From: Candidatus Borkfalkia faecavium
GTDB taxonomy: Bacteria > Bacillota > Clostridia > Christensenellales > Borkfalkiaceae
Reading direction: 5' to 3'
NCBI GenBank assembly: GCA_019114755.1
Contig: DXEW01000033.1
Location: 1 to 42,718, forward strand
Length of the DNA stretch: 42,718 bases
The notes below the pieces were generated by a model. It worked only from the letters and a program-made list of their open reading frames with translations, was not told the origin of the DNA and made no database searches. The position numbers and the translations under genes were made by a program. Below are positions 1-42,718 of this stretch, in pieces; the stretch's first letter is position 1; every line of letters begins with the position of its first letter.

Positions 1-37
1 ACCCGCCCACCCTAAACTCGTCACCCGCAAGTACTTG

Positions 38-282
38 CCTTCCCCCTCGGGGGAAGGTGCCGCGCGCCGTTTTCGGCGCGCGGCGGAAGAGGGGCGTAGG
101 GCAACGCGAAAGCCAACTCCCCTCATCAGTCGGCTTCGCCGCCAGCTTCCCCCCAAGGGGAAGCCGAGGCGCATCACCCGCCCGCCCCTGCTTACCTTCC
201 CCGCCCGCCCGCCCCGTAGTCACTACACGCCCGAACGAGGAGATCCTTCGTCGCTTCGCTCCTCAGGATGACAGGAAGGAAT
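38..282. repeat. GC-rich intergenic repeat block at left edge
   Basis: This stretch has no convincing gene. It holds two copies of a short palindromic unit built on CTTCCCC...GGGGAAG (about 40-60 and 147-166). A third unit (about 241-276) begins GATCCTTCG and ends CAGGATGACAGG. The same two units recur at 7638-8090 and 18891-19023, and the second again at 37745-37781. Short reading frames crossing the block are Arg/Pro-rich and look like by-products of the GC-rich palindromes. Confidence 0.7.
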
Positions 283-325
283 CGCCCGCTGTCGCAACAC
301 GCCCGCAGAATTTTCAAAAAACCTA

Positions 326-354
326 TTGACAAATTAGCTAAAATCGGATATACT
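326..354 (+). promoter_or_regulatory. sigma-A promoter of the toxin-antitoxin pair
   Basis: TTGACA at 326-331 and TATACT at 349-354 are separated by 17 bases, close to the housekeeping consensus. The antitoxin start lies 29 bases downstream. The upstream flank (TTTTCAAAAAAC-TATTGACAAAT) is almost the same as at the promoter near 6243. Confidence 0.75.
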
Positions 355-382
355 ATAATTAGTGAAAACGGGAGGTGAAAAT

Positions 383-628
383 ATGGCAGTCCAGGCGGTA
401 ACGGCGACAAAGTTTCAGAATAATTTCGGAAAATTTCTGCAATTTGTGCAGGAGGGGAACGAGGTCGTCATCTTCAAAAACGGAAAAGAGGTGGCGCGGC
501 TGATCTCTAAGCAAACTTCGCGTCAGTTTTTGGTAGATTCGCTGGCGGGCATTCTCAAAAACGATACAGACGAAAAGGAGATGACCGAAGAGCGGGTGCG
601 CGCGCATGAAGATCCTGATCGACACTAA
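383..628 (+). CDS. Phd/YefM-type antitoxin
   Basis: An 81-residue protein resembling Phd/YefM antitoxins. These bind the partner toxin through a C-terminal tail and repress their own promoter through the N-terminal half. The N-terminal region (MAVQAVTATKFQNNFGKFLQ, then VVIFKNGKEVARLIS) matches the family pattern in which a short helix and strands precede a G-K-x-V-A-x-L motif. The ATG at 383 is chosen over an in-frame GTG at 362 because GGGAGGTG sits a few bases before it. The stop overlaps the next gene by 23 bases, as expected for a translationally coupled pair. Toxin neutralisation is inferred from family and position. Confidence 0.8.
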   Translation: MAVQAVTATKFQNNFGKFLQFVQEGNEVVIFKNGKEVARLISKQTSRQFLVDSLAGILKNDTDEKEMTEERVRAHEDPDRH

Positions 629-1019
629 TGTGCTGTTAGACGTGCTGTTTCGGCGAGAAAAGTTTTTCGATCATTCGCGCAGCGTGCTGCTGCTCTGTGA
701 GATCGGCTTGGTCGAGGCGGTCGTTTCGGCGATGTCTGTTCCCAATATCATCTATATCATGCGCAAAGAGCTGGCGCGGGAAGAGATCGAAAAGGTGCTG
801 CTGACGATCGGCGCCATTGCGGCGGTGGAGCCGCTGACCTTTGAAGACCTGCGCGCGGCCGCGCTGGGCGATTTTGCCGATTTTGAAGACGGCGTGCAGC
901 ACGCCTGCGCGCTCCGCTGCAAGGTGGATTGTATTGTCACGCGCAACGTCAAAGATTTTGCCCCCGGCAGCATTCCTGCCATCTCTCCCCAAGACTTTTT
1001 AGAAAAGTTTTTCAGGTGA
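606..1019 (+). CDS. PIN-domain toxin, VapC-like
   Basis: A 137-residue PIN-domain protein, a family of Mg-dependent ribonucleases that includes VapC toxins. The first conserved acid lies in MKILIDTN (Asp6). Further acids lie in the DFADFEDGVQ stretch near residues 95-104, and the closing motif is IVTRNVKDF near residue 116. Length is normal for a single PIN domain. It overlaps the antitoxin gene by 23 bases and ends just before a strong terminator hairpin, so the two form a bicistronic unit. The RNA target cannot be read from sequence. A Phd-type antitoxin with a PIN toxin is a known mixed pairing. Confidence 0.82.
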   Translation: MKILIDTNVLLDVLFRREKFFDHSRSVLLLCEIGLVEAVVSAMSVPNIIYIMRKELAREEIEKVLLTIGAIAAVEPLTFEDLRAAALGDFADFEDGVQHACALRCKVDCIVTRNVKDFAPGSIPAISPQDFLEKFFR

Positions 1020-1069
1020 GTGGCGTTCGCTTTGATAGGTGAGAAGGCGGGCGTTTTTATCTTATACAT

Positions 1070-1108
1070 GAGGCACGGCTTCCCTTTGGGAAGCCGTGCC
1101 TCTTTGTC
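1070..1108 (+). terminator. intrinsic terminator after the toxin gene
   Basis: A perfect 15-bp stem (1070-1084 with 1088-1102) closed by a TTT loop and followed by TTTGTCT. It lies 50 bases after the toxin stop. The possible GTG start of the next gene falls within the right arm. Confidence 0.75.
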
Positions 1109-3210
1109 TGCACACAGGGGCGCATAACAGGCGGGCAGTTGCGCAAACTGCCCTTGTGGAAAAGAAAGATCGGCCGGGGCAGCCGGCTTCAAACAGTCAA
1201 AATAAATATTCGGAAGAGCCGCCAAAAGAGGCGCAGGACGGGCAGCCGGCTTCAAACAAGCAAAATAAATATTTGGAAGAGCCGCCAAAAGAGGCGCAGG
1301 GCGGGCAGCCGGCGTCGGAACAAAAGACCGCGCAGGGCGCGTTCAAGAAGGCCGCCGCTCATAAGGAAAACGCCGATCAAGCAGCCGCCGATGGGCAGAC
1401 AACGGAGCGGGGCGGGGAACAGGAAAAGGGAATCGCCGCCGGCACGGCCGCCGCGGAGACTTCAAAAGAAAAAGCCGCCTGTGCCGCCGATGTGCAGGCA
1501 AAGGTCAAAGAGATCAAGCGGCTGCTGCCTGCGCCCGATATCCTCGTATACGAATTTTCGGCGGGGGACGGCACCCCTTGCGCGGCGGTGTATGCGGACG
1601 GCATCACCGACAAAGAGCTTATGGGCATGCTGGCGGCGCGGCCGCTCGCCGAGCGCCCCGCGCCCTGCTCGCGCGAGGAGGCAAAGCGCATGTTGCTCTT
1701 CCCCGAACTTCGCGAAGCGGACGAGGCTTCCGCCTGTTCGCGCGAAATTTTGGCGGGCAACCCCGCCCTCGTCATCGGCGGGGTGGAGGGGTATATCATC
1801 CTCGGCACCAAAAAGGTGGCGCTGCGGGCGGTCAGCGAGCCGCAGACTTCCATCGCCGTCAAGGGCCCGCGCGAGGGGTTCATCGAAGACATCAAGACGA
1901 ACATGGGCCTCATCCGCCGCCGCCTCAAGACGCCCGACCTGATGTTCGTGATGCTGGAAGCGGGGCGGCGCAGCGGCACGGCGGTGGCCATCGCCTACCT
2001 CAAAGGCATTGCCGACGAGCGGGTGGTGAAAAAGGCGGAAGAGCGCATCCGCGCCGCCGATATCGACGGCGTGCCCGACTCTTCCTATATCGCCAAATTC
2101 CTCGCCGAACGGCCTCGCTCGCTGTTCAAGCAGGCGGGCACCACCGAAAAGCCGGATATCCTCTGTGCCAAGATGCTGGAAGGGCGCATCGCCGTGCTGG
2201 TAGACGGCTCGCCCATCGTCCTCACCCTGCCGTATCTGCTGGCGGAAGACTTCCAGAGCGCGCAGGACTATTTCGTCTCCCCCTACCGCGCCACGGCCAG
2301 CCGCTGGCTGCGCATGGGGGCGGCGTGCACGGCCGTGTTCCTGCCCGCCTTTTATGTGGCGGCGGAGCTGTTCCGCCTGCGCCTGCTGCCCTTCGACCTA
2401 TTGATGACCGTCGCGGGCGGGGTGCGCAGCATCCCCCTCTCGCCGGGGCTGGAGCTGTTCTTTCTGCTGCTGGTGCTGGAAGTGCTCATCGAGGCGAGCG
2501 TGCGCATGCCCAAATACGTCGCCCTCGCCCTCTCCGTCATCGGGGCGCTGGTGCTGGGCGACACCGCCGTCAAGGCGGGGCTGGTCTCTTCGCCCGCCAT
2601 CATCATCGTGGCGCTTTCGGGCATCTCCGCCTACACCGTGCCCGACCTCACGGGCACCCTGTCGCTGGTGCGCCTCGCCTTCATCGTGGCGGCGGGCAGC
2701 ATCGGCACCTACGGCATCCTGCTGTTGGCGGCGCTCCTCGCGTATTATCTGGTCACGACGGACAGCTACGGCGTGCCTCTGCTCGCGCCCTTCTCGCCCC
2801 TCATCCGCAGCGACCTCAAAGATACGCTGTATAAGGCGGAACTGTTCTCCCTGTGGCATCGGCCGCGGGTGCTGCGGGGCAAAAACGAGCGCAGGCTGGC
2901 CTCTTTTGGGAAGGAAGGAGAAGAAATGGAGAGCGAGGTGGAGCAGGAAGAGACGAAGAGTTCCGCGGAGAGGGAAGAAATGAAAGGCGCCGCGACCGAA
3001 GAAGGGAAGGATATGCAAGAAGGGAAAGGCGGCTTTCAAAATAGGGAAAAGACGAAGAGTTCCGCGGAGAGGGAAGAAATGAAAGGCGCCACGCCCGAAG
3101 AAGGGAAGGATATACAAGAAGGGGAAGGCGGCCTTCAAAACAATAAACAGGCGGGCGGCACCTCGCAAAACAGAGAAGAGGCGGGCGGCCGCCCTTCTGA
3201 AACGCCATGA
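1096..3210 (+). CDS. gerAA: Spore germination protein, GerAA/GerKA family
   Basis: The A subunit of a GerA-type germinant receptor in the spore inner membrane. The family hallmark VKGPREGFIEDIKTN, followed by IRRRLKTPDL, is present. Several hydrophobic segments lie between about residues 410 and 600. At 704 residues it is about 200 longer than usual. The excess is low-complexity charged sequence at both ends: three 21-codon repeats at the N-terminus and two 33-codon repeats at the C-terminus. The start is uncertain. GTG 1096 lies in a terminator hairpin with no clear ribosome site, and GTG 1156 or a later codon is possible. gerAB follows 16 bases after the stop. The germinant is unknown. Confidence 0.88.
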   Translation: MPLCLHTGAHNRRAVAQTALVEKKDRPGQPASNSQNKYSEEPPKEAQDGQPASNKQNKYLEEPPKEAQGGQPASEQKTAQGAFKKAAAHKENADQAAADGQTTERGGEQEKGIAAGTAAAETSKEKAACAADVQAKVKEIKRLLPAPDILVYEFSAGDGTPCAAVYADGITDKELMGMLAARPLAERPAPCSREEAKRMLLFPELREADEASACSREILAGNPALVIGGVEGYIILGTKKVALRAVSEPQTSIAVKGPREGFIEDIKTNMGLIRRRLKTPDLMFVMLEAGRRSGTAVAIAYLKGIADERVVKKAEERIRAADIDGVPDSSYIAKFLAERPRSLFKQAGTTEKPDILCAKMLEGRIAVLVDGSPIVLTLPYLLAEDFQSAQDYFVSPYRATASRWLRMGAACTAVFLPAFYVAAELFRLRLLPFDLLMTVAGGVRSIPLSPGLELFFLLLVLEVLIEASVRMPKYVALALSVIGALVLGDTAVKAGLVSSPAIIIVALSGISAYTVPDLTGTLSLVRLAFIVAAGSIGTYGILLLAALLAYYLVTTDSYGVPLLAPFSPLIRSDLKDTLYKAELFSLWHRPRVLRGKNERRLASFGKEGEEMESEVEQEETKSSAEREEMKGAATEEGKDMQEGKGGFQNREKTKSSAEREEMKGATPEEGKDIQEGEGGLQNNKQAGGTSQNREEAGGRPSETP
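1177..1320 (+). repeat. 63-bp in-frame tandem repeat, gerAA 5' part
   Basis: Units start at 1177 and 1240, with a third partial unit at 1303, each beginning GGGCAGCCGGC. They encode GQPASN-QNKY-EEPPKEAQ, 21 codons per unit, so copy-number change keeps the frame. Confidence 0.85.
2952..3149 (+). repeat. 99-bp in-frame tandem repeat, gerAA 3' part
   Basis: Two units (2952-3050 and 3051-3149) both begin GACGAAGAGTTCCGCGGAG and encode a Lys/Glu-rich 33-residue repeat with the core SSAEREEMKGA. They extend the hydrophilic C-terminal tail. Confidence 0.85.
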
Positions 3211-3226
3211 AAGGGGAGGGAAGGAC

Positions 3227-4600
3227 ATGAACGACATCAAACTGCGGCAGCTGTGCTTTATCTTTGCCGCCATGCTGCCCGTCACCCGCATGATCGTGTA
3301 CCCCGCCACCCTCGCCTATCACGCCGGCAGCGACCTGCTGCTCTCCGCCGCCCTCAGCCTGGCGCTGGAAGGGCTGGTCGTGGGGCTGATGCTGTGGCTG
3401 GCGCGCCGCACGCGGAGCACTTTTTTCGGGCTGCTGGCAGAAAACTTCGGCGACGCCGCCGCGCGCATCGTCTACGGGCTGTTCGCCCTCTTTTTCGCCC
3501 TGTCGGCGCTGCTGCCGCTGCTCGAGCAGCGCGGCTTCGTCATGCAGGTGCTGTACGAGAACGTGCCGCCCCTCATCTGCTACGCGCCCTTTTTCGGCGT
3601 CTGCTTTTTCGCCTGCACCAAGGGCCTGCGCGCCGTCGGCCGCGTGGCAGACCTTTCGCTGCCGGTATTCGTTCTGTCGTATGCGGTCGTCATCCTGCTG
3701 GCGCTGCCGCAGGCAGACTTCGGGGCGCTGCTGCCCGTCGTCGAGAGCGGCGCACGGGTATGGCGGGGCTTTGCGGCGGGCCCGTGCTGGTACACCGCCT
3801 GCCTGTACCCCCTCTTTTTCCTCGGCCACGTCCGCTATGAGCGGCGCGCGGCCGCAAAAGTGCTGGGCGCGTATGTCGCCGGCGCCGCCGTCACGCTGCT
3901 GTTTTTGGCGGTGTTTTACGCCGTGTTTTCGGATATCTCCATCTTGCAGCACAACTCGCTGGCGCAGATCTCCAAATACGCCACCGCCTTTTCTTCGCTG
4001 GGCAGGGTAGATCTCCTGTTCATCTTTGCCCTCACCCTCGTGCTCGCCTTCGCCCTCTGCATCCCCGTGCAGCTTTCGGTGCACTGCGCCGCGCGGGCGC
4101 TCGGCTGCCGCCCCCTTCTCCCCGCCGCCGTCATCAACGCGGCGCTGCTGGCGCTGACCGTCTTTTTCAACACTTCCTTCCGAGAGGTACAGCAGTTCTG
4201 CACGCAGCGGCTGTGGTTCGTGTACGCCGCCTTTGCCTATCTCGTGCCTGTTTTGGCTCTGTTTTTGAAGCGGGAACGGCCGCCGCACGGCGGGGGAAGC
4301 GCTTCTCATTTGTTGAAGAGGGAAAGTCCGCCGCAGGGAGCAGGCAGAAGGCCGCCGCTTTTTTCTATATTCAAAAAGAAGGAATCACATGCACCGTGCA
4401 GGGGGAAACGGCATGGCAGAAGGGCGCCGCTCCTTTCAATATTCAAAAGGAAGGAAGCGCATAAGCCGCAGAGGGGGAGAAGACATGGCAGAAGGGCGCC
4501 GTTCCTTTCTATATTCAAAAAAAAGGAAGCGCATGCGCCGCAGCGGGGGCGGGGCAGGACAGAGAAGCGCGCCCGCGGCAGGGGGAGACGGCATGGATAG
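3227..4600 (+). CDS. gerAB: Spore germination permease, GerAB family
   Basis: The B subunit of a GerA-type receptor, related to amino-acid permeases and thought to bind the germinant. About ten hydrophobic segments span residues 5-345. The start is ATG 3227 after AGGGAAGG. The core ends near residue 347, about the usual family length. A further 110 residues form a very basic tail with three 24-residue repeats of the type RRAPLLSIFKRKEAHKPQRG. The tail is encoded by a 72-bp tandem repeat that also contains possible gerAC starts in another frame. The stop overlaps the likely gerAC start (ATGGATAG), indicating translational coupling. The tail may be translated by-product of DNA repeat growth. 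Confidence 0.87.
   Translation: MNDIKLRQLCFIFAAMLPVTRMIVYPATLAYHAGSDLLLSAALSLALEGLVVGLMLWLARRTRSTFFGLLAENFGDAAARIVYGLFALFFALSALLPLLEQRGFVMQVLYENVPPLICYAPFFGVCFFACTKGLRAVGRVADLSLPVFVLSYAVVILLALPQADFGALLPVVESGARVWRGFAAGPCWYTACLYPLFFLGHVRYERRAAAKVLGAYVAGAAVTLLFLAVFYAVFSDISILQHNSLAQISKYATAFSSLGRVDLLFIFALTLVLAFALCIPVQLSVHCAARALGCRPLLPAAVINAALLALTVFFNTSFREVQQFCTQRLWFVYAAFAYLVPVLALFLKRERPPHGGGSASHLLKRESPPQGAGRRPPLFSIFKKKESHAPCRGKRHGRRAPLLSIFKRKEAHKPQRGRRHGRRAPFLSIFKKKEAHAPQRGRGRTEKRARGRGRRHG
4343..4558 (+). repeat. 72-bp tandem repeat at the gerAB-gerAC junction
   Basis: Three units start at 4343, 4415 and 4487, each beginning GGCAGAAGG and containing an ATATTCAAAA core. The period is 24 codons. 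Units two and three are preceded by a purine-rich stretch and ATG (4413 and 4485) in the gerAC frame, so the unit carries a ribosome-site-plus-start cassette while adding residues to GerAB. Confidence 0.85.
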
Positions 4601-6122
4601 AACAAACAAGCGTGTCCGCGGTAGGGGCGCGGGCATGAGCAAATTCTGGCAGCGCGCCTTTGTGTTCGCGGCGGCGTTTTTGCTGCTGCTGTTCGCTTCC
4701 AACGATTTCGGCCTCATCGACATTCAAAAGACCGCCATCGTCCTCGCCCTGGGGGTAGACGCCTCCGCGCAGGAGGGGCTGCTCGACGTCACCGCCCAGA
4801 TCGGCTCTGCCGACGCAAACGGCGCCGCGCAGGCGAGCAACATCACCATCGAGGGGGTGAGCACGGTGGGCGAGGCGATCGCCCGCCTCAACCGCCGCAC
4901 GGGCTGGTACCCCACCTTCGTGCACTGCCGCCTGCTGCTGCTCGGCGGGCAGACGGCGGAGCGCGACGTGTTCGGCATCCTCGACTATTTTCTGCGCAGC
5001 GAATATATCGAAGACTCCTGCCTGGTGGCGCTGTGCGCGGGCAGGGCGCAGGCGGCGCTGGAAGCGGGCGCGCCCGGCGGGGAACTGACGGCGAACGCCA
5101 TCGCCAAGGTGTTTTCGGGCGAAGCGCAGAAGACGGGGCTGGTGAGCGCCGTCTCCTTACGCGAGTTCGCCAAGGGCTACTACGGCGCGGGCGCGAGCGG
5201 GCGCCTGCCGTATCTCACGCTGCTGCAAGAGGCGGAAAGCGGCCCGCCGCAGGGGAGCGGACAGGGCGCGGCTTCGGCTTCGGGTTCAGATTTTGCTTCC
5301 GCCGCGGCTTCGGTTTCTGCTTCGGGTTTAGATTCCGCCGCGGCCTCTGCCGCCGCTTTGGAAGGGGATGTCTTTGTATCTGCGTCGGAAGGCGAAAATT
5401 TTGTATCTGCTTCGGGCGGGGCGCAGCCTAGCGGCGCTTTGGCGGAAGGGAAGAAAGGGGTGCTCACGCCCTGCGCTTCGTCGAGCGGCGGACAGGGAGA
5501 TTCGGGCATCGGCGCGGATATGCTTTCTTCGACAAACGGAAATAAAGAATGGCTCACCCCCTGTGCTGCGGGCGGCAGGCAGGGAGATTCGGGCGCGGGC
5601 GGGCAGGAAGTGTTCGACGTATCGCAGACAGCGCTGTTTGCGGGCGGCAAAAAGGTGGGCATGCTGCGTGCAAGCGAAACGCTCGCCGTCAACCTCGCCG
5701 AGATCTCTACCGACTTCGCCTACGCCGCCGTGCGCGTGCAGGAAGAGGGGGCGGAAGTCGTCTATCAGCTCAAGGTGCGCATCGAAGGCAAAAAAAAGAA
5801 GCTGCGCATAGAAGGCGGCGTGCCCGTGCTCTCTGTGCGCGTCCGCGCCCTGGCGCAGGTCATCGACGCCGCCCGCCCCGCAGGCCTTGTAGAGGTGGCG
5901 GAAAGCGCCATCGTTCCCGCGCATGTGCTGCGCGCCGCCGAAGAGCAGTACCGCGCCGCCTTTTTATCCGCCGCAGAGCGGGCGCACGCGGCGGGGTGCG
6001 ACCTGTTTTCGCTGCACGAAAAGCTGCGCCGCCACTTCCCCCGCCAAAGGCAGGCGCTCGCCGCGCAGCTTTTAGAAAAGGCGCGCATCGTCTGCGACGT
6101 CCGCTTCGATACCCTGCGCTGA
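4593..6122 (+). CDS. gerAC: Ger(x)C-family germination protein, GerAC-like
   Basis: The C subunit of the germinant receptor, normally a lipoprotein. A hydrophobic segment (FVFAAAFLLLLFAS) precedes IDIQKTAIVLALGVD, which matches the family's start after the lipid cysteine. No cysteine is found in or just after that segment. The C-terminal domain (about residues 370-509, ending ARIVCDVRF) fits the family. Residues about 215-340 are a Ser/Ala/Gly-rich insert with a 90-bp imperfect repeat (about 5463 and 5553). ATG 4593 follows GGGGGAGA and overlaps the gerAB stop by 8 bases. ATG 4635 and upstream ATGs at 4389, 4413 and 4485 are alternatives. Confidence 0.83.
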   Translation: MDRTNKRVRGRGAGMSKFWQRAFVFAAAFLLLLFASNDFGLIDIQKTAIVLALGVDASAQEGLLDVTAQIGSADANGAAQASNITIEGVSTVGEAIARLNRRTGWYPTFVHCRLLLLGGQTAERDVFGILDYFLRSEYIEDSCLVALCAGRAQAALEAGAPGGELTANAIAKVFSGEAQKTGLVSAVSLREFAKGYYGAGASGRLPYLTLLQEAESGPPQGSGQGAASASGSDFASAAASVSASGLDSAAASAAALEGDVFVSASEGENFVSASGGAQPSGALAEGKKGVLTPCASSSGGQGDSGIGADMLSSTNGNKEWLTPCAAGGRQGDSGAGGQEVFDVSQTALFAGGKKVGMLRASETLAVNLAEISTDFAYAAVRVQEEGAEVVYQLKVRIEGKKKKLRIEGGVPVLSVRVRALAQVIDAARPAGLVEVAESAIVPAHVLRAAEEQYRAAFLSAAERAHAAGCDLFSLHEKLRRHFPRQRQALAAQLLEKARIVCDVRFDTLR

Positions 6123-6242
6123 CAGCAGATTTGAAACCCGCGCGGCCATGCTTCAAACCCCTGTGATAAAAGTTTGATGAAAGGCGGAAACATTTTTTTG
6201 CGATTTTACCACAAAAAAGTTAAAAAATTTTCAAAAAAACTA

Positions 6243-6270
6243 TTGACAAATCTAAAATTTATGCTATAAT
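6243..6270 (+). promoter_or_regulatory. strong sigma-A promoter of a non-coding transcript
   Basis: TTGACA (6243-6248) and TATAAT (6265-6270) are both perfect consensus, with a 16-base spacer. No plausible protein gene follows for almost 2 kb. The predicted first bases of RNA fold at once into a hairpin. Confidence 0.8.
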
Positions 6271-6276
6271 AGAAGT

Positions 6277-6817
6277 ACCAAAAGGGAAAAACCAAAACTT
6301 CCCTTACGGTACACCCAAAGCCCGCGCAGCACGCGCGCAGCCTGCATCCCCAATATACAAGTTTGCGTCGGTTCCTTCCGGAAAAGTGCACAGGGATATC
6401 GTCGCAAGGGCAGACGGATGAGGTAAATATGTTTTGAATCGGCAGGCGGCGGCGGGGTCTTGCGCAAATCTCCTCTCACACGCTCGGCGTTCGTAATGGG
6501 CCGAAATCTAACATCGAGAGGCGCGCACGGCTCGGCAGGCGGGCAAAAGGAGGTACTGGTATGTACAGATCCGACTTGCGGAAACTCACAAAGTAGGAGG
6601 GCGGTCCAATGTACAAATTGAACGAAGGGGCTGTAAAATAAGAGAAAGTTCCCCGTATGCAGGCAGGGCAAAATGCCGTCTGCGCCTTTGATGGCACATT
6701 TGAACGAGTATCGGAGCAGAGCCTCATACAACTGAATAGAAATTCGGAAACGAACAAAGAAATTTGAGTGACGAATGGATATCGCCCGCAGCGCCATCGG
6801 TTCTGCGGGCCGCTTTT
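6277..6817 (+). ncRNA. candidate long structured RNA, about 540 nt
   Basis: A consensus promoter leads into sequence without a credible coding frame, and the stretch ends at an intrinsic terminator. That terminator is an 8-bp stem, 6784-6791 with 6803-6810, followed by CGCTTTT. Visible helices include a 5' hairpin pairing GTACC with GGTAC around AAGGGAA/TTCCCTT (about 6275-6313). Others are CCTCTC/GAGAGG enclosing CGGC/GCCG (about 6470-6520), a GGCA-AAA-TGCC hairpin near 6668, and TTCG-GAAA-CGAA with a GNRA loop (6744-6755). Two tiny frames with ribosome-site-like sequences lie near 6560 and 6609. Size and layout resemble large bacterial RNAs such as OLE, ROOL or GOLLD, but no conserved motif of those classes could be confirmed. 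Some transcripts may read on to the stronger terminator at 7096. Confidence 0.5.
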
Positions 6818-7095
6818 CCCGCTTTGCGCGCGTATGTTTTGCGCGGCGGCGGGGCGCATATGTTTCTCGCGGCGGCGTTTGAACGCAGGCGGCGCGTGTT
6901 CCCGCAGGGGCGGGCGCACGGGGCGGCATGCCTGCCGCCGGGCGGAAAGGCGCAAGGGCGCGGGGCGTTCCCGCGGCGCTTTTGGCAAAGGCCGCTGCAA
7001 TGCCGGTCGATCGCTCGGGGCGCGGGCCTTGGCGGCCTGCACCCGATCATTCTTTTTGTTTTTGTTCATTTTTCCCCCTTTTTTAGTTTTTGCCG
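6818..7095. other. GC-rich region with no supported gene
   Basis: This stretch contains repeated GCGGCGG motifs (6838-6900) and ends in a T-rich run (7050-7095). A minus-strand frame starting at 7069 has a purine-rich upstream stretch and begins MNKNKKNDRVQAAK. It soon becomes Arg/Pro-rich and runs back through the RNA candidate, so it is not called. Confidence 0.5.
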
Positions 7096-7135
7096 CACGG
7101 GCGGCGCCTTATATGATAGGCGCCGCCCGTGTTTT
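7096..7135 (+). terminator. strong intrinsic terminator
   Basis: A perfect 14-bp GC-rich stem (7096-7109 with 7118-7131), an 8-base loop and then TTTTGCT. It would stop any read-through from the 6243 promoter and lies immediately before hairpin element copy A. Confidence 0.8.
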
Positions 7136-7139
7136 GCTA

Positions 7140-7378
7140 TTCACAAATTTTGTTTCAAGCTGATGAAACAAAATTTCGTGATTTGAAAGACAACCCGACG
7201 TTCGCCGCCTGAAGGCGGTTCTGCGTCTGGTTTTCTCTCGGCTGCGCGCTTTTGAGGGCACGCTTATTATAAGACGCGCGCAGCCTTCACTCTTTCCGCA
7301 AAAGCCGCAGGTATGCGGCAAATGGGGTGCGCTTACCGAAAGGCGTGGCTTTCGGACGCGCAGTAATGATTCATGTAG
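7140..7378 (+). repeat. hairpin repeat element, copy A
   Basis: The element has an ordered skeleton. TTCAC opens stem 1 (AAATTTTGTTTCA with its complement) and CGTGA closes it. GACAACCC and GGTTTTCTC then flank an inner hairpin (CGCCGCC/GGCGG). Stem 3 (7239-7285) has a long loop containing GAGGGCACG and TTATAA, followed by a second TTCAC (7286-7290), CTTTCC and a last hairpin pair. Copies B (18654) and C (7408) share the skeleton but differ in stem sequence with complementary changes on both arms. Confidence 0.7.
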
Positions 7379-7407
7379 TTCTCACGATTTGTTTTGAGCC
7401 GACGCTG

Positions 7408-7640
7408 TTCACGAAAATTCTTTTGAGCTGACAAAAGAATTTTCCGTGAGGAAGGGGGAACCCTGCCGTGCGTTGCCGCGCAAAATTGCGCGGCATACTG
7501 GCGGCGGTTTCTCCCCTCTTTTTTTGCCGTTTAGGGGCTCACGTTTTATAAACGGCAAAAAAATTCACCTCCATCCGTATGCTCATAAGGGAAAAGAGGC
7601 AAAAGCGTCGTTTTGCCTCTTTTTCGTATTTGTTTTCAGA
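7408..7640 (+). repeat. hairpin repeat element, copy C
   Basis: This has the same skeleton as copy A, only 30 bases further on. TTCAC is at 7408 and stem 1 pairs GAAAATTCTTTT with AAAAGAATTTTC. Stem 3 pairs TTTTTTGCCGTTT with AAACGGCAAAAAA around the loop AGGGGCTCACGTTTTATAA, followed by TTCAC (about 7563-7568). The final hairpin AGAGGCAAAA/TTTTGCCTCT also recurs near 24637. Confidence 0.7.
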
Positions 7641-7690
7641 GATCCTTCGATGCGCGCGGCTGCACCGCGCTTACTCAGGATGACAGGAAA
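7638..7690. repeat. GATCCTTCG...CAGGATGACA dispersed repeat
   Basis: Conserved ends AGATCCTTCG and CTCAGGATGACAGG surround a variable GC-rich palindromic centre. Other copies are at 241-276, 18971-19023 (inverted) and 37745-37781. Similar short repeats are common between genes in gut bacteria. Confidence 0.75.
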
Positions 7691-7760
7691 AAAACCCTAC
7701 CATGTCACCCTGAGCGGAGCGGCGAACGGAACGTGAGCCGCGCAGTCGAACGGGTCTCAA

Positions 7761-7849
7761 GTATAAATGTAAAAAGTAAAGTGTAGAATTGAAGAAGTAT
7801 TAAAAAATATTTTTCATTTCCTCAATTTTACATTCTACATTTATCATTT
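7761..7849. repeat. AT-rich heptad inverted repeat
   Basis: The left arm (about 7762-7793) has ATGTAAA/GTGTAGA-type 7-base words, and the right arm (about 7823-7849) carries their complement (TTTTACATTCTACATTTA). An AT-rich centre separates the arms. Related copies lie at 19032-19081, 24689-24735 and 27057-27167. Confidence 0.65.
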
Positions 7850-7855
7850 GCTTTG

Positions 7856-8090
7856 CGCCCCGCGCAGCGCGTTACGCTGCCCTTTTCCCCTCTTCCGTCA
7901 CTTCGTGACACCTTCCCCCCGAGGGGAAGGCAAGGGTGGGGGAGCGGACGTCTCAAACCGCCCCTTTACAAGGGGCCCGAAAGGGAGCCCCGCGCCGCCG
8001 CGCTACGCTGCCCTTTTCCCCTCTTTCGTCACTTCGTGACACCTTCCCCCTGGGGGGGGGGAAGGCAAGGGTGGGGGAGCGGGCGCCTTA
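7856..8090. repeat. tandem pair of GC-rich CTTCCCC repeats
   Basis: Two copies of about 90 bases (7861-7950 and 8000-8090) share TACGCTGCCCTTTTCCCC, GTCACTTCGTGACACCTTCC and GGAAGGCAAGGGTGGGGGAG. Each contains a TCACTTCGTGA palindrome. They lie directly downstream of the spoIIE stop, so they are in its 3' region. Confidence 0.75.
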
Positions 8091-8100
8091 CACCGCCGCG

Positions 8101-10410
8101 TTACTGCAAAATGAGCCGCACGGCGACGGCGGTCATGTCGTCGATGGCGATGCCGCCCGTCTTGGAAAGGGCGGCGGCGAGCAGGCCGTCGGCAAGCGTC
8201 TGCGGGTTGTCTGTCCGCGCGCGGGCCAAAAAGTCGGCGATGTCTGTGCTCGAGCCGAAAGCGGCGGTGATGCCGTCGCTGATCAAAAGCAGCACGTTCC
8301 CGTCCGAAAGGCTGCGCTGCAATGCGGTGGGGCGCACCCCTTCCAGCACCCCCAGCGGCAGCGAGTTGCTCTCTAAAATTTCGATGGAGTCGTCCGCCAG
8401 CAAAAAGCCGAGGGGAGAGCCGATCTTGATGATGTCCGCCCTGCCCGTATCCAAATTGACGGTCGCCATGTCGATGCAGGCAAAGCTCTCTTCGCGGTTG
8501 AACGAGAGCAGGCGGTTGACGGTGGAAAGCACCGTCTCGCCCGCCATGCCGGCGCGGTAAAAACTTTCGATCAGCGACACGGCGCAGTCCGAGATGCGCC
8601 GCGCCTGTTCGCCGCTTCCCATGCCGTCGGAGAGGGCGCACAAAAAGGTGCGCTCGTCGATGCGGATGACCGAGCAGGTGTCGCCGCTCGCCGTTTCCCC
8701 CGCCTTGGTGGCGGAAGCGATGCCGAAGGCGGCGTCAAAGCGGGGCAGCCTGCGCAGCAGCCAGCAGTTTTTCCCCGCCGACAGGGCGTGTTTGGCGGCG
8801 ACGGTGACGCGGTACCCCAGCGCCCCCTCCGCCACGGCGCGGATCTTGTCGCCCGCCGCGTCCGAAGAGGCGGTCAGGTAAATTTCCGGCTCCGCGCCGC
8901 AGATGAGCGCCTCGTCGCACAGCACGCCCGCGCGCGAGAGCGCCAGGCGCAGCTTCCGCTCCGCTTCCGGGTGGACGCCCACGGGCGTGCCCTGCTGCAG
9001 GGCGAGGTTTTTAAGCATCTCCGCGAGCCCGCGCGCCTGGTCGGCGAACAGCTTGCGCCCTTGGGCGGCGCTCTCGTCGTCGGCGGCGGTGCGGCTGTAT
9101 TCGGACAGCTGTTTGTTGAGCGAAAACAGCAGCGACGAGGGGTTGCGGCACCCCGCGGCGATGGCGGCGGGCAGGTCGATGAGGCTGACCTTGCCGCGGG
9201 CACAGCCGACGGCGACCAGGCGAGAGAGCGCCTCTTCCACCGCGCCGCCGCACTCTTCCCGTTTGTCGCAGCCTACGCACACCTCGCCGCGCAGGGTGCG
9301 CAGCATGGCCTCCTGCGCGTTTTCGGCGGGTTCGCCGCCGTCTAAGCTGACGAACACGTTTTCGATCTCTTTGAAGGCGGCAGAGATCTCGAACAGCCGC
9401 TCGCCCACGCGCGCGCGGTTGCGGTTGATGCTGGCGCGGGTCAGGCGGCCTTCGTCAAAGCGGTGCACCCGCGCGTGCAGCGCCTGTATCCACCGTTCGG
9501 GCGCCAGGGCGAACAACAGGCAGGGGATGAACGGCACCAATAAATAGAGGTAGAAGGAAGGGGAAGAGAACGCCGCCAGCGGGTCTGCCGAGGCAAAGTA
9601 GCGGGTAAAGTAGTGCATAAAGGCGTCTGAAAGGAACACAGCCACCGCCGTGGCGATCTTCCCCGTGCGCAGCAGTGCCAATGCCACGGCGGCATACAGG
9701 GCGAAAGCCGCCGTGGCGGTGAGGACGGGCGCGGCGGCAGAAGCGCTTTCGCAGATAGAAAGGGGCAGCGAGATCACCAGCGCGCACAGCACCGCCCCGC
9801 TGCCGCGCAGCAGGGCGCAGGCAAGCAGCAGCGCCAGTATCGCCGCCGCCCGGTAGGCGTACGGCCCCAGGCAGTTGACCATGCCGATGCCCGCCGCGGC
9901 GACGGCCGCGGCGCAGAACACGTATTCTTCGGGCGAAAGGCGGCACTTGCCGGCGCGGAACATGGCACAGCGCAGCGCCCCCGTAAAGATGAACGCTAAG
10001 CTGAAGATGACGGCGGCGATGAGCGCCGCGCGTATGTAGTCGTGGTAGATCAGCTGCCCGTACAGGCACAGGTAGGGGATGAGCGCCGCAGCGAGGGCGA
10101 TGGGCGGCAGCGCCTTCAAGGGCTGCGTCCGCCGCTGCAAAAAGAAGAACGCCCCGCCCAGGATGATGGCCGCCGCCGCGTGGGCGAGAAAGGCGATCCA
10201 GCCCTCCGGCAGGCAAGCGGCGCCCGCCACCAGGCACAGCCCCGCCGAGGGCAGGGCGGGCAGCCCGCACACCAGCCCCGCCGCCAAAAGGGCCAGCGAA
10301 AAGGGTTCGCCGCGGTCCATGGTAAAGTTCAAAAACAGCATCCCGAGAAAAAATGCCAAGTAAAACAGCACCGTCTCGTAGCCGTATTTCAGCCTGAAAA
10401 ATTGCGCCAT
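8101..10410 (-). CDS. spoIIE: Stage II sporulation protein E, PP2C phosphatase
   Basis: A membrane-bound serine phosphatase which, in Bacillus, dephosphorylates SpoIIAA to activate sigma-F in the forespore and associates with the polar septum. The 769-residue length fits the family (about 800). The N-terminal third is a run of hydrophobic segments, followed by a linker. The C-terminal 200 residues are the phosphatase domain, with DGMGSGEQA, LLISDGITAAFG and a final IDDMTAVAVRL holding the metal-binding aspartates. The start at 10410 (MAQFFRLKYGYE) follows a GGAG motif. A longer frame reaches 10668 but its extra residues look non-coding. It is supporting evidence, with gerA, that the host sporulates. 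Confidence 0.93.
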   Translation of the reverse strand: MAQFFRLKYGYETVLFYLAFFLGMLFLNFTMDRGEPFSLALLAAGLVCGLPALPSAGLCLVAGAACLPEGWIAFLAHAAAAIILGGAFFFLQRRTQPLKALPPIALAAALIPYLCLYGQLIYHDYIRAALIAAVIFSLAFIFTGALRCAMFRAGKCRLSPEEYVFCAAAVAAAGIGMVNCLGPYAYRAAAILALLLACALLRGSGAVLCALVISLPLSICESASAAAPVLTATAAFALYAAVALALLRTGKIATAVAVFLSDAFMHYFTRYFASADPLAAFSSPSFYLYLLVPFIPCLLFALAPERWIQALHARVHRFDEGRLTRASINRNRARVGERLFEISAAFKEIENVFVSLDGGEPAENAQEAMLRTLRGEVCVGCDKREECGGAVEEALSRLVAVGCARGKVSLIDLPAAIAAGCRNPSSLLFSLNKQLSEYSRTAADDESAAQGRKLFADQARGLAEMLKNLALQQGTPVGVHPEAERKLRLALSRAGVLCDEALICGAEPEIYLTASSDAAGDKIRAVAEGALGYRVTVAAKHALSAGKNCWLLRRLPRFDAAFGIASATKAGETASGDTCSVIRIDERTFLCALSDGMGSGEQARRISDCAVSLIESFYRAGMAGETVLSTVNRLLSFNREESFACIDMATVNLDTGRADIIKIGSPLGFLLADDSIEILESNSLPLGVLEGVRPTALQRSLSDGNVLLLISDGITAAFGSSTDIADFLARARTDNPQTLADGLLAAALSKTGGIAIDDMTAVAVRLILQ

Positions 10411-10634
10411 ATCCACTCCGTGCGCGGCAACCGCCGCGCCTGATGCTTTTTGACCATCATACCATGGCGGCGGCAAAACAATTTGACTTATGTTGGCGAA
10501 TTTTGGCAACTTCGCGCCCTTTATACTTTTCACTTTTCTCTCTTCCGTTTTGGAAGGAAGAAGCAAACGTCGTTTCGGCTTCTTCGGGCGAGAAATTGTA
10601 AAAAATAGATAATTCGCTCGATATACGAAAAGAA

Positions 10635-10817
10635 TTGTTAGAAAAAGAAATAAATAGTCATGGGGCAAGCCGGTTTCCGCACGGGGAGCAGGATCCGCTC
10701 GTCTATCTCGCGGCGGATGCTGCGGCGGACGACCGGATACTGACGCTGCAGAAGGCGTATGACGGGGGATTTATTACCCAAGGGCAGCTGCGGCAGATCG
10801 CGCGGAATATGCCGTAA
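10635..10817 (+). CDS. possible small protein of unknown function
   Basis: A 60-residue frame starting at TTG 10635, divergent from spoIIE and closed by a terminator 10 bases after its stop. The C-terminal half (ILTLQKAYDGGFITQGQLRQ, then IARNMP) resembles small Clostridia proteins built around an A-Y-x-x-G-x-[IL]-T-x-x-[DQ]-L-x-x-I-A pattern. That comparison is from memory and names no function. There is no clear ribosome site and no in-frame ATG start, so the gene is uncertain. Confidence 0.4.
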   Translation: MLEKEINSHGASRFPHGEQDPLVYLAADAAADDRILTLQKAYDGGFITQGQLRQIARNMP

Positions 10818-10826
10818 AGGCAAAGG

Positions 10827-10867
10827 CAGGGGCTTCGGAGATGTTCCGAAGCCCCTGTCTTTCTTTC
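10827..10867. terminator. intrinsic terminator, possibly bidirectional
   Basis: A perfect 13-bp stem (10827-10839 with 10845-10857) with a 5-base loop. On the plus strand it is followed by TCTTTCTTTC. On the minus strand it is followed by a weaker T-rich stretch. It could end the small frame and the mnmG transcript. Confidence 0.7.
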
Positions 10868-10955
10868 ACCGCCGCCCGTATCGGGGAGGCGGTGCCTATT
10901 ATGCCCGCCGCTTTGCGTTACTTTTTCAAGCGCAAAAATGCCATGGCACGGCATA

Positions 10956-12848
10956 TCACTTTTTCAAACTCAAATATACCATCAGCACGGCGATGTCTGC
11001 GGGGTTGACGCCGGAAATGCGCCCCGCCTGCCCCAAATTCGCGGGGCGGATGCGGGCGAGCTTTTGCCGCGCTTCCAGCCGCAGGCCGTCGATGGCCTCG
11101 TAGTCGATGTCGGGCGGCAGCGCCCTGTCTTCCATCTGCTTGGCTTTTTCGATCTGCTCCAACCCGCGCTTCAAATACCCTTCGTACTTCACGTCGATGA
11201 CGGCGGTCTCGATGTCTTCCGCCCGTTCGCCCGCCAAAGCGCCGAACGCCTCTTCGATCTCGCCGATGGCGATGCCCCGCCGCAGCATGTCCGCATACGA
11301 AACGCCGCCCGCGGGGGCGGGGAAGCCGCGCTCCGTCAAAAAATCGCCGCACAGCTTGGGGGAGATGCGCTCGTTCAGCTTTTGCGCGATGCGCTCCACC
11401 GCCGCCTTCCGCTGCAAAAACCGCTCATAGCGGGCGGGAGTGGCGAGCCCCGCCTCGTAGCCCTTCTGCGTCAGGCGCAGGTCGGCGTTGTCCTGCCGCA
11501 GGCAGATGCGGTATTCCGCCCGCGAGGTCATCATGCGGTAAGGCTCGTTGGTGCCCTTGGTCACCAGATCGTCGATGAGCACGCCGATGTACGCTTCATC
11601 CCGCCGCAAAACGAGGGGCGGTTTGCCGCGCAGCTTGAGCGAGGCGTTCAGGCCCGCGATGAGCCCCTGCGCCGCCGCCTCTTCGTAGCCGCTGGTGCCG
11701 TTGATCTGCCCCGCCGTGTATAGCCCTTCGATATGCTTATACTCCAGCGTGGGGTATACGGCCAGCGTGTCGATGCAGTCGTATTCGATGGCGTAGGCAT
11801 AGCGCATGATCTGCACGTGCTCCAGCCCCGGCACGGTGCGGTACATGGCCAGCTGCACGTCGTGCGGCAGCGAAGAGCTCATGCCCTGCACATACACCTC
11901 GTTCGAGCCCGCGCATTCGGGTTCCAAAAAGATCTGGTGCCGCTCCTTGTCGGCAAAGCGCACCACCTTGTCTTCGATGGAAGGGCAGTAGCGGGGGCCG
12001 GTGCCCTTGATGACGCCCGCATACAGCGGCGAGCGGTGCAGGTTGGCGCGGATGATGGCGTGCGTCTGTTCGTTGGTATAGGTCAGATAGCAGGGCGTCT
12101 GCGTCTGCGGCACCCCGTCCGACAGGTACGAAAAGGGATAGATGCCCGTGTCGCCGTCTTGCCGCTCGCATTTGGAGTAGTCGATGGTGCGCCCGTCTAC
12201 GCGGGCGGGGGTGCCCGTCTTGAACCGCCGCACCGTAAAGCCGAGGTCGATAAGGTTCTGCGTCAGCGCCGTGGCGGGGGCGAAGCCGTTGGGGCCGGCG
12301 CTCTGCTTCCATTCGCCGGCGATGACGGCGCCGTTCAGATACACGCCCGTGGCGAGCACGGCGGCCCTGGCGGGGATGATCTCGCCGTAGGTGGTGCGCA
12401 CGCCGCTCACCTTCCCGTTTTGGGTGAGGATCTCCGCCGCCTCGCTCTGGCGGATGGTCAAATTGGGCGTATTTTCCAGCGTCTTTTTCATGCGGGCGTG
12501 GTAGGCGTGCTTGTCCGCCTGCGAGCGCAGGCTCTGCACCGCCGCGCCCTTGCCCACGTTGAGCATGCGCATCTGCAGCGCCGTCTTGTCGGCATTGACG
12601 CCCATCTCCCCGCCCAGCGCGTCTATCTCGCGCACCAGATGCCCCTTGGCGGTGCCGCCGATAGAGGGGTTGCAGGCCATAAAGGCGATGCTGTCTAAAT
12701 TCAAAGAAAGGAGCAGCGTCTTGATGCCCGTGCGCGCCAGGGCCAGCGCCGCCTCGCAGCCGGCGTGCCCCGCGCCCACGACCACCGCGCCGTATTCTTC
12801 GGTCACAAATCTGTTGGTGATGCTCATAGTTTTCAAAAAAGAGGGCAT
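10956..12848 (-). CDS. mnmG: tRNA uridine-34 modification enzyme MnmG (GidA)
   Basis: The FAD-dependent subunit that, with MnmE, adds the carboxymethylaminomethyl group to wobble uridine 34 of certain tRNAs. The N-terminal dinucleotide-binding motif is VVGAGHAGCEAALA. Also present are the family segments CNPSIGGTAKGHLVREIDAL and GTPARVDGRTIDYS, and FAD-binding TAGQINGTSGYEEAAAQG. The 630-residue length is normal. It starts 36 bases after dnaA on the same strand, probably co-transcribed. ATG 12848 is used here. ATG 12827 (MSITNRFVTEEY) is an equally good start and gives a more typical N-terminus. No mnmE is in the window. Confidence 0.95.
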   Translation of the reverse strand: MPSFLKTMSITNRFVTEEYGAVVVGAGHAGCEAALALARTGIKTLLLSLNLDSIAFMACNPSIGGTAKGHLVREIDALGGEMGVNADKTALQMRMLNVGKGAAVQSLRSQADKHAYHARMKKTLENTPNLTIRQSEAAEILTQNGKVSGVRTTYGEIIPARAAVLATGVYLNGAVIAGEWKQSAGPNGFAPATALTQNLIDLGFTVRRFKTGTPARVDGRTIDYSKCERQDGDTGIYPFSYLSDGVPQTQTPCYLTYTNEQTHAIIRANLHRSPLYAGVIKGTGPRYCPSIEDKVVRFADKERHQIFLEPECAGSNEVYVQGMSSSLPHDVQLAMYRTVPGLEHVQIMRYAYAIEYDCIDTLAVYPTLEYKHIEGLYTAGQINGTSGYEEAAAQGLIAGLNASLKLRGKPPLVLRRDEAYIGVLIDDLVTKGTNEPYRMMTSRAEYRICLRQDNADLRLTQKGYEAGLATPARYERFLQRKAAVERIAQKLNERISPKLCGDFLTERGFPAPAGGVSYADMLRRGIAIGEIEEAFGALAGERAEDIETAVIDVKYEGYLKRGLEQIEKAKQMEDRALPPDIDYEAIDGLRLEARQKLARIRPANLGQAGRISGVNPADIAVLMVYLSLKK

Positions 12849-12884
12849 TGCGCCCGTCCGCGCAATGCCCCGCTGCCGGCGCAG

Positions 12885-14234
12885 CTATTGTTTCAAGATG
12901 ATGTTGCGGATATCCTCCACCTCTTTGCCGATGCGGTCGTTGAGCTTGATGAGGCTCGCGATCTTGTCGCGCGAGTGTATCACGGTGGTGTGGTCTCTGC
13001 CCCCCAGCGCCTCGCCGATGGAGGTGAGGGGGATGTTGAGGATCTCGCACATCAGATAGGCGCAGATCTGGCGCGGCTGCACCAGCTCCTTTTTCTTGCT
13101 CTTGCCCAAAAGTTTTTCCGTATCGATCTTATAAAACCCGCACACGGCGGCGATGATCTTTTCCGCCGTCACCGTTTCCTGTTCTTCGCCGATGGCCTCG
13201 TTGAGCGCCGTGGCGGCGAGCTCTAAGCTGATGGGCTTTTCGTGCAGCTTGCTGGCGAAGATGACCTTGGTCAGCCTTCCTTCCAGCGTGCGCACGTCGG
13301 TGCCCGAATCGCGCGCCAAAAATTCCAGCACGTCGGGCGGCAATACCGCCTTGCGCTCGAACGCCTTCTGGCGGAGGATGGCGATCTTCGTCTCCATATC
13401 CGGCGGCTGCACGTCGGCGATCAGCCCGCCCTCAAAGCGGGTGCGCAGCCTCTCTTCCAGGGTGGCGATCTCTTTGGGCGGCACGTCGGAGGTGAGCACG
13501 ATCTGCTTGTTGTCCGCCTGCAGGGCGTTGAAGGTGTGGAACAGCTCTTCCTGCACCGCCTGCTTGCCCGCCAAAAACTGCACGTCGTCGATGAGCAGCA
13601 CGTCTACCCCGCGGTAGCGGTTGCGGAAGCGCGCCTGCCTGTCGCGGTTGTTGCCCTTGCTGCGGAAGATGGAATCGATCAGCTCGTTGATGAACTTTTC
13701 GCAGGTGGTGTACAGCACCCGCATGGCGGGGCGGTGGATGGTGATATAGTTGGCGATAGACTGCAAAAGGTGCGTCTTCCCAAGGCCCGAAGCGCCGTAA
13801 ATATACAGGGGATTGAAGTTCGCGCCCGGGTTTTTCGCCACCGACTGCGCCGCGGCGAACACGAATTCGTTGCTCTTGCCCGCCACGAACGATTCAAAGG
13901 TGAAGCGCGGGTCGATGCTGGCGGCGGCATAGTCTTCGTCCGCCTCGTCCTCGTCGGAAGAAAAGTACACGTCGTCGCTGCCCTCTACCGTCAGCTCGAA
14001 GTCGGTGATGCCCGTATCCGCCTTTTTCAGCGCCTCTTTGATGCGCGCCGCCAGGTTTTTGCCGATGAAGTTGGCAAAAAATTCCGTGTCCGTGCGCAGC
14101 ACGATCTTGGTCCCCTCGATGTCTACGGGCGTCAGTTTAGAAATATAGGTGTTGTAGGTGATGGGCGAAAGGGTATCGCTCAGCACCGTGCGGATGCGCC
14201 GCCATAATACCTCGTATTGATTGTTTTCGGCCAT
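12885..14234 (-). CDS. dnaA: Chromosomal replication initiator DnaA
   Basis: An AAA+ protein that binds DnaA boxes and melts the replication origin. It is 449 residues, normal length. The Walker A motif is GASGLGKTHLL near residue 150 and the Walker B is VLLIDDVQFLAGK. The C-terminal DNA-binding signature is GGRDHTTVIHSRDKI near residue 420. The ATG at 14234 follows GAGGTG. A promoter with TTGTCT-17-TATAAT lies upstream on the minus strand. The divergent neighbour is recF, and dnaN is not between them as it is in the common dnaA-dnaN-recF order. Confidence 0.97.
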   Translation of the reverse strand: MAENNQYEVLWRRIRTVLSDTLSPITYNTYISKLTPVDIEGTKIVLRTDTEFFANFIGKNLAARIKEALKKADTGITDFELTVEGSDDVYFSSDEDEADEDYAAASIDPRFTFESFVAGKSNEFVFAAAQSVAKNPGANFNPLYIYGASGLGKTHLLQSIANYITIHRPAMRVLYTTCEKFINELIDSIFRSKGNNRDRQARFRNRYRGVDVLLIDDVQFLAGKQAVQEELFHTFNALQADNKQIVLTSDVPPKEIATLEERLRTRFEGGLIADVQPPDMETKIAILRQKAFERKAVLPPDVLEFLARDSGTDVRTLEGRLTKVIFASKLHEKPISLELAATALNEAIGEEQETVTAEKIIAAVCGFYKIDTEKLLGKSKKKELVQPRQICAYLMCEILNIPLTSIGEALGGRDHTTVIHSRDKIASLIKLNDRIGKEVEDIRNIILKQ

Positions 14235-14252
14235 AAAACACCTCGCAACACT

Positions 14253-14281
14253 TTGTCTTTTCCCTGAAAATATGGTATAAT
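14253..14281 (+). promoter_or_regulatory. promoter reading toward recF
   Basis: TTGTCT (14253-14258) and TATAAT (14276-14281) are separated by 17 bases. The boxes and spacing are the same as in the divergent dnaA promoter. Confidence 0.6.
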
Positions 14282-14380
14282 TGAAATAACTTCGGCCGGG
14301 CGCGGCAAAGGGGCGCCGTTAGTTGCCGAAAGCGGAGCCTTCTGCCCCGCCCGTTCCATGCACAAAAATCAAGCCCTACC

Positions 14381-14409
14381 ATTATAATATAAATCGGGAA
14401 GAAAGACAA
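14381..14409 (-). promoter_or_regulatory. promoter reading toward dnaA
   Basis: On the minus strand, TTGTCT (14404-14409) and TATAAT (14381-14386) are separated by 17 bases. The leader to dnaA is about 140 bases. It overlaps the recF transcript, so the two promoters face each other across about 100 bases. Confidence 0.6.
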
Positions 14410-14457
14410 GCTAAATCGGCGGCTTTTCTGCGGAAAATCGCGTCGGCGGACATAGAG

Positions 14458-15570
14458 ATGCAGATCGATACCCTCACACTCAAAAACTTCAGGAATTATG
14501 CGGACGAGACCTTTCGATTCGCACCGGGGCTGAACGTGCTCTACGGCAAAAACGCGCAGGGCAAGACCAACTGCGCCGAGGCGCTGTTCTACCTGTGCAC
14601 GGGCACTTCTTTCCGCACCAAAAAGGACAGGCAGCTCATCCGCGAGGGGGAAGAGCACGCCCACATCTTTGCCGCCGCCCGCACCCGCTTCGGCTCCGTC
14701 ACCATCGAGGCAGACATCTTTGAAACCAGGCGCGAGGTGCGCATCAACGGCGGAAAGATCGCCCGCAACGCAGACCTTTTGGGCAATATCGACGGCGTGT
14801 TCTTCAGCCCCGCAGAGCTGCGCCTCATCCAGGACGGGCCGGACGAGCGCCGCCGGTTTTTGAACGTTTCCCTCTCGCAGCTGTCGCGCGCCTACTACAC
14901 GGCGCTGGTGCGCTACAACCGCATCCTTTTGCAGCGCAACAAGCTGCTCAAAGAGCGAGACTTTGCCTTCATCATGGATACCCTCCCCGTGTGGGACGAG
15001 CAGCTGTGCCGCTACGCCGCCGAGATCGTGCTCGCCCGGCAAGACTATGTGCGCCGCCTCTCCCCCCTCGCCGCCGAAAAGCACGCCTTTTTGACGGGCA
15101 GCGCCGAACAGCTGCAGATCCTGCCCGAAAAGTCTTGGGGGGAAAGCCGCGAACAGATCGAAGAGGGGCTGAAGCGCGAATTTTCGCAAAATTACGAGCG
15201 CGACGTGCGCCTCGGCTTTACCGCCTCCGGCCCGCATCGGGACGATTTGAAGATCCTCATCGACGGCAAGGAAGCGCGCGCCTTCGGCTCGCAGGGGCAG
15301 ATGCGCACGGCGGCCCTCGCATTGAAGCTCGCCGAAGTGGATATCTTCACCGGGCTTGCCGGCGAGCCGCCCGTGCTCATTTTAGACGACGTGATGAGCG
15401 AGCTCGACCTTGCCCGCCGCCGCAAGCTGCTCTCCGCCATCGGCGGCGTCCAGACGGTGCTCACCTGCACCCACACCGAAAAGGTGCTGCAGGGCAGGCA
15501 GGTGCAGAAGGTGCGCATCGCCGCAGGGGCCATCGTTCCCGCCCCCGCCCGCAAAGGGAAGGGGGAATAG
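14458..15570 (+). CDS. recF: DNA replication and repair protein RecF
   Basis: An SMC-like ATPase that helps load RecA at gapped DNA with RecO and RecR. It is 370 residues. The Walker A is YGKNAQGKTNCAEALF near residue 30. The signature region is SQGQMRTAALALKLAE, and the Walker B is PVLILDDVMSELD near residue 305. The start chosen is the ATG 14458 (MQIDTLTLKNFRNY), which gives the family's standard N-terminus, although the ribosome site is weak. It is divergent from dnaA and separated from VanW by 119 bases. Confidence 0.95.
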   Translation: MQIDTLTLKNFRNYADETFRFAPGLNVLYGKNAQGKTNCAEALFYLCTGTSFRTKKDRQLIREGEEHAHIFAAARTRFGSVTIEADIFETRREVRINGGKIARNADLLGNIDGVFFSPAELRLIQDGPDERRRFLNVSLSQLSRAYYTALVRYNRILLQRNKLLKERDFAFIMDTLPVWDEQLCRYAAEIVLARQDYVRRLSPLAAEKHAFLTGSAEQLQILPEKSWGESREQIEEGLKREFSQNYERDVRLGFTASGPHRDDLKILIDGKEARAFGSQGQMRTAALALKLAEVDIFTGLAGEPPVLILDDVMSELDLARRRKLLSAIGGVQTVLTCTHTEKVLQGRQVQKVRIAAGAIVPAPARKGKGE

Positions 15571-15689
15571 GGCGACCGCAAAGCTGCCGTAAACGCGCAG
15601 ACTGCCTTGCGTCCTGTTATTGTTCGCTCTCCGCGATCTTCCGTATATTTTCATACAAAGGCGCGCATACTGCCGAAAGAGGGCGGAAT

Positions 15690-17033
15690 ATGCGGGTGTT
15701 GAAACAGTTCATACAAAAACTTTGCCTGCTCGCGCTCGCCGCGGGCTTTTTGTTTTGCGCCTGCGGGGCGGGGGCGGCGCGGCTGCCGCAGGGGTGCGCG
15801 ATCGACGGGCAGAACGTATCCGGCATGAGCGTGCCCTGTGCGCGCAGGCTGCTGCTGCGCAGGCAGAGGGAAGAGCTGGCGGGGCGCACCTTCACCGTGC
15901 GGGTCGGGGGCAGGGCGTATGTGTTCCGTCCGCCCGAGCTCGCCGTCCGCTCCGACCTTTCCGCGGTGCTGGCGCAGGCGCAGCGAGAGGGCGGCAGCCA
16001 CACCCTGCAAAAGCAGCTGTATCTGCGGGGAGAAGAGCGCCTCCTGCGCGGCATCTGCGACGAGCTGTACCGCCCCTCTTCCCCCGCGCGGGCGGAATTT
16101 ATCAAGGGCGCGGCGCAGCCCGTGCGCTATGTGGCGGAGCGGCGGGGCAGGTTCGTAGACGGAAAGGCGCTGCGCGCGGCGGTGGAAGAGGCGCTCGCCG
16201 CCTGGGAGTGCGAGGCGTGCGGGCGGGTGGTGGCGGTGGTGCCCGCCTTCACCCTGAAAGATGCGCGCGCGCAGATGGCGCCGCTGTCTTCCTTCACCAC
16301 CTGTTACAGCGAAGAAAACGCCTCCCGCGCCCACAACATCGCCCTTGCCGCCCGCAAGTTGGACGGCGCCTATATCCGTGCGGGCGGGGTGCTTTCCTTC
16401 AACGCCGCCGTGGGCGAGCGCACGGCGCGGGCGGGCTTTGCCGAAGCGCCCGTCATCCGCGGGGGCGAGTACGTCTCCGGCGTGGGCGGGGGCGTGTGCC
16501 AGGTCAGCACCACCCTCTACAACGCCGCATTGCTGGCGGGGCTTTCCGCCGCAGAAGTGCACCCGCACAGCCTCGCCGTGGGGTATGTGCCCCCCTCGCG
16601 CGACGCCATGGTCAGCGGCGCCGACTGCGATCTGAAGCTGAAAAACGACCTCGCCGGCGGCGTGCGCATCGCCGTGCATGCCGGGGCGGGGCAGCTCACC
16701 GTGTCCGTATACGGCAGGCGCTCGCCCTACCGCTACGCCATCGAAAGCGCCGTCACCGCCGTGCTGCCCCCGCCCGCACCCGAAGTGCGCCAGGGCAGAC
16801 AGGAACGCGAGCTGCGCTCCGCCAAAGAGGGGCTCATAAGCGAGGCATACCTCGTCCGCCGCGGTCCCGGGGGCGAGGAAACGCGCACCCTGCTGCGCTC
16901 CGACCGCTATGCGCCCGTGCGCGCCGTGCTCGAACGCGCCGCGGGCACCGAAAAGAATGTAAGCAGTGAGCGGCGCGGGGCGCCTTCTGCGGAAGGCGCC
17001 CCGCGCCTTTACATCGTCATGCACACACATTAG
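15690..17033 (+). CDS. VanW-domain secreted or cell-wall protein
   Basis: A 447-residue exported protein with an N-terminal hydrophobic signal segment (residues about 8-30, LCLLALAAGFLFCACG). The first half resembles the peptidoglycan-binding-like region often found before VanW. The VanW domain spans about residues 200-335 with GVLSFNAAVGERTARAGF and GGGVCQVSTTLYNAA. ATG 15690 follows AGAGGGCGG. Biochemical function of VanW is not established; some members lie in vancomycin-resistance clusters, but that should not be assumed here. The last 20 codons run through a terminator-like hairpin, so the true C-terminus may be earlier or frame-shifted. Confidence 0.85.
   Translation: MRVLKQFIQKLCLLALAAGFLFCACGAGAARLPQGCAIDGQNVSGMSVPCARRLLLRRQREELAGRTFTVRVGGRAYVFRPPELAVRSDLSAVLAQAQREGGSHTLQKQLYLRGEERLLRGICDELYRPSSPARAEFIKGAAQPVRYVAERRGRFVDGKALRAAVEEALAAWECEACGRVVAVVPAFTLKDARAQMAPLSSFTTCYSEENASRAHNIALAARKLDGAYIRAGGVLSFNAAVGERTARAGFAEAPVIRGGEYVSGVGGGVCQVSTTLYNAALLAGLSAAEVHPHSLAVGYVPPSRDAMVSGADCDLKLKNDLAGGVRIAVHAGAGQLTVSVYGRRSPYRYAIESAVTAVLPPPAPEVRQGRQERELRSAKEGLISEAYLVRRGPGGEETRTLLRSDRYAPVRAVLERAAGTEKNVSSERRGAPSAEGAPRLYIVMHTH
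16972..17012 (+). terminator. terminator-like hairpin inside the VanW gene end
   Basis: A perfect 15-bp GC-rich stem (16972-16986 with 16993-17007) with a 6-base loop, followed only by TTTAC. It overlaps the final codons of the VanW gene, 23 bases before the stop. Confidence 0.55.
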
Positions 17034-17165
17034 CCGCAGGGCGGCGGCGTGCGGGCATATGTACAGAGGGGGCGGCATGGGCAAGGGGGTAGGCTGCGCG
17101 AACGCTTCCTCTCCTGTTCGAGGGCGCTCTTTTTTGCCCGAAAGCAAATTTAACGCCGTTTGCGC

Positions 17166-17194
17166 TTGATAAACAAAAAAATTTTTGCTACAAT
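17166..17194 (+). promoter_or_regulatory. sigma-A promoter of asnS
   Basis: TTGATA (17166-17171) and TACAAT (17189-17194) are separated by 17 bases in an A/T-rich stretch. The 72-base leader to asnS shows no T-box hallmark. The preceding 17034-17165 holds nothing recognisable. Confidence 0.7.
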
Positions 17195-17265
17195 AGTAAG
17201 AAGCAATAATAGGGAAATTATCCTGTAGTATTCTGACCTTTTGTAAAAAGGAGATAGAAAGGCAT

Positions 17266-18648
<1,383 letters not shown>

Positions 18649-18653
18649 GGGAG

Positions 18654-18880
18654 TTCACAAAAACCTCGCCGCGACGGCGGCTGCGGTTTTTCGTGATTTG
18701 AGGACAACCCCGCTGTCCGCGCTTTTAGCGCGGCGCAGCCGGAGTTTTCCTCGGCGGCGCGCTTTTAGGGGCTCACGTTTGATAAACGCGCGCCGCCTTC
18801 ACCTTTCCTGCATGTAGCTCCCCGCTGTAAAGTGAAAAAGCAAAAAGCGCGGTTTTTGCTTTTTCGAGCATTATTTGGAA
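18654..18880 (+). repeat. hairpin repeat element, copy B
   Basis: TTCAC at 18654 opens stem 1 (AAAAACC with GGTTTTT) and CGTGA closes it. GAGGACAAC pairs with GTTTTCCTC around an inner CCGCGC/GCGCGG hairpin. Stem 3 pairs GGCGGCGCG with CGCGCCGCC around the loop AGGGGCTCACGTTTGATAA (18753-18797). TTCAC recurs at 18798-18802. A last hairpin (18833-18865) pairs GAAAAAGCAAAAA with its complement. Confidence 0.7.
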
Positions 18881-18890
18881 TAACAAAGGC

Positions 18891-19023
18891 CTTGCCTTCC
18901 CCCTGGGGGGAAGGTGGCGGCGCAGCCGACGGAAGAGGGGCGTAGGACAATGCGGGAGCGGGCGCCTTCTCCTGTCATCCTGCGGCCGCGCGGGTGTAAC
19001 CCGCGCGCACCGAAGGATCTCTG
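18891..19023. repeat. two dispersed GC-rich repeats
   Basis: The first (18891-18945) is a CTTCCCCCTGGGGGGAAGG palindrome with a GGAAGAGGGGCGTAGG tail that also occurs near 85-100. The second (18971-19023) is an inverted CTGTCATCCTG...CGAAGGATCTCTG repeat. No gene is seen in this interval. Confidence 0.7.
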
Positions 19024-19031
19024 AAAACAAT

Positions 19032-19081
19032 TTCATCCAAAATTTTACATTTTACATTCTACATTTACCATTTACCATTTC
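19032..19081. repeat. AT-rich heptad repeat, single arm
   Basis: Seven-base words of the type TTTTACA and TTCTACA continue into TTTACCA words. It matches one arm of the elements at 7761 and 27057 and lies upstream of plsX. Confidence 0.6.
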
Positions 19082-19166
19082 CCCGCGCGCGCATAAAAAG
19101 AGGCACGCTGCGCAGCGGGCGCGCAAACATGCGGCAAAGCGAACATCAAAAAAGGAGTATTTGTCT

Positions 19167-20195
19167 ATGATCAAGATCGTTGTCGATGCGATGGGGGGCG
19201 ACAATGCCCCGCAGGAGATCGTAAAGGGCGCCGTGCAGGCGCTGCAAAGGGACGCGGAACTTTCGGTGGTGCTCACCGGCGACAAGGCCAAGATCGAGCC
19301 CTGCCTGGCGGGTATGGCGTACGACGCCGCCCGTTTGCAGGTGGTGCACTGCAGCGAGGTCATCACCAATGACGACGTTCCCACCCTCGCCATCCGCCAG
19401 AAGAAGGACTCTTCCCTGGTGGTGGCGCTGAAGATGCTCAAAGAGGACGAAGAGGCGCAGGGCTTCGTGTCCGCGGGTTCCACGGGCGCGGTGCTCACGG
19501 GCGCGTTGCTGCGCGTCGGCCGCATCCGCGGCATTTCCCGCCCCGCCGTCTGCCCGGCGCTGCCCACCGCCAAGGGCGGCAAGGTGTTCATCATCGACGC
19601 CGGCGCCAACGCCGAATGCAAGCCCGTCAATCTGTGCCACTTCGCCATCATGGGCACGGCATATGCCAAGGCGATGGGCGTCAAAGACCCGTGCGTGGGG
19701 CTGGTGACCAACGGCACCGAAGAGCACAAGGGCGACCCGCTCCATCAGGAGACCTTCCACCTTCTGAAAAAGCTGCAGGGCATCCGCTTTGTCGGCAACG
19801 TGGAAGGGCGCGACATCATGAGCGGCGACATCGACGTCGCCGTCTGCGACGGCTTTTCGGGCAACATCGCCCTGAAGACGGCCGAAGGCACGGCGCTGGC
19901 GGTGATGAGCGTCATCAAGCAGAACATCAAATCTTCGCTCGCCGCCAAGATCGGCTATGCCCTGTTCATGCGCGGCGCCTTCAAAAAGATCAAAAAGGTG
20001 CTCGATTACAGCAAATACGGCGGCGCGGTGCTTCTGGGCATTGAAAAGGTGGTCGTCAAGTCGCACGGGTCGAGCAAGGCAGAGAGCATCTGCGCCTCCG
20101 TCCTGCAGGCGAAAGAGGCGGCGGAAAGCGGCCTCGTGGGCGAGATCCGCCAAATGCTGACGGGCATCGACCTGGAGATCGCCCAGGATGCCTGA
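19167..20195 (+). CDS. plsX: Phosphate acyltransferase PlsX
   Basis: Converts acyl-ACP to acyl-phosphate, the first step toward phosphatidic acid in the PlsX/PlsY route. The 342-residue length is normal. The N-terminal signature is IVVDAMGGDNAPQEIVKG, followed by SAGSTGAVLTGALLRVGRI and later VCDGFSGNIALKTAEG. ATG 19167 is preferred to TTG 19161 because AGGAG sits 9 bases before it. The stop overlaps rnc by 8 bases, so translation is coupled. The fab and acpP genes that often lie between plsX and rnc are absent. Confidence 0.96.
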   Translation: MIKIVVDAMGGDNAPQEIVKGAVQALQRDAELSVVLTGDKAKIEPCLAGMAYDAARLQVVHCSEVITNDDVPTLAIRQKKDSSLVVALKMLKEDEEAQGFVSAGSTGAVLTGALLRVGRIRGISRPAVCPALPTAKGGKVFIIDAGANAECKPVNLCHFAIMGTAYAKAMGVKDPCVGLVTNGTEEHKGDPLHQETFHLLKKLQGIRFVGNVEGRDIMSGDIDVAVCDGFSGNIALKTAEGTALAVMSVIKQNIKSSLAAKIGYALFMRGAFKKIKKVLDYSKYGGAVLLGIEKVVVKSHGSSKAESICASVLQAKEAAESGLVGEIRQMLTGIDLEIAQDA

Positions 20196-20838
20196 ACTGC
20201 ATGAAGCGGAACAAAAGCTCGGCTATACCTTTCGCGACAGGCAGCTGCTGGAAGCCTGCTTTACCCACTCTTCGTATGCGGCGCAGCACGGCTGCCAAAG
20301 CAACGAGCGGTTAGAGTTTTTGGGCGACGCCCTGCTCGGCTTTATCGTGGCGGAAGAGCTGTACCGCGGCGGAGAGGCGCCGGAAGGGGAGATGACGCGC
20401 GCGCGCATCCGCATGGTCTCCGCGCCCCCGCTCGCCGCCGCCATCCGCGCCGACGGGCTGGAACGGTTTCTGCGGGCGGCGGATATCCGCAACGTGGGCG
20501 AAAAGGCGGTCTCCAGCCTGTTCGAGGCGCTGGTCGCGGGCATCTATTTAGACGGCGGCATCGCCCCCGCGCGCGCCTTCGTACAGGCGCGGCTGTCCCT
20601 TGCGGGCGAAGACGTCAATCACAAAGGGAAATTACAGGAGTGGCTGCAGGCGCGGCACCTGCCGCGGGCGGAGTATATCCCCCTCGCGCAGACGGGCGAG
20701 CCGCACGCGCCCCGCTTCACCGTGCGGGCGCAGGCCTGCGGTGAGAGTGCGGAAGGGGAAGGCGGCAGTTTGCGCGCCGCGCAGCAGGCGGCGGCAAAAG
20801 AGCTGCTTTTTCGCTTAGAAGAGCGCACGGGAGGATGA
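20188..20838 (+). CDS. rnc: Ribonuclease III
   Basis: Cleaves double-stranded RNA in rRNA maturation and mRNA processing. It is 216 residues, slightly short for the family. The nuclease signature is NERLEFLGDALLGF near residues 46-59, with a second acidic motif in FEALVAGIYLDGG near residue 115. The double-stranded RNA-binding domain begins near DVNHKGKLQEWLQ and ends RAAQQAAAKELLFRLEE. It overlaps plsX and is followed after three bases by smc. Confidence 0.95.
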   Translation: MPELHEAEQKLGYTFRDRQLLEACFTHSSYAAQHGCQSNERLEFLGDALLGFIVAEELYRGGEAPEGEMTRARIRMVSAPPLAAAIRADGLERFLRAADIRNVGEKAVSSLFEALVAGIYLDGGIAPARAFVQARLSLAGEDVNHKGKLQEWLQARHLPRAEYIPLAQTGEPHAPRFTVRAQACGESAEGEGGSLRAAQQAAAKELLFRLEERTGG

Positions 20839-20841
20839 TCG

Positions 20842-23800
20842 GTGCATTTCAAAAAGGTAGAACTCAACGGTTTCAAGTCGTTTGCCGACAAAACCGAGAT
20901 CAAATTCGACGACGGCGTCACCTGTATCGTGGGGCCGAACGGCTGCGGCAAGAGCAACGTTGCCGACGCCATCCGCTGGGTGTTCGGCGAGCAGTCTGCC
21001 AAGACCATGCGCGGCACCAACATGCAGGACGTCATCTTCAACGGCACGCAGGCGCGCAAGAGCCAGTCGTTCTGCGAGGTGACGCTCACCTTCGATAATT
21101 CCACCCACATGTTCGCCGACCTCGACTATGCCGAGGTCGCCATGACCCGCCGCCTCTACCGCAGCGGCGAAAGCGAGTACCTCATCAACAAGCAGCCCTG
21201 CCGCATGAAGGACATCGTAGACCGGCTGCACGCCGTGGGCCTGGGCAAAGAGGGGTATTCCATCATCGGCCAGGGCAAGATCGAACAGATCATGAACGCC
21301 AAGCCCGAAGACCGCCGCTCCATCTTTGAAGAGGCGACGGGCATCGTCGTGTTCAAGGCGCGCCGGCAGGAGATCGAGCGGCGCCTCAACAATTCCTACA
21401 ACAATCTCAACATCTTTTTGCAGCGCATGGGCGAGGTGGAGCACATGCTCGCGCCCCTGTCGCGGCAGGCGGAAAAGGCGCGCCGCTACAACGAGCTGTA
21501 CGGCATGCTCAAACAGGCGGAGATCAACCTCTATATCTATAAGCACGACAATGCCGAGGCCTCCCGCGCCGCCATCGGCGCCGCCATCGCCGCCGTGCAG
21601 GCGGAAATGGAAGAGTGCCGCGCCCGCAGCGAGGCGCTGGAAGCGCAGTGCGCGGCGGACAGGCAGAAGCTCGCCGAAAGCGACGCCGCCCTGCAGCAGC
21701 TCAACGAGCGCATCCTGCAATATACCGTAGAACTGCAAAAAAAGGAGGGCGACGCCAACGTCATCCGCGAGCGCATCGCCTTTTTGCGCCGCCAGCGCGA
21801 GAGCGCCGCCGCCGCCGCTTCCGAAGGGCGGGCGCGCCTTGCCGCCATCGCCAAAGAACTTTCCGCAGCCCAAAAGGCAGCCAAGGCGAACGACGCCAAG
21901 GCGGCCGATTCCCGCCGCGAGATCGCCTCGCTCGAGGGCGAGGTGGCGGAACTTTCCCAAAAGGCGGCGGAGTACGAAGAACTTTCCGACAAGACGCAGC
22001 GCAGCGTCATCGATTCCATCCAGGACCTTTCCGAGATCCGCCGCAACATCGGCACCCTCTCCGCCCGCAAAGAGGCGGTAGAGGAGCGCATCCGCGAAGT
22101 CGCCGCCGCCGCCGAAGAGGCCAAGAGAGACCTCGCCGCGGCGCAGAAGGCGCTTTCCGACTGCGAAGACTGGCAGGCGGAGCTGGACGAGTACGTCTCC
22201 CGCGAGGGGCAGGCGCGCGCCGAGGGAGAGCGGGGGCTGGAGCAGCTGACGCAGGCATTGGAAGAGGCGGGCGAGGCGCTGTTCTCGTGCAATGCCCGCA
22301 TTTCCGCCCTCAAAGACCGCGAGCGCTTTTACCGCAACGTCAAAGAGGAGTTCGAAGGGTATAAATTCGCCGTCCGCAAGCTGATGGGCGACGCCAAAAA
22401 GGACGCCCGCCTGGCGGGGCTGGTGCGCGGCGTCATCGCCGACATCGTCCGCTGCGACGAAAAGTACGAAGTCGCCATCGAAACGGCGTTCGGCGGCGCC
22501 ATGCAGAACGTGGTCACCGCCACCGCAGACGACGCGCGCCTTCTCATCGAGCATTTGAAGCGCACGCGCGGCGGGCAGGTCACCTTTTTGCCCGTCTCCG
22601 CCCTCAAGCCCCGCTACGAGACGGATTATACCAAAAAGGCGCTCAAAGAGGCGGGCGCGGTCGGCCTCGCCACAGAGCTCGTCCGCTACGACAAGTATTA
22701 CGAAAACGTCATCTATAACCTCATCGGCAACACCCTCGTCGCCGATACCATCGCCAACGCCACCGCCATCGCCAAAAAGTACCCGCACGCCTTCCGCATC
22801 GTCACCTTAGACGGCGACGTCATCTCCACGGGCGGGTCGATGACGGGCGGCTCGCGCAAGGAAGGGGGCGGGAACCTGCTCGCCAACGAGCGCAAGATCG
22901 CCGAGGCGCAGAAGGACCTTGCCGCCGCCGAAAAAGAGCGCGCGCAGCTTACACAGCGCCGCGCGCAGCTGGAAGAGAGCCGCACCAAGGCCGCCAAAGA
23001 GCTGGAGACCATGCGCGAAGGGTTTGCCGAAGCGCGCTCCCGCCGCGCCGCCCTGGCCGAAAAGCGCGATACCCTCGCCGCCAAGGCCGCCGAGGGCAAA
23101 AAGGCGCTGAAATTGCAGGAAGACACCCTCGCCGTCCTCTACGAGCGCCTCAAGGGCATCGACACCGATTTTTCCGCCTCTTCGGAAGGGGAAGAACAGA
23201 TCGCCCGCCGCAAAAGCGCCGCCGAGGGCGAGGCGGAGGGCCGCCGCGCCGAATACGAAAAGATCCGCTCCGACCTGGGCGAGCGCAATCTGCGCCTCAA
23301 CGCCCTGCAGGTGTACGTGGCGCAGTACCGCGCCGCGGCGGAGTCTGCCCGCGGCGACGAGGCGCGGCTCGTCTCCGAGCGGGAAGAGCTGGAAGCGCGC
23401 ATTTCTGCCGCCGAAGAGAACGCGGCAAACCTCGCCGAAAACATCGCAGAGCTGGAAAAGCAGGCGGAAGACGCGGCGCTCACCCCCGCCCAGCGGGAAG
23501 AGCTCGCATCCCTTCGCTCCCGCAAAGACGCCGAAACGGAGGGCAAGGCCGCCCTCAACGCCGCCATCGAAGGGGCGCTGCGCGAAACGCGCGCCCTCAC
23601 CGAGCGCAGCGAGGCGCTCTCCGAACAGCGCCACGCCCGCGAGATCGAGCTGACCAGGATCGACACCGAGCTTGAAAACCTGCAGGCGCGCATCGAAGAG
23701 GAATATCACGAAACGTACGAGACCTGCCTGCCCTATAAAGAGGAAGGCTTCGACCCCAAGGCGGGGCAGACGATCCTCAACCGCTGCCGCCGCGAGATCA

Positions 23801-24441
23801 CCGCCCTCGGCGCCATCAACCACAACGCCGTGGAAGAGTACGAGGCGCTCAGCGCCCAGTACAGCGAGATGTGCGCCCAAAGGGACGACGTGCAGCGCGG
23901 CATCGACGATACCTCTTCCGCCCTTGAAAATCTGAAGGCGGAAATGCAGAAGCAGTTCGACGAAGGCTTCAACAGCATCAATCAGAACTTCCAAAAATTG
24001 TTCAAAGAGCTGTTCGGCGGCGGCAAGGCGGAGCTGCAGATGGATTATTCGCTGGCAGACGACCCGCTGTCTGCGGGGGTAGAGATCGTCGCCTGCCCGC
24101 CCGGTAAAAAGCTGACTAAAATTTCGCTGCTTTCGGGCGGCGAGCGGGCGCTCACCGCCATCGCCATCCTCTTCGCTATCCTCATGCTGCGGCCCATGCC
24201 CTTCTGTGTGCTCGACGAAATAGAGGCCGCGCTCGACGAGGCGAACGTCGATAAGTTCGCCCAGTTCTTAAAAAAATTCGCCAAAGAGACGCAGTTCATC
24301 GTCATCACCCACCGCAAGCCCACCATGGAAAAGGCAGACAGCCTCTTCGGCGTCACCATGGAAGAAAAGGGCGTCTCCAAGATCGTCTCTGTCAAGCTGT
24401 CGGAGGTGGAGGCGAAGCTGGGCGGCGATACCGTGGCGTGA
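20842..24441 (+). CDS. smc: Chromosome partition protein SMC
   Basis: The ATPase core of bacterial condensin, acting with ScpA and ScpB. It is 1199 residues with the full architecture. Walker A is GPNGCGKSNV (residues 31-40). The long coiled coil is interrupted by the hinge (about residues 495-670, with FEGYKFAVRKLMGDA and GGSMTGGSRKEGGG at its end). The ABC signature LLSGGERALTAIAILF is near residue 1096 and Walker B FCVLDEIEAALDEAN is near 1120. The GTG start at 20842 follows GGGAGG by 8 bases, three bases after rnc. Confidence 0.97.
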   Translation: MHFKKVELNGFKSFADKTEIKFDDGVTCIVGPNGCGKSNVADAIRWVFGEQSAKTMRGTNMQDVIFNGTQARKSQSFCEVTLTFDNSTHMFADLDYAEVAMTRRLYRSGESEYLINKQPCRMKDIVDRLHAVGLGKEGYSIIGQGKIEQIMNAKPEDRRSIFEEATGIVVFKARRQEIERRLNNSYNNLNIFLQRMGEVEHMLAPLSRQAEKARRYNELYGMLKQAEINLYIYKHDNAEASRAAIGAAIAAVQAEMEECRARSEALEAQCAADRQKLAESDAALQQLNERILQYTVELQKKEGDANVIRERIAFLRRQRESAAAAASEGRARLAAIAKELSAAQKAAKANDAKAADSRREIASLEGEVAELSQKAAEYEELSDKTQRSVIDSIQDLSEIRRNIGTLSARKEAVEERIREVAAAAEEAKRDLAAAQKALSDCEDWQAELDEYVSREGQARAEGERGLEQLTQALEEAGEALFSCNARISALKDRERFYRNVKEEFEGYKFAVRKLMGDAKKDARLAGLVRGVIADIVRCDEKYEVAIETAFGGAMQNVVTATADDARLLIEHLKRTRGGQVTFLPVSALKPRYETDYTKKALKEAGAVGLATELVRYDKYYENVIYNLIGNTLVADTIANATAIAKKYPHAFRIVTLDGDVISTGGSMTGGSRKEGGGNLLANERKIAEAQKDLAAAEKERAQLTQRRAQLEESRTKAAKELETMREGFAEARSRRAALAEKRDTLAAKAAEGKKALKLQEDTLAVLYERLKGIDTDFSASSEGEEQIARRKSAAEGEAEGRRAEYEKIRSDLGERNLRLNALQVYVAQYRAAAESARGDEARLVSEREELEARISAAEENAANLAENIAELEKQAEDAALTPAQREELASLRSRKDAETEGKAALNAAIEGALRETRALTERSEALSEQRHAREIELTRIDTELENLQARIEEEYHETYETCLPYKEEGFDPKAGQTILNRCRREITALGAINHNAVEEYEALSAQYSEMCAQRDDVQRGIDDTSSALENLKAEMQKQFDEGFNSINQNFQKLFKELFGGGKAELQMDYSLADDPLSAGVEIVACPPGKKLTKISLLSGGERALTAIAILFAILMLRPMPFCVLDEIEAALDEANVDKFAQFLKKFAKETQFIVITHRKPTMEKADSLFGVTMEEKGVSKIVSVKLSEVEAKLGGDTVA

Positions 24442-24539
24442 AAAACCGCGTATAGCGGCACATCTCGCGCCCTTTCTGCGGCATGCGCGCGGCGGTCATG
24501 TACGTCTGTGTACACTCCCTTGCGCTTGCCTTGTAAGTG

Positions 24540-24685
24540 CACGATCTGCACCACTCTCCACGGTTTTTGGCAGAAGGGGCAAACCTTTATTAAAATCGCG
24601 GCGCATTCACCCTCATCCGTATGCCCATAAGGGAAACGAGGCAAAAGCGTCGTTTTGCCTCGTTTTGAGTATTTATTTTTAAGCA
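24540..24685 (+). repeat. diverged hairpin repeat element, copy D
   Basis: The 3' half resembles copy C. GAAGGGGCAAACCTTTATTAAA corresponds to the conserved stem-3 loop. It is followed by ATTCACC, CATCCGTATG, CATAAGGGAAA and a CGAGGCAAAA/TTTTGCCTCG hairpin (24637-24662). The 5' half cannot be aligned by eye. It fills most of the smc-ftsY gap. Confidence 0.55.
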
Positions 24686-24688
24686 TCC

Positions 24689-24735
24689 AAAATTTTACAT
24701 TCTACATTTTACATTTTACATTCTACATTTTCGCG
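24689..24735. repeat. AT-rich heptad repeat upstream of ftsY
   Basis: A series of TTTTACA/TTCTACA seven-base words, the same as one arm of the elements at 7761 and 27057. It ends about 45 bases before ftsY and may supply A/T-rich upstream sequence. Confidence 0.6.
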
Positions 24736-24778
24736 CGGCGCAGCGCATTTTCAATTCAAAAACAAGGAGGCCATGCAA

Positions 24779-25672
24779 ATGGGCATTTTCGGCAAGATCA
24801 TCGGCGCTTTGAAAAAGACCAAAGACAACATCTCGTCTAAACTTTCGGCGCTGTTTTCGCGAGGCATCGGCGATGATTTTTACGACGAGCTGGAAGAGAT
24901 CCTCATCTCTGCCGACATTTCCGTCGTCACGGCGGAAAACATCGTCGAGCAGATCCGCGAAGAGGCGCGGCGCGAAAAGCTGAAAGACAAAGACTATATC
25001 ATCGACCTCATCAAAGACGTCATCGAAGATACCCTCTGCGAGGCGCCCGTGCCCGAGATCGAGTACCCCGCCGTCATCATGCTGGTGGGCGTCAACGGCG
25101 TGGGCAAGACCACCACCATCGGCAAGCTGGCCAATTACTTCGTCAAAGAAAAGAAGAGCGTCACCCTCGCCGCGGCGGATACCTTCCGCGCCGCCGCCGC
25201 CGACCAGCTGAGCGTGTGGGCGGAGCGGGCAAAGGTGCGCATCGTCAAGCACGAGGAGGGGAGCGACCCTTCCGCCGTGGTGTTCGACGCCCTCTCGTCC
25301 GCCAAGGCCAAGGGCACGGACGTGGTCATCGTCGATACGGCGGGCAGGCTGCACGTCAAGGCCAATTTGATGGCGGAACTGCAGAAGATGGACCGCGTGG
25401 TGGCGCGCGAGTATCCCGAAGCGCACTTCTATAAATTTCTGGTGCTGGACGCCACCACCGGGCAGAACGCCCTCTCGCAGGCGAAGATCTTTGACGAAGC
25501 GGTCGATTTGGACGGCATCGTGCTCACCAAGTTAGACGGCACCGCCAAGGGCGGGTTCGTCGTGTCGCTGTGCGGCGAACTGCACATCCCCGTCGTGTTC
25601 GTCGGCACCGGCGAAAAGATGGACGATCTGCAGCTGTTCGACGCCGAAGAATTCACCGAAGGCATCATTTAG
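24779..25672 (+). CDS. ftsY: Signal recognition particle receptor FtsY
   Basis: The membrane-associated SRP GTPase that receives ribosome-nascent chain complexes from Ffh. It is 297 residues, typical of the short Gram-positive form without the acidic A domain. The P-loop is GVNGVGKTTTIGKLA near residue 103, followed by VIVDTAGRLHVK near 183 and LTKLDGTAKGG near 248. ATG 24779 is chosen because AAGGAGG ends 8 bases before it; the in-frame ATG 24773 lies too close. It is monocistronic, with a terminator after the stop. Confidence 0.97.
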   Translation: MGIFGKIIGALKKTKDNISSKLSALFSRGIGDDFYDELEEILISADISVVTAENIVEQIREEARREKLKDKDYIIDLIKDVIEDTLCEAPVPEIEYPAVIMLVGVNGVGKTTTIGKLANYFVKEKKSVTLAAADTFRAAAADQLSVWAERAKVRIVKHEEGSDPSAVVFDALSSAKAKGTDVVIVDTAGRLHVKANLMAELQKMDRVVAREYPEAHFYKFLVLDATTGQNALSQAKIFDEAVDLDGIVLTKLDGTAKGGFVVSLCGELHIPVVFVGTGEKMDDLQLFDAEEFTEGII

Positions 25673-25677
25673 CGTCT

Positions 25678-25716
25678 GCCGCCCTGCCGAACGGGCAGAA
25701 GAGGGCGGCTTTTCGG
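25678..25716 (+). terminator. intrinsic terminator after ftsY
   Basis: GCCGCCCT (25678-25685) pairs with AGGGCGGC (25702-25709), with an inner CTGCC/GGCAG hairpin, followed by TTTTCGGCTTTT. Confidence 0.7.
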
Positions 25717-25743
25717 CTTTTGTTTTAGGAAGGAAGAGGCAGT

Positions 25744-26469
25744 ATGCAGGTATTTTTCCGCCTCGCATTTTTATATATGCTTGGCAGCGTGGGCGGCTGG
25801 GTGATCGAGCTGTTCTTCCGCCGCTTTTTCAGCACTAAAAAGTGGATCAATCCGGGCTTTTTGAACGGCCCGTATCTGCCCATGTACGGGGCGGGCACGC
25901 TCATTTTGTACGGCGCGTGCTTTATCCCCCTGCCCCGCTGGGCGCTGGTATTGCTGCTTTTGGTCTCCCTTACCCTGCTCGAATATATCACGGGCCTTAT
26001 CTTCATCAAGGGCATGCACATCAAATTGTGGGATTATTCCGCGCAGTGGGGCAACGTGCAGGGCATCATCTGCCCGCTGTTTTCGCTGTTGTGGGGCGCC
26101 ATCGCCGCGGGCTTCGTGTATGTATTGTTTGGACCGCTGCATGCGGCGGCGGTATGGGCGGCGGAAAACGTGTGGACGATCTTTTTCATCGGCGCCTTTT
26201 ACGGCATCTTTTTTGTGGACGTGTGCATCAGCTTTGACCTTTCCCTCAAGATCCGCAAGGCGGCGGCGGAATTGCAGGCGGCCGTCGAGTACGAGCGCTT
26301 CAAGGCCGCCCTCAACGAGCGGCGCAAAGAACAGCGGCAGAAGCGGCGCTTCCTGTTCCCCTTTGCGGGCGTGCCCCTGCACGAGGCGGCGAGCGAATGG
26401 CTGAAAAAGCGCAGACAGGCGCTCGGCGTCCTGCTCGAAGAAAGGCGGCGCGGCGGCAAGGGCAGATAG
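25744..26469 (+). CDS. membrane protein, putative ABC-transporter type IV family
   Basis: A 241-residue protein with about five hydrophobic segments in the first 165 residues, then a long basic cytoplasmic tail rich in Arg, Lys and Glu. The first half resembles the family annotated as putative ABC-transporter type IV (DUF1113, CmpB-like): SVGGWVIELFFRR, then FLNGPYLPMYGAGTL and YITGLIFIKGMHIKLWDYS. The name is historical; no transport activity is established and no ATPase gene lies nearby. ATG 25744 follows AGGAAGGAAG. It sits alone between a terminator and the ylxM promoter. Confidence 0.82.
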   Translation: MQVFFRLAFLYMLGSVGGWVIELFFRRFFSTKKWINPGFLNGPYLPMYGAGTLILYGACFIPLPRWALVLLLLVSLTLLEYITGLIFIKGMHIKLWDYSAQWGNVQGIICPLFSLLWGAIAAGFVYVLFGPLHAAAVWAAENVWTIFFIGAFYGIFFVDVCISFDLSLKIRKAAAELQAAVEYERFKAALNERRKEQRQKRRFLFPFAGVPLHEAASEWLKKRRQALGVLLEERRRGGKGR

Positions 26470-26480
26470 GCGGAAATCGT

Positions 26481-26510
26481 TTGACAGCGCCCGCCCCTTT
26501 CTTTTATAAT
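26481..26510 (+). promoter_or_regulatory. sigma-A promoter of ylxM-ffh
   Basis: Perfect TTGACA (26481-26486) and TATAAT (26505-26510) with an 18-base spacer. It predicts a leader of about 140 bases before ylxM. Confidence 0.75.
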
Positions 26511-26515
26511 GAAAA

Positions 26516-26640
26516 GCGGATATCCCGCAGGGCGGAACGGAAAGCTGCCCGCGGAGGAAGCCCGCGCGGCGGATATGCCGCACGGCAGCGCGAGCGGCGG
26601 ACATTCCGCTAAGAAGCCTGTGCGGCGAATATGCCGCACG
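26516..26640 (+). promoter_or_regulatory. ylxM leader with four similar hairpins
   Basis: Four short hairpins follow one another. They are GCGG/CCGC (26516-26528), GCGGC/GCCGC (26566-26581), AGCGG/CCGCT (26593-26610) and GTGCGGC/GCCGCAC (26620-26639). Their loops contain ATAT or ACATT. The last ends five bases before the ribosome site GAGGAGG and could influence its access. Confidence 0.5.
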
Positions 26641-26654
26641 GCGAGGAGGCGCGC

Positions 26655-27059
26655 ATGAAAGACATGAAAGATCTGAAGTATTTACAGCTGTTCGACGCCT
26701 ACGGCGCCCTCCTCAACGAGCACCGGCGCGAGGTGTGCGAACTGTACTACCTGTGCGACCTGTCGCTTACAGAGATCGCCGAGCAGAAGGGCATCTCCAA
26801 GCAGAGCGTTTCCGACGCCCTCGCCCAAAGCCGCCGGCTGTTAGACGAGTACGAACAAAAGCTGCACCACAACGAGATCAATCAGCGCGAGTCGCTGGCG
26901 CTGTCTGAAATGCTCACGCGCGTGCTGCGCGCCTTAGAGCAATTCGAGCGCGACCATCCCGAACATGCCGCAGAGATCGAGCGCATCATCTCGCTGATGC
27001 AAATCGATAGCGAGCATTCCGCCGTCATCACCACCCGCGGCGAAGGGGAGAAATTTTAG
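26655..27059 (+). CDS. ylxM: YlxM/p13-like DNA-binding protein
   Basis: A 134-residue protein of the UPF0122 family, which has a sigma-factor region 4-like helix-turn-helix and is commonly found next to ffh. Visible features are YLQLFDAYGALLNEHRREVC and LSLTEIAEQKGISKQSVSD (helix-turn-helix, about residues 36-54), followed by an acidic helical C-terminus. Its linkage to SRP function is based mainly on gene neighbourhood and work in streptococci. ATG 26655 has AGGAGG 8 bases upstream. ffh follows after 169 bases that hold an AT-rich repeat. Confidence 0.9.
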   Translation: MKDMKDLKYLQLFDAYGALLNEHRREVCELYYLCDLSLTEIAEQKGISKQSVSDALAQSRRLLDEYEQKLHHNEINQRESLALSEMLTRVLRALEQFERDHPEHAAEIERIISLMQIDSEHSAVITTRGEGEKF

Positions 27060-27167
27060 AATGTAAAATGTAGAATGTAGAATATAGAATTTTGGAATAG
27101 GCATAAAATATTTTTTAATTTATCGATAATTTTACATTTTACATTTATCATTTTACATTTTCATCCA
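27057..27167. repeat. AT-rich heptad inverted repeat between ylxM and ffh
   Basis: The left arm (about 27060-27090) has ATGTAAA/ATGTAGA words and the right arm (about 27131-27162) has TTTTACA words; the centre is AT-rich. It begins at the ylxM stop codon, so the stop itself may be supplied by the repeat. Confidence 0.65.
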
Positions 27168-27228
27168 CCGTGGATGCGGCGCGGCGCCGCCGCGGCGGCG
27201 AGATCGAAACAGGAACAAGGAGTAAACT

Positions 27229-28539
27229 ATGGCACTTTTTTCCTCTCTCTCCGAGAGGCTCAACCACATCTTTTCCAAGCTGACAAAGCGCGGCAAGCTC
27301 ACCGAGCTTGAGATCAAGGGCGCCATGCGCGAGGTGCGCATCGCCCTGTTGGAGGCGGACGTCAACATCTTCGTCGCCAAAAAATTTATCGCCGACGTAT
27401 CCGCCAAGGCGGTGGGGCAGGAGATCTTGCAGAGCCTCAACCCCGCCCAGCAGGTCATCAAGATCGTCAACGAAGAGCTGATCGCCCTCATGGGCTCTTC
27501 CAACGCCAAATTAGAGGTCGCCGACCGCCCGCCGACGGTCATCATGATGTGCGGCCTGCAGGGCGCGGGCAAGACCACCCTGTGCGGCAAGCTGGCGATG
27601 CTCCTTAAAAAGCAGGGCAAAAAGCCGCTGTTGGTGGCGGGCGACATCTACCGCCCCGCCGCCATCCACCAATTGCAGGTGGTGGGGGGCAAGGCGGGCG
27701 TGCCCGTGTTTGAAAAGGGCACCCAAAACCCCGTCAAAACGGCAAAGCAGGCCATCGAAGAGGCGCGCTCGCTGGGCAACGACACCGTCATCATCGATAC
27801 CGCGGGCCGCCTGCACATCGACGACGCCCTCATGCAGGAGCTGGAAAATATCAAAAACGAGGTGCATCCCACCGAAATTTTGCTTACCGTAGACGCCATG
27901 ACGGGGCAAGACGCCGTCAACGTCGCCGAGACCTTCAATAAAAGATTAGACGTGACGGGCGTCATTTTGACCAAGCTGGACGGCGACACCCGCGGCGGCG
28001 CCTGCCTCTCCATCAAGGCGGTCACGGGCAAGCCCATCAAGTTCATCGGCGTGGGCGAAAAGCTGACGGACCTCGAGCCCTTCTATCCCGACCGCATGGC
28101 ATCCCGCATCTTAGGGATGGGCGACGTATTGTCCCTCATCGAAAAGGCGCAGGAGGCGGTCAGCGAAGAGCAGGCCAAAAAGCTGGAAAAGAAGATGCGC
28201 GAGGCGTCTTTCACCTTGGAAGACTACCTCGACCAGTTCGAATCGCTGAAAAAGATGGGCGGTATCTCTTCGGTGATGAGCCTGATGCCGGGCATGGGCA
28301 AACTGAAGATCAAAGAGAGCGACTTTGACGAAAAGCGCATGGAGCGCGTCAAGGCGATGATCCTCTCCATGACCAAAAAAGAGCGCGAAAAGCCCGAGAT
28401 CATCAATTCTTCCCGCAAAAAGCGCATCGCCGCGGGTTCGGGCACCACCGTGCAGGACGTCAACCAGCTGCTCAAACAGTTCGAGCAGACCAAGGTGATG
28501 ATCAAACAGCTGAAAAAGGGCAAACGGCTTCCCTTTTAA
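27229..28539 (+). CDS. ffh: Signal recognition particle protein Ffh
   Basis: The SRP54 homologue that binds signal sequences and SRP RNA. It is 436 residues. The N domain lies in residues 1-90. In the G domain are GLQGAGKTTLCGKLA near 108, DTAGRLHIDDALMQ near 188 and LTKLDGDTRGGACLS near 246. The Met-rich M domain starts near 300 (MGGISSVMSLMPGMGKLK) and its helix-turn-helix RNA-binding segment includes SRKKRIAAGSGTTVQDVNQL. The usual rpsP-rimM-trmD neighbours are not downstream; prmA is. ATG 27229 follows AAGGAG. Confidence 0.97.
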   Translation: MALFSSLSERLNHIFSKLTKRGKLTELEIKGAMREVRIALLEADVNIFVAKKFIADVSAKAVGQEILQSLNPAQQVIKIVNEELIALMGSSNAKLEVADRPPTVIMMCGLQGAGKTTLCGKLAMLLKKQGKKPLLVAGDIYRPAAIHQLQVVGGKAGVPVFEKGTQNPVKTAKQAIEEARSLGNDTVIIDTAGRLHIDDALMQELENIKNEVHPTEILLTVDAMTGQDAVNVAETFNKRLDVTGVILTKLDGDTRGGACLSIKAVTGKPIKFIGVGEKLTDLEPFYPDRMASRILGMGDVLSLIEKAQEAVSEEQAKKLEKKMREASFTLEDYLDQFESLKKMGGISSVMSLMPGMGKLKIKESDFDEKRMERVKAMILSMTKKEREKPEIINSSRKKRIAAGSGTTVQDVNQLLKQFEQTKVMIKQLKKGKRLPF

Positions 28540-28550
28540 AGGGAAGGGCG

Positions 28551-28583
28551 CGCGCCGCGCGGAGAGAAGCGCGGCGCGTTTTT
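28551..28583 (+). terminator. intrinsic terminator after ffh
   Basis: A 10-bp GC stem (28551-28560 with 28569-28578) followed by TTTTT. The T-run lies just before the prmA ribosome site, so partial read-through is possible. Confidence 0.75.
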
Positions 28584-28599
28584 GAAAGAGGAACAGGCC

Positions 28600-29547
28600 A
28601 TGAAGTTTATCGAATTTACCGTGCACACCACCACCGAGGGCAGCGAGCTTGTCGCCGATATCTTTTGGAACTACACCAATTACGGCGTCACCGTGTGCGA
28701 CTATAACGACATCGTCGCCCTGCAGAGCGATAAGCGCACCTTTTGGGACTATATGGACGACGACGTCGCCCGCCCTTCGGGAGACGTGCTCGTCAAGTGC
28801 TTTCTGCCCGTCGACATCGCCGACGAGAACATCCGCTCCATTATAGGGGATATCGAAGCGCTCAAAGAGCGCAGCGCTTTCCCCCTGGGCACGCTGGAAA
28901 CGGCGCGGCGCGAGGTGGACGGCGATGACTGGATCGATATCTGGAAAAAGCATTTCCGCCCCTTACACATCGGCGGACGGGTGGTCGTCTGCCCCGAATG
29001 GATCGAATACGCCCCCAAAGAGGGCGAGGCGGTGGTCAGGTTAGATTCCAACATGGCCTTCGGCACCGGCGAACACGAAACGACCGCCATGTGCCTGGAA
29101 CTGCTGCAGCAGTACCTGCGCCCCGGCGACGCGGTGGTAGACGTCGGCTGCGGCAGCGGCATTTTGGGCATCGCCGCCCTTTTGCTGGGGGCGGGCTTTG
29201 CCTACATGACGGATATCGACTACGTCGCCGTGCAGAGCGCCACGCACAATGCCGCCCTCAACGGGGTAGACGGCCGCGCCAAGATCGCCCTCTCAGACCT
29301 GTTGGAAGACGCCGACGTGCGCGGGCAGGTGATGACGGCGAACATCACCGCGGATATCCTCTGCCGCCTGGCGGGCAGCATCCCCAAAAACCTCTGCCCG
29401 GGCGGGGCGCTCATCTTGAGCGGCATCATCGCCCCCAAGCTGGCGCAGGTCATCGCCGCCTACGAGGGGGTGGGGCTGCATTTAGTAAAGCAGCTGCAGC
29501 GGGGCGAATGGTACGCGCTCGCCTTCCGCGCGCCCGCGGGGGAGTAG
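28600..29547 (+). CDS. prmA: Ribosomal protein L11 methyltransferase PrmA
   Basis: An SAM-dependent methyltransferase of ribosomal protein L11. It is 315 residues. The N-terminal substrate-recognition domain covers roughly residues 1-110. The catalytic domain carries DSNMAFGTGEHETTAMCLEL, then the SAM motif VVDVGCGSGILGIAALLLGA and the active-site segment MTANITADIL. ATG 28600 is supported by AGAGGA upstream; an in-frame TTG at 28582 lies in the terminator. It is the first gene of a prmA-rsmE-mtaB operon. Confidence 0.95.
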   Translation: MKFIEFTVHTTTEGSELVADIFWNYTNYGVTVCDYNDIVALQSDKRTFWDYMDDDVARPSGDVLVKCFLPVDIADENIRSIIGDIEALKERSAFPLGTLETARREVDGDDWIDIWKKHFRPLHIGGRVVVCPEWIEYAPKEGEAVVRLDSNMAFGTGEHETTAMCLELLQQYLRPGDAVVDVGCGSGILGIAALLLGAGFAYMTDIDYVAVQSATHNAALNGVDGRAKIALSDLLEDADVRGQVMTANITADILCRLAGSIPKNLCPGGALILSGIIAPKLAQVIAAYEGVGLHLVKQLQRGEWYALAFRAPAGE

Positions 29548-29550
29548 GGC

Positions 29551-30261
29551 ATGGAACGCAGGTTTTTTGTGGAAAAGATAGGGCAGCAGGCGATCCTTGC
29601 GGGCGACGAGTTCTCGCACGCCAAAAACGTGCTGCGGCTGGGCGTGGGCGACGAGCTCGTGCTCTTTGACGGCGGCGGAAAGGAATATACGGCCGTCGTC
29701 GCGGCGATAGGCAAGCGCGAGATGGTGTGCAGCGTGCTGGGCGAAAAAATTTCCGATAAAGAGCCGAAAACGCAGGTGCGGCTGCTCATCGGGGCGCTCA
29801 AAGGGGATAAGACGGAGCTGGTGGTGCAGAAGGCGACGGAGCTTGGCGCCTCGTCTGTGGGGGTGTTCTCTTCCCGCTACTGCGCCGCGTATATGAACGA
29901 AAATAAATTGGCGCGTCTGCAGAAGGTAGCCGTCGAGGCCGCCAAGCAGTGCGGCAGGGCTTCGGTGCCGCAGGTGGAGTATTTTGAAAGTTTTGCAAAG
30001 GCGCTCGCCTCCTGCGCAGACTATCAAAACAAGCTGTTCGCCTGCGAGTTCGCCCAAAAGAGCGAGGCGGACCTTGCCGCCATCGCGGGCGGCACGGCGC
30101 TTATCGTCGGCAGCGAGGGCGGCTTCACGCGCGAAGAGGCGGAAGAGGCGCGCGCCGCCGGCTTTGCCCTGCTCACCCTGGGCAGGCGCATCCTGCGGGC
30201 AGAGACGGCCGCCGTCGCCCTCACGGCCGTCGCCATGTTCGCCCTGGGGGAACTGCGATGA
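29551..30261 (+). CDS. rsmE: 16S rRNA m3U1498 methyltransferase RsmE
   Basis: A SPOUT-fold methyltransferase that modifies uridine 1498 of 16S rRNA. It is 236 residues. The N-terminal PUA-like part contains EFSHAKNVLRLGVGDEL. The knot motifs near the C-terminus are LIVGSEGGFTREEAEEA and LGRRILRAETAAVALTAVA. It starts three bases after prmA, the usual pairing, and its stop overlaps mtaB (ATGA). Confidence 0.95.
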   Translation: MERRFFVEKIGQQAILAGDEFSHAKNVLRLGVGDELVLFDGGGKEYTAVVAAIGKREMVCSVLGEKISDKEPKTQVRLLIGALKGDKTELVVQKATELGASSVGVFSSRYCAAYMNENKLARLQKVAVEAAKQCGRASVPQVEYFESFAKALASCADYQNKLFACEFAQKSEADLAAIAGGTALIVGSEGGFTREEAEEARAAGFALLTLGRRILRAETAAVALTAVAMFALGELR

Positions 30262-31490
30262 AGGCGGTGGTATTTACCCTCGGGTGCAAGGTCAACGAGT
30301 GCGAAAGCTGGTCCCTTTTGGCGGGCCTGCAGGAGCGCGGGTACGAGGTCTCCGACCGTTTAGAGCCCGCCGACCTGTATATCCTCAACACCTGCGCCGT
30401 CACGGCCGAGGCGGAAAAAAAGTCTCGCCAGGCGGTGGCGCGCATCCGCGCCGTCAGTAAAGACGCGCCCATCGCCGTGTGCGGCTGCGCCGCCGAGCGC
30501 GCCCCCGAAGCGTTTTTGCAAAAGAGCGGCGTGTTTTTGGTGACGGGCGCGCGGCAGAAGGGCGAACTGTTCCGCCTGTTGGACGAAAAGGCGAGCGGCG
30601 CGCATATCGCCGCAGGGGGCGGGTTTGACGAGCTCCCGCCGCCCCTGCAGATGCGGGCGCGGGCGTTCATCAAGGTGCAGGACGGCTGCAACAACTTCTG
30701 TTCCTACTGCATCATTCCCTACCTGCGCGGGCGCACCTGCTCGCGTTCTTTGGAGAGCGCTGCGGCGGAGATACTGTCGCAGAAGGCGGCGGAAACCGTC
30801 ATCACGGGCATCGACCTCTCTTCCTATAACGATCGCGGCCGCGGCCTTTCCGAACTTCTCCTCGCCGTCAAAGGCGCGCCCTGCCGCATCCGCCTCGGCT
30901 CGCTGGAGGCGGGCGTCATCACAGAGCATCTGTTGGAGGCGGCAAAACAGGTGCGTAGGTTTGCCCCGCACTTCCACTTATCGCTCCAGAGCGGATCGGA
31001 CGCCGTGCTCAAAAAGATGAACCGCCATTATACCCGCGAACAGTTTTTAGAGAAGGTGCGGCTCATCCGAAGCTTCTTCCCCGACGCCGCCGTCACCACC
31101 GACGTCATCGTCGGCTTCCCCGGCGAAACGGAAGAAGACTTTGCCGCCACATTAGACCTGTGCGAGAGGGCGGGTTTTTCGCAGGTGCACTGCTTCCCGT
31201 ACAGCCGCAGGGCGGGCACGGCGGCGGCGCGCCTTCCCGATCTTCCCGCCGCCGTCAAAAAAAGCCGCCTGCACCGTCTGCAGGCGCTGGCGGGGCAGCT
31301 GCGCGCAGCGTACGAGGGCGGGTATATCGGCAAACCCCTCGCCTTCGTGCCCGAAGAGGAAGAGGGCGGCTATACCGTCGGCTATTCGCAGAACTATATC
31401 CGCCTGTACGCGGAAGGCCGCATCGAGGGCCCGTGCACGCTCATCCCCGTGCGCCCCTTCCAAGGCGGCCTGCTCGCCGAGCGGCTGTAA
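30258..31490 (+). CDS. mtaB: tRNA t6A37 methylthiotransferase MtaB
   Basis: A radical-SAM enzyme that adds a methylthio group to t6A37 of tRNA. It is 410 residues. The N-terminal domain binds one iron-sulfur cluster through cysteines in TLGCKVNECE, LNTCAVTAEAEKK and VCGCAAERAPE. The radical SAM cluster motif is CNNFCSYC near residue 148. Later segments HFHLSLQSGSDAVLKKMNR and TDVIVGFPGETEEDF are standard for the MiaB/MtaB group, and a short TRAM-like region ends the protein. The KVNECE segment after the first cysteine favours MtaB over MiaB. Confidence 0.94.
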   Translation: MKAVVFTLGCKVNECESWSLLAGLQERGYEVSDRLEPADLYILNTCAVTAEAEKKSRQAVARIRAVSKDAPIAVCGCAAERAPEAFLQKSGVFLVTGARQKGELFRLLDEKASGAHIAAGGGFDELPPPLQMRARAFIKVQDGCNNFCSYCIIPYLRGRTCSRSLESAAAEILSQKAAETVITGIDLSSYNDRGRGLSELLLAVKGAPCRIRLGSLEAGVITEHLLEAAKQVRRFAPHFHLSLQSGSDAVLKKMNRHYTREQFLEKVRLIRSFFPDAAVTTDVIVGFPGETEEDFAATLDLCERAGFSQVHCFPYSRRAGTAAARLPDLPAAVKKSRLHRLQALAGQLRAAYEGGYIGKPLAFVPEEEEGGYTVGYSQNYIRLYAEGRIEGPCTLIPVRPFQGGLLAERL

Positions 31491-31509
31491 TAATTATGGA
31501 GGAAACAAG

Positions 31510-31851
31510 ATGGAAAACTGCATTTTCTGCAAGATCGCTGCGGGGGAGATCCCCTCGCAAAAGGTGTATGAAGACGAAAACATGATCGCCTTCAAAGATA
31601 TCAACCCGCAGGCCAAGGTGCACGTGCTGGTGGTGCCCAAATCGCACTTTGCCACCCTTGCCGACATGAACGCCGACCAGGCGGAGCTCGTCAAGCAGTG
31701 CTTTGTCAACATCCCGCACATCGCCGAAAGTTTAGGCCTTACAAACGGCTACCGCCTCATCGTCAACCAGGGGCAGGACGCCGGGCAAACGGTGCATCAC
31801 CTGCACATCCACATCCTCGGCGGCCAGCCGATGGGCGAAAAGATGCTGTAA
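31510..31851 (+). CDS. hinT: HIT-family nucleotide hydrolase (HinT-like)
   Basis: A 113-residue histidine-triad protein that hydrolyses phosphoramidates and similar AMP conjugates. It begins CIFCKIAAGEIPSQKVYED, typical of HinT, and the catalytic triad is HHLHIHILGG near residue 98. ATG 31510 follows GGAGG by 7 bases. It is 19 bases after mtaB and is closed by a terminator, so it is probably the last gene of the prmA operon. Confidence 0.95.
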   Translation: MENCIFCKIAAGEIPSQKVYEDENMIAFKDINPQAKVHVLVVPKSHFATLADMNADQAELVKQCFVNIPHIAESLGLTNGYRLIVNQGQDAGQTVHHLHIHILGGQPMGEKML

Positions 31852-31859
31852 ACGGCTTC

Positions 31860-31893
31860 GGCGCTTCCCCTTCGCGGGGCGGCGCCTTTTTTG
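31860..31893 (+). terminator. intrinsic terminator after hinT
   Basis: A stem made of GGCGC/GCGCC and CCCC/GGGG with a TTCG loop, followed by TTTTTTG. The following GTTTTTTGAAGGAAACAAGGGGCGGCG is repeated near 32048. Confidence 0.75.
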
Positions 31894-31970
31894 TTTTTTG
31901 AAGGAAACAAGGGGCGGCGTTTTTGAAGAGCCGCGTTTTTTTATAACGCCCACCCTTTTTGAATAAAAAA

Positions 31971-32018
31971 GCCGCGCCCCTTCTCCGCAGAGAGAAGGGG
32001 CGCGGCGGGGGCGCTTTT
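31971..32018. terminator. bidirectional terminator between convergent genes
   Basis: A perfect 15-bp stem (31971-31985 with 31992-32006). On the minus strand it is followed by TTTTTT. On the plus strand a T-run follows after a short GC stretch. It suits the convergent hinT and the minus-strand gene at 32157. Confidence 0.75.
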
Positions 32019-32097
32019 TATCGATAAAAACGCGGCGGGCTCCTTTTTTGTTTTTTGGAAGGAAACAAGGGGCGGCGCCGTTATTTTTTGCCGCGCC

Positions 32098-32209
32098 TTA
32101 TTCTTCCTTCCCTAAAAAGCGGACGAGCACGGCGATGAGCACGAGCGCCCTTGCATCTATTCTTCCTTCCCCAAAAAACGGACGAGCACGGCGACGAGCA
32201 CGAGCGCCC
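32098..32209. repeat. 59-bp direct repeat copying a gene's 3' end
   Basis: Two copies (32098-32150 and 32157-32209) share TTCTTCCTTCCC and CGGACGAGCACGGCG. The right copy is the last 18 codons and stop of the minus-strand gene. The left copy lies beyond that stop and is not translated in the same frame. Confidence 0.8.
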
Positions 32210-32912
32210 CGCCCGCGATGAGGTAGTAGAGGGGGAACACGGCAAACAGCGAAAATACGAGCAAAAACACGCCCGAAAAGGCGTACCCCCGCCACGCCCC
32301 GCGGGCAAAGCGGGGGCGCAGCCTGTCGCGCAGGCGCTGTTTTTTGCGGGGCGGGGCGATGAGCGGCTCGGGCATTTGCCCGCCCTTCTGCACCAGCTCG
32401 TACACCTGTTCGGCGCCGTACAGCTTCACCCCGAAGGCTTCGGCGAGCCGCTTCGCCTCGTCGGTGAACCCGCCCGCCAGCACCGCCTTGTCTTTGCCCG
32501 CCGCGCGGATGACGGGCGAAAGTTCGTCCGCCGTCACCTTTTCCAGGCGGAAGCGCAGAAAGGCGCGTTTGCCCGCCGCCGTCACGCAGCCGCCTTCCGC
32601 GCGCGCGTCGTCAAAGCCCGCCGCGCGCAGGCTGCGGGCGATGAGCTCGGCGCTGTTTTGCGGCTCTTCCATCGCCAGATGAAAGGCGAGGTCGGCGATC
32701 TTTTGCTGCTGTTCGCGCGTTTGGTGCTTTTTGGCGCGGCGCGCCCGCATCCAAAGGTGCAAAAGGGCGGTCCCCGCCGCCGCCAAGGCGAGCGAGAGCG
32801 CGGCCGCCGCCCACAGCTCGCGTATATAAAAGCGCAGCAGGCAGAACGCCGCCGTCAGGCTCATACAAAAAAAGAATACGGTATCCGACCACAGGGTAAA
32901 CTTCTGCCGCAT
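32157..32912 (-). CDS. membrane protein with possible Mrr-like domain
   Basis: A 251-residue protein not firmly recognised. Two hydrophobic segments lie near residues 12-55 and another pair near 210-245. The soluble part between them contains KAVLAGGFTDEAKRLAEAFG followed by VKLYGAEQVYELV. That resembles the end of Mrr-type restriction-endonuclease-like domains, in which a strand, a helix with A-x-x-x-A and L-x-x-x-x-x-L follow one another. No complete catalytic motif was found, so it may be a degenerate fold. ATG 32912 has GGAGGGG 5 bases upstream. The C-terminal 18 codons are duplicated beyond the stop. Confidence 0.65.
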   Translation of the reverse strand: MRQKFTLWSDTVFFFCMSLTAAFCLLRFYIRELWAAAALSLALAAAGTALLHLWMRARRAKKHQTREQQQKIADLAFHLAMEEPQNSAELIARSLRAAGFDDARAEGGCVTAAGKRAFLRFRLEKVTADELSPVIRAAGKDKAVLAGGFTDEAKRLAEAFGVKLYGAEQVYELVQKGGQMPEPLIAPPRKKQRLRDRLRPRFARGAWRGYAFSGVFLLVFSLFAVFPLYYLIAGGALVLVAVLVRFLGKEE

Positions 32913-33135
32913 CGCCCCTCCGCGCGCCCCGCGGGCGCATTTCCCCGCGGGCGCTTTTTCCCGCAGGCGCATTTCCCGCAGGCGCTTTTCCCGCGGGCGC
33001 TCTGTTTTTTGGGAAGGTATCTCCATTTTTTTATATAAATATACCCGCGCGAGGAAGTTTGGGCAGGAAATATTTTGCGGCGGCTTCGGAAGGGAAAGTT
33101 CTGTGCCGCGGCGGGCGTGTTTTTTTGCAAAACGT

Positions 33136-33164
33136 TTGTCAGCGGCGCAAAGATATGCTATACT
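33136..33164 (+). promoter_or_regulatory. sigma-A promoter of nadD-yqeK
   Basis: TTGTCA (33136-33141) and TATACT (33159-33164) are separated by 17 bases, and the leader is about 80 bases. The interval 32913-33130 holds only GC-rich CGCAGG/GCGCAT iterations and no gene. Confidence 0.7.
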
Positions 33165-33251
33165 TATAAAAACAAAGGCCGAAGAGGCCGCGCCCGCCTC
33201 CCGGCAGGAAGGCGCGCGCGGCGCCCGTGCCAATGGTTTTGGAGAACGCCC

Positions 33252-34385
33252 ATGAACATCGTCATTTTCGGCGGCTCGTTCGATCCCGTCCACGCCGAAC
33301 ACATCGCCCTCGCGCAGGCGGCAAAGCGGCAGCTGGCGGCGGATAAGATCGTCGTCGTGCCCGCCTTCGTGCCCCCGCACAAGCGCGAAAAGAACATGGC
33401 CCCCGCCGAAGACAGGCTGGCCATGGCAAAGCTCGCCTTTGCGGGCGTGGAAGGGGCGGAAGTCAGCGCCTACGAGATCTCCGCCGGCGGCACCAGCTAC
33501 ACCGTGCGCACGCTGCGCCATTTCCGCGAGCGCTTCCCGCAGGACGAGCTTTTCTTCCTGGTAGGGGCAGACATGCTGCGCGATTTTTATACCTGGAAGC
33601 AGCCGGAAGAGATCCTCTCGCTCGCGCAGCTGGTCGCCTGCGGCAGAGAGGGCGACCCTGCCGACTTCCGCGCCGAGGGCAAGCGCTTTTTTGCCCGCTT
33701 CGGCAGGCGGTTTCAAGTGCTCTCCTATACGGGGAAGCAGGTCTCTTCCACCGATATCCGCGTGCAGATAGCCTTCGGGCAGGAACCCGCCGAGCTTCCC
33801 GCCGCCGTCTTCGACTATATCGAGGGCAGGCAGCTGTACCGCGTGGGCAGGGTGCGCGAGGCGCTGCGCGGCTTAAAGCCCGCCCGCCGCGAACATTCCC
33901 TGCGCGTGGGGCTGATGGCGGCGGAGTCCGCAGCCCGCTGCGGCGTATCGGAAACGGACGCCATCCTCGCCGCCGGCATGCACGACTGCGCCAAGTATTT
34001 AGACCTTTCCTCGCCCGAACTGCAGGGCTTTACGCCCCCCGCGGGGGTGCCCGCGCCCGTCCTGCACCAGTACACGGGCGCCTATTATGCCGAACACGCC
34101 TTCGGCGTTTCCGACGCCGCCGTGCTCGACGCCATCCGCTACCACACGTCCGGGAAGCCGGAAATGAGCGCGTTGGGCAAGCTCATCTTCCTTGCCGACA
34201 TGCTGGAATCGGGCAGAGATTTTTCCGGCATCCATAAGCTGCGGCGGGCGTTTTATAAAGAGGACAGCTTAAACGAATGTATGTACCAAAGCCTGCGCGC
34301 GGAGCTTAGGCACCTCAAACAGGGGGGCGGCGCCATTTACCCGCTCACCGAGCAGGCGTATCGGTATTATAAAGATATAAGGTAA
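33252..34385 (+). CDS. nadD: fused NadD adenylyltransferase and YqeK phosphohydrolase
   Basis: A 377-residue two-domain protein. Residues 1-195 are nicotinate-nucleotide adenylyltransferase, with GGSFDPVHAEHIALAQ (nucleotidyl transferase motif) and SSTDIRVQIAFGQ near residue 165. It makes deamido-NAD in NAD synthesis. Residues about 200-377 are a YqeK-type HD-domain protein with HSLRVGLMAAESA, AGMHDCAKYLD and ADMLESGRDF; YqeK enzymes hydrolyse Ap4A symmetrically. In many Firmicutes nadD and yqeK are adjacent genes followed by rsfS, so this fusion keeps the order. ATG 33252 follows GGAGA. Confidence 0.93.
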   Translation: MNIVIFGGSFDPVHAEHIALAQAAKRQLAADKIVVVPAFVPPHKREKNMAPAEDRLAMAKLAFAGVEGAEVSAYEISAGGTSYTVRTLRHFRERFPQDELFFLVGADMLRDFYTWKQPEEILSLAQLVACGREGDPADFRAEGKRFFARFGRRFQVLSYTGKQVSSTDIRVQIAFGQEPAELPAAVFDYIEGRQLYRVGRVREALRGLKPARREHSLRVGLMAAESAARCGVSETDAILAAGMHDCAKYLDLSSPELQGFTPPAGVPAPVLHQYTGAYYAEHAFGVSDAAVLDAIRYHTSGKPEMSALGKLIFLADMLESGRDFSGIHKLRRAFYKEDSLNECMYQSLRAELRHLKQGGGAIYPLTEQAYRYYKDIR

Positions 34386-34423
34386 AAAAGGAGAAGATAG
34401 TGAATATGCAAGGAGAAAACAGC

Positions 34424-34768
34424 ATGCAGCCGGCAGAACTCGCCGAGGCCATCGCCCGGTACCTCTCTTCCAAAAAGGCGGAAGACATCCTCATCGTAGA
34501 CGTGCGCGAAAAGACGACGCTGTGCGACTTTTTCGTCATCGCCAGCGGGCGCAACACCACCCAGGTGCGCGCCCTGTGTGAAAACGCGGAAGAACAGTTC
34601 TCCCGCCAGGGCATCGAGCCCCGCCGCACCGAGGGCGTGCGAGACGGCCGCTGGGGCGTGCTCGATTACGGCGACGTCATCGTGCACGTGTTCAACGACG
34701 AATCGCGCCTCTTCTACCACCTCGAACGGCTGTGGGACGAGGGCGAAAACGTCCGCCGTATCGATTAA
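34424..34768 (+). CDS. rsfS: Ribosomal silencing factor RsfS
   Basis: Binds ribosomal protein L14 and blocks joining of the subunits when nutrients are scarce. It is 114 residues from ATG 34424. The N-terminus MQPAELAEAIARYLSSKKAE followed by DILIVDV and CDFFVIASGRNTTQV fits the family, as does WGVLDYGDVIVHVF. Two other in-frame starts (GTG 34400, ATG 34406) have their own AGGAG site. The 34424 start, with AAGGAG 8 bases upstream, gives the family-standard N-terminus. It is co-oriented with nadD-yqeK, 38 bases after it. Confidence 0.94.
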   Translation: MQPAELAEAIARYLSSKKAEDILIVDVREKTTLCDFFVIASGRNTTQVRALCENAEEQFSRQGIEPRRTEGVRDGRWGVLDYGDVIVHVFNDESRLFYHLERLWDEGENVRRID

Positions 34769-34876
34769 AGGCGCGGCGGGCATGAGCCGCCCGTTCCGCC
34801 GCATCGACTGACGAGCGGCGGGCGCGGAGCACGCCGTTTTTGTGCCGCCGTATCGATGGAAGGCGCGGCGGGCGCT
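34753..34876 (+). repeat. repeated rsfS 3' end
   Basis: The end of rsfS (CCGCCGTATCGATTAAAGGC, then GCGGCGGGC) is followed by two imperfect copies, at 34796 (CCGCCGCATCGACTGACGAG) and 34845 (CCGCCGTATCGATGGAAGGC). The spacing is 43 and 49 bases. Confidence 0.7.
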
Positions 34877-34950
34877 TCGCAGCGCGCATCGCCGCCTCGT
34901 GCATACGGGGCGGGCGTTTTGCCGATACTGACAGGGGTCGGCATCGGCGC

Positions 34951-34986
34951 GCCGTCTGCAAACGGGCGGCTTTCATTCTGTTTCTT
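34951..34986 (+). terminator. likely terminator after rsfS
   Basis: GCCGTCTG (34951-34958) pairs with CGGGCGGC (34963-34970) including two G-T pairs, followed by TTTCATTCTGTTTCTT. It abuts the end of the convergent small gene. Confidence 0.5.
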
Positions 34987-35254
34987 ATTTTCGGAACAAT
35001 ATCTCGCGCGGCTCGCTGTAGGCGGCGCTTTTGCGGGCGCGCTTTTTTTCCACAAAGTAATAGACCGTCTGCGGCTGTTCGGGCGCGGGCGGGGGAGCGG
35101 GCTGCTCTTCTTCCTCTTCTATGTATGCGCGTTCGCGCTCCTCGCGCCGGCGCAGGGCATAGCGTTTGGCAGCCGCCACGCCCCCGAAGCACAGCCCGAA
35201 CAAGATCAAAAGGTACGCGCCGCCTGCGGCGGCGGAAAGTAGGCACAGCTGCAT
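34985..35254 (-). CDS. small single-span membrane protein, unknown function
   Basis: An 89-residue protein. Residues 1-30 form one hydrophobic span (LLSAAAGGAYLLILFGLCFG), followed by a basic then acidic stretch (ERERAYIEEEEE), a Pro-rich linker and an ending VYYFVEKKRARKS with PREILFRK. The function is unknown. The ribosome site GGAGGTG lies 7 bases before the ATG, the best evidence that it is a real gene. It is convergent with rsfS and divergent from deoA, so it is transcribed alone from the 35255-35347 gap. Confidence 0.72.
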   Translation of the reverse strand: MQLCLLSAAAGGAYLLILFGLCFGGVAAAKRYALRRREERERAYIEEEEEQPAPPPAPEQPQTVYYFVEKKRARKSAAYSEPREILFRK

Positions 35255-35347
35255 CCAAAAGCACCTCCGCTGTTTTTGCGGGTATTGTATCACGGCGGAA
35301 GCCGCGCCGCGGGGCGATTTTTGCCGCGGCAGGGGAGGATTTGACGA

Positions 35348-36640
35348 ATGACCGTCTGCGACATCATCCAAAAAAAGAAGGAGCGCCGCGTTTTGAACGG
35401 CGAAGAGATCTCCTTTTTCGTCTCCGCCGTGGCGGACGGCTCTGCAACCGACGCGCAGATCGCCGCCTTCTGTATGGCGGTGCTTTTGAACGGCATGGAA
35501 GAAGAAGAGTGCGCGCTTCTCACCCTCGCCATGGCAAACAGCGGGCAAAAGACGCCCCGCCCGCAGGGCGGCGGCGTGTATGCCGATAAGCACTCCACGG
35601 GCGGCGTGTCCGATTCCACCACCCTCATCCTCGTGCCCGTGCTGGCGAGCCTGGGCGTGCGCTGCGCCAAGTACTCGGGGCGGGGCCTGGGGCATACGGG
35701 CGGCACGCTGGATAAGCTGGAAAGCATCCCGGGGCTCACCACCGCCCTCTCGCCCGCGCGGTTCGAGCGCCAGGCGGAAGAGGTGGGCGCGGTCGTCGCC
35801 GGGCAGACGAATGAGACGGTGCCCGCCGACAAGCGCATGTACGCCGTGCGCGACACCACCGCCACCATAGACAGCATCCCCCTCATCGCCTCGTCGGTGA
35901 TGAGCAAAAAGCTCGCTTCCTTTGCCGACGTCATCCTGTTGGACGTAAAGTACGGCCGCGGCGCCTTCATGCCCACGCCCGAAAAGGCGGAGGAGCTGGC
36001 GCGGCTGATGGTCTCCATCGGCACCGCCGCGGGCAGGCGCACCGCCGCCGCCGTCACCTGTATGGACGCGCCCCTCGGCAGCGCCGTCGGCTGCAATGCC
36101 GAAGTGCGCGAGGCGGTCGCCGTGCTGCGGGGCGAGGCCGAAAACGACCTTGCCGCCCTCTCCCTCTTCCACGCGGCGCTTTTATACCGCATGGCGACGG
36201 GCGCTTCCAAAGAAGAGGCGGAAACGGCCGTGCGCGGGGCGATCCGCTCGGGCGCGGCCTTCAAAAAATTTGCCCAAATGGCGGAGGCGCAGGGGGGCGA
36301 CGTCCGCGCATTGGAAGACCCGTCTCTCCTTCCCCTGGCGAAGCATTGCGCGGCGCTCACCGTTTCCGCCGCGGGCGTGCTGGATATAGACGCGCTGGCC
36401 TTGGGCAGGGCGTGCGCCCTGTTGGGCGGGGGCAGGCAGCGGCCGGGGCAGGCCATAGACCACACCGTCGGCTTTGTTTTGAAGAAGCGGGCGGGCGAGC
36501 GCGTCGCCGCGGGCGAGGCGGTGGCGGAAATGTATTATAACGGCGAAAACGGCGAGGCGTTCTCCCTCGCATGGGGCGCGTTCCGCACGGCGGAAACTTT
36601 TACGCCGCGCCCGCTCATATACGCAGTGACAGGAGGTTGA
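35348..36640 (+). CDS. deoA: Pyrimidine-nucleoside phosphorylase
   Basis: Cleaves thymidine, deoxyuridine or uridine with phosphate to base and sugar-1-phosphate. It is 430 residues, the usual length. The family signature SGRGLGHTGGTLDKLE lies near residue 115, preceded by DKHSTGGVSDSTT (phosphate-binding loop), and followed by YAVRDTTATIDSIPLIASSV and DVKYGRGAFM. It could equally be named pdp or pyn; substrate range cannot be read from sequence. The ribosome site GGGAGGAT lies before ATG 35348. deoC begins 4 bases after the stop. Confidence 0.93.
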   Translation: MTVCDIIQKKKERRVLNGEEISFFVSAVADGSATDAQIAAFCMAVLLNGMEEEECALLTLAMANSGQKTPRPQGGGVYADKHSTGGVSDSTTLILVPVLASLGVRCAKYSGRGLGHTGGTLDKLESIPGLTTALSPARFERQAEEVGAVVAGQTNETVPADKRMYAVRDTTATIDSIPLIASSVMSKKLASFADVILLDVKYGRGAFMPTPEKAEELARLMVSIGTAAGRRTAAAVTCMDAPLGSAVGCNAEVREAVAVLRGEAENDLAALSLFHAALLYRMATGASKEEAETAVRGAIRSGAAFKKFAQMAEAQGGDVRALEDPSLLPLAKHCAALTVSAAGVLDIDALALGRACALLGGGRQRPGQAIDHTVGFVLKKRAGERVAAGEAVAEMYYNGENGEAFSLAWGAFRTAETFTPRPLIYAVTGG

Positions 36641-36644
36641 TACC

Positions 36645-37499
36645 ATGACTGACGATATCGAAAAAAAGCAGCAGGCCGCGGGCGAAACAGTGTCGGCCCC
36701 CGCGGCAGGGCAGGCGGCTTTGCAGGAAGAGCACGCCGCGGAGGAGCGGCCGCTCGCCGCGGAAGAGAGGCGCGAATTTGAAGAATTCAAGCGGCAGAAA
36801 AAGATCGAAGAGATCCGCCGGCTCCTTCGCACCATCGACCACACCATGCTCAAACAGACGGCGACTTCCGCCGACATCCGCAAGCTGTGCAATGAGGCAA
36901 AGGAGTACGGCTTTTATTCGGTGTGCGTGCAGCCCGTGTATGTGGCAGCCTGCCGCGAATTTTTGCGCGGCTGCCCGCAGGTGAAGATCGCCTGCGTGGT
37001 CGGCTTCCCCATGGGCGAAAACCTCACCAAGACCAAAGTGTACGAAACAAAGCAGGCGGTGCGCGACGGCGCCGACGAGATCGACATGGTCATCTGCATC
37101 TCCGCCGTCAAAAACGGGCAGTTCGGCTACGTCCGCCGCGAGATCAAAAAGATCGTGCGCGCGGCGCACGGCAGGCCGGTCAAGGTCATCATCGAAACTT
37201 CGCTCCTCACGCGTGACGAGATGGTGCGCGCCGCTTCCTGCGCGCGCGACGCGGGCGCGGCGTTCGTCAAGACCAGCACCGGTTACTTCGGCGAAGGGGC
37301 GCGGGCGGAAGACGTGCGCCTTTTGAAAGAGACGGTGGCGGGTAAGTGCCAGGTGAAGGCTTCGGGCGGCATCCGCACGGCAGAGCGGCTGAAAGAGATG
37401 GTCGCCGCCGGCGCCGACCGCATCGGCACCAGCGCCGGGAAAGACATCGCCAAGCAGCTGCGCGAAGCGGATGAGCAAAGCGGCTCTGTGCATTCCTGA
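36645..37499 (+). CDS. deoC: Deoxyribose-phosphate aldolase with N-terminal extension
   Basis: Splits 2-deoxyribose-5-phosphate into acetaldehyde and glyceraldehyde-3-phosphate. It is 284 residues. The aldolase barrel starts near residue 60 (IDHTMLKQTATSADIRKLC). The catalytic aspartate is in GADEIDMVI, the Schiff-base lysine is in AFVKTSTGYFGEGA, and the second active-site lysine is in QVKASGGIRTAERL. The first 60 residues, rich in Ala, Glu and Gln, are extra compared with typical 215-225-residue enzymes and look like a coiled or disordered segment. AGGAGG precedes ATG 36645. It forms a deoxynucleoside salvage pair with deoA. Confidence 0.94.
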   Translation: MTDDIEKKQQAAGETVSAPAAGQAALQEEHAAEERPLAAEERREFEEFKRQKKIEEIRRLLRTIDHTMLKQTATSADIRKLCNEAKEYGFYSVCVQPVYVAACREFLRGCPQVKIACVVGFPMGENLTKTKVYETKQAVRDGADEIDMVICISAVKNGQFGYVRREIKKIVRAAHGRPVKVIIETSLLTRDEMVRAASCARDAGAAFVKTSTGYFGEGARAEDVRLLKETVAGKCQVKASGGIRTAERLKEMVAAGADRIGTSAGKDIAKQLREADEQSGSVHS

Positions 37500-37565
37500 C
37501 GGACAAAAACGGGGCAGGCAGGGCGTGTTCCTTAAAAAATTTTATAAAAACTTTGCGCCGTCCGC

Positions 37566-37594
37566 TTGACAGGGCGGCGCGTTTTCTGTATAAT
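37566..37594 (+). promoter_or_regulatory. consensus promoter with no gene following
   Basis: Perfect TTGACA (37566-37571) and TATAAT (37589-37594) with 17-base spacing. The next gene on this strand is hrcA, 430 bases away with its own promoter. A near-palindrome TAAACC-TT-GGTTAA (37605-37618) lies at about +5 and could be an operator. Confidence 0.75.
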
Positions 37595-37600
37595 GGACGT

Positions 37601-37664
37601 ATAGTAAACCTTGGTTAATTAAATACAGGCGGCGGAACAAAGCCGCCGCGGGTTTACTTTTAGG
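37601..37664 (+). ncRNA. candidate short hairpin RNA, about 60 nt
   Basis: Directly after the promoter, AGTAAACC (37603-37610) can pair with GGTTTACT (37651-37658). Inside is a GGCGGC/GCCGCC hairpin (37628-37633 with 37642-37647), and TTTA follows. The whole would be a small RNA ending at its own terminator. No reading frame of note fits inside. An operator-plus-attenuator is the alternative. Confidence 0.4.
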
Positions 37665-37706
37665 GCTTTGCACACTCCGTTATAATAACCTACCGAATCG
37701 TCAAAG

Positions 37707-37731
37707 GCGGCAGCTTCGCGCTGCCGCTTTT
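37707..37731 (+). terminator. second terminator-like hairpin
   Basis: GCGGCAGC (37707-37714) pairs with GCTGCCGC (37720-37727) around a 5-base loop, followed by TTTT. It could stop read-through from the short RNA unit. Confidence 0.6.
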
Positions 37732-37744
37732 GCGCTGCGAAAAA

Positions 37745-37781
37745 AGAGATCCTTCGGCGCTTTGCGCCTCAGGATGACAGG
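37745..37781. repeat. GATCCTTCG...CAGGATGACA dispersed repeat
   Basis: AGAGATCCTTCGGCGC followed by GCGCCTCAGGATGACAGG, a compact palindromic version of the units at 241, 7638 and 18971. Nothing else is seen between it and the hrcA promoter. Confidence 0.75.
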
Positions 37782-37918
37782 GTAGGGGCGTATTGCGCAG
37801 GTGCGTGGGCGCGTCGCGTATGCGGCGCGCGGCAAGAGGGGAGGCTTGGTGGAACTATCGCCGTTTGGGCAGCAGCGGGGGCGGGGCGAAAAATTTTTCA
37901 AATTCATTGTCAAAACTC

Positions 37919-37947
37919 TTGACATTGCCGCGCAATGAATATATAAT
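37919..37947 (+). promoter_or_regulatory. promoter of the hrcA-grpE-dnaK operon
   Basis: Perfect TTGACA (37919-37924) and TATAAT (37942-37947), 17-base spacer. The CIRCE operator begins five bases after the -10 box, over the expected transcription start. Confidence 0.85.
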
Positions 37948-37951
37948 AGGT

Positions 37952-37978
37952 TTAGCACTTAGGAGATGAGAGTGCTAA
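37952..37978 (+). promoter_or_regulatory. CIRCE operator for HrcA
   Basis: TTAGCACTT, nine spacer bases, then GAGTGCTAA. It differs from the consensus inverted repeat (TTAGCACTC-N9-GAGTGCTAA) at one base of the left arm. It predicts repression by HrcA, helped by GroEL, with release on heat stress. Confidence 0.93.
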
Positions 37979-38023
37979 CATTGATAAAAACAAAGTGCCA
38001 ACGCGAAAGAGGTGTTTGCGGCG

Positions 38024-39073
38024 ATGAAGATGTCTGACCGTAAAAGGAAAATTTTACAGATCGTTGTAGACGAATACATCAACACTGCCGTGCCCGTCTC
38101 CAGCAAGAGCATCACCGAAAAGCACCTGACGGGCGTCAGTTCCGCCACCGTGCGCAACGAGCTCGCCTCGCTGGAAGAGCTGGGGTATCTGACGCAGTTC
38201 CATACCTCGGGCGGCAGGGTCCCCTCGCCGCAGGCGTACCGCTTTTACATCGAAGAGCTGATGCAAAAGAGCGACCTTAGCGCGAGCGACCTCGACTACA
38301 TCCGCCAGACCTTCAGCCGCCGCTCCAACGACGTGGAGCACCTCATCAAAGACGTCGCCAAGGTCATCAGCGAACTTACAGACTACACCTCGGTGGGCAT
38401 CGGCCCGCACGACGGGGAAGAGACCATCCGCAGCCTGGCGCTTTTGTATTGCGGCGAAAGGCGGGCGCTTCTGGTCATCGTCACCGGCGAGCGCATCCTG
38501 CGCGACAGCTTTATCGACATCCCCGAAGACATGCAGAAAGAGGACCTCGAAAAGGCTTCCGCCGTCATCTCCAAACTGTTCGAGGGCAAGTCGCTTTCGC
38601 AGGCGAAAGAGGTGGAAACGGGCGTTTTGGAAGAATTCGGCCAGTACCGCCAGGTGGTAGACGAGGTCATCGACGCGCTCAAAGCCTACACCGCCCCCCG
38701 CGAGGAGGACGTGGTGCTCTCCGGCGCGGACAAAATTTTCAATCATCCCGAATATGAAGACGTCGAAAACGTCAAAAACTTCCTCTCCGTCATCTCCGAT
38801 AAAGACAAGATCGCAGAGCTGATCGAGGGGGACGAAGACGAGATACAGATCAGCGTCCGCATCGGCTCGGGTGAAGACGCCGAGGTGCCGGGCGACTGTT
38901 CGGTCGTCACGGCGACGTACGCCGCGGGCGGCAAGAACCTGGGCACATACGGCGTCATCGGTCCCATCCGCATGGACTACACCAAGGTCATTTCGGTGCT
39001 GGAAAGCGTGGGCAAGGCGCTGGAAGAGATCGCCCGCAATAAAAAGAAGGAGCATAGCGACAAAGATGAGTGA
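38024..39073 (+). CDS. hrcA: Heat-inducible transcription repressor HrcA
   Basis: Represses class I heat-shock genes by binding CIRCE. It is 349 residues from ATG 38024 (AGAGGTG 9 bases upstream); GTG 38012 and ATG 38030 are alternatives. The winged-helix N-terminus is SDRKRKILQIVVDEYINTA with SSATVRNELASLEELGYL and HTSGGRVPSPQAYRFYIEEL. The C-terminal segment GPIRMDYTKVISVLESVG is a family mark. The stop overlaps grpE by 8 bases. Confidence 0.96.
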   Translation: MKMSDRKRKILQIVVDEYINTAVPVSSKSITEKHLTGVSSATVRNELASLEELGYLTQFHTSGGRVPSPQAYRFYIEELMQKSDLSASDLDYIRQTFSRRSNDVEHLIKDVAKVISELTDYTSVGIGPHDGEETIRSLALLYCGERRALLVIVTGERILRDSFIDIPEDMQKEDLEKASAVISKLFEGKSLSQAKEVETGVLEEFGQYRQVVDEVIDALKAYTAPREEDVVLSGADKIFNHPEYEDVENVKNFLSVISDKDKIAELIEGDEDEIQISVRIGSGEDAEVPGDCSVVTATYAAGGKNLGTYGVIGPIRMDYTKVISVLESVGKALEEIARNKKKEHSDKDE

Positions 39074-39626
39074 ACAGACAGAAAAGCAGCAGGGCGCCGA
39101 AGAGCTGAAGGCCGAAGCGGTGAACGAAGAACCCGCCGAGGTCCCCGAAGAGGCCCCCGCCGCCGAGAGCGCGGAAGAGGCGTGCCGCCGCGAATTGGAA
39201 CAGGCGCAGGCCGCCGCCGCCGACTATAAAGACAAGTGGATGCGCAGCGTCGCCGAGTTCGACAACTTCCGCAAGCGCAACGAACAGACCCGCCGCAACG
39301 CCTATTTGGACGGCAAGGCAGAGGTCGTCGTCAAGGTGCTGCCGGTAGGGGATAATTTAGAGCTCGCCCTGCGCTCCTGCGCAGACGAGCAGACCAAAAA
39401 GGGCATCGAGATGGTGCTGCGCGCTTTCAACAAGCTGTTGGAAGAGGAAGGCATCACCGCCATCGACCCCAAAGACGAAGAGTTCGACCCCGCCTTCTGC
39501 GAGGCGATCATGAGCGAACCCGCGGCGGAGGGCGTGGAGCCCGGCTACGTCAAAGAGGTGTTCCGCAAGGGATACAAGCGGGGCGACAAGGTCATCCGCT
39601 TTGCACAGGTCAAAGTGACGACCTGA
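39066..39626 (+). CDS. grpE: GrpE nucleotide exchange factor
   Basis: Releases ADP from DnaK. It is 186 residues. An acidic N-terminal region (residues 1-45) leads into the long coiled coil and then DKWMRSVAEFDNFRKRNEQT near residue 57. The C-terminal beta domain includes EAIMSEPAAEGVEPGYVKEV and GYKRGDKVIRFAQVKV. The start ATG 39066 overlaps the hrcA stop and has AAGGAG upstream. Codon use matches the upstream genome, with many GAA and CGC codons. Confidence 0.95.
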   Translation: MSEQTEKQQGAEELKAEAVNEEPAEVPEEAPAAESAEEACRRELEQAQAAAADYKDKWMRSVAEFDNFRKRNEQTRRNAYLDGKAEVVVKVLPVGDNLELALRSCADEQTKKGIEMVLRAFNKLLEEEGITAIDPKDEEFDPAFCEAIMSEPAAEGVEPGYVKEVFRKGYKRGDKVIRFAQVKVTT

Positions 39627-39650
39627 TAAAAAATCGCAGAACAATACGCA

Positions 39651-39677
39651 TTTTACGGGCGAGCGATCGCCGTAAAA
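39651..39677 (+). promoter_or_regulatory. hairpin between grpE and dnaK
   Basis: TTTTACGG-(G)-CGA pairs with TCGCCGTAAAA around a GCGA loop. No T-run follows, so it is less likely to be a terminator than an mRNA processing or stability element in front of dnaK. Confidence 0.5.
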
Positions 39678-39716
39678 ATAAATCAGACAGTATCTTACAA
39701 GAAGGAGTGATATATC

Positions 39717-41567
<1,851 letters not shown>

Positions 41568-41628
41568 CAAGACATCATGCGGCCGCGCTGGCGGGGGACA
41601 CCCCGCCTGCGCGGCACGCTCGCGCGAG

Positions 41629-41751
41629 TTAGGAATTAGGAGTTAGGAATTAGGAGTTATGAAATCCGCCGCAGGCGGATGGAACCATAAGATCCGTCCA
41701 GCCTTGCCGGACACCACAATTCCTCATTCCTAATTTCTAATTCCTAATTGA
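41629..41751. repeat. heptad inverted repeat between dnaK and dnaJ
   Basis: The left arm (about 41629-41660) is TAGGAAT/TAGGAGT seven-base words and the right arm (about 41718-41750) is their complement, TTCCTAA-type. The centre holds a CCGCC/GGCGG hairpin and a CCGTCCAGC...GGAC stretch. It is built like the element at 27057 but uses different words. Similar TAGGAATTAGGAGT elements are familiar from Oscillospiraceae-type genomes (recollection, not a search). Confidence 0.7.
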
Positions 41752-41766
41752 AAAGTTGGTGATTCT

Positions 41767-42718
41767 ATGGCAGAACAGAAACGAGATTACTACGAGGTCC
41801 TGGGGGTGAGCCGCGGGGCTTCGGAGGACGAGATCAAAAAGGCATATAAGAAAATGGCCCGGAAGTACCACCCGGACCTGAACCCCGGAGACAAGTCGGC
41901 GGAGGAGAAGTTCAAGGAGGTCAACGAGGCCTATGAGGTCCTCTCCGACGCGGACAAGAAGGCCCGGTACGACCAGTACGGCCACGCGGGCGTGGATCCC
42001 AACTTCGGCGCCGGCGGCTTCGGCGGCGGGTTCGACGGGGGCTTCGACTTCGGCGACCTGGGGGACATCTTCGGCAGCTTCTTCGGCGGCGGGTTCGGCG
42101 GGGGACGGCGCACCAATCCCAACGCCCCCCAGCGGGGCGAGAGCATCCGCATGTCCATCGCCATCAGCTTTGAGGAGGCGGCCTTCGGCTGTGAGAAGGA
42201 AGTCACCGTGGAGCGGTACGAGACCTGCGACACCTGCCACGGCAGCGGCTGCGCCCCCGGCACCTCGCCGGAGGTGTGCCCGGACTGCCACGGCACCGGC
42301 ACGGTCCAGGTCCGGCGGCAGACGCCCATGGGCGTGTTCGCCACCTCCGCCCCCTGCGCCAAGTGCGGCGGCAAGGGCCGCATCATCCACCAGCCCTGCA
42401 AGGACTGCCGGGGCAGCGGCATGGTGCGGAAGAAAAAGACCATCCAGGCCAGCATCCCGGCGGGCATCGACAACGGCCAGACCATCTCCATCCGGGGCCA
42501 GGGCAACGCCGGCAAGAACGGCGGCCCGGCGGGCGACCTGCTGATCACCATCACCGTCCGGCCCCATGAGCTGTTCCGGCGGGAGGGCACCAGTGTCCTG
42601 TGCGAGGCGCCCATCACCTTCACCCAGGCGGTGCTGGGGGCGGAGCTGGAGATCCCCACCATCGACGGCAAGGTGAAGTACACCCTGCCGGAGGGCACCC
42701 AGTCCGGCACCACCTTCC
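41767..42718 (+). CDS. dnaJ: Hsp40 co-chaperone DnaJ, 3' end outside window
   Basis: Stimulates DnaK ATPase and delivers substrates. The first 317 codons are present. The J domain ([20 protein letters not shown], with HPD in YHPDLNPGD) leads to a Gly/Phe-rich stretch (residues about 78-115). Four zinc-binding repeats follow: [24 protein letters not shown] and CKDCRGSG. The C-terminal substrate-binding domain is cut off by the window end. Codon use belongs to the second style seen after the dnaK junction. The ribosome site is weak. Confidence 0.95.

Follow-up and report, generated by a model that had tools for sequence, protein, structure and literature searches.

A multi-hairpin interspersed repeat with conserved shape and variable stems in Candidatus Borkfalkia faecavium and related genomes

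Results

Element Copies in the Window

The window, the whole 42,718-nt stretch of the Candidatus Borkfalkia faecavium genome that was analysed (contig DXEW01000033.1), contains three copies of a structured repeat, named A, C and B, and a fourth, truncated piece, fragment D (Table 1). The initial annotation had reported the three copies from the letters alone, and all of them were recovered at its coordinates with the motif order it described. In order, the element consists of a first hairpin with a bulge, a second stem containing AACC/GGTT, a third stem whose bulge is asymmetric and of GGGGCTCACG type, the motif TTCAC and a hairpin-ended tail, with core and tail together spanning roughly 210-280 nt. 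In copies A, B and C, stem 1 has TTCAC...CGTGA ends, one bulged base four pairs from its base and an apical loop that is frequently AGCTGA. Stem 2 contains AACC/GGTT, with a bulged A present in copy B, and stem 3 combines an asymmetric 5' bulge (TTTAGGGGCTCACG or similar) with a small TATAA hairpin, followed by TTCAC. In copy A the stem-3 bulge is GAGGGCACGC and not AGGGGCTCACG, a small correction to the initial annotation. When folded as single-strand DNA and compared to shuffled sequences, the copies gave z scores of -6.4 for A, -9.5 for C and -6.9 for B, and none of the 200 shuffles made per copy folded as well. The genes asnS, argS and plsX (downstream of copy B) were named by NCBIfam models above their cut-offs.

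Table 1. Positions of the element copies, their parts and the asnS gene in the window.
Feature	Position	Strand	Evidence and remarks
Copy A core: stem 1 (7141-7181), stem 2, stem 3, TTCAC	7140..7294	+	covariance-model match, E 2.1e-36
Copy A tail, type II: hairpin GCCGCAGGTATGCGGC, then GTGCGC...CCGAAAG-GCGTGG-CTTTCGG...GCGC	7295..7367, end approximate	+	
Orphan stem-1 5' arm and loop, immediately 5' of copy C	7379..7407	+	
Copy C core	7408..7572	+	covariance-model match, E 2.9e-39
Copy C tail, type I, terminator-like hairpin 7590-7625	7573..7635, end approximate	+	
asnS (asparagine--tRNA ligase), gene 5' of copy B	17266..18648	+	TIGR00457, 605.7 bits, cut-off 342.6
Copy B core	18654..18806	+	covariance-model match, E 7.3e-37; starts 5 nt past the asnS stop codon
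Copy B tail, type III, terminator-like hairpin 18833-18866	18807..18876, end approximate	+	
Fragment D: stem 3 (3' side), TTCACC and a type I tail; lacks the 5' part	about 24586..24666	+	

The tail after TTCAC occurs in three types, each ending in a hairpin. In most copies with a recognised tail the loop of this hairpin is GCGTGG, GTGTGA, GCGTCG or GCGCGG, although recognition itself required CG or TG in the loop and the count is therefore not independent proof of loop conservation. A stem of at least 9 bp together with TTTTT was found in 30 of the 59 recognisable tails, the other 29 having no strong terminator under this rule. By a consensus scan, copies C and B both have the hairpin and T run of an intrinsic terminator (3 and 5 sites in their regions, respectively, compared to 2.0 and 1.4 expected by chance), and the tail of copy A is without a T run. 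A kissing interaction of the stem-3 bulge (CACG) with the tail loop (GCGTGG/GTGTGA) was considered and rejected, as the loop types were not associated when compared by eye.

Other repeats were also observed. Intergenic TTTTACATTCTACATT-like tracts, some of them 5' of genes, lie at window positions 7810-7863, 19034-19087, 24684-24751 and 27121-27174. Promoter-like TTTACA-16-TACCAT matches fall at 19044-19078 within one such tract, and a similar tract is present in locus L129. A second small element with the ends AACCAAGCCAAAGCAA and TTGCTTTGGCTTGGTT occurs in or beside copies, replacing stem 1 or the tail (locus L002, in the region of G000:C20:26788; G000:C1:16501; G000:C26:31195). Some copies (G000:C6:15839; L121 at about 3030-3330) carry within stem 3 a hairpin repeat, TTCCCAAAAATCTCGC...GCGATTTTCGGGAGCCCTG, which when alone also matches the covariance model weakly. 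Tandem repeats of 63, 99 and 72 nt, all multiples of three, were found at window positions 1177-1302, 2946-3143 and 4343-4558, in the region of the open frames 1096-3210 and 3227-4600. At 7868-8057 a 59-nt repeat is present in two copies 131 nt apart and contains the palindrome GTCACTTCGTGAC.

Copy Number and Distribution

The initial annotation had staked its reading on the existence of further copies, and these were abundant. A covariance model built from 11 copies (R1) gave at least 91 matches at E ≤ 0.01 and at least 97 at E ≤ 10 in the 1.73-Mb genome, both lower bounds since 150 of 1580 first-look candidates were scored. Seven of the 91 matches (within ranks 80-90) start with TTCCC and resemble a different hairpin repeat. 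A core of at least 120 nt, hereafter near-complete, was present in 75 of the 91, none of which belongs to the TTCCC-type repeat. A pattern of the stem-3 bulge, with up to 3 mismatches, matched 11 times in the genome compared to 0 for the reversed pattern. Tandem placement was common, with 16 of the 75 near-complete copies lying ≤350 nt behind another same-strand match, as in a run on contig C11 (matches at 641, 923, 1205 and 1486). Orphan stem-1 5' arms, broken at the loop, stand directly 5' of copies at eight places before the 91 matches, the one at window positions 7379-7407 included.

A search of 61 genomes detected the element in 35 of the 37 genomes of the genus, own genome included, and in 1 of 24 genomes outside it; the covariance model found no match in two genus genomes (G001 and G004). 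The genus total was at least 1045 matches in the 37 genomes, with up to 49 candidates scored per genome and this number reached in eight of them. Across the order, 10 of 297 genomes matched at E ≤ 1e-5 (10 candidates scored per genome): two in the genus, five in the sister genus g26, one in a third genus within the family, and two (G068, eight matches; G041, one match) in other families. Across the class, 2 of 391 genomes matched a broader model (R2) at E ≤ 1e-6 (7 candidates scored per genome), both from the own family. The distribution seen is thus one bacterial family, with sporadic occurrence elsewhere in its order. The five sister-genus copies examined keep stem 1 with TTCAC/CGTGA-type ends, mostly have a shorter stem 2, carry the stem-3 bulge in 4 of 5 cases and have TTCAC or TTCCC before the tail. 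The G068 copy aligned more poorly and was without the TTCAC start. A locus from another family of the order (L301) holds tandem copies at 1282-1416 and 1501-1632 with a 219-nt period, and its stem 2 retains GAAAGACAAACC...GGTTTTTCTCTC and TTCACTCTTTTCCGC, near the sequence in the own genome.

Rfam 15 gave 0 matches in the window at the gathering score, and a permissive scan of 7100-7650 returned 14 sub-threshold matches, the best (E 0.016) to a microRNA model. A limited literature search, which does not by itself establish absence from print, met no description of such an element.

Covariation and Stem Turnover

The arms of the further copies covary, as the initial annotation had predicted. 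In 75 distinct rows from the own genome, derived from 81 matches at E ≤ 1e-10 with some places given in two or three loci, 93.9% of cells were paired compared to a mean of 68.5% in column shuffles, and both sides had changed at 37 of 42 pairs. The covariation score of 0.629 exceeded the 0.209 of shuffles and the maximum of 0.152 obtained when partners were slid. Similar values were obtained for relatives (80 distinct rows; 93.2% paired; 39 of 42 pairs changed on both sides; score 0.631) and for mixed genera (98 rows; 93.5%; 39 of 42; 0.647), all counts leaning towards the structure because the alignments were fitted to the model. The number of distinct gap-free stem-1 forms was 25 in the own rows (A3) and 52 in alignment A4, and whole stems were common to several own copies. 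Many seemingly independent pairs are therefore inherited blocks; the own copies draw on a limited set of stem forms, so that independent events are fewer than cells.

The initial annotation had taken covariation across copies in one genome as an argument for selection on folded RNA or single-stranded DNA. Its premise stands, in that shape is kept while sequence changes, both within the genome and across genera; the conclusion does not follow from covariation alone, since covariation within the genome is inflated by inherited blocks and template switching from arm to arm yields compensatory changes in one step (PMC8794818). Such switching has been described for RNA hairpins, giving compensated changes without intermediates (PMC8794818). 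More telling is the single-base bulge of stem 1, which was kept in 70 of the 71 well-paired stems (≥11 of 13 checked positions paired; 75 copies examined) though flanking pairs change on both sides of it. In the remaining four copies, stem 1 had arms from different forms (two) or had been replaced (two). The survival of the bulge argues for selection on shape. Template switching alone should erase the bulge, yet it remains, and we infer that shape selection combined with block exchange is the best fit.

The 5' TTCAC covaries with its partner, TCAC/GTGA being exchanged for TCTC/GAGA, TCGC/GCGA or TCGG/CCGA, and was accordingly rejected as a fixed cleavage site.

Pairing in the element was nearly pure Watson-Crick. 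Among pairs showing two or more Watson-Crick types, the share of G-U in the standard cells was 22 of 2165 for own copies and 57 of 2618 for relatives, compared to 53 of 850 for RNase P RNAs from 30 genus genomes. The ratio of G-U to A-C cells at well-paired positions was 24:16 in own copies and 23:26 in relatives (pooled 47:42) compared to 38:9 in RNase P; as distinct events the ratios were 20:9, 15:15 and 23:6, respectively. These counts come from model-fitted, non-independent cells, with pairs below 85% Watson-Crick dropped. The pooled difference from RNase P (Fisher) reached P = 0.0015 on the non-independent cells and P = 0.09 on events, so the weaker G-U preference of the element is suggestive, not firm. 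Selection on one RNA strand alone would be expected to produce a G-U preference like that of RNase P. Stem-1 forms one pair position apart, changing from Watson-Crick to Watson-Crick, made up 6 of 11 in the own genome and 14 of 22 in relatives; the same one-step measure in RNase P helices gave 2 of 5, 10 of 14 and 16 of 30. By this measure the element is not clearly unlike RNase P, which counts against arm-templated renewal.

Placement Behind Genes

Almost half of the near-complete copies (36 of 75) start ≤60 nt 3' of a same-strand stop codon, 28 of them at 0-9 nt. Selection may be one reason for the 0-9 nt peak, as tight junctions leave free only a few bases between the stop and the next ribosome-binding site. 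In 4 of the 75 an opposite-strand frame ends ≤60 nt from the tail hairpin, three of these being counted in both groups. The counts used open frames of at least 150 codons in place of called genes, and for copies without a recognised tail hairpin the tail was taken to end 70 nt past the core. The resulting sense bias of 36:4 is strong against 50:50 (P = 2e-7) and compatible with an 80:20 gene-strand bias (P = 0.16). Of the other 39 near-complete copies, 16 follow another copy within 350 nt and 23 are without either explanation. Under looser, earlier rules applied to all 91 matches, a same-strand frame ended no more than 400 nt away in 74, and 55 faced an opposite-strand frame. No conserved promoter belonging to the element was noticed by eye in the 5' flanks inspected; the sole promoter-like match upstream of copies in the window (7090-7117) sits inside another hairpin.

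These observations do not separate RNA from DNA as the form in which the element acts: sense orientation behind genes favours RNA, whereas the slight preference for G-U speaks against selection on a single RNA strand.

Orthologous Sites

Two sites were followed among relatives. The site behind asnS was occupied in 21 of 30 genomes (of 36 with an asnS match) and empty in nine; 20 of the 21 copies were called by model and eye, two of them truncated at contig ends, and the last, an incomplete copy in L132, by eye. The site behind argS was occupied in 9 of 30 genomes (of 38 with an argS match), and about 17 of the 21 empty argS sites were tight junctions by eye, the next start codon lying no more than about 75 nt away. 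In record CALVMR010000018.1 the element match begins 9 nt past the end of the AsnS match. Empty versions of insertion sites, which the initial annotation had proposed to look for, thus exist, but they neither date nor polarise insertion at base resolution. Occupied and empty argS and asnS sites were also compared by eye for a target-site duplication, and the spacers were too short and diverged to call one.

On a species tree from AsnS and ArgS, presence behind argS was clustered (5 changes; 2 of 300 shuffles as low). Presence behind asnS was not, with 9 changes (8 in a first count), the maximum for nine absences, and 300 of 300 shuffles as low, so that recurrent insertion and scattered loss are not separable at asnS. 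Stem sequences often differed between orthologous sites: the sister species G015 and G018 have nearly identical stems 1 and 2 behind asnS and different ones behind argS. Compared to the own asnS copy, 27 of 74 paralogues were closer than the best of 17 orthologues, and compared to the own argS copy, 22 of 74 paralogues were closer than the best of 8. Median identity was 0.64 for paralogues and 0.61 (asnS) and 0.55 (argS) for orthologues. The stem differences at orthologous sites are either concerted evolution or replacement in place, and the data fit both.

Candidate Partner Enzymes

Two enzyme families were searched for, Y1 transposase (PF01797) and reverse transcriptase (PF00078, RVT_1). The own genome, a 90%-complete metagenome-assembled genome in which absence is thus not final, gave 0 matches to either. 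Among 40 genus genomes Y1 was above cut-off in 22 and RVT_1 was found in 4. Y1 was rejected as a partner, being undetected in the own genome and not tracking element copy number, with 5 and 3 matches in the element-free G001 and G004; reverse transcriptase was likewise rejected for want of a match in the own genome. The element has the high copy number and small size of a classical MITE. No terminal inverted repeats were noticed by eye in the copies read, and the 3' end of the element is not sharply defined.

Discussion

Any explanation has to accommodate the copy number, the shape and its covariation, the position and sense bias, the occupied and empty orthologous sites, the mosaicism and the many paralogues that are closer than orthologues. 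We give an about even chance to the reading that the element is a MITE-like 3'-UTR or terminator module that is conserved for its shape and whose stems are renewed as copies exchange sequence. From its position and orientation, the element would probably be transcribed in sense as the 3' end of the mRNA of the preceding gene, with the terminator hairpin in its own tail closing the transcript, and the module would end or protect the transcript upstream. Selection would hold the three-hairpin shape, namely the stem-1 bulge and loop, AACC/GGTT, the asymmetric stem-3 bulge and TTCAC, and would leave the stem letters nearly free. As the mosaics of stem and tail types suggest, these letters would turn over by block exchange between copies, probably also by arm-templated correction and perhaps by template switching. 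The element would in addition colonise new sites.

A dedicated structured RNA, either a cis-regulator or a 3'-UTR-derived sRNA read by a protein via the bulge and loops, would make the copies a regulon and their mobility secondary. Its unpaired features are conserved across genera while the stems are nearly free, the orientation is sense, the asnS site is occupied in most genomes followed, and both upstream genes followed, an analyst-chosen pair, encode aminoacyl-tRNA synthetases. However, occupancy is patchy at a given gene (argS), G-U is hardly commoner than A-C, unlike in RNase P, and tandem copies and orphan arms resemble repeat dynamics. We consider this explanation unlikely, though worth keeping in view.

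A non-autonomous IS200/IS605-type element, with single-stranded DNA hairpins read by a Y1 transposase and TTCAC as the cleavage or target site, would agree with the bulged hairpins, with TTCAC flanking the core on both sides, with the lack of a noticed terminal inverted repeat and with near Watson-Crick-only stems, which suit DNA hairpins. It is already weakened by the distribution of Y1, missing from the 90%-complete own genome and present in both element-free genomes, and by a 5' TTCAC that varies with its partner and hence offers no fixed cleavage sequence; we regard it as improbable.

Palindrome correction alone, in which template switching keeps the arms complementary and shape is not selected, is a published mechanism (PMC8794818, PMC7202029). 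It would explain why two-sided changes are so much more frequent than one-sided ones (106 compared to 6 cells; 793 compared to 48 in the 75-row own alignment). It would not predict a stem-1 bulge that persists while the pairs outside it covary, nor loops and a stem-3 bulge that recur across genera. Loop inversion, taken as a mark of inter-strand template switching, was found in 1 of 13 distinct in-context hairpins (37 further hairpins were not placeable) and was rejected as such a mark. As a complete account, palindrome correction has a small chance of being right.

Integron-like sites, structure-read hairpins behind genes that mark mobile cassettes, share with the element shape over sequence, an extrahelical base, a position behind the gene and, for attC, recognition by structure (PMC2727003), but three hairpins in place of one and two followed genes that are housekeeping make this reading very improbable. 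A non-autonomous retroelement spread by reverse transcriptase would suit the sense orientation in probably transcribed regions and the 5'-truncated fragment D, but with RVT_1 as rare as it is in the genus and unmatched in the own genome, it is scarcely to be expected.

Beyond the module as preferred above, we tentatively raise a new kind of host or selfish factor that reads only shape (bulge, loops and spacing) behind stop codons, acting on the transcript or on single-stranded DNA, and that spreads or maintains the module without a known transposase or reverse transcriptase; this is possible, and we would sooner expect it to prove wrong. If it were true, the hairpins would form a large natural set in which arm-templated renewal and shape selection act together and can be measured. 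How long hairpins hold perfect pairing as their letters change is an old question, and the many matches in one genus (at least 1045), which occupy both orthologous and paralogous sites, could allow block exchange to be distinguished from template switching and from compensatory selection. The case also shows that the current RNA library can lack an abundant structured element found in most species of a genus, and that standard folded parts with terminator-like ends can interrupt gene junctions in these bacteria.

Several known systems resemble the element. Non-autonomous derivatives of IS200/IS605 have subterminal hairpins and do not need terminal inverted repeats, a likeness to the element, but their hairpin sequences are conserved, unlike those described here, and no Y1 enzyme was detected in the own genome. 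The attC sites of integrons stand behind the gene, as does the element, but attC is a single hairpin, integrase-dependent and associated with cassettes. attC is read by its folded structure, with extrahelical bases (PMC2727003), as the element may be. The pneumococcal BOX and SPRITE repeats are likewise small, interspersed in a genome of ~2 Mb and predicted to form stem-loops, BOX being modular and SPRITE terminator-like (PMC3049150). They were defined by sequence HMMs (PMC3049150), whereas the element here pairs with little stem sequence in common. ERIC, NEMIS/Correia, CIR and other bacterial MITE-like repeats measure about 100-200 bp and give highly paired transcripts; among them, ERIC is co-transcribed and changes the stability of upstream mRNA according to its orientation, and CIR consists of two arms and a linker (PMC2229807). 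All but CIR are described as a single stem-loop made from paired ends (PMC2229807), in contrast to the three hairpins plus a tail hairpin, conserved in shape only, of the element here. In size, number and place the anatomy of the element is that of a small interspersed repeat such as BOX, ERIC or CIR, and its terminator-like tail recalls SPRITE (PMC3049150, PMC2229807); it differs from BOX, ERIC and CIR in its low stem identity with the shape kept and in its sense placement behind stop codons.

Follow-up and report, generated by a model that had tools for sequence, protein, structure and literature searches.

The plsX-rnc-smc run of Candidatus Borkfalkia and the location of its fatty-acid synthesis genes

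In Bacillus subtilis, plsX and rnc belong to a plsX-fabD-fabG-acpP-rnc-smc run. In the window, the whole stretch of 42,718 nucleotides of Candidatus Borkfalkia faecavium analysed here, plsX likewise lies upstream of rnc and smc, on one strand and closely packed, but fabD, fabG and acpP are missing from the gap and belong to a separate fab-acc cluster. An earlier note on this DNA had proposed that the fatty-acid genes were lost or moved. The question is whether this genome is an exception or whether the arrangement is the usual one of its lineage. The fatty-acid genes turned up at other places of the same genome and this layout is the usual one in the genus, so that the arrangement can be considered ordinary. 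We are highly confident that the locus is a housekeeping plsX-rnc-smc run of the genus (Candidatus Borkfalkia kin, Christensenellales), probably forming one translationally coupled transcription unit, with the fab-acc genes located separately.

The plsX-rnc-smc run and its surroundings

The plsX gene (19167..20195, + strand, ATG start) encodes a phosphate acyltransferase of 342 aa, which was detected by the NCBIfam profile TIGR00182 (E 1.4e-108) with 363 bits, above the curated cut-off of 243.4. It is followed by rnc (20188..20838, + strand, ATG start), encoding a ribonuclease III of 216 aa. The rnc product matched the equivalog profile TIGR02191 (E 5.3e-46, match 8-208) with 156.9 bits, below the curated cut-off of 166.25, and passed the Pfam profiles Ribonuclease_3 (64.2 bits, cut-off 27) and then dsrm (36.7 bits, cut-off 23). 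By family, it would be an RNase III comprising a catalytic and a double-stranded RNA binding domain. The smc gene (20842..24441, + strand), encoding the chromosome segregation protein, begins with a GTG 3 bases past the rnc stop, and its product matched TIGR02168 (E 5.7e-301) with 1001.4 bits, above the curated cut-off of 567.35. The three genes are thus adjacent, in this order and on one strand. They are preceded by asnS (17266..18648, + strand; TIGR00457 and NF003037, both above cut-off), and the next gene downstream of smc is ftsY (24773..25672, + strand; TIGR00064, E 8.4e-104, above cut-off).

Read directly from the sequence, the final 8 bases of plsX, ATGCCTGA (20188..20195, + strand), hold both the ATG of rnc and the stop codon of plsX, which belong to different frames. 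The 8-base overlap given by the earlier note is exact. With such an overlap there is no room for fabD-fabG-acpP between plsX and rnc, and none of these genes was found there. A hidden acp in or beside the overlap was also ruled out, as there is no room for it and the two acyl carrier protein matches of the genome are on other contigs (C7 and C1). The rnc start overlaps plsX in 32 of 34 genomes of the genus when it is placed at the closest start codon that coincides with or precedes the beginning of the rnc match, starts internal to the match being left aside. In L017 and L031, the two exceptions, this codon lies just past the plsX stop. The note had further described the remaining genes as tightly coupled. 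Their packing is indeed tight, and the conserved overlap, together with the spacing, suggests that plsX, rnc and smc are probably co-transcribed and translationally coupled. The three genes would then constitute one transcription unit, in which ribosomes ending plsX would help to initiate rnc at the overlapping ATG.

Possible transcription signals were looked for in positions 18600-21000 with a consensus scan. Two promoter-like matches, for 0.3 expected, were detected upstream of plsX at 19044-19078, both lying within a seven-base repeat. Terminator-like matches numbered 8 for 3.4 expected; they are consensus matches only and include a stem in the asnS-plsX interval (18833-18866) and two + strand matches within rnc, at 20320-20339 and 20790-20807. 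These last two argue mildly against a single unbroken plsX-rnc-smc transcript.

The seven-base repeat (ATTTTAC and variants) forms short head-to-tail arrays ahead of plsX (19042-19072), in the smc-ftsY interval (24692-24731) and at two further places of the window (27057-27090 and 27129-27161). A pattern derived from these same arrays gave 13 matches in the window and none in shuffled sequences. Genome-wide, it gave 134 matches (at most 1 mismatch, overlapping registers counted) versus 72 for the reversed pattern, a control that nearly coincides with the repeat read in a shifted register. Another word, CGAAGGATCTCTG, occurs at 19011-19023 and 7637-7649 of the window, and also upstream of the acp of the fab cluster described below. 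It was matched 5 times (at most 2 mismatches) for 0.99 expected, a number reached by 1 of 100 shuffles.

Location of the fatty-acid synthesis genes

The acpP and fab genes that the note suggested locating in the rest of the genome were found on two contigs. On C1, they form a run ordered fabZ-fabH-acp-fabK-fabD-fabG-fabF-accB-accC-accD-accA. Seven of these genes exceeded their curated cut-offs: fabH (L034:5493-6455), the enoyl reductase gene fabK (L034:7342-8283), fabG (L034:9188-9928), fabF (L034:10347-11579), accB (L034:11830-12297), accC (L034:12316-13662) and accD (L034:13697-14800). For accA (L034:14797-15561), a subfamily model was passed (328 bits for a cut-off of 300) but TIGR00513 was missed (309.9 versus 319.3). 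The three others remained below: fabZ (L034:4826-5251; 100.2 bits, cut-off 113), acp (L034:7095-7322, + strand; 45.9 bits, cut-off 66) and fabD (L034:8271-9107; 204.1 bits, cut-off 260.9). One FabF and one FabD, both on C1, were detected in the genome, together with four FabG-family matches, the C1 FabG alone scoring above the cut-off. The gene set for type II fatty-acid synthesis (fabZ, fabH, acp, fabK, fabD, fabG, fabF and acc) is thus present, and the idea that this genome had lost the pathway can be rejected. After accA, a DegV-family gene (L034:15680-16495) scored 193.6 bits with the DegV model (cut-off 99.7) and 105.4 bits with that of the fatty-acid-binding FakB1, below its cut-off of 350.

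The second acyl carrier protein match, on C7, is a solitary and canonical acp (L033:9316-9543, - strand; 84 bits, cut-off 70.45) located beside tex. It adjoins tex, recognised from its Tex domains by a domain scan, in the six genus genomes that were read, our genome included. The acp inside the fab cluster, present in the four genomes read (again including our own), is more divergent than the one beside tex.

The fab-acc run was also found in the three other genus genomes fetched (G015, G031 and G026); fabF of G031 is seen as two overlapping frames, and the stretch of G015 cuts accA. Among the 37 genus drafts, FabF was matched in 33 and FabD in 34. Neither was matched in G025 (74% complete) and G033 (81%), so that our evidence for the cluster does not extend to the whole genus.

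Stand-alone fab-acc clusters with FabK occur in streptococci and many clostridia. The C1 cluster resembles them by grouping fabH-acp-fabK-fabD-fabG-fabF and the acc genes in one run, and differs from them in being led by fabZ. In the other members of the order whose cluster was read, fabZ lies between accB and accC (G037, G052, G057 and G060) or after fabF (G040 and G056), and the stretch of G058 ends before fabZ.

Gene order from the genus to the phylum

The genus was sampled with 37 genomes, our own and 36 others; every searched genome of family f1 belongs to this genus (g1). All are draft assemblies, our own being 89.88% complete, and the neighbour calls were seeded from the genome of the window, so that a very divergent gene could escape them. 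Three genomes were left aside, one having no plsX match (G017) and two ending at a contig edge (G008 and G024). In the 34 resolvable genomes, rnc systematically comes directly after plsX, the distance from the end of plsX to the start of the rnc match ranging from -8 to 52 bases. It is followed by smc in 33 of the 34 loci with rnc, G018 being cut inside rnc, and asnS was matched at 30 of 36 plsX loci. Comparing the PlsX protein with named genomes gave 44 loci, the best being records of uncultured Firmicutes or Clostridia at 85-89% identity. Five Candidatus Borkfalkia species, a genus that NCBI places in Christensenellales, come next, with a PlsX 80-84% identical to that of the window, and the genus sampled here comprises named Candidatus Borkfalkia species.

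The order was sampled with 26 genomes: 24 family representatives, one per family, and two genomes of one more family. We excluded from the tallies a second plsX of G047 (L065), repeat fetches within the genus (L066-L072) and a further copy of our own locus (L165). Direct plsX-rnc and plsX-acp-rnc were found in 12 genomes each, and neither in the remaining two. One of these, G054, has no listed gene within the 1974 bases read after plsX. In the other, G045 (L064), the next gene after plsX is smc, some 190 bases on, without an rnc match in the interval, and it differs in this from the other 24 order members with a recognised next gene. No fab gene other than acp, and in particular no fabD or fabG, was seen between plsX and rnc in the 26 genomes (nothing being recognised in G054). 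The window shares with the plsX-acp-rnc run of the order the close packing of plsX and rnc on one strand; it differs from it in lacking acp in the gap and having a solitary acp beside tex instead.

Outside the order, the class was sampled with 59 genomes of at least 90% completeness. Of these, 49 have plsX, 46 of them outside the order; plsX gave no match at E <= 0.001 in the other 10. The gene next to plsX in the 46 genomes is fabH (25), acp (13), rnc (5), fabD (2) or unrecognised (1). In 59 further genomes of the phylum, it is fabH (44), acp (7), fabD (2), rnc (2) or fabK (1), with nothing within 600 bases of plsX in 3. Considering adjacency to plsX only, a fab gene is thus present in 27/46 class and 47/59 phylum genomes (74/105 combined), the commonest being fabH and not fabD. 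Fab genes bracketed by plsX and rnc in one run were seen in two loci only, G136 (plsX-fabD-fabG-acp-fabF-rnc) and G069 (plsX-fabD-acp-rnc), because the sequence read past plsX was in most cases too short to include rnc. The statement that fabD, fabG and acpP often lie between plsX and rnc in Firmicutes therefore holds for fab genes in the vicinity of plsX, which are mostly fabH, and was borne out in the bracketed form at these two loci.

These counts bear on a first alternative, according to which plsX and rnc were formerly separated by fabD, fabG and acpP, later lost or moved, this genome being a derived exception. The frequent fab neighbours of plsX in class and phylum, the two bracketed runs and the acp kept in 12/26 order genomes speak for it. 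Against it stand the direct plsX-rnc junction of all 34 resolvable genus genomes, the absence of fabD and fabG from this spot in the 26 order genomes and the fact that the genome retains these genes, its fab-acc cluster with an acp on C1 being complete and complemented by the second acp on C7. We consider this alternative rather unlikely. One part of it survives: acp alone may have moved in an ancestor of the genus, since in about half of the order plsX and rnc are separated by an acp.

Against the reading of the note, direct plsX-rnc is thus standard at the level of the genus, the part of family f1 covered here, and one of two common states in the order. The plsX-rnc pair is an ordinary, lineage-wide arrangement. 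Among the literature matches listed, the titles and first lines of abstracts held no description of the plsX-rnc-smc layout, which is no proof of its absence.

Apparently patchy fatty-acid synthesis in the order

We also compared the fatty-acid genes of the 24 other family representatives (G037-G060). All 24 have plsX (that of G059, matched in two pieces, was scored as present) and an acyl carrier protein match. G047 contains a second and more divergent plsX match (L065, on G047:C58), 39% identical and located away from the first. FabF was detected above noise in 7 of the 24 (G037, G040, G052, G056, G057, where it is split, G058 and G060) and FabD in the same 7. In the 17 others, neither was found above noise; G042, G044 and G050 exhibit weak FabF matches only (E 1e-5 to 7e-4). 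Two further order genomes, G064 and G098, also gave no FabF. Of the 17, G042 is 51% and G047 86% complete, and the other 15 are at 90-100%. In the genus, FabF is missing from 4 of 37 drafts, of 74-85% completeness; at such a rate, incomplete drafts would not by themselves account for 17 out of 24. Type II fatty-acid synthesis thus seems to be lacking in many families of the order, which retain PlsX and a carrier protein, a combination consistent with the use of external fatty acids.

Such a distribution could be extended to the genus itself, whose ancestor would have lost type II fatty-acid synthesis and regained a fab-acc cluster with its acp, hence the distance of the fab genes from plsX and the two acyl carrier proteins. 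The 17 families without FabD and FabF are in line with this scenario. So is the position of acp, which adjoins plsX in six of the seven families having FabD and FabF but not in the genus of the window or in G052; the association is nevertheless loose, as acp has the same neighbour in 6 of the 17 families that lack FabF. A quick FabF tree of 51 rows was built, with six rows for the genus; 28 of the 33 other genus genomes (no row chosen or split FabF), as well as G057 (split and short, removed by the length filter), G066 and G077 (both split), are not included. The sequences of the order are scattered among those of the class, and the starred branches force at least two changes. However, 16 of its 48 forks are open, and the genus FabF falls near those of two order families, G037 and G058, in a 14-row group (support 92, not starred). 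With this grouping, plain inheritance combined with repeated loss elsewhere fits equally well. The tree is thus compatible with either a horizontal origin or an inheritance of the genus cluster, both being possible, and we regard loss followed by regain as unlikely.

We therefore retain the ordinary housekeeping run. The gene order, the overlap and its conservation, as well as where the fab genes lie, are direct observations, and the roles that follow are assigned by family. PlsX would convert acyl-ACP into acyl-phosphate for phospholipid synthesis, RNase III would cut double-stranded RNA and SMC would compact the chromosome, the three genes being neighbours by inheritance rather than by pathway. 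The enzymes of fatty-acid synthesis and one of the two acyl carrier proteins would be supplied by the separate fab-acc cluster, and the second carrier by the gene beside tex. As the layout is lineage-wide and does not result from a loss, no special metabolism has to be assumed for this genome.

At the scale of the order, a broader idea can be put forward, which we hold to be unlikely as it stands: most of the order would have given up fatty-acid synthesis and would live on the fatty acids of its surroundings through PlsX and a carrier protein, and the genus would have kept or regained a fab-acc cluster with its own carrier, the solitary second carrier serving lipid assembly. If this were true, many uncultured clostridia of the order would need fatty acids from outside, a requirement bearing on their culturing.
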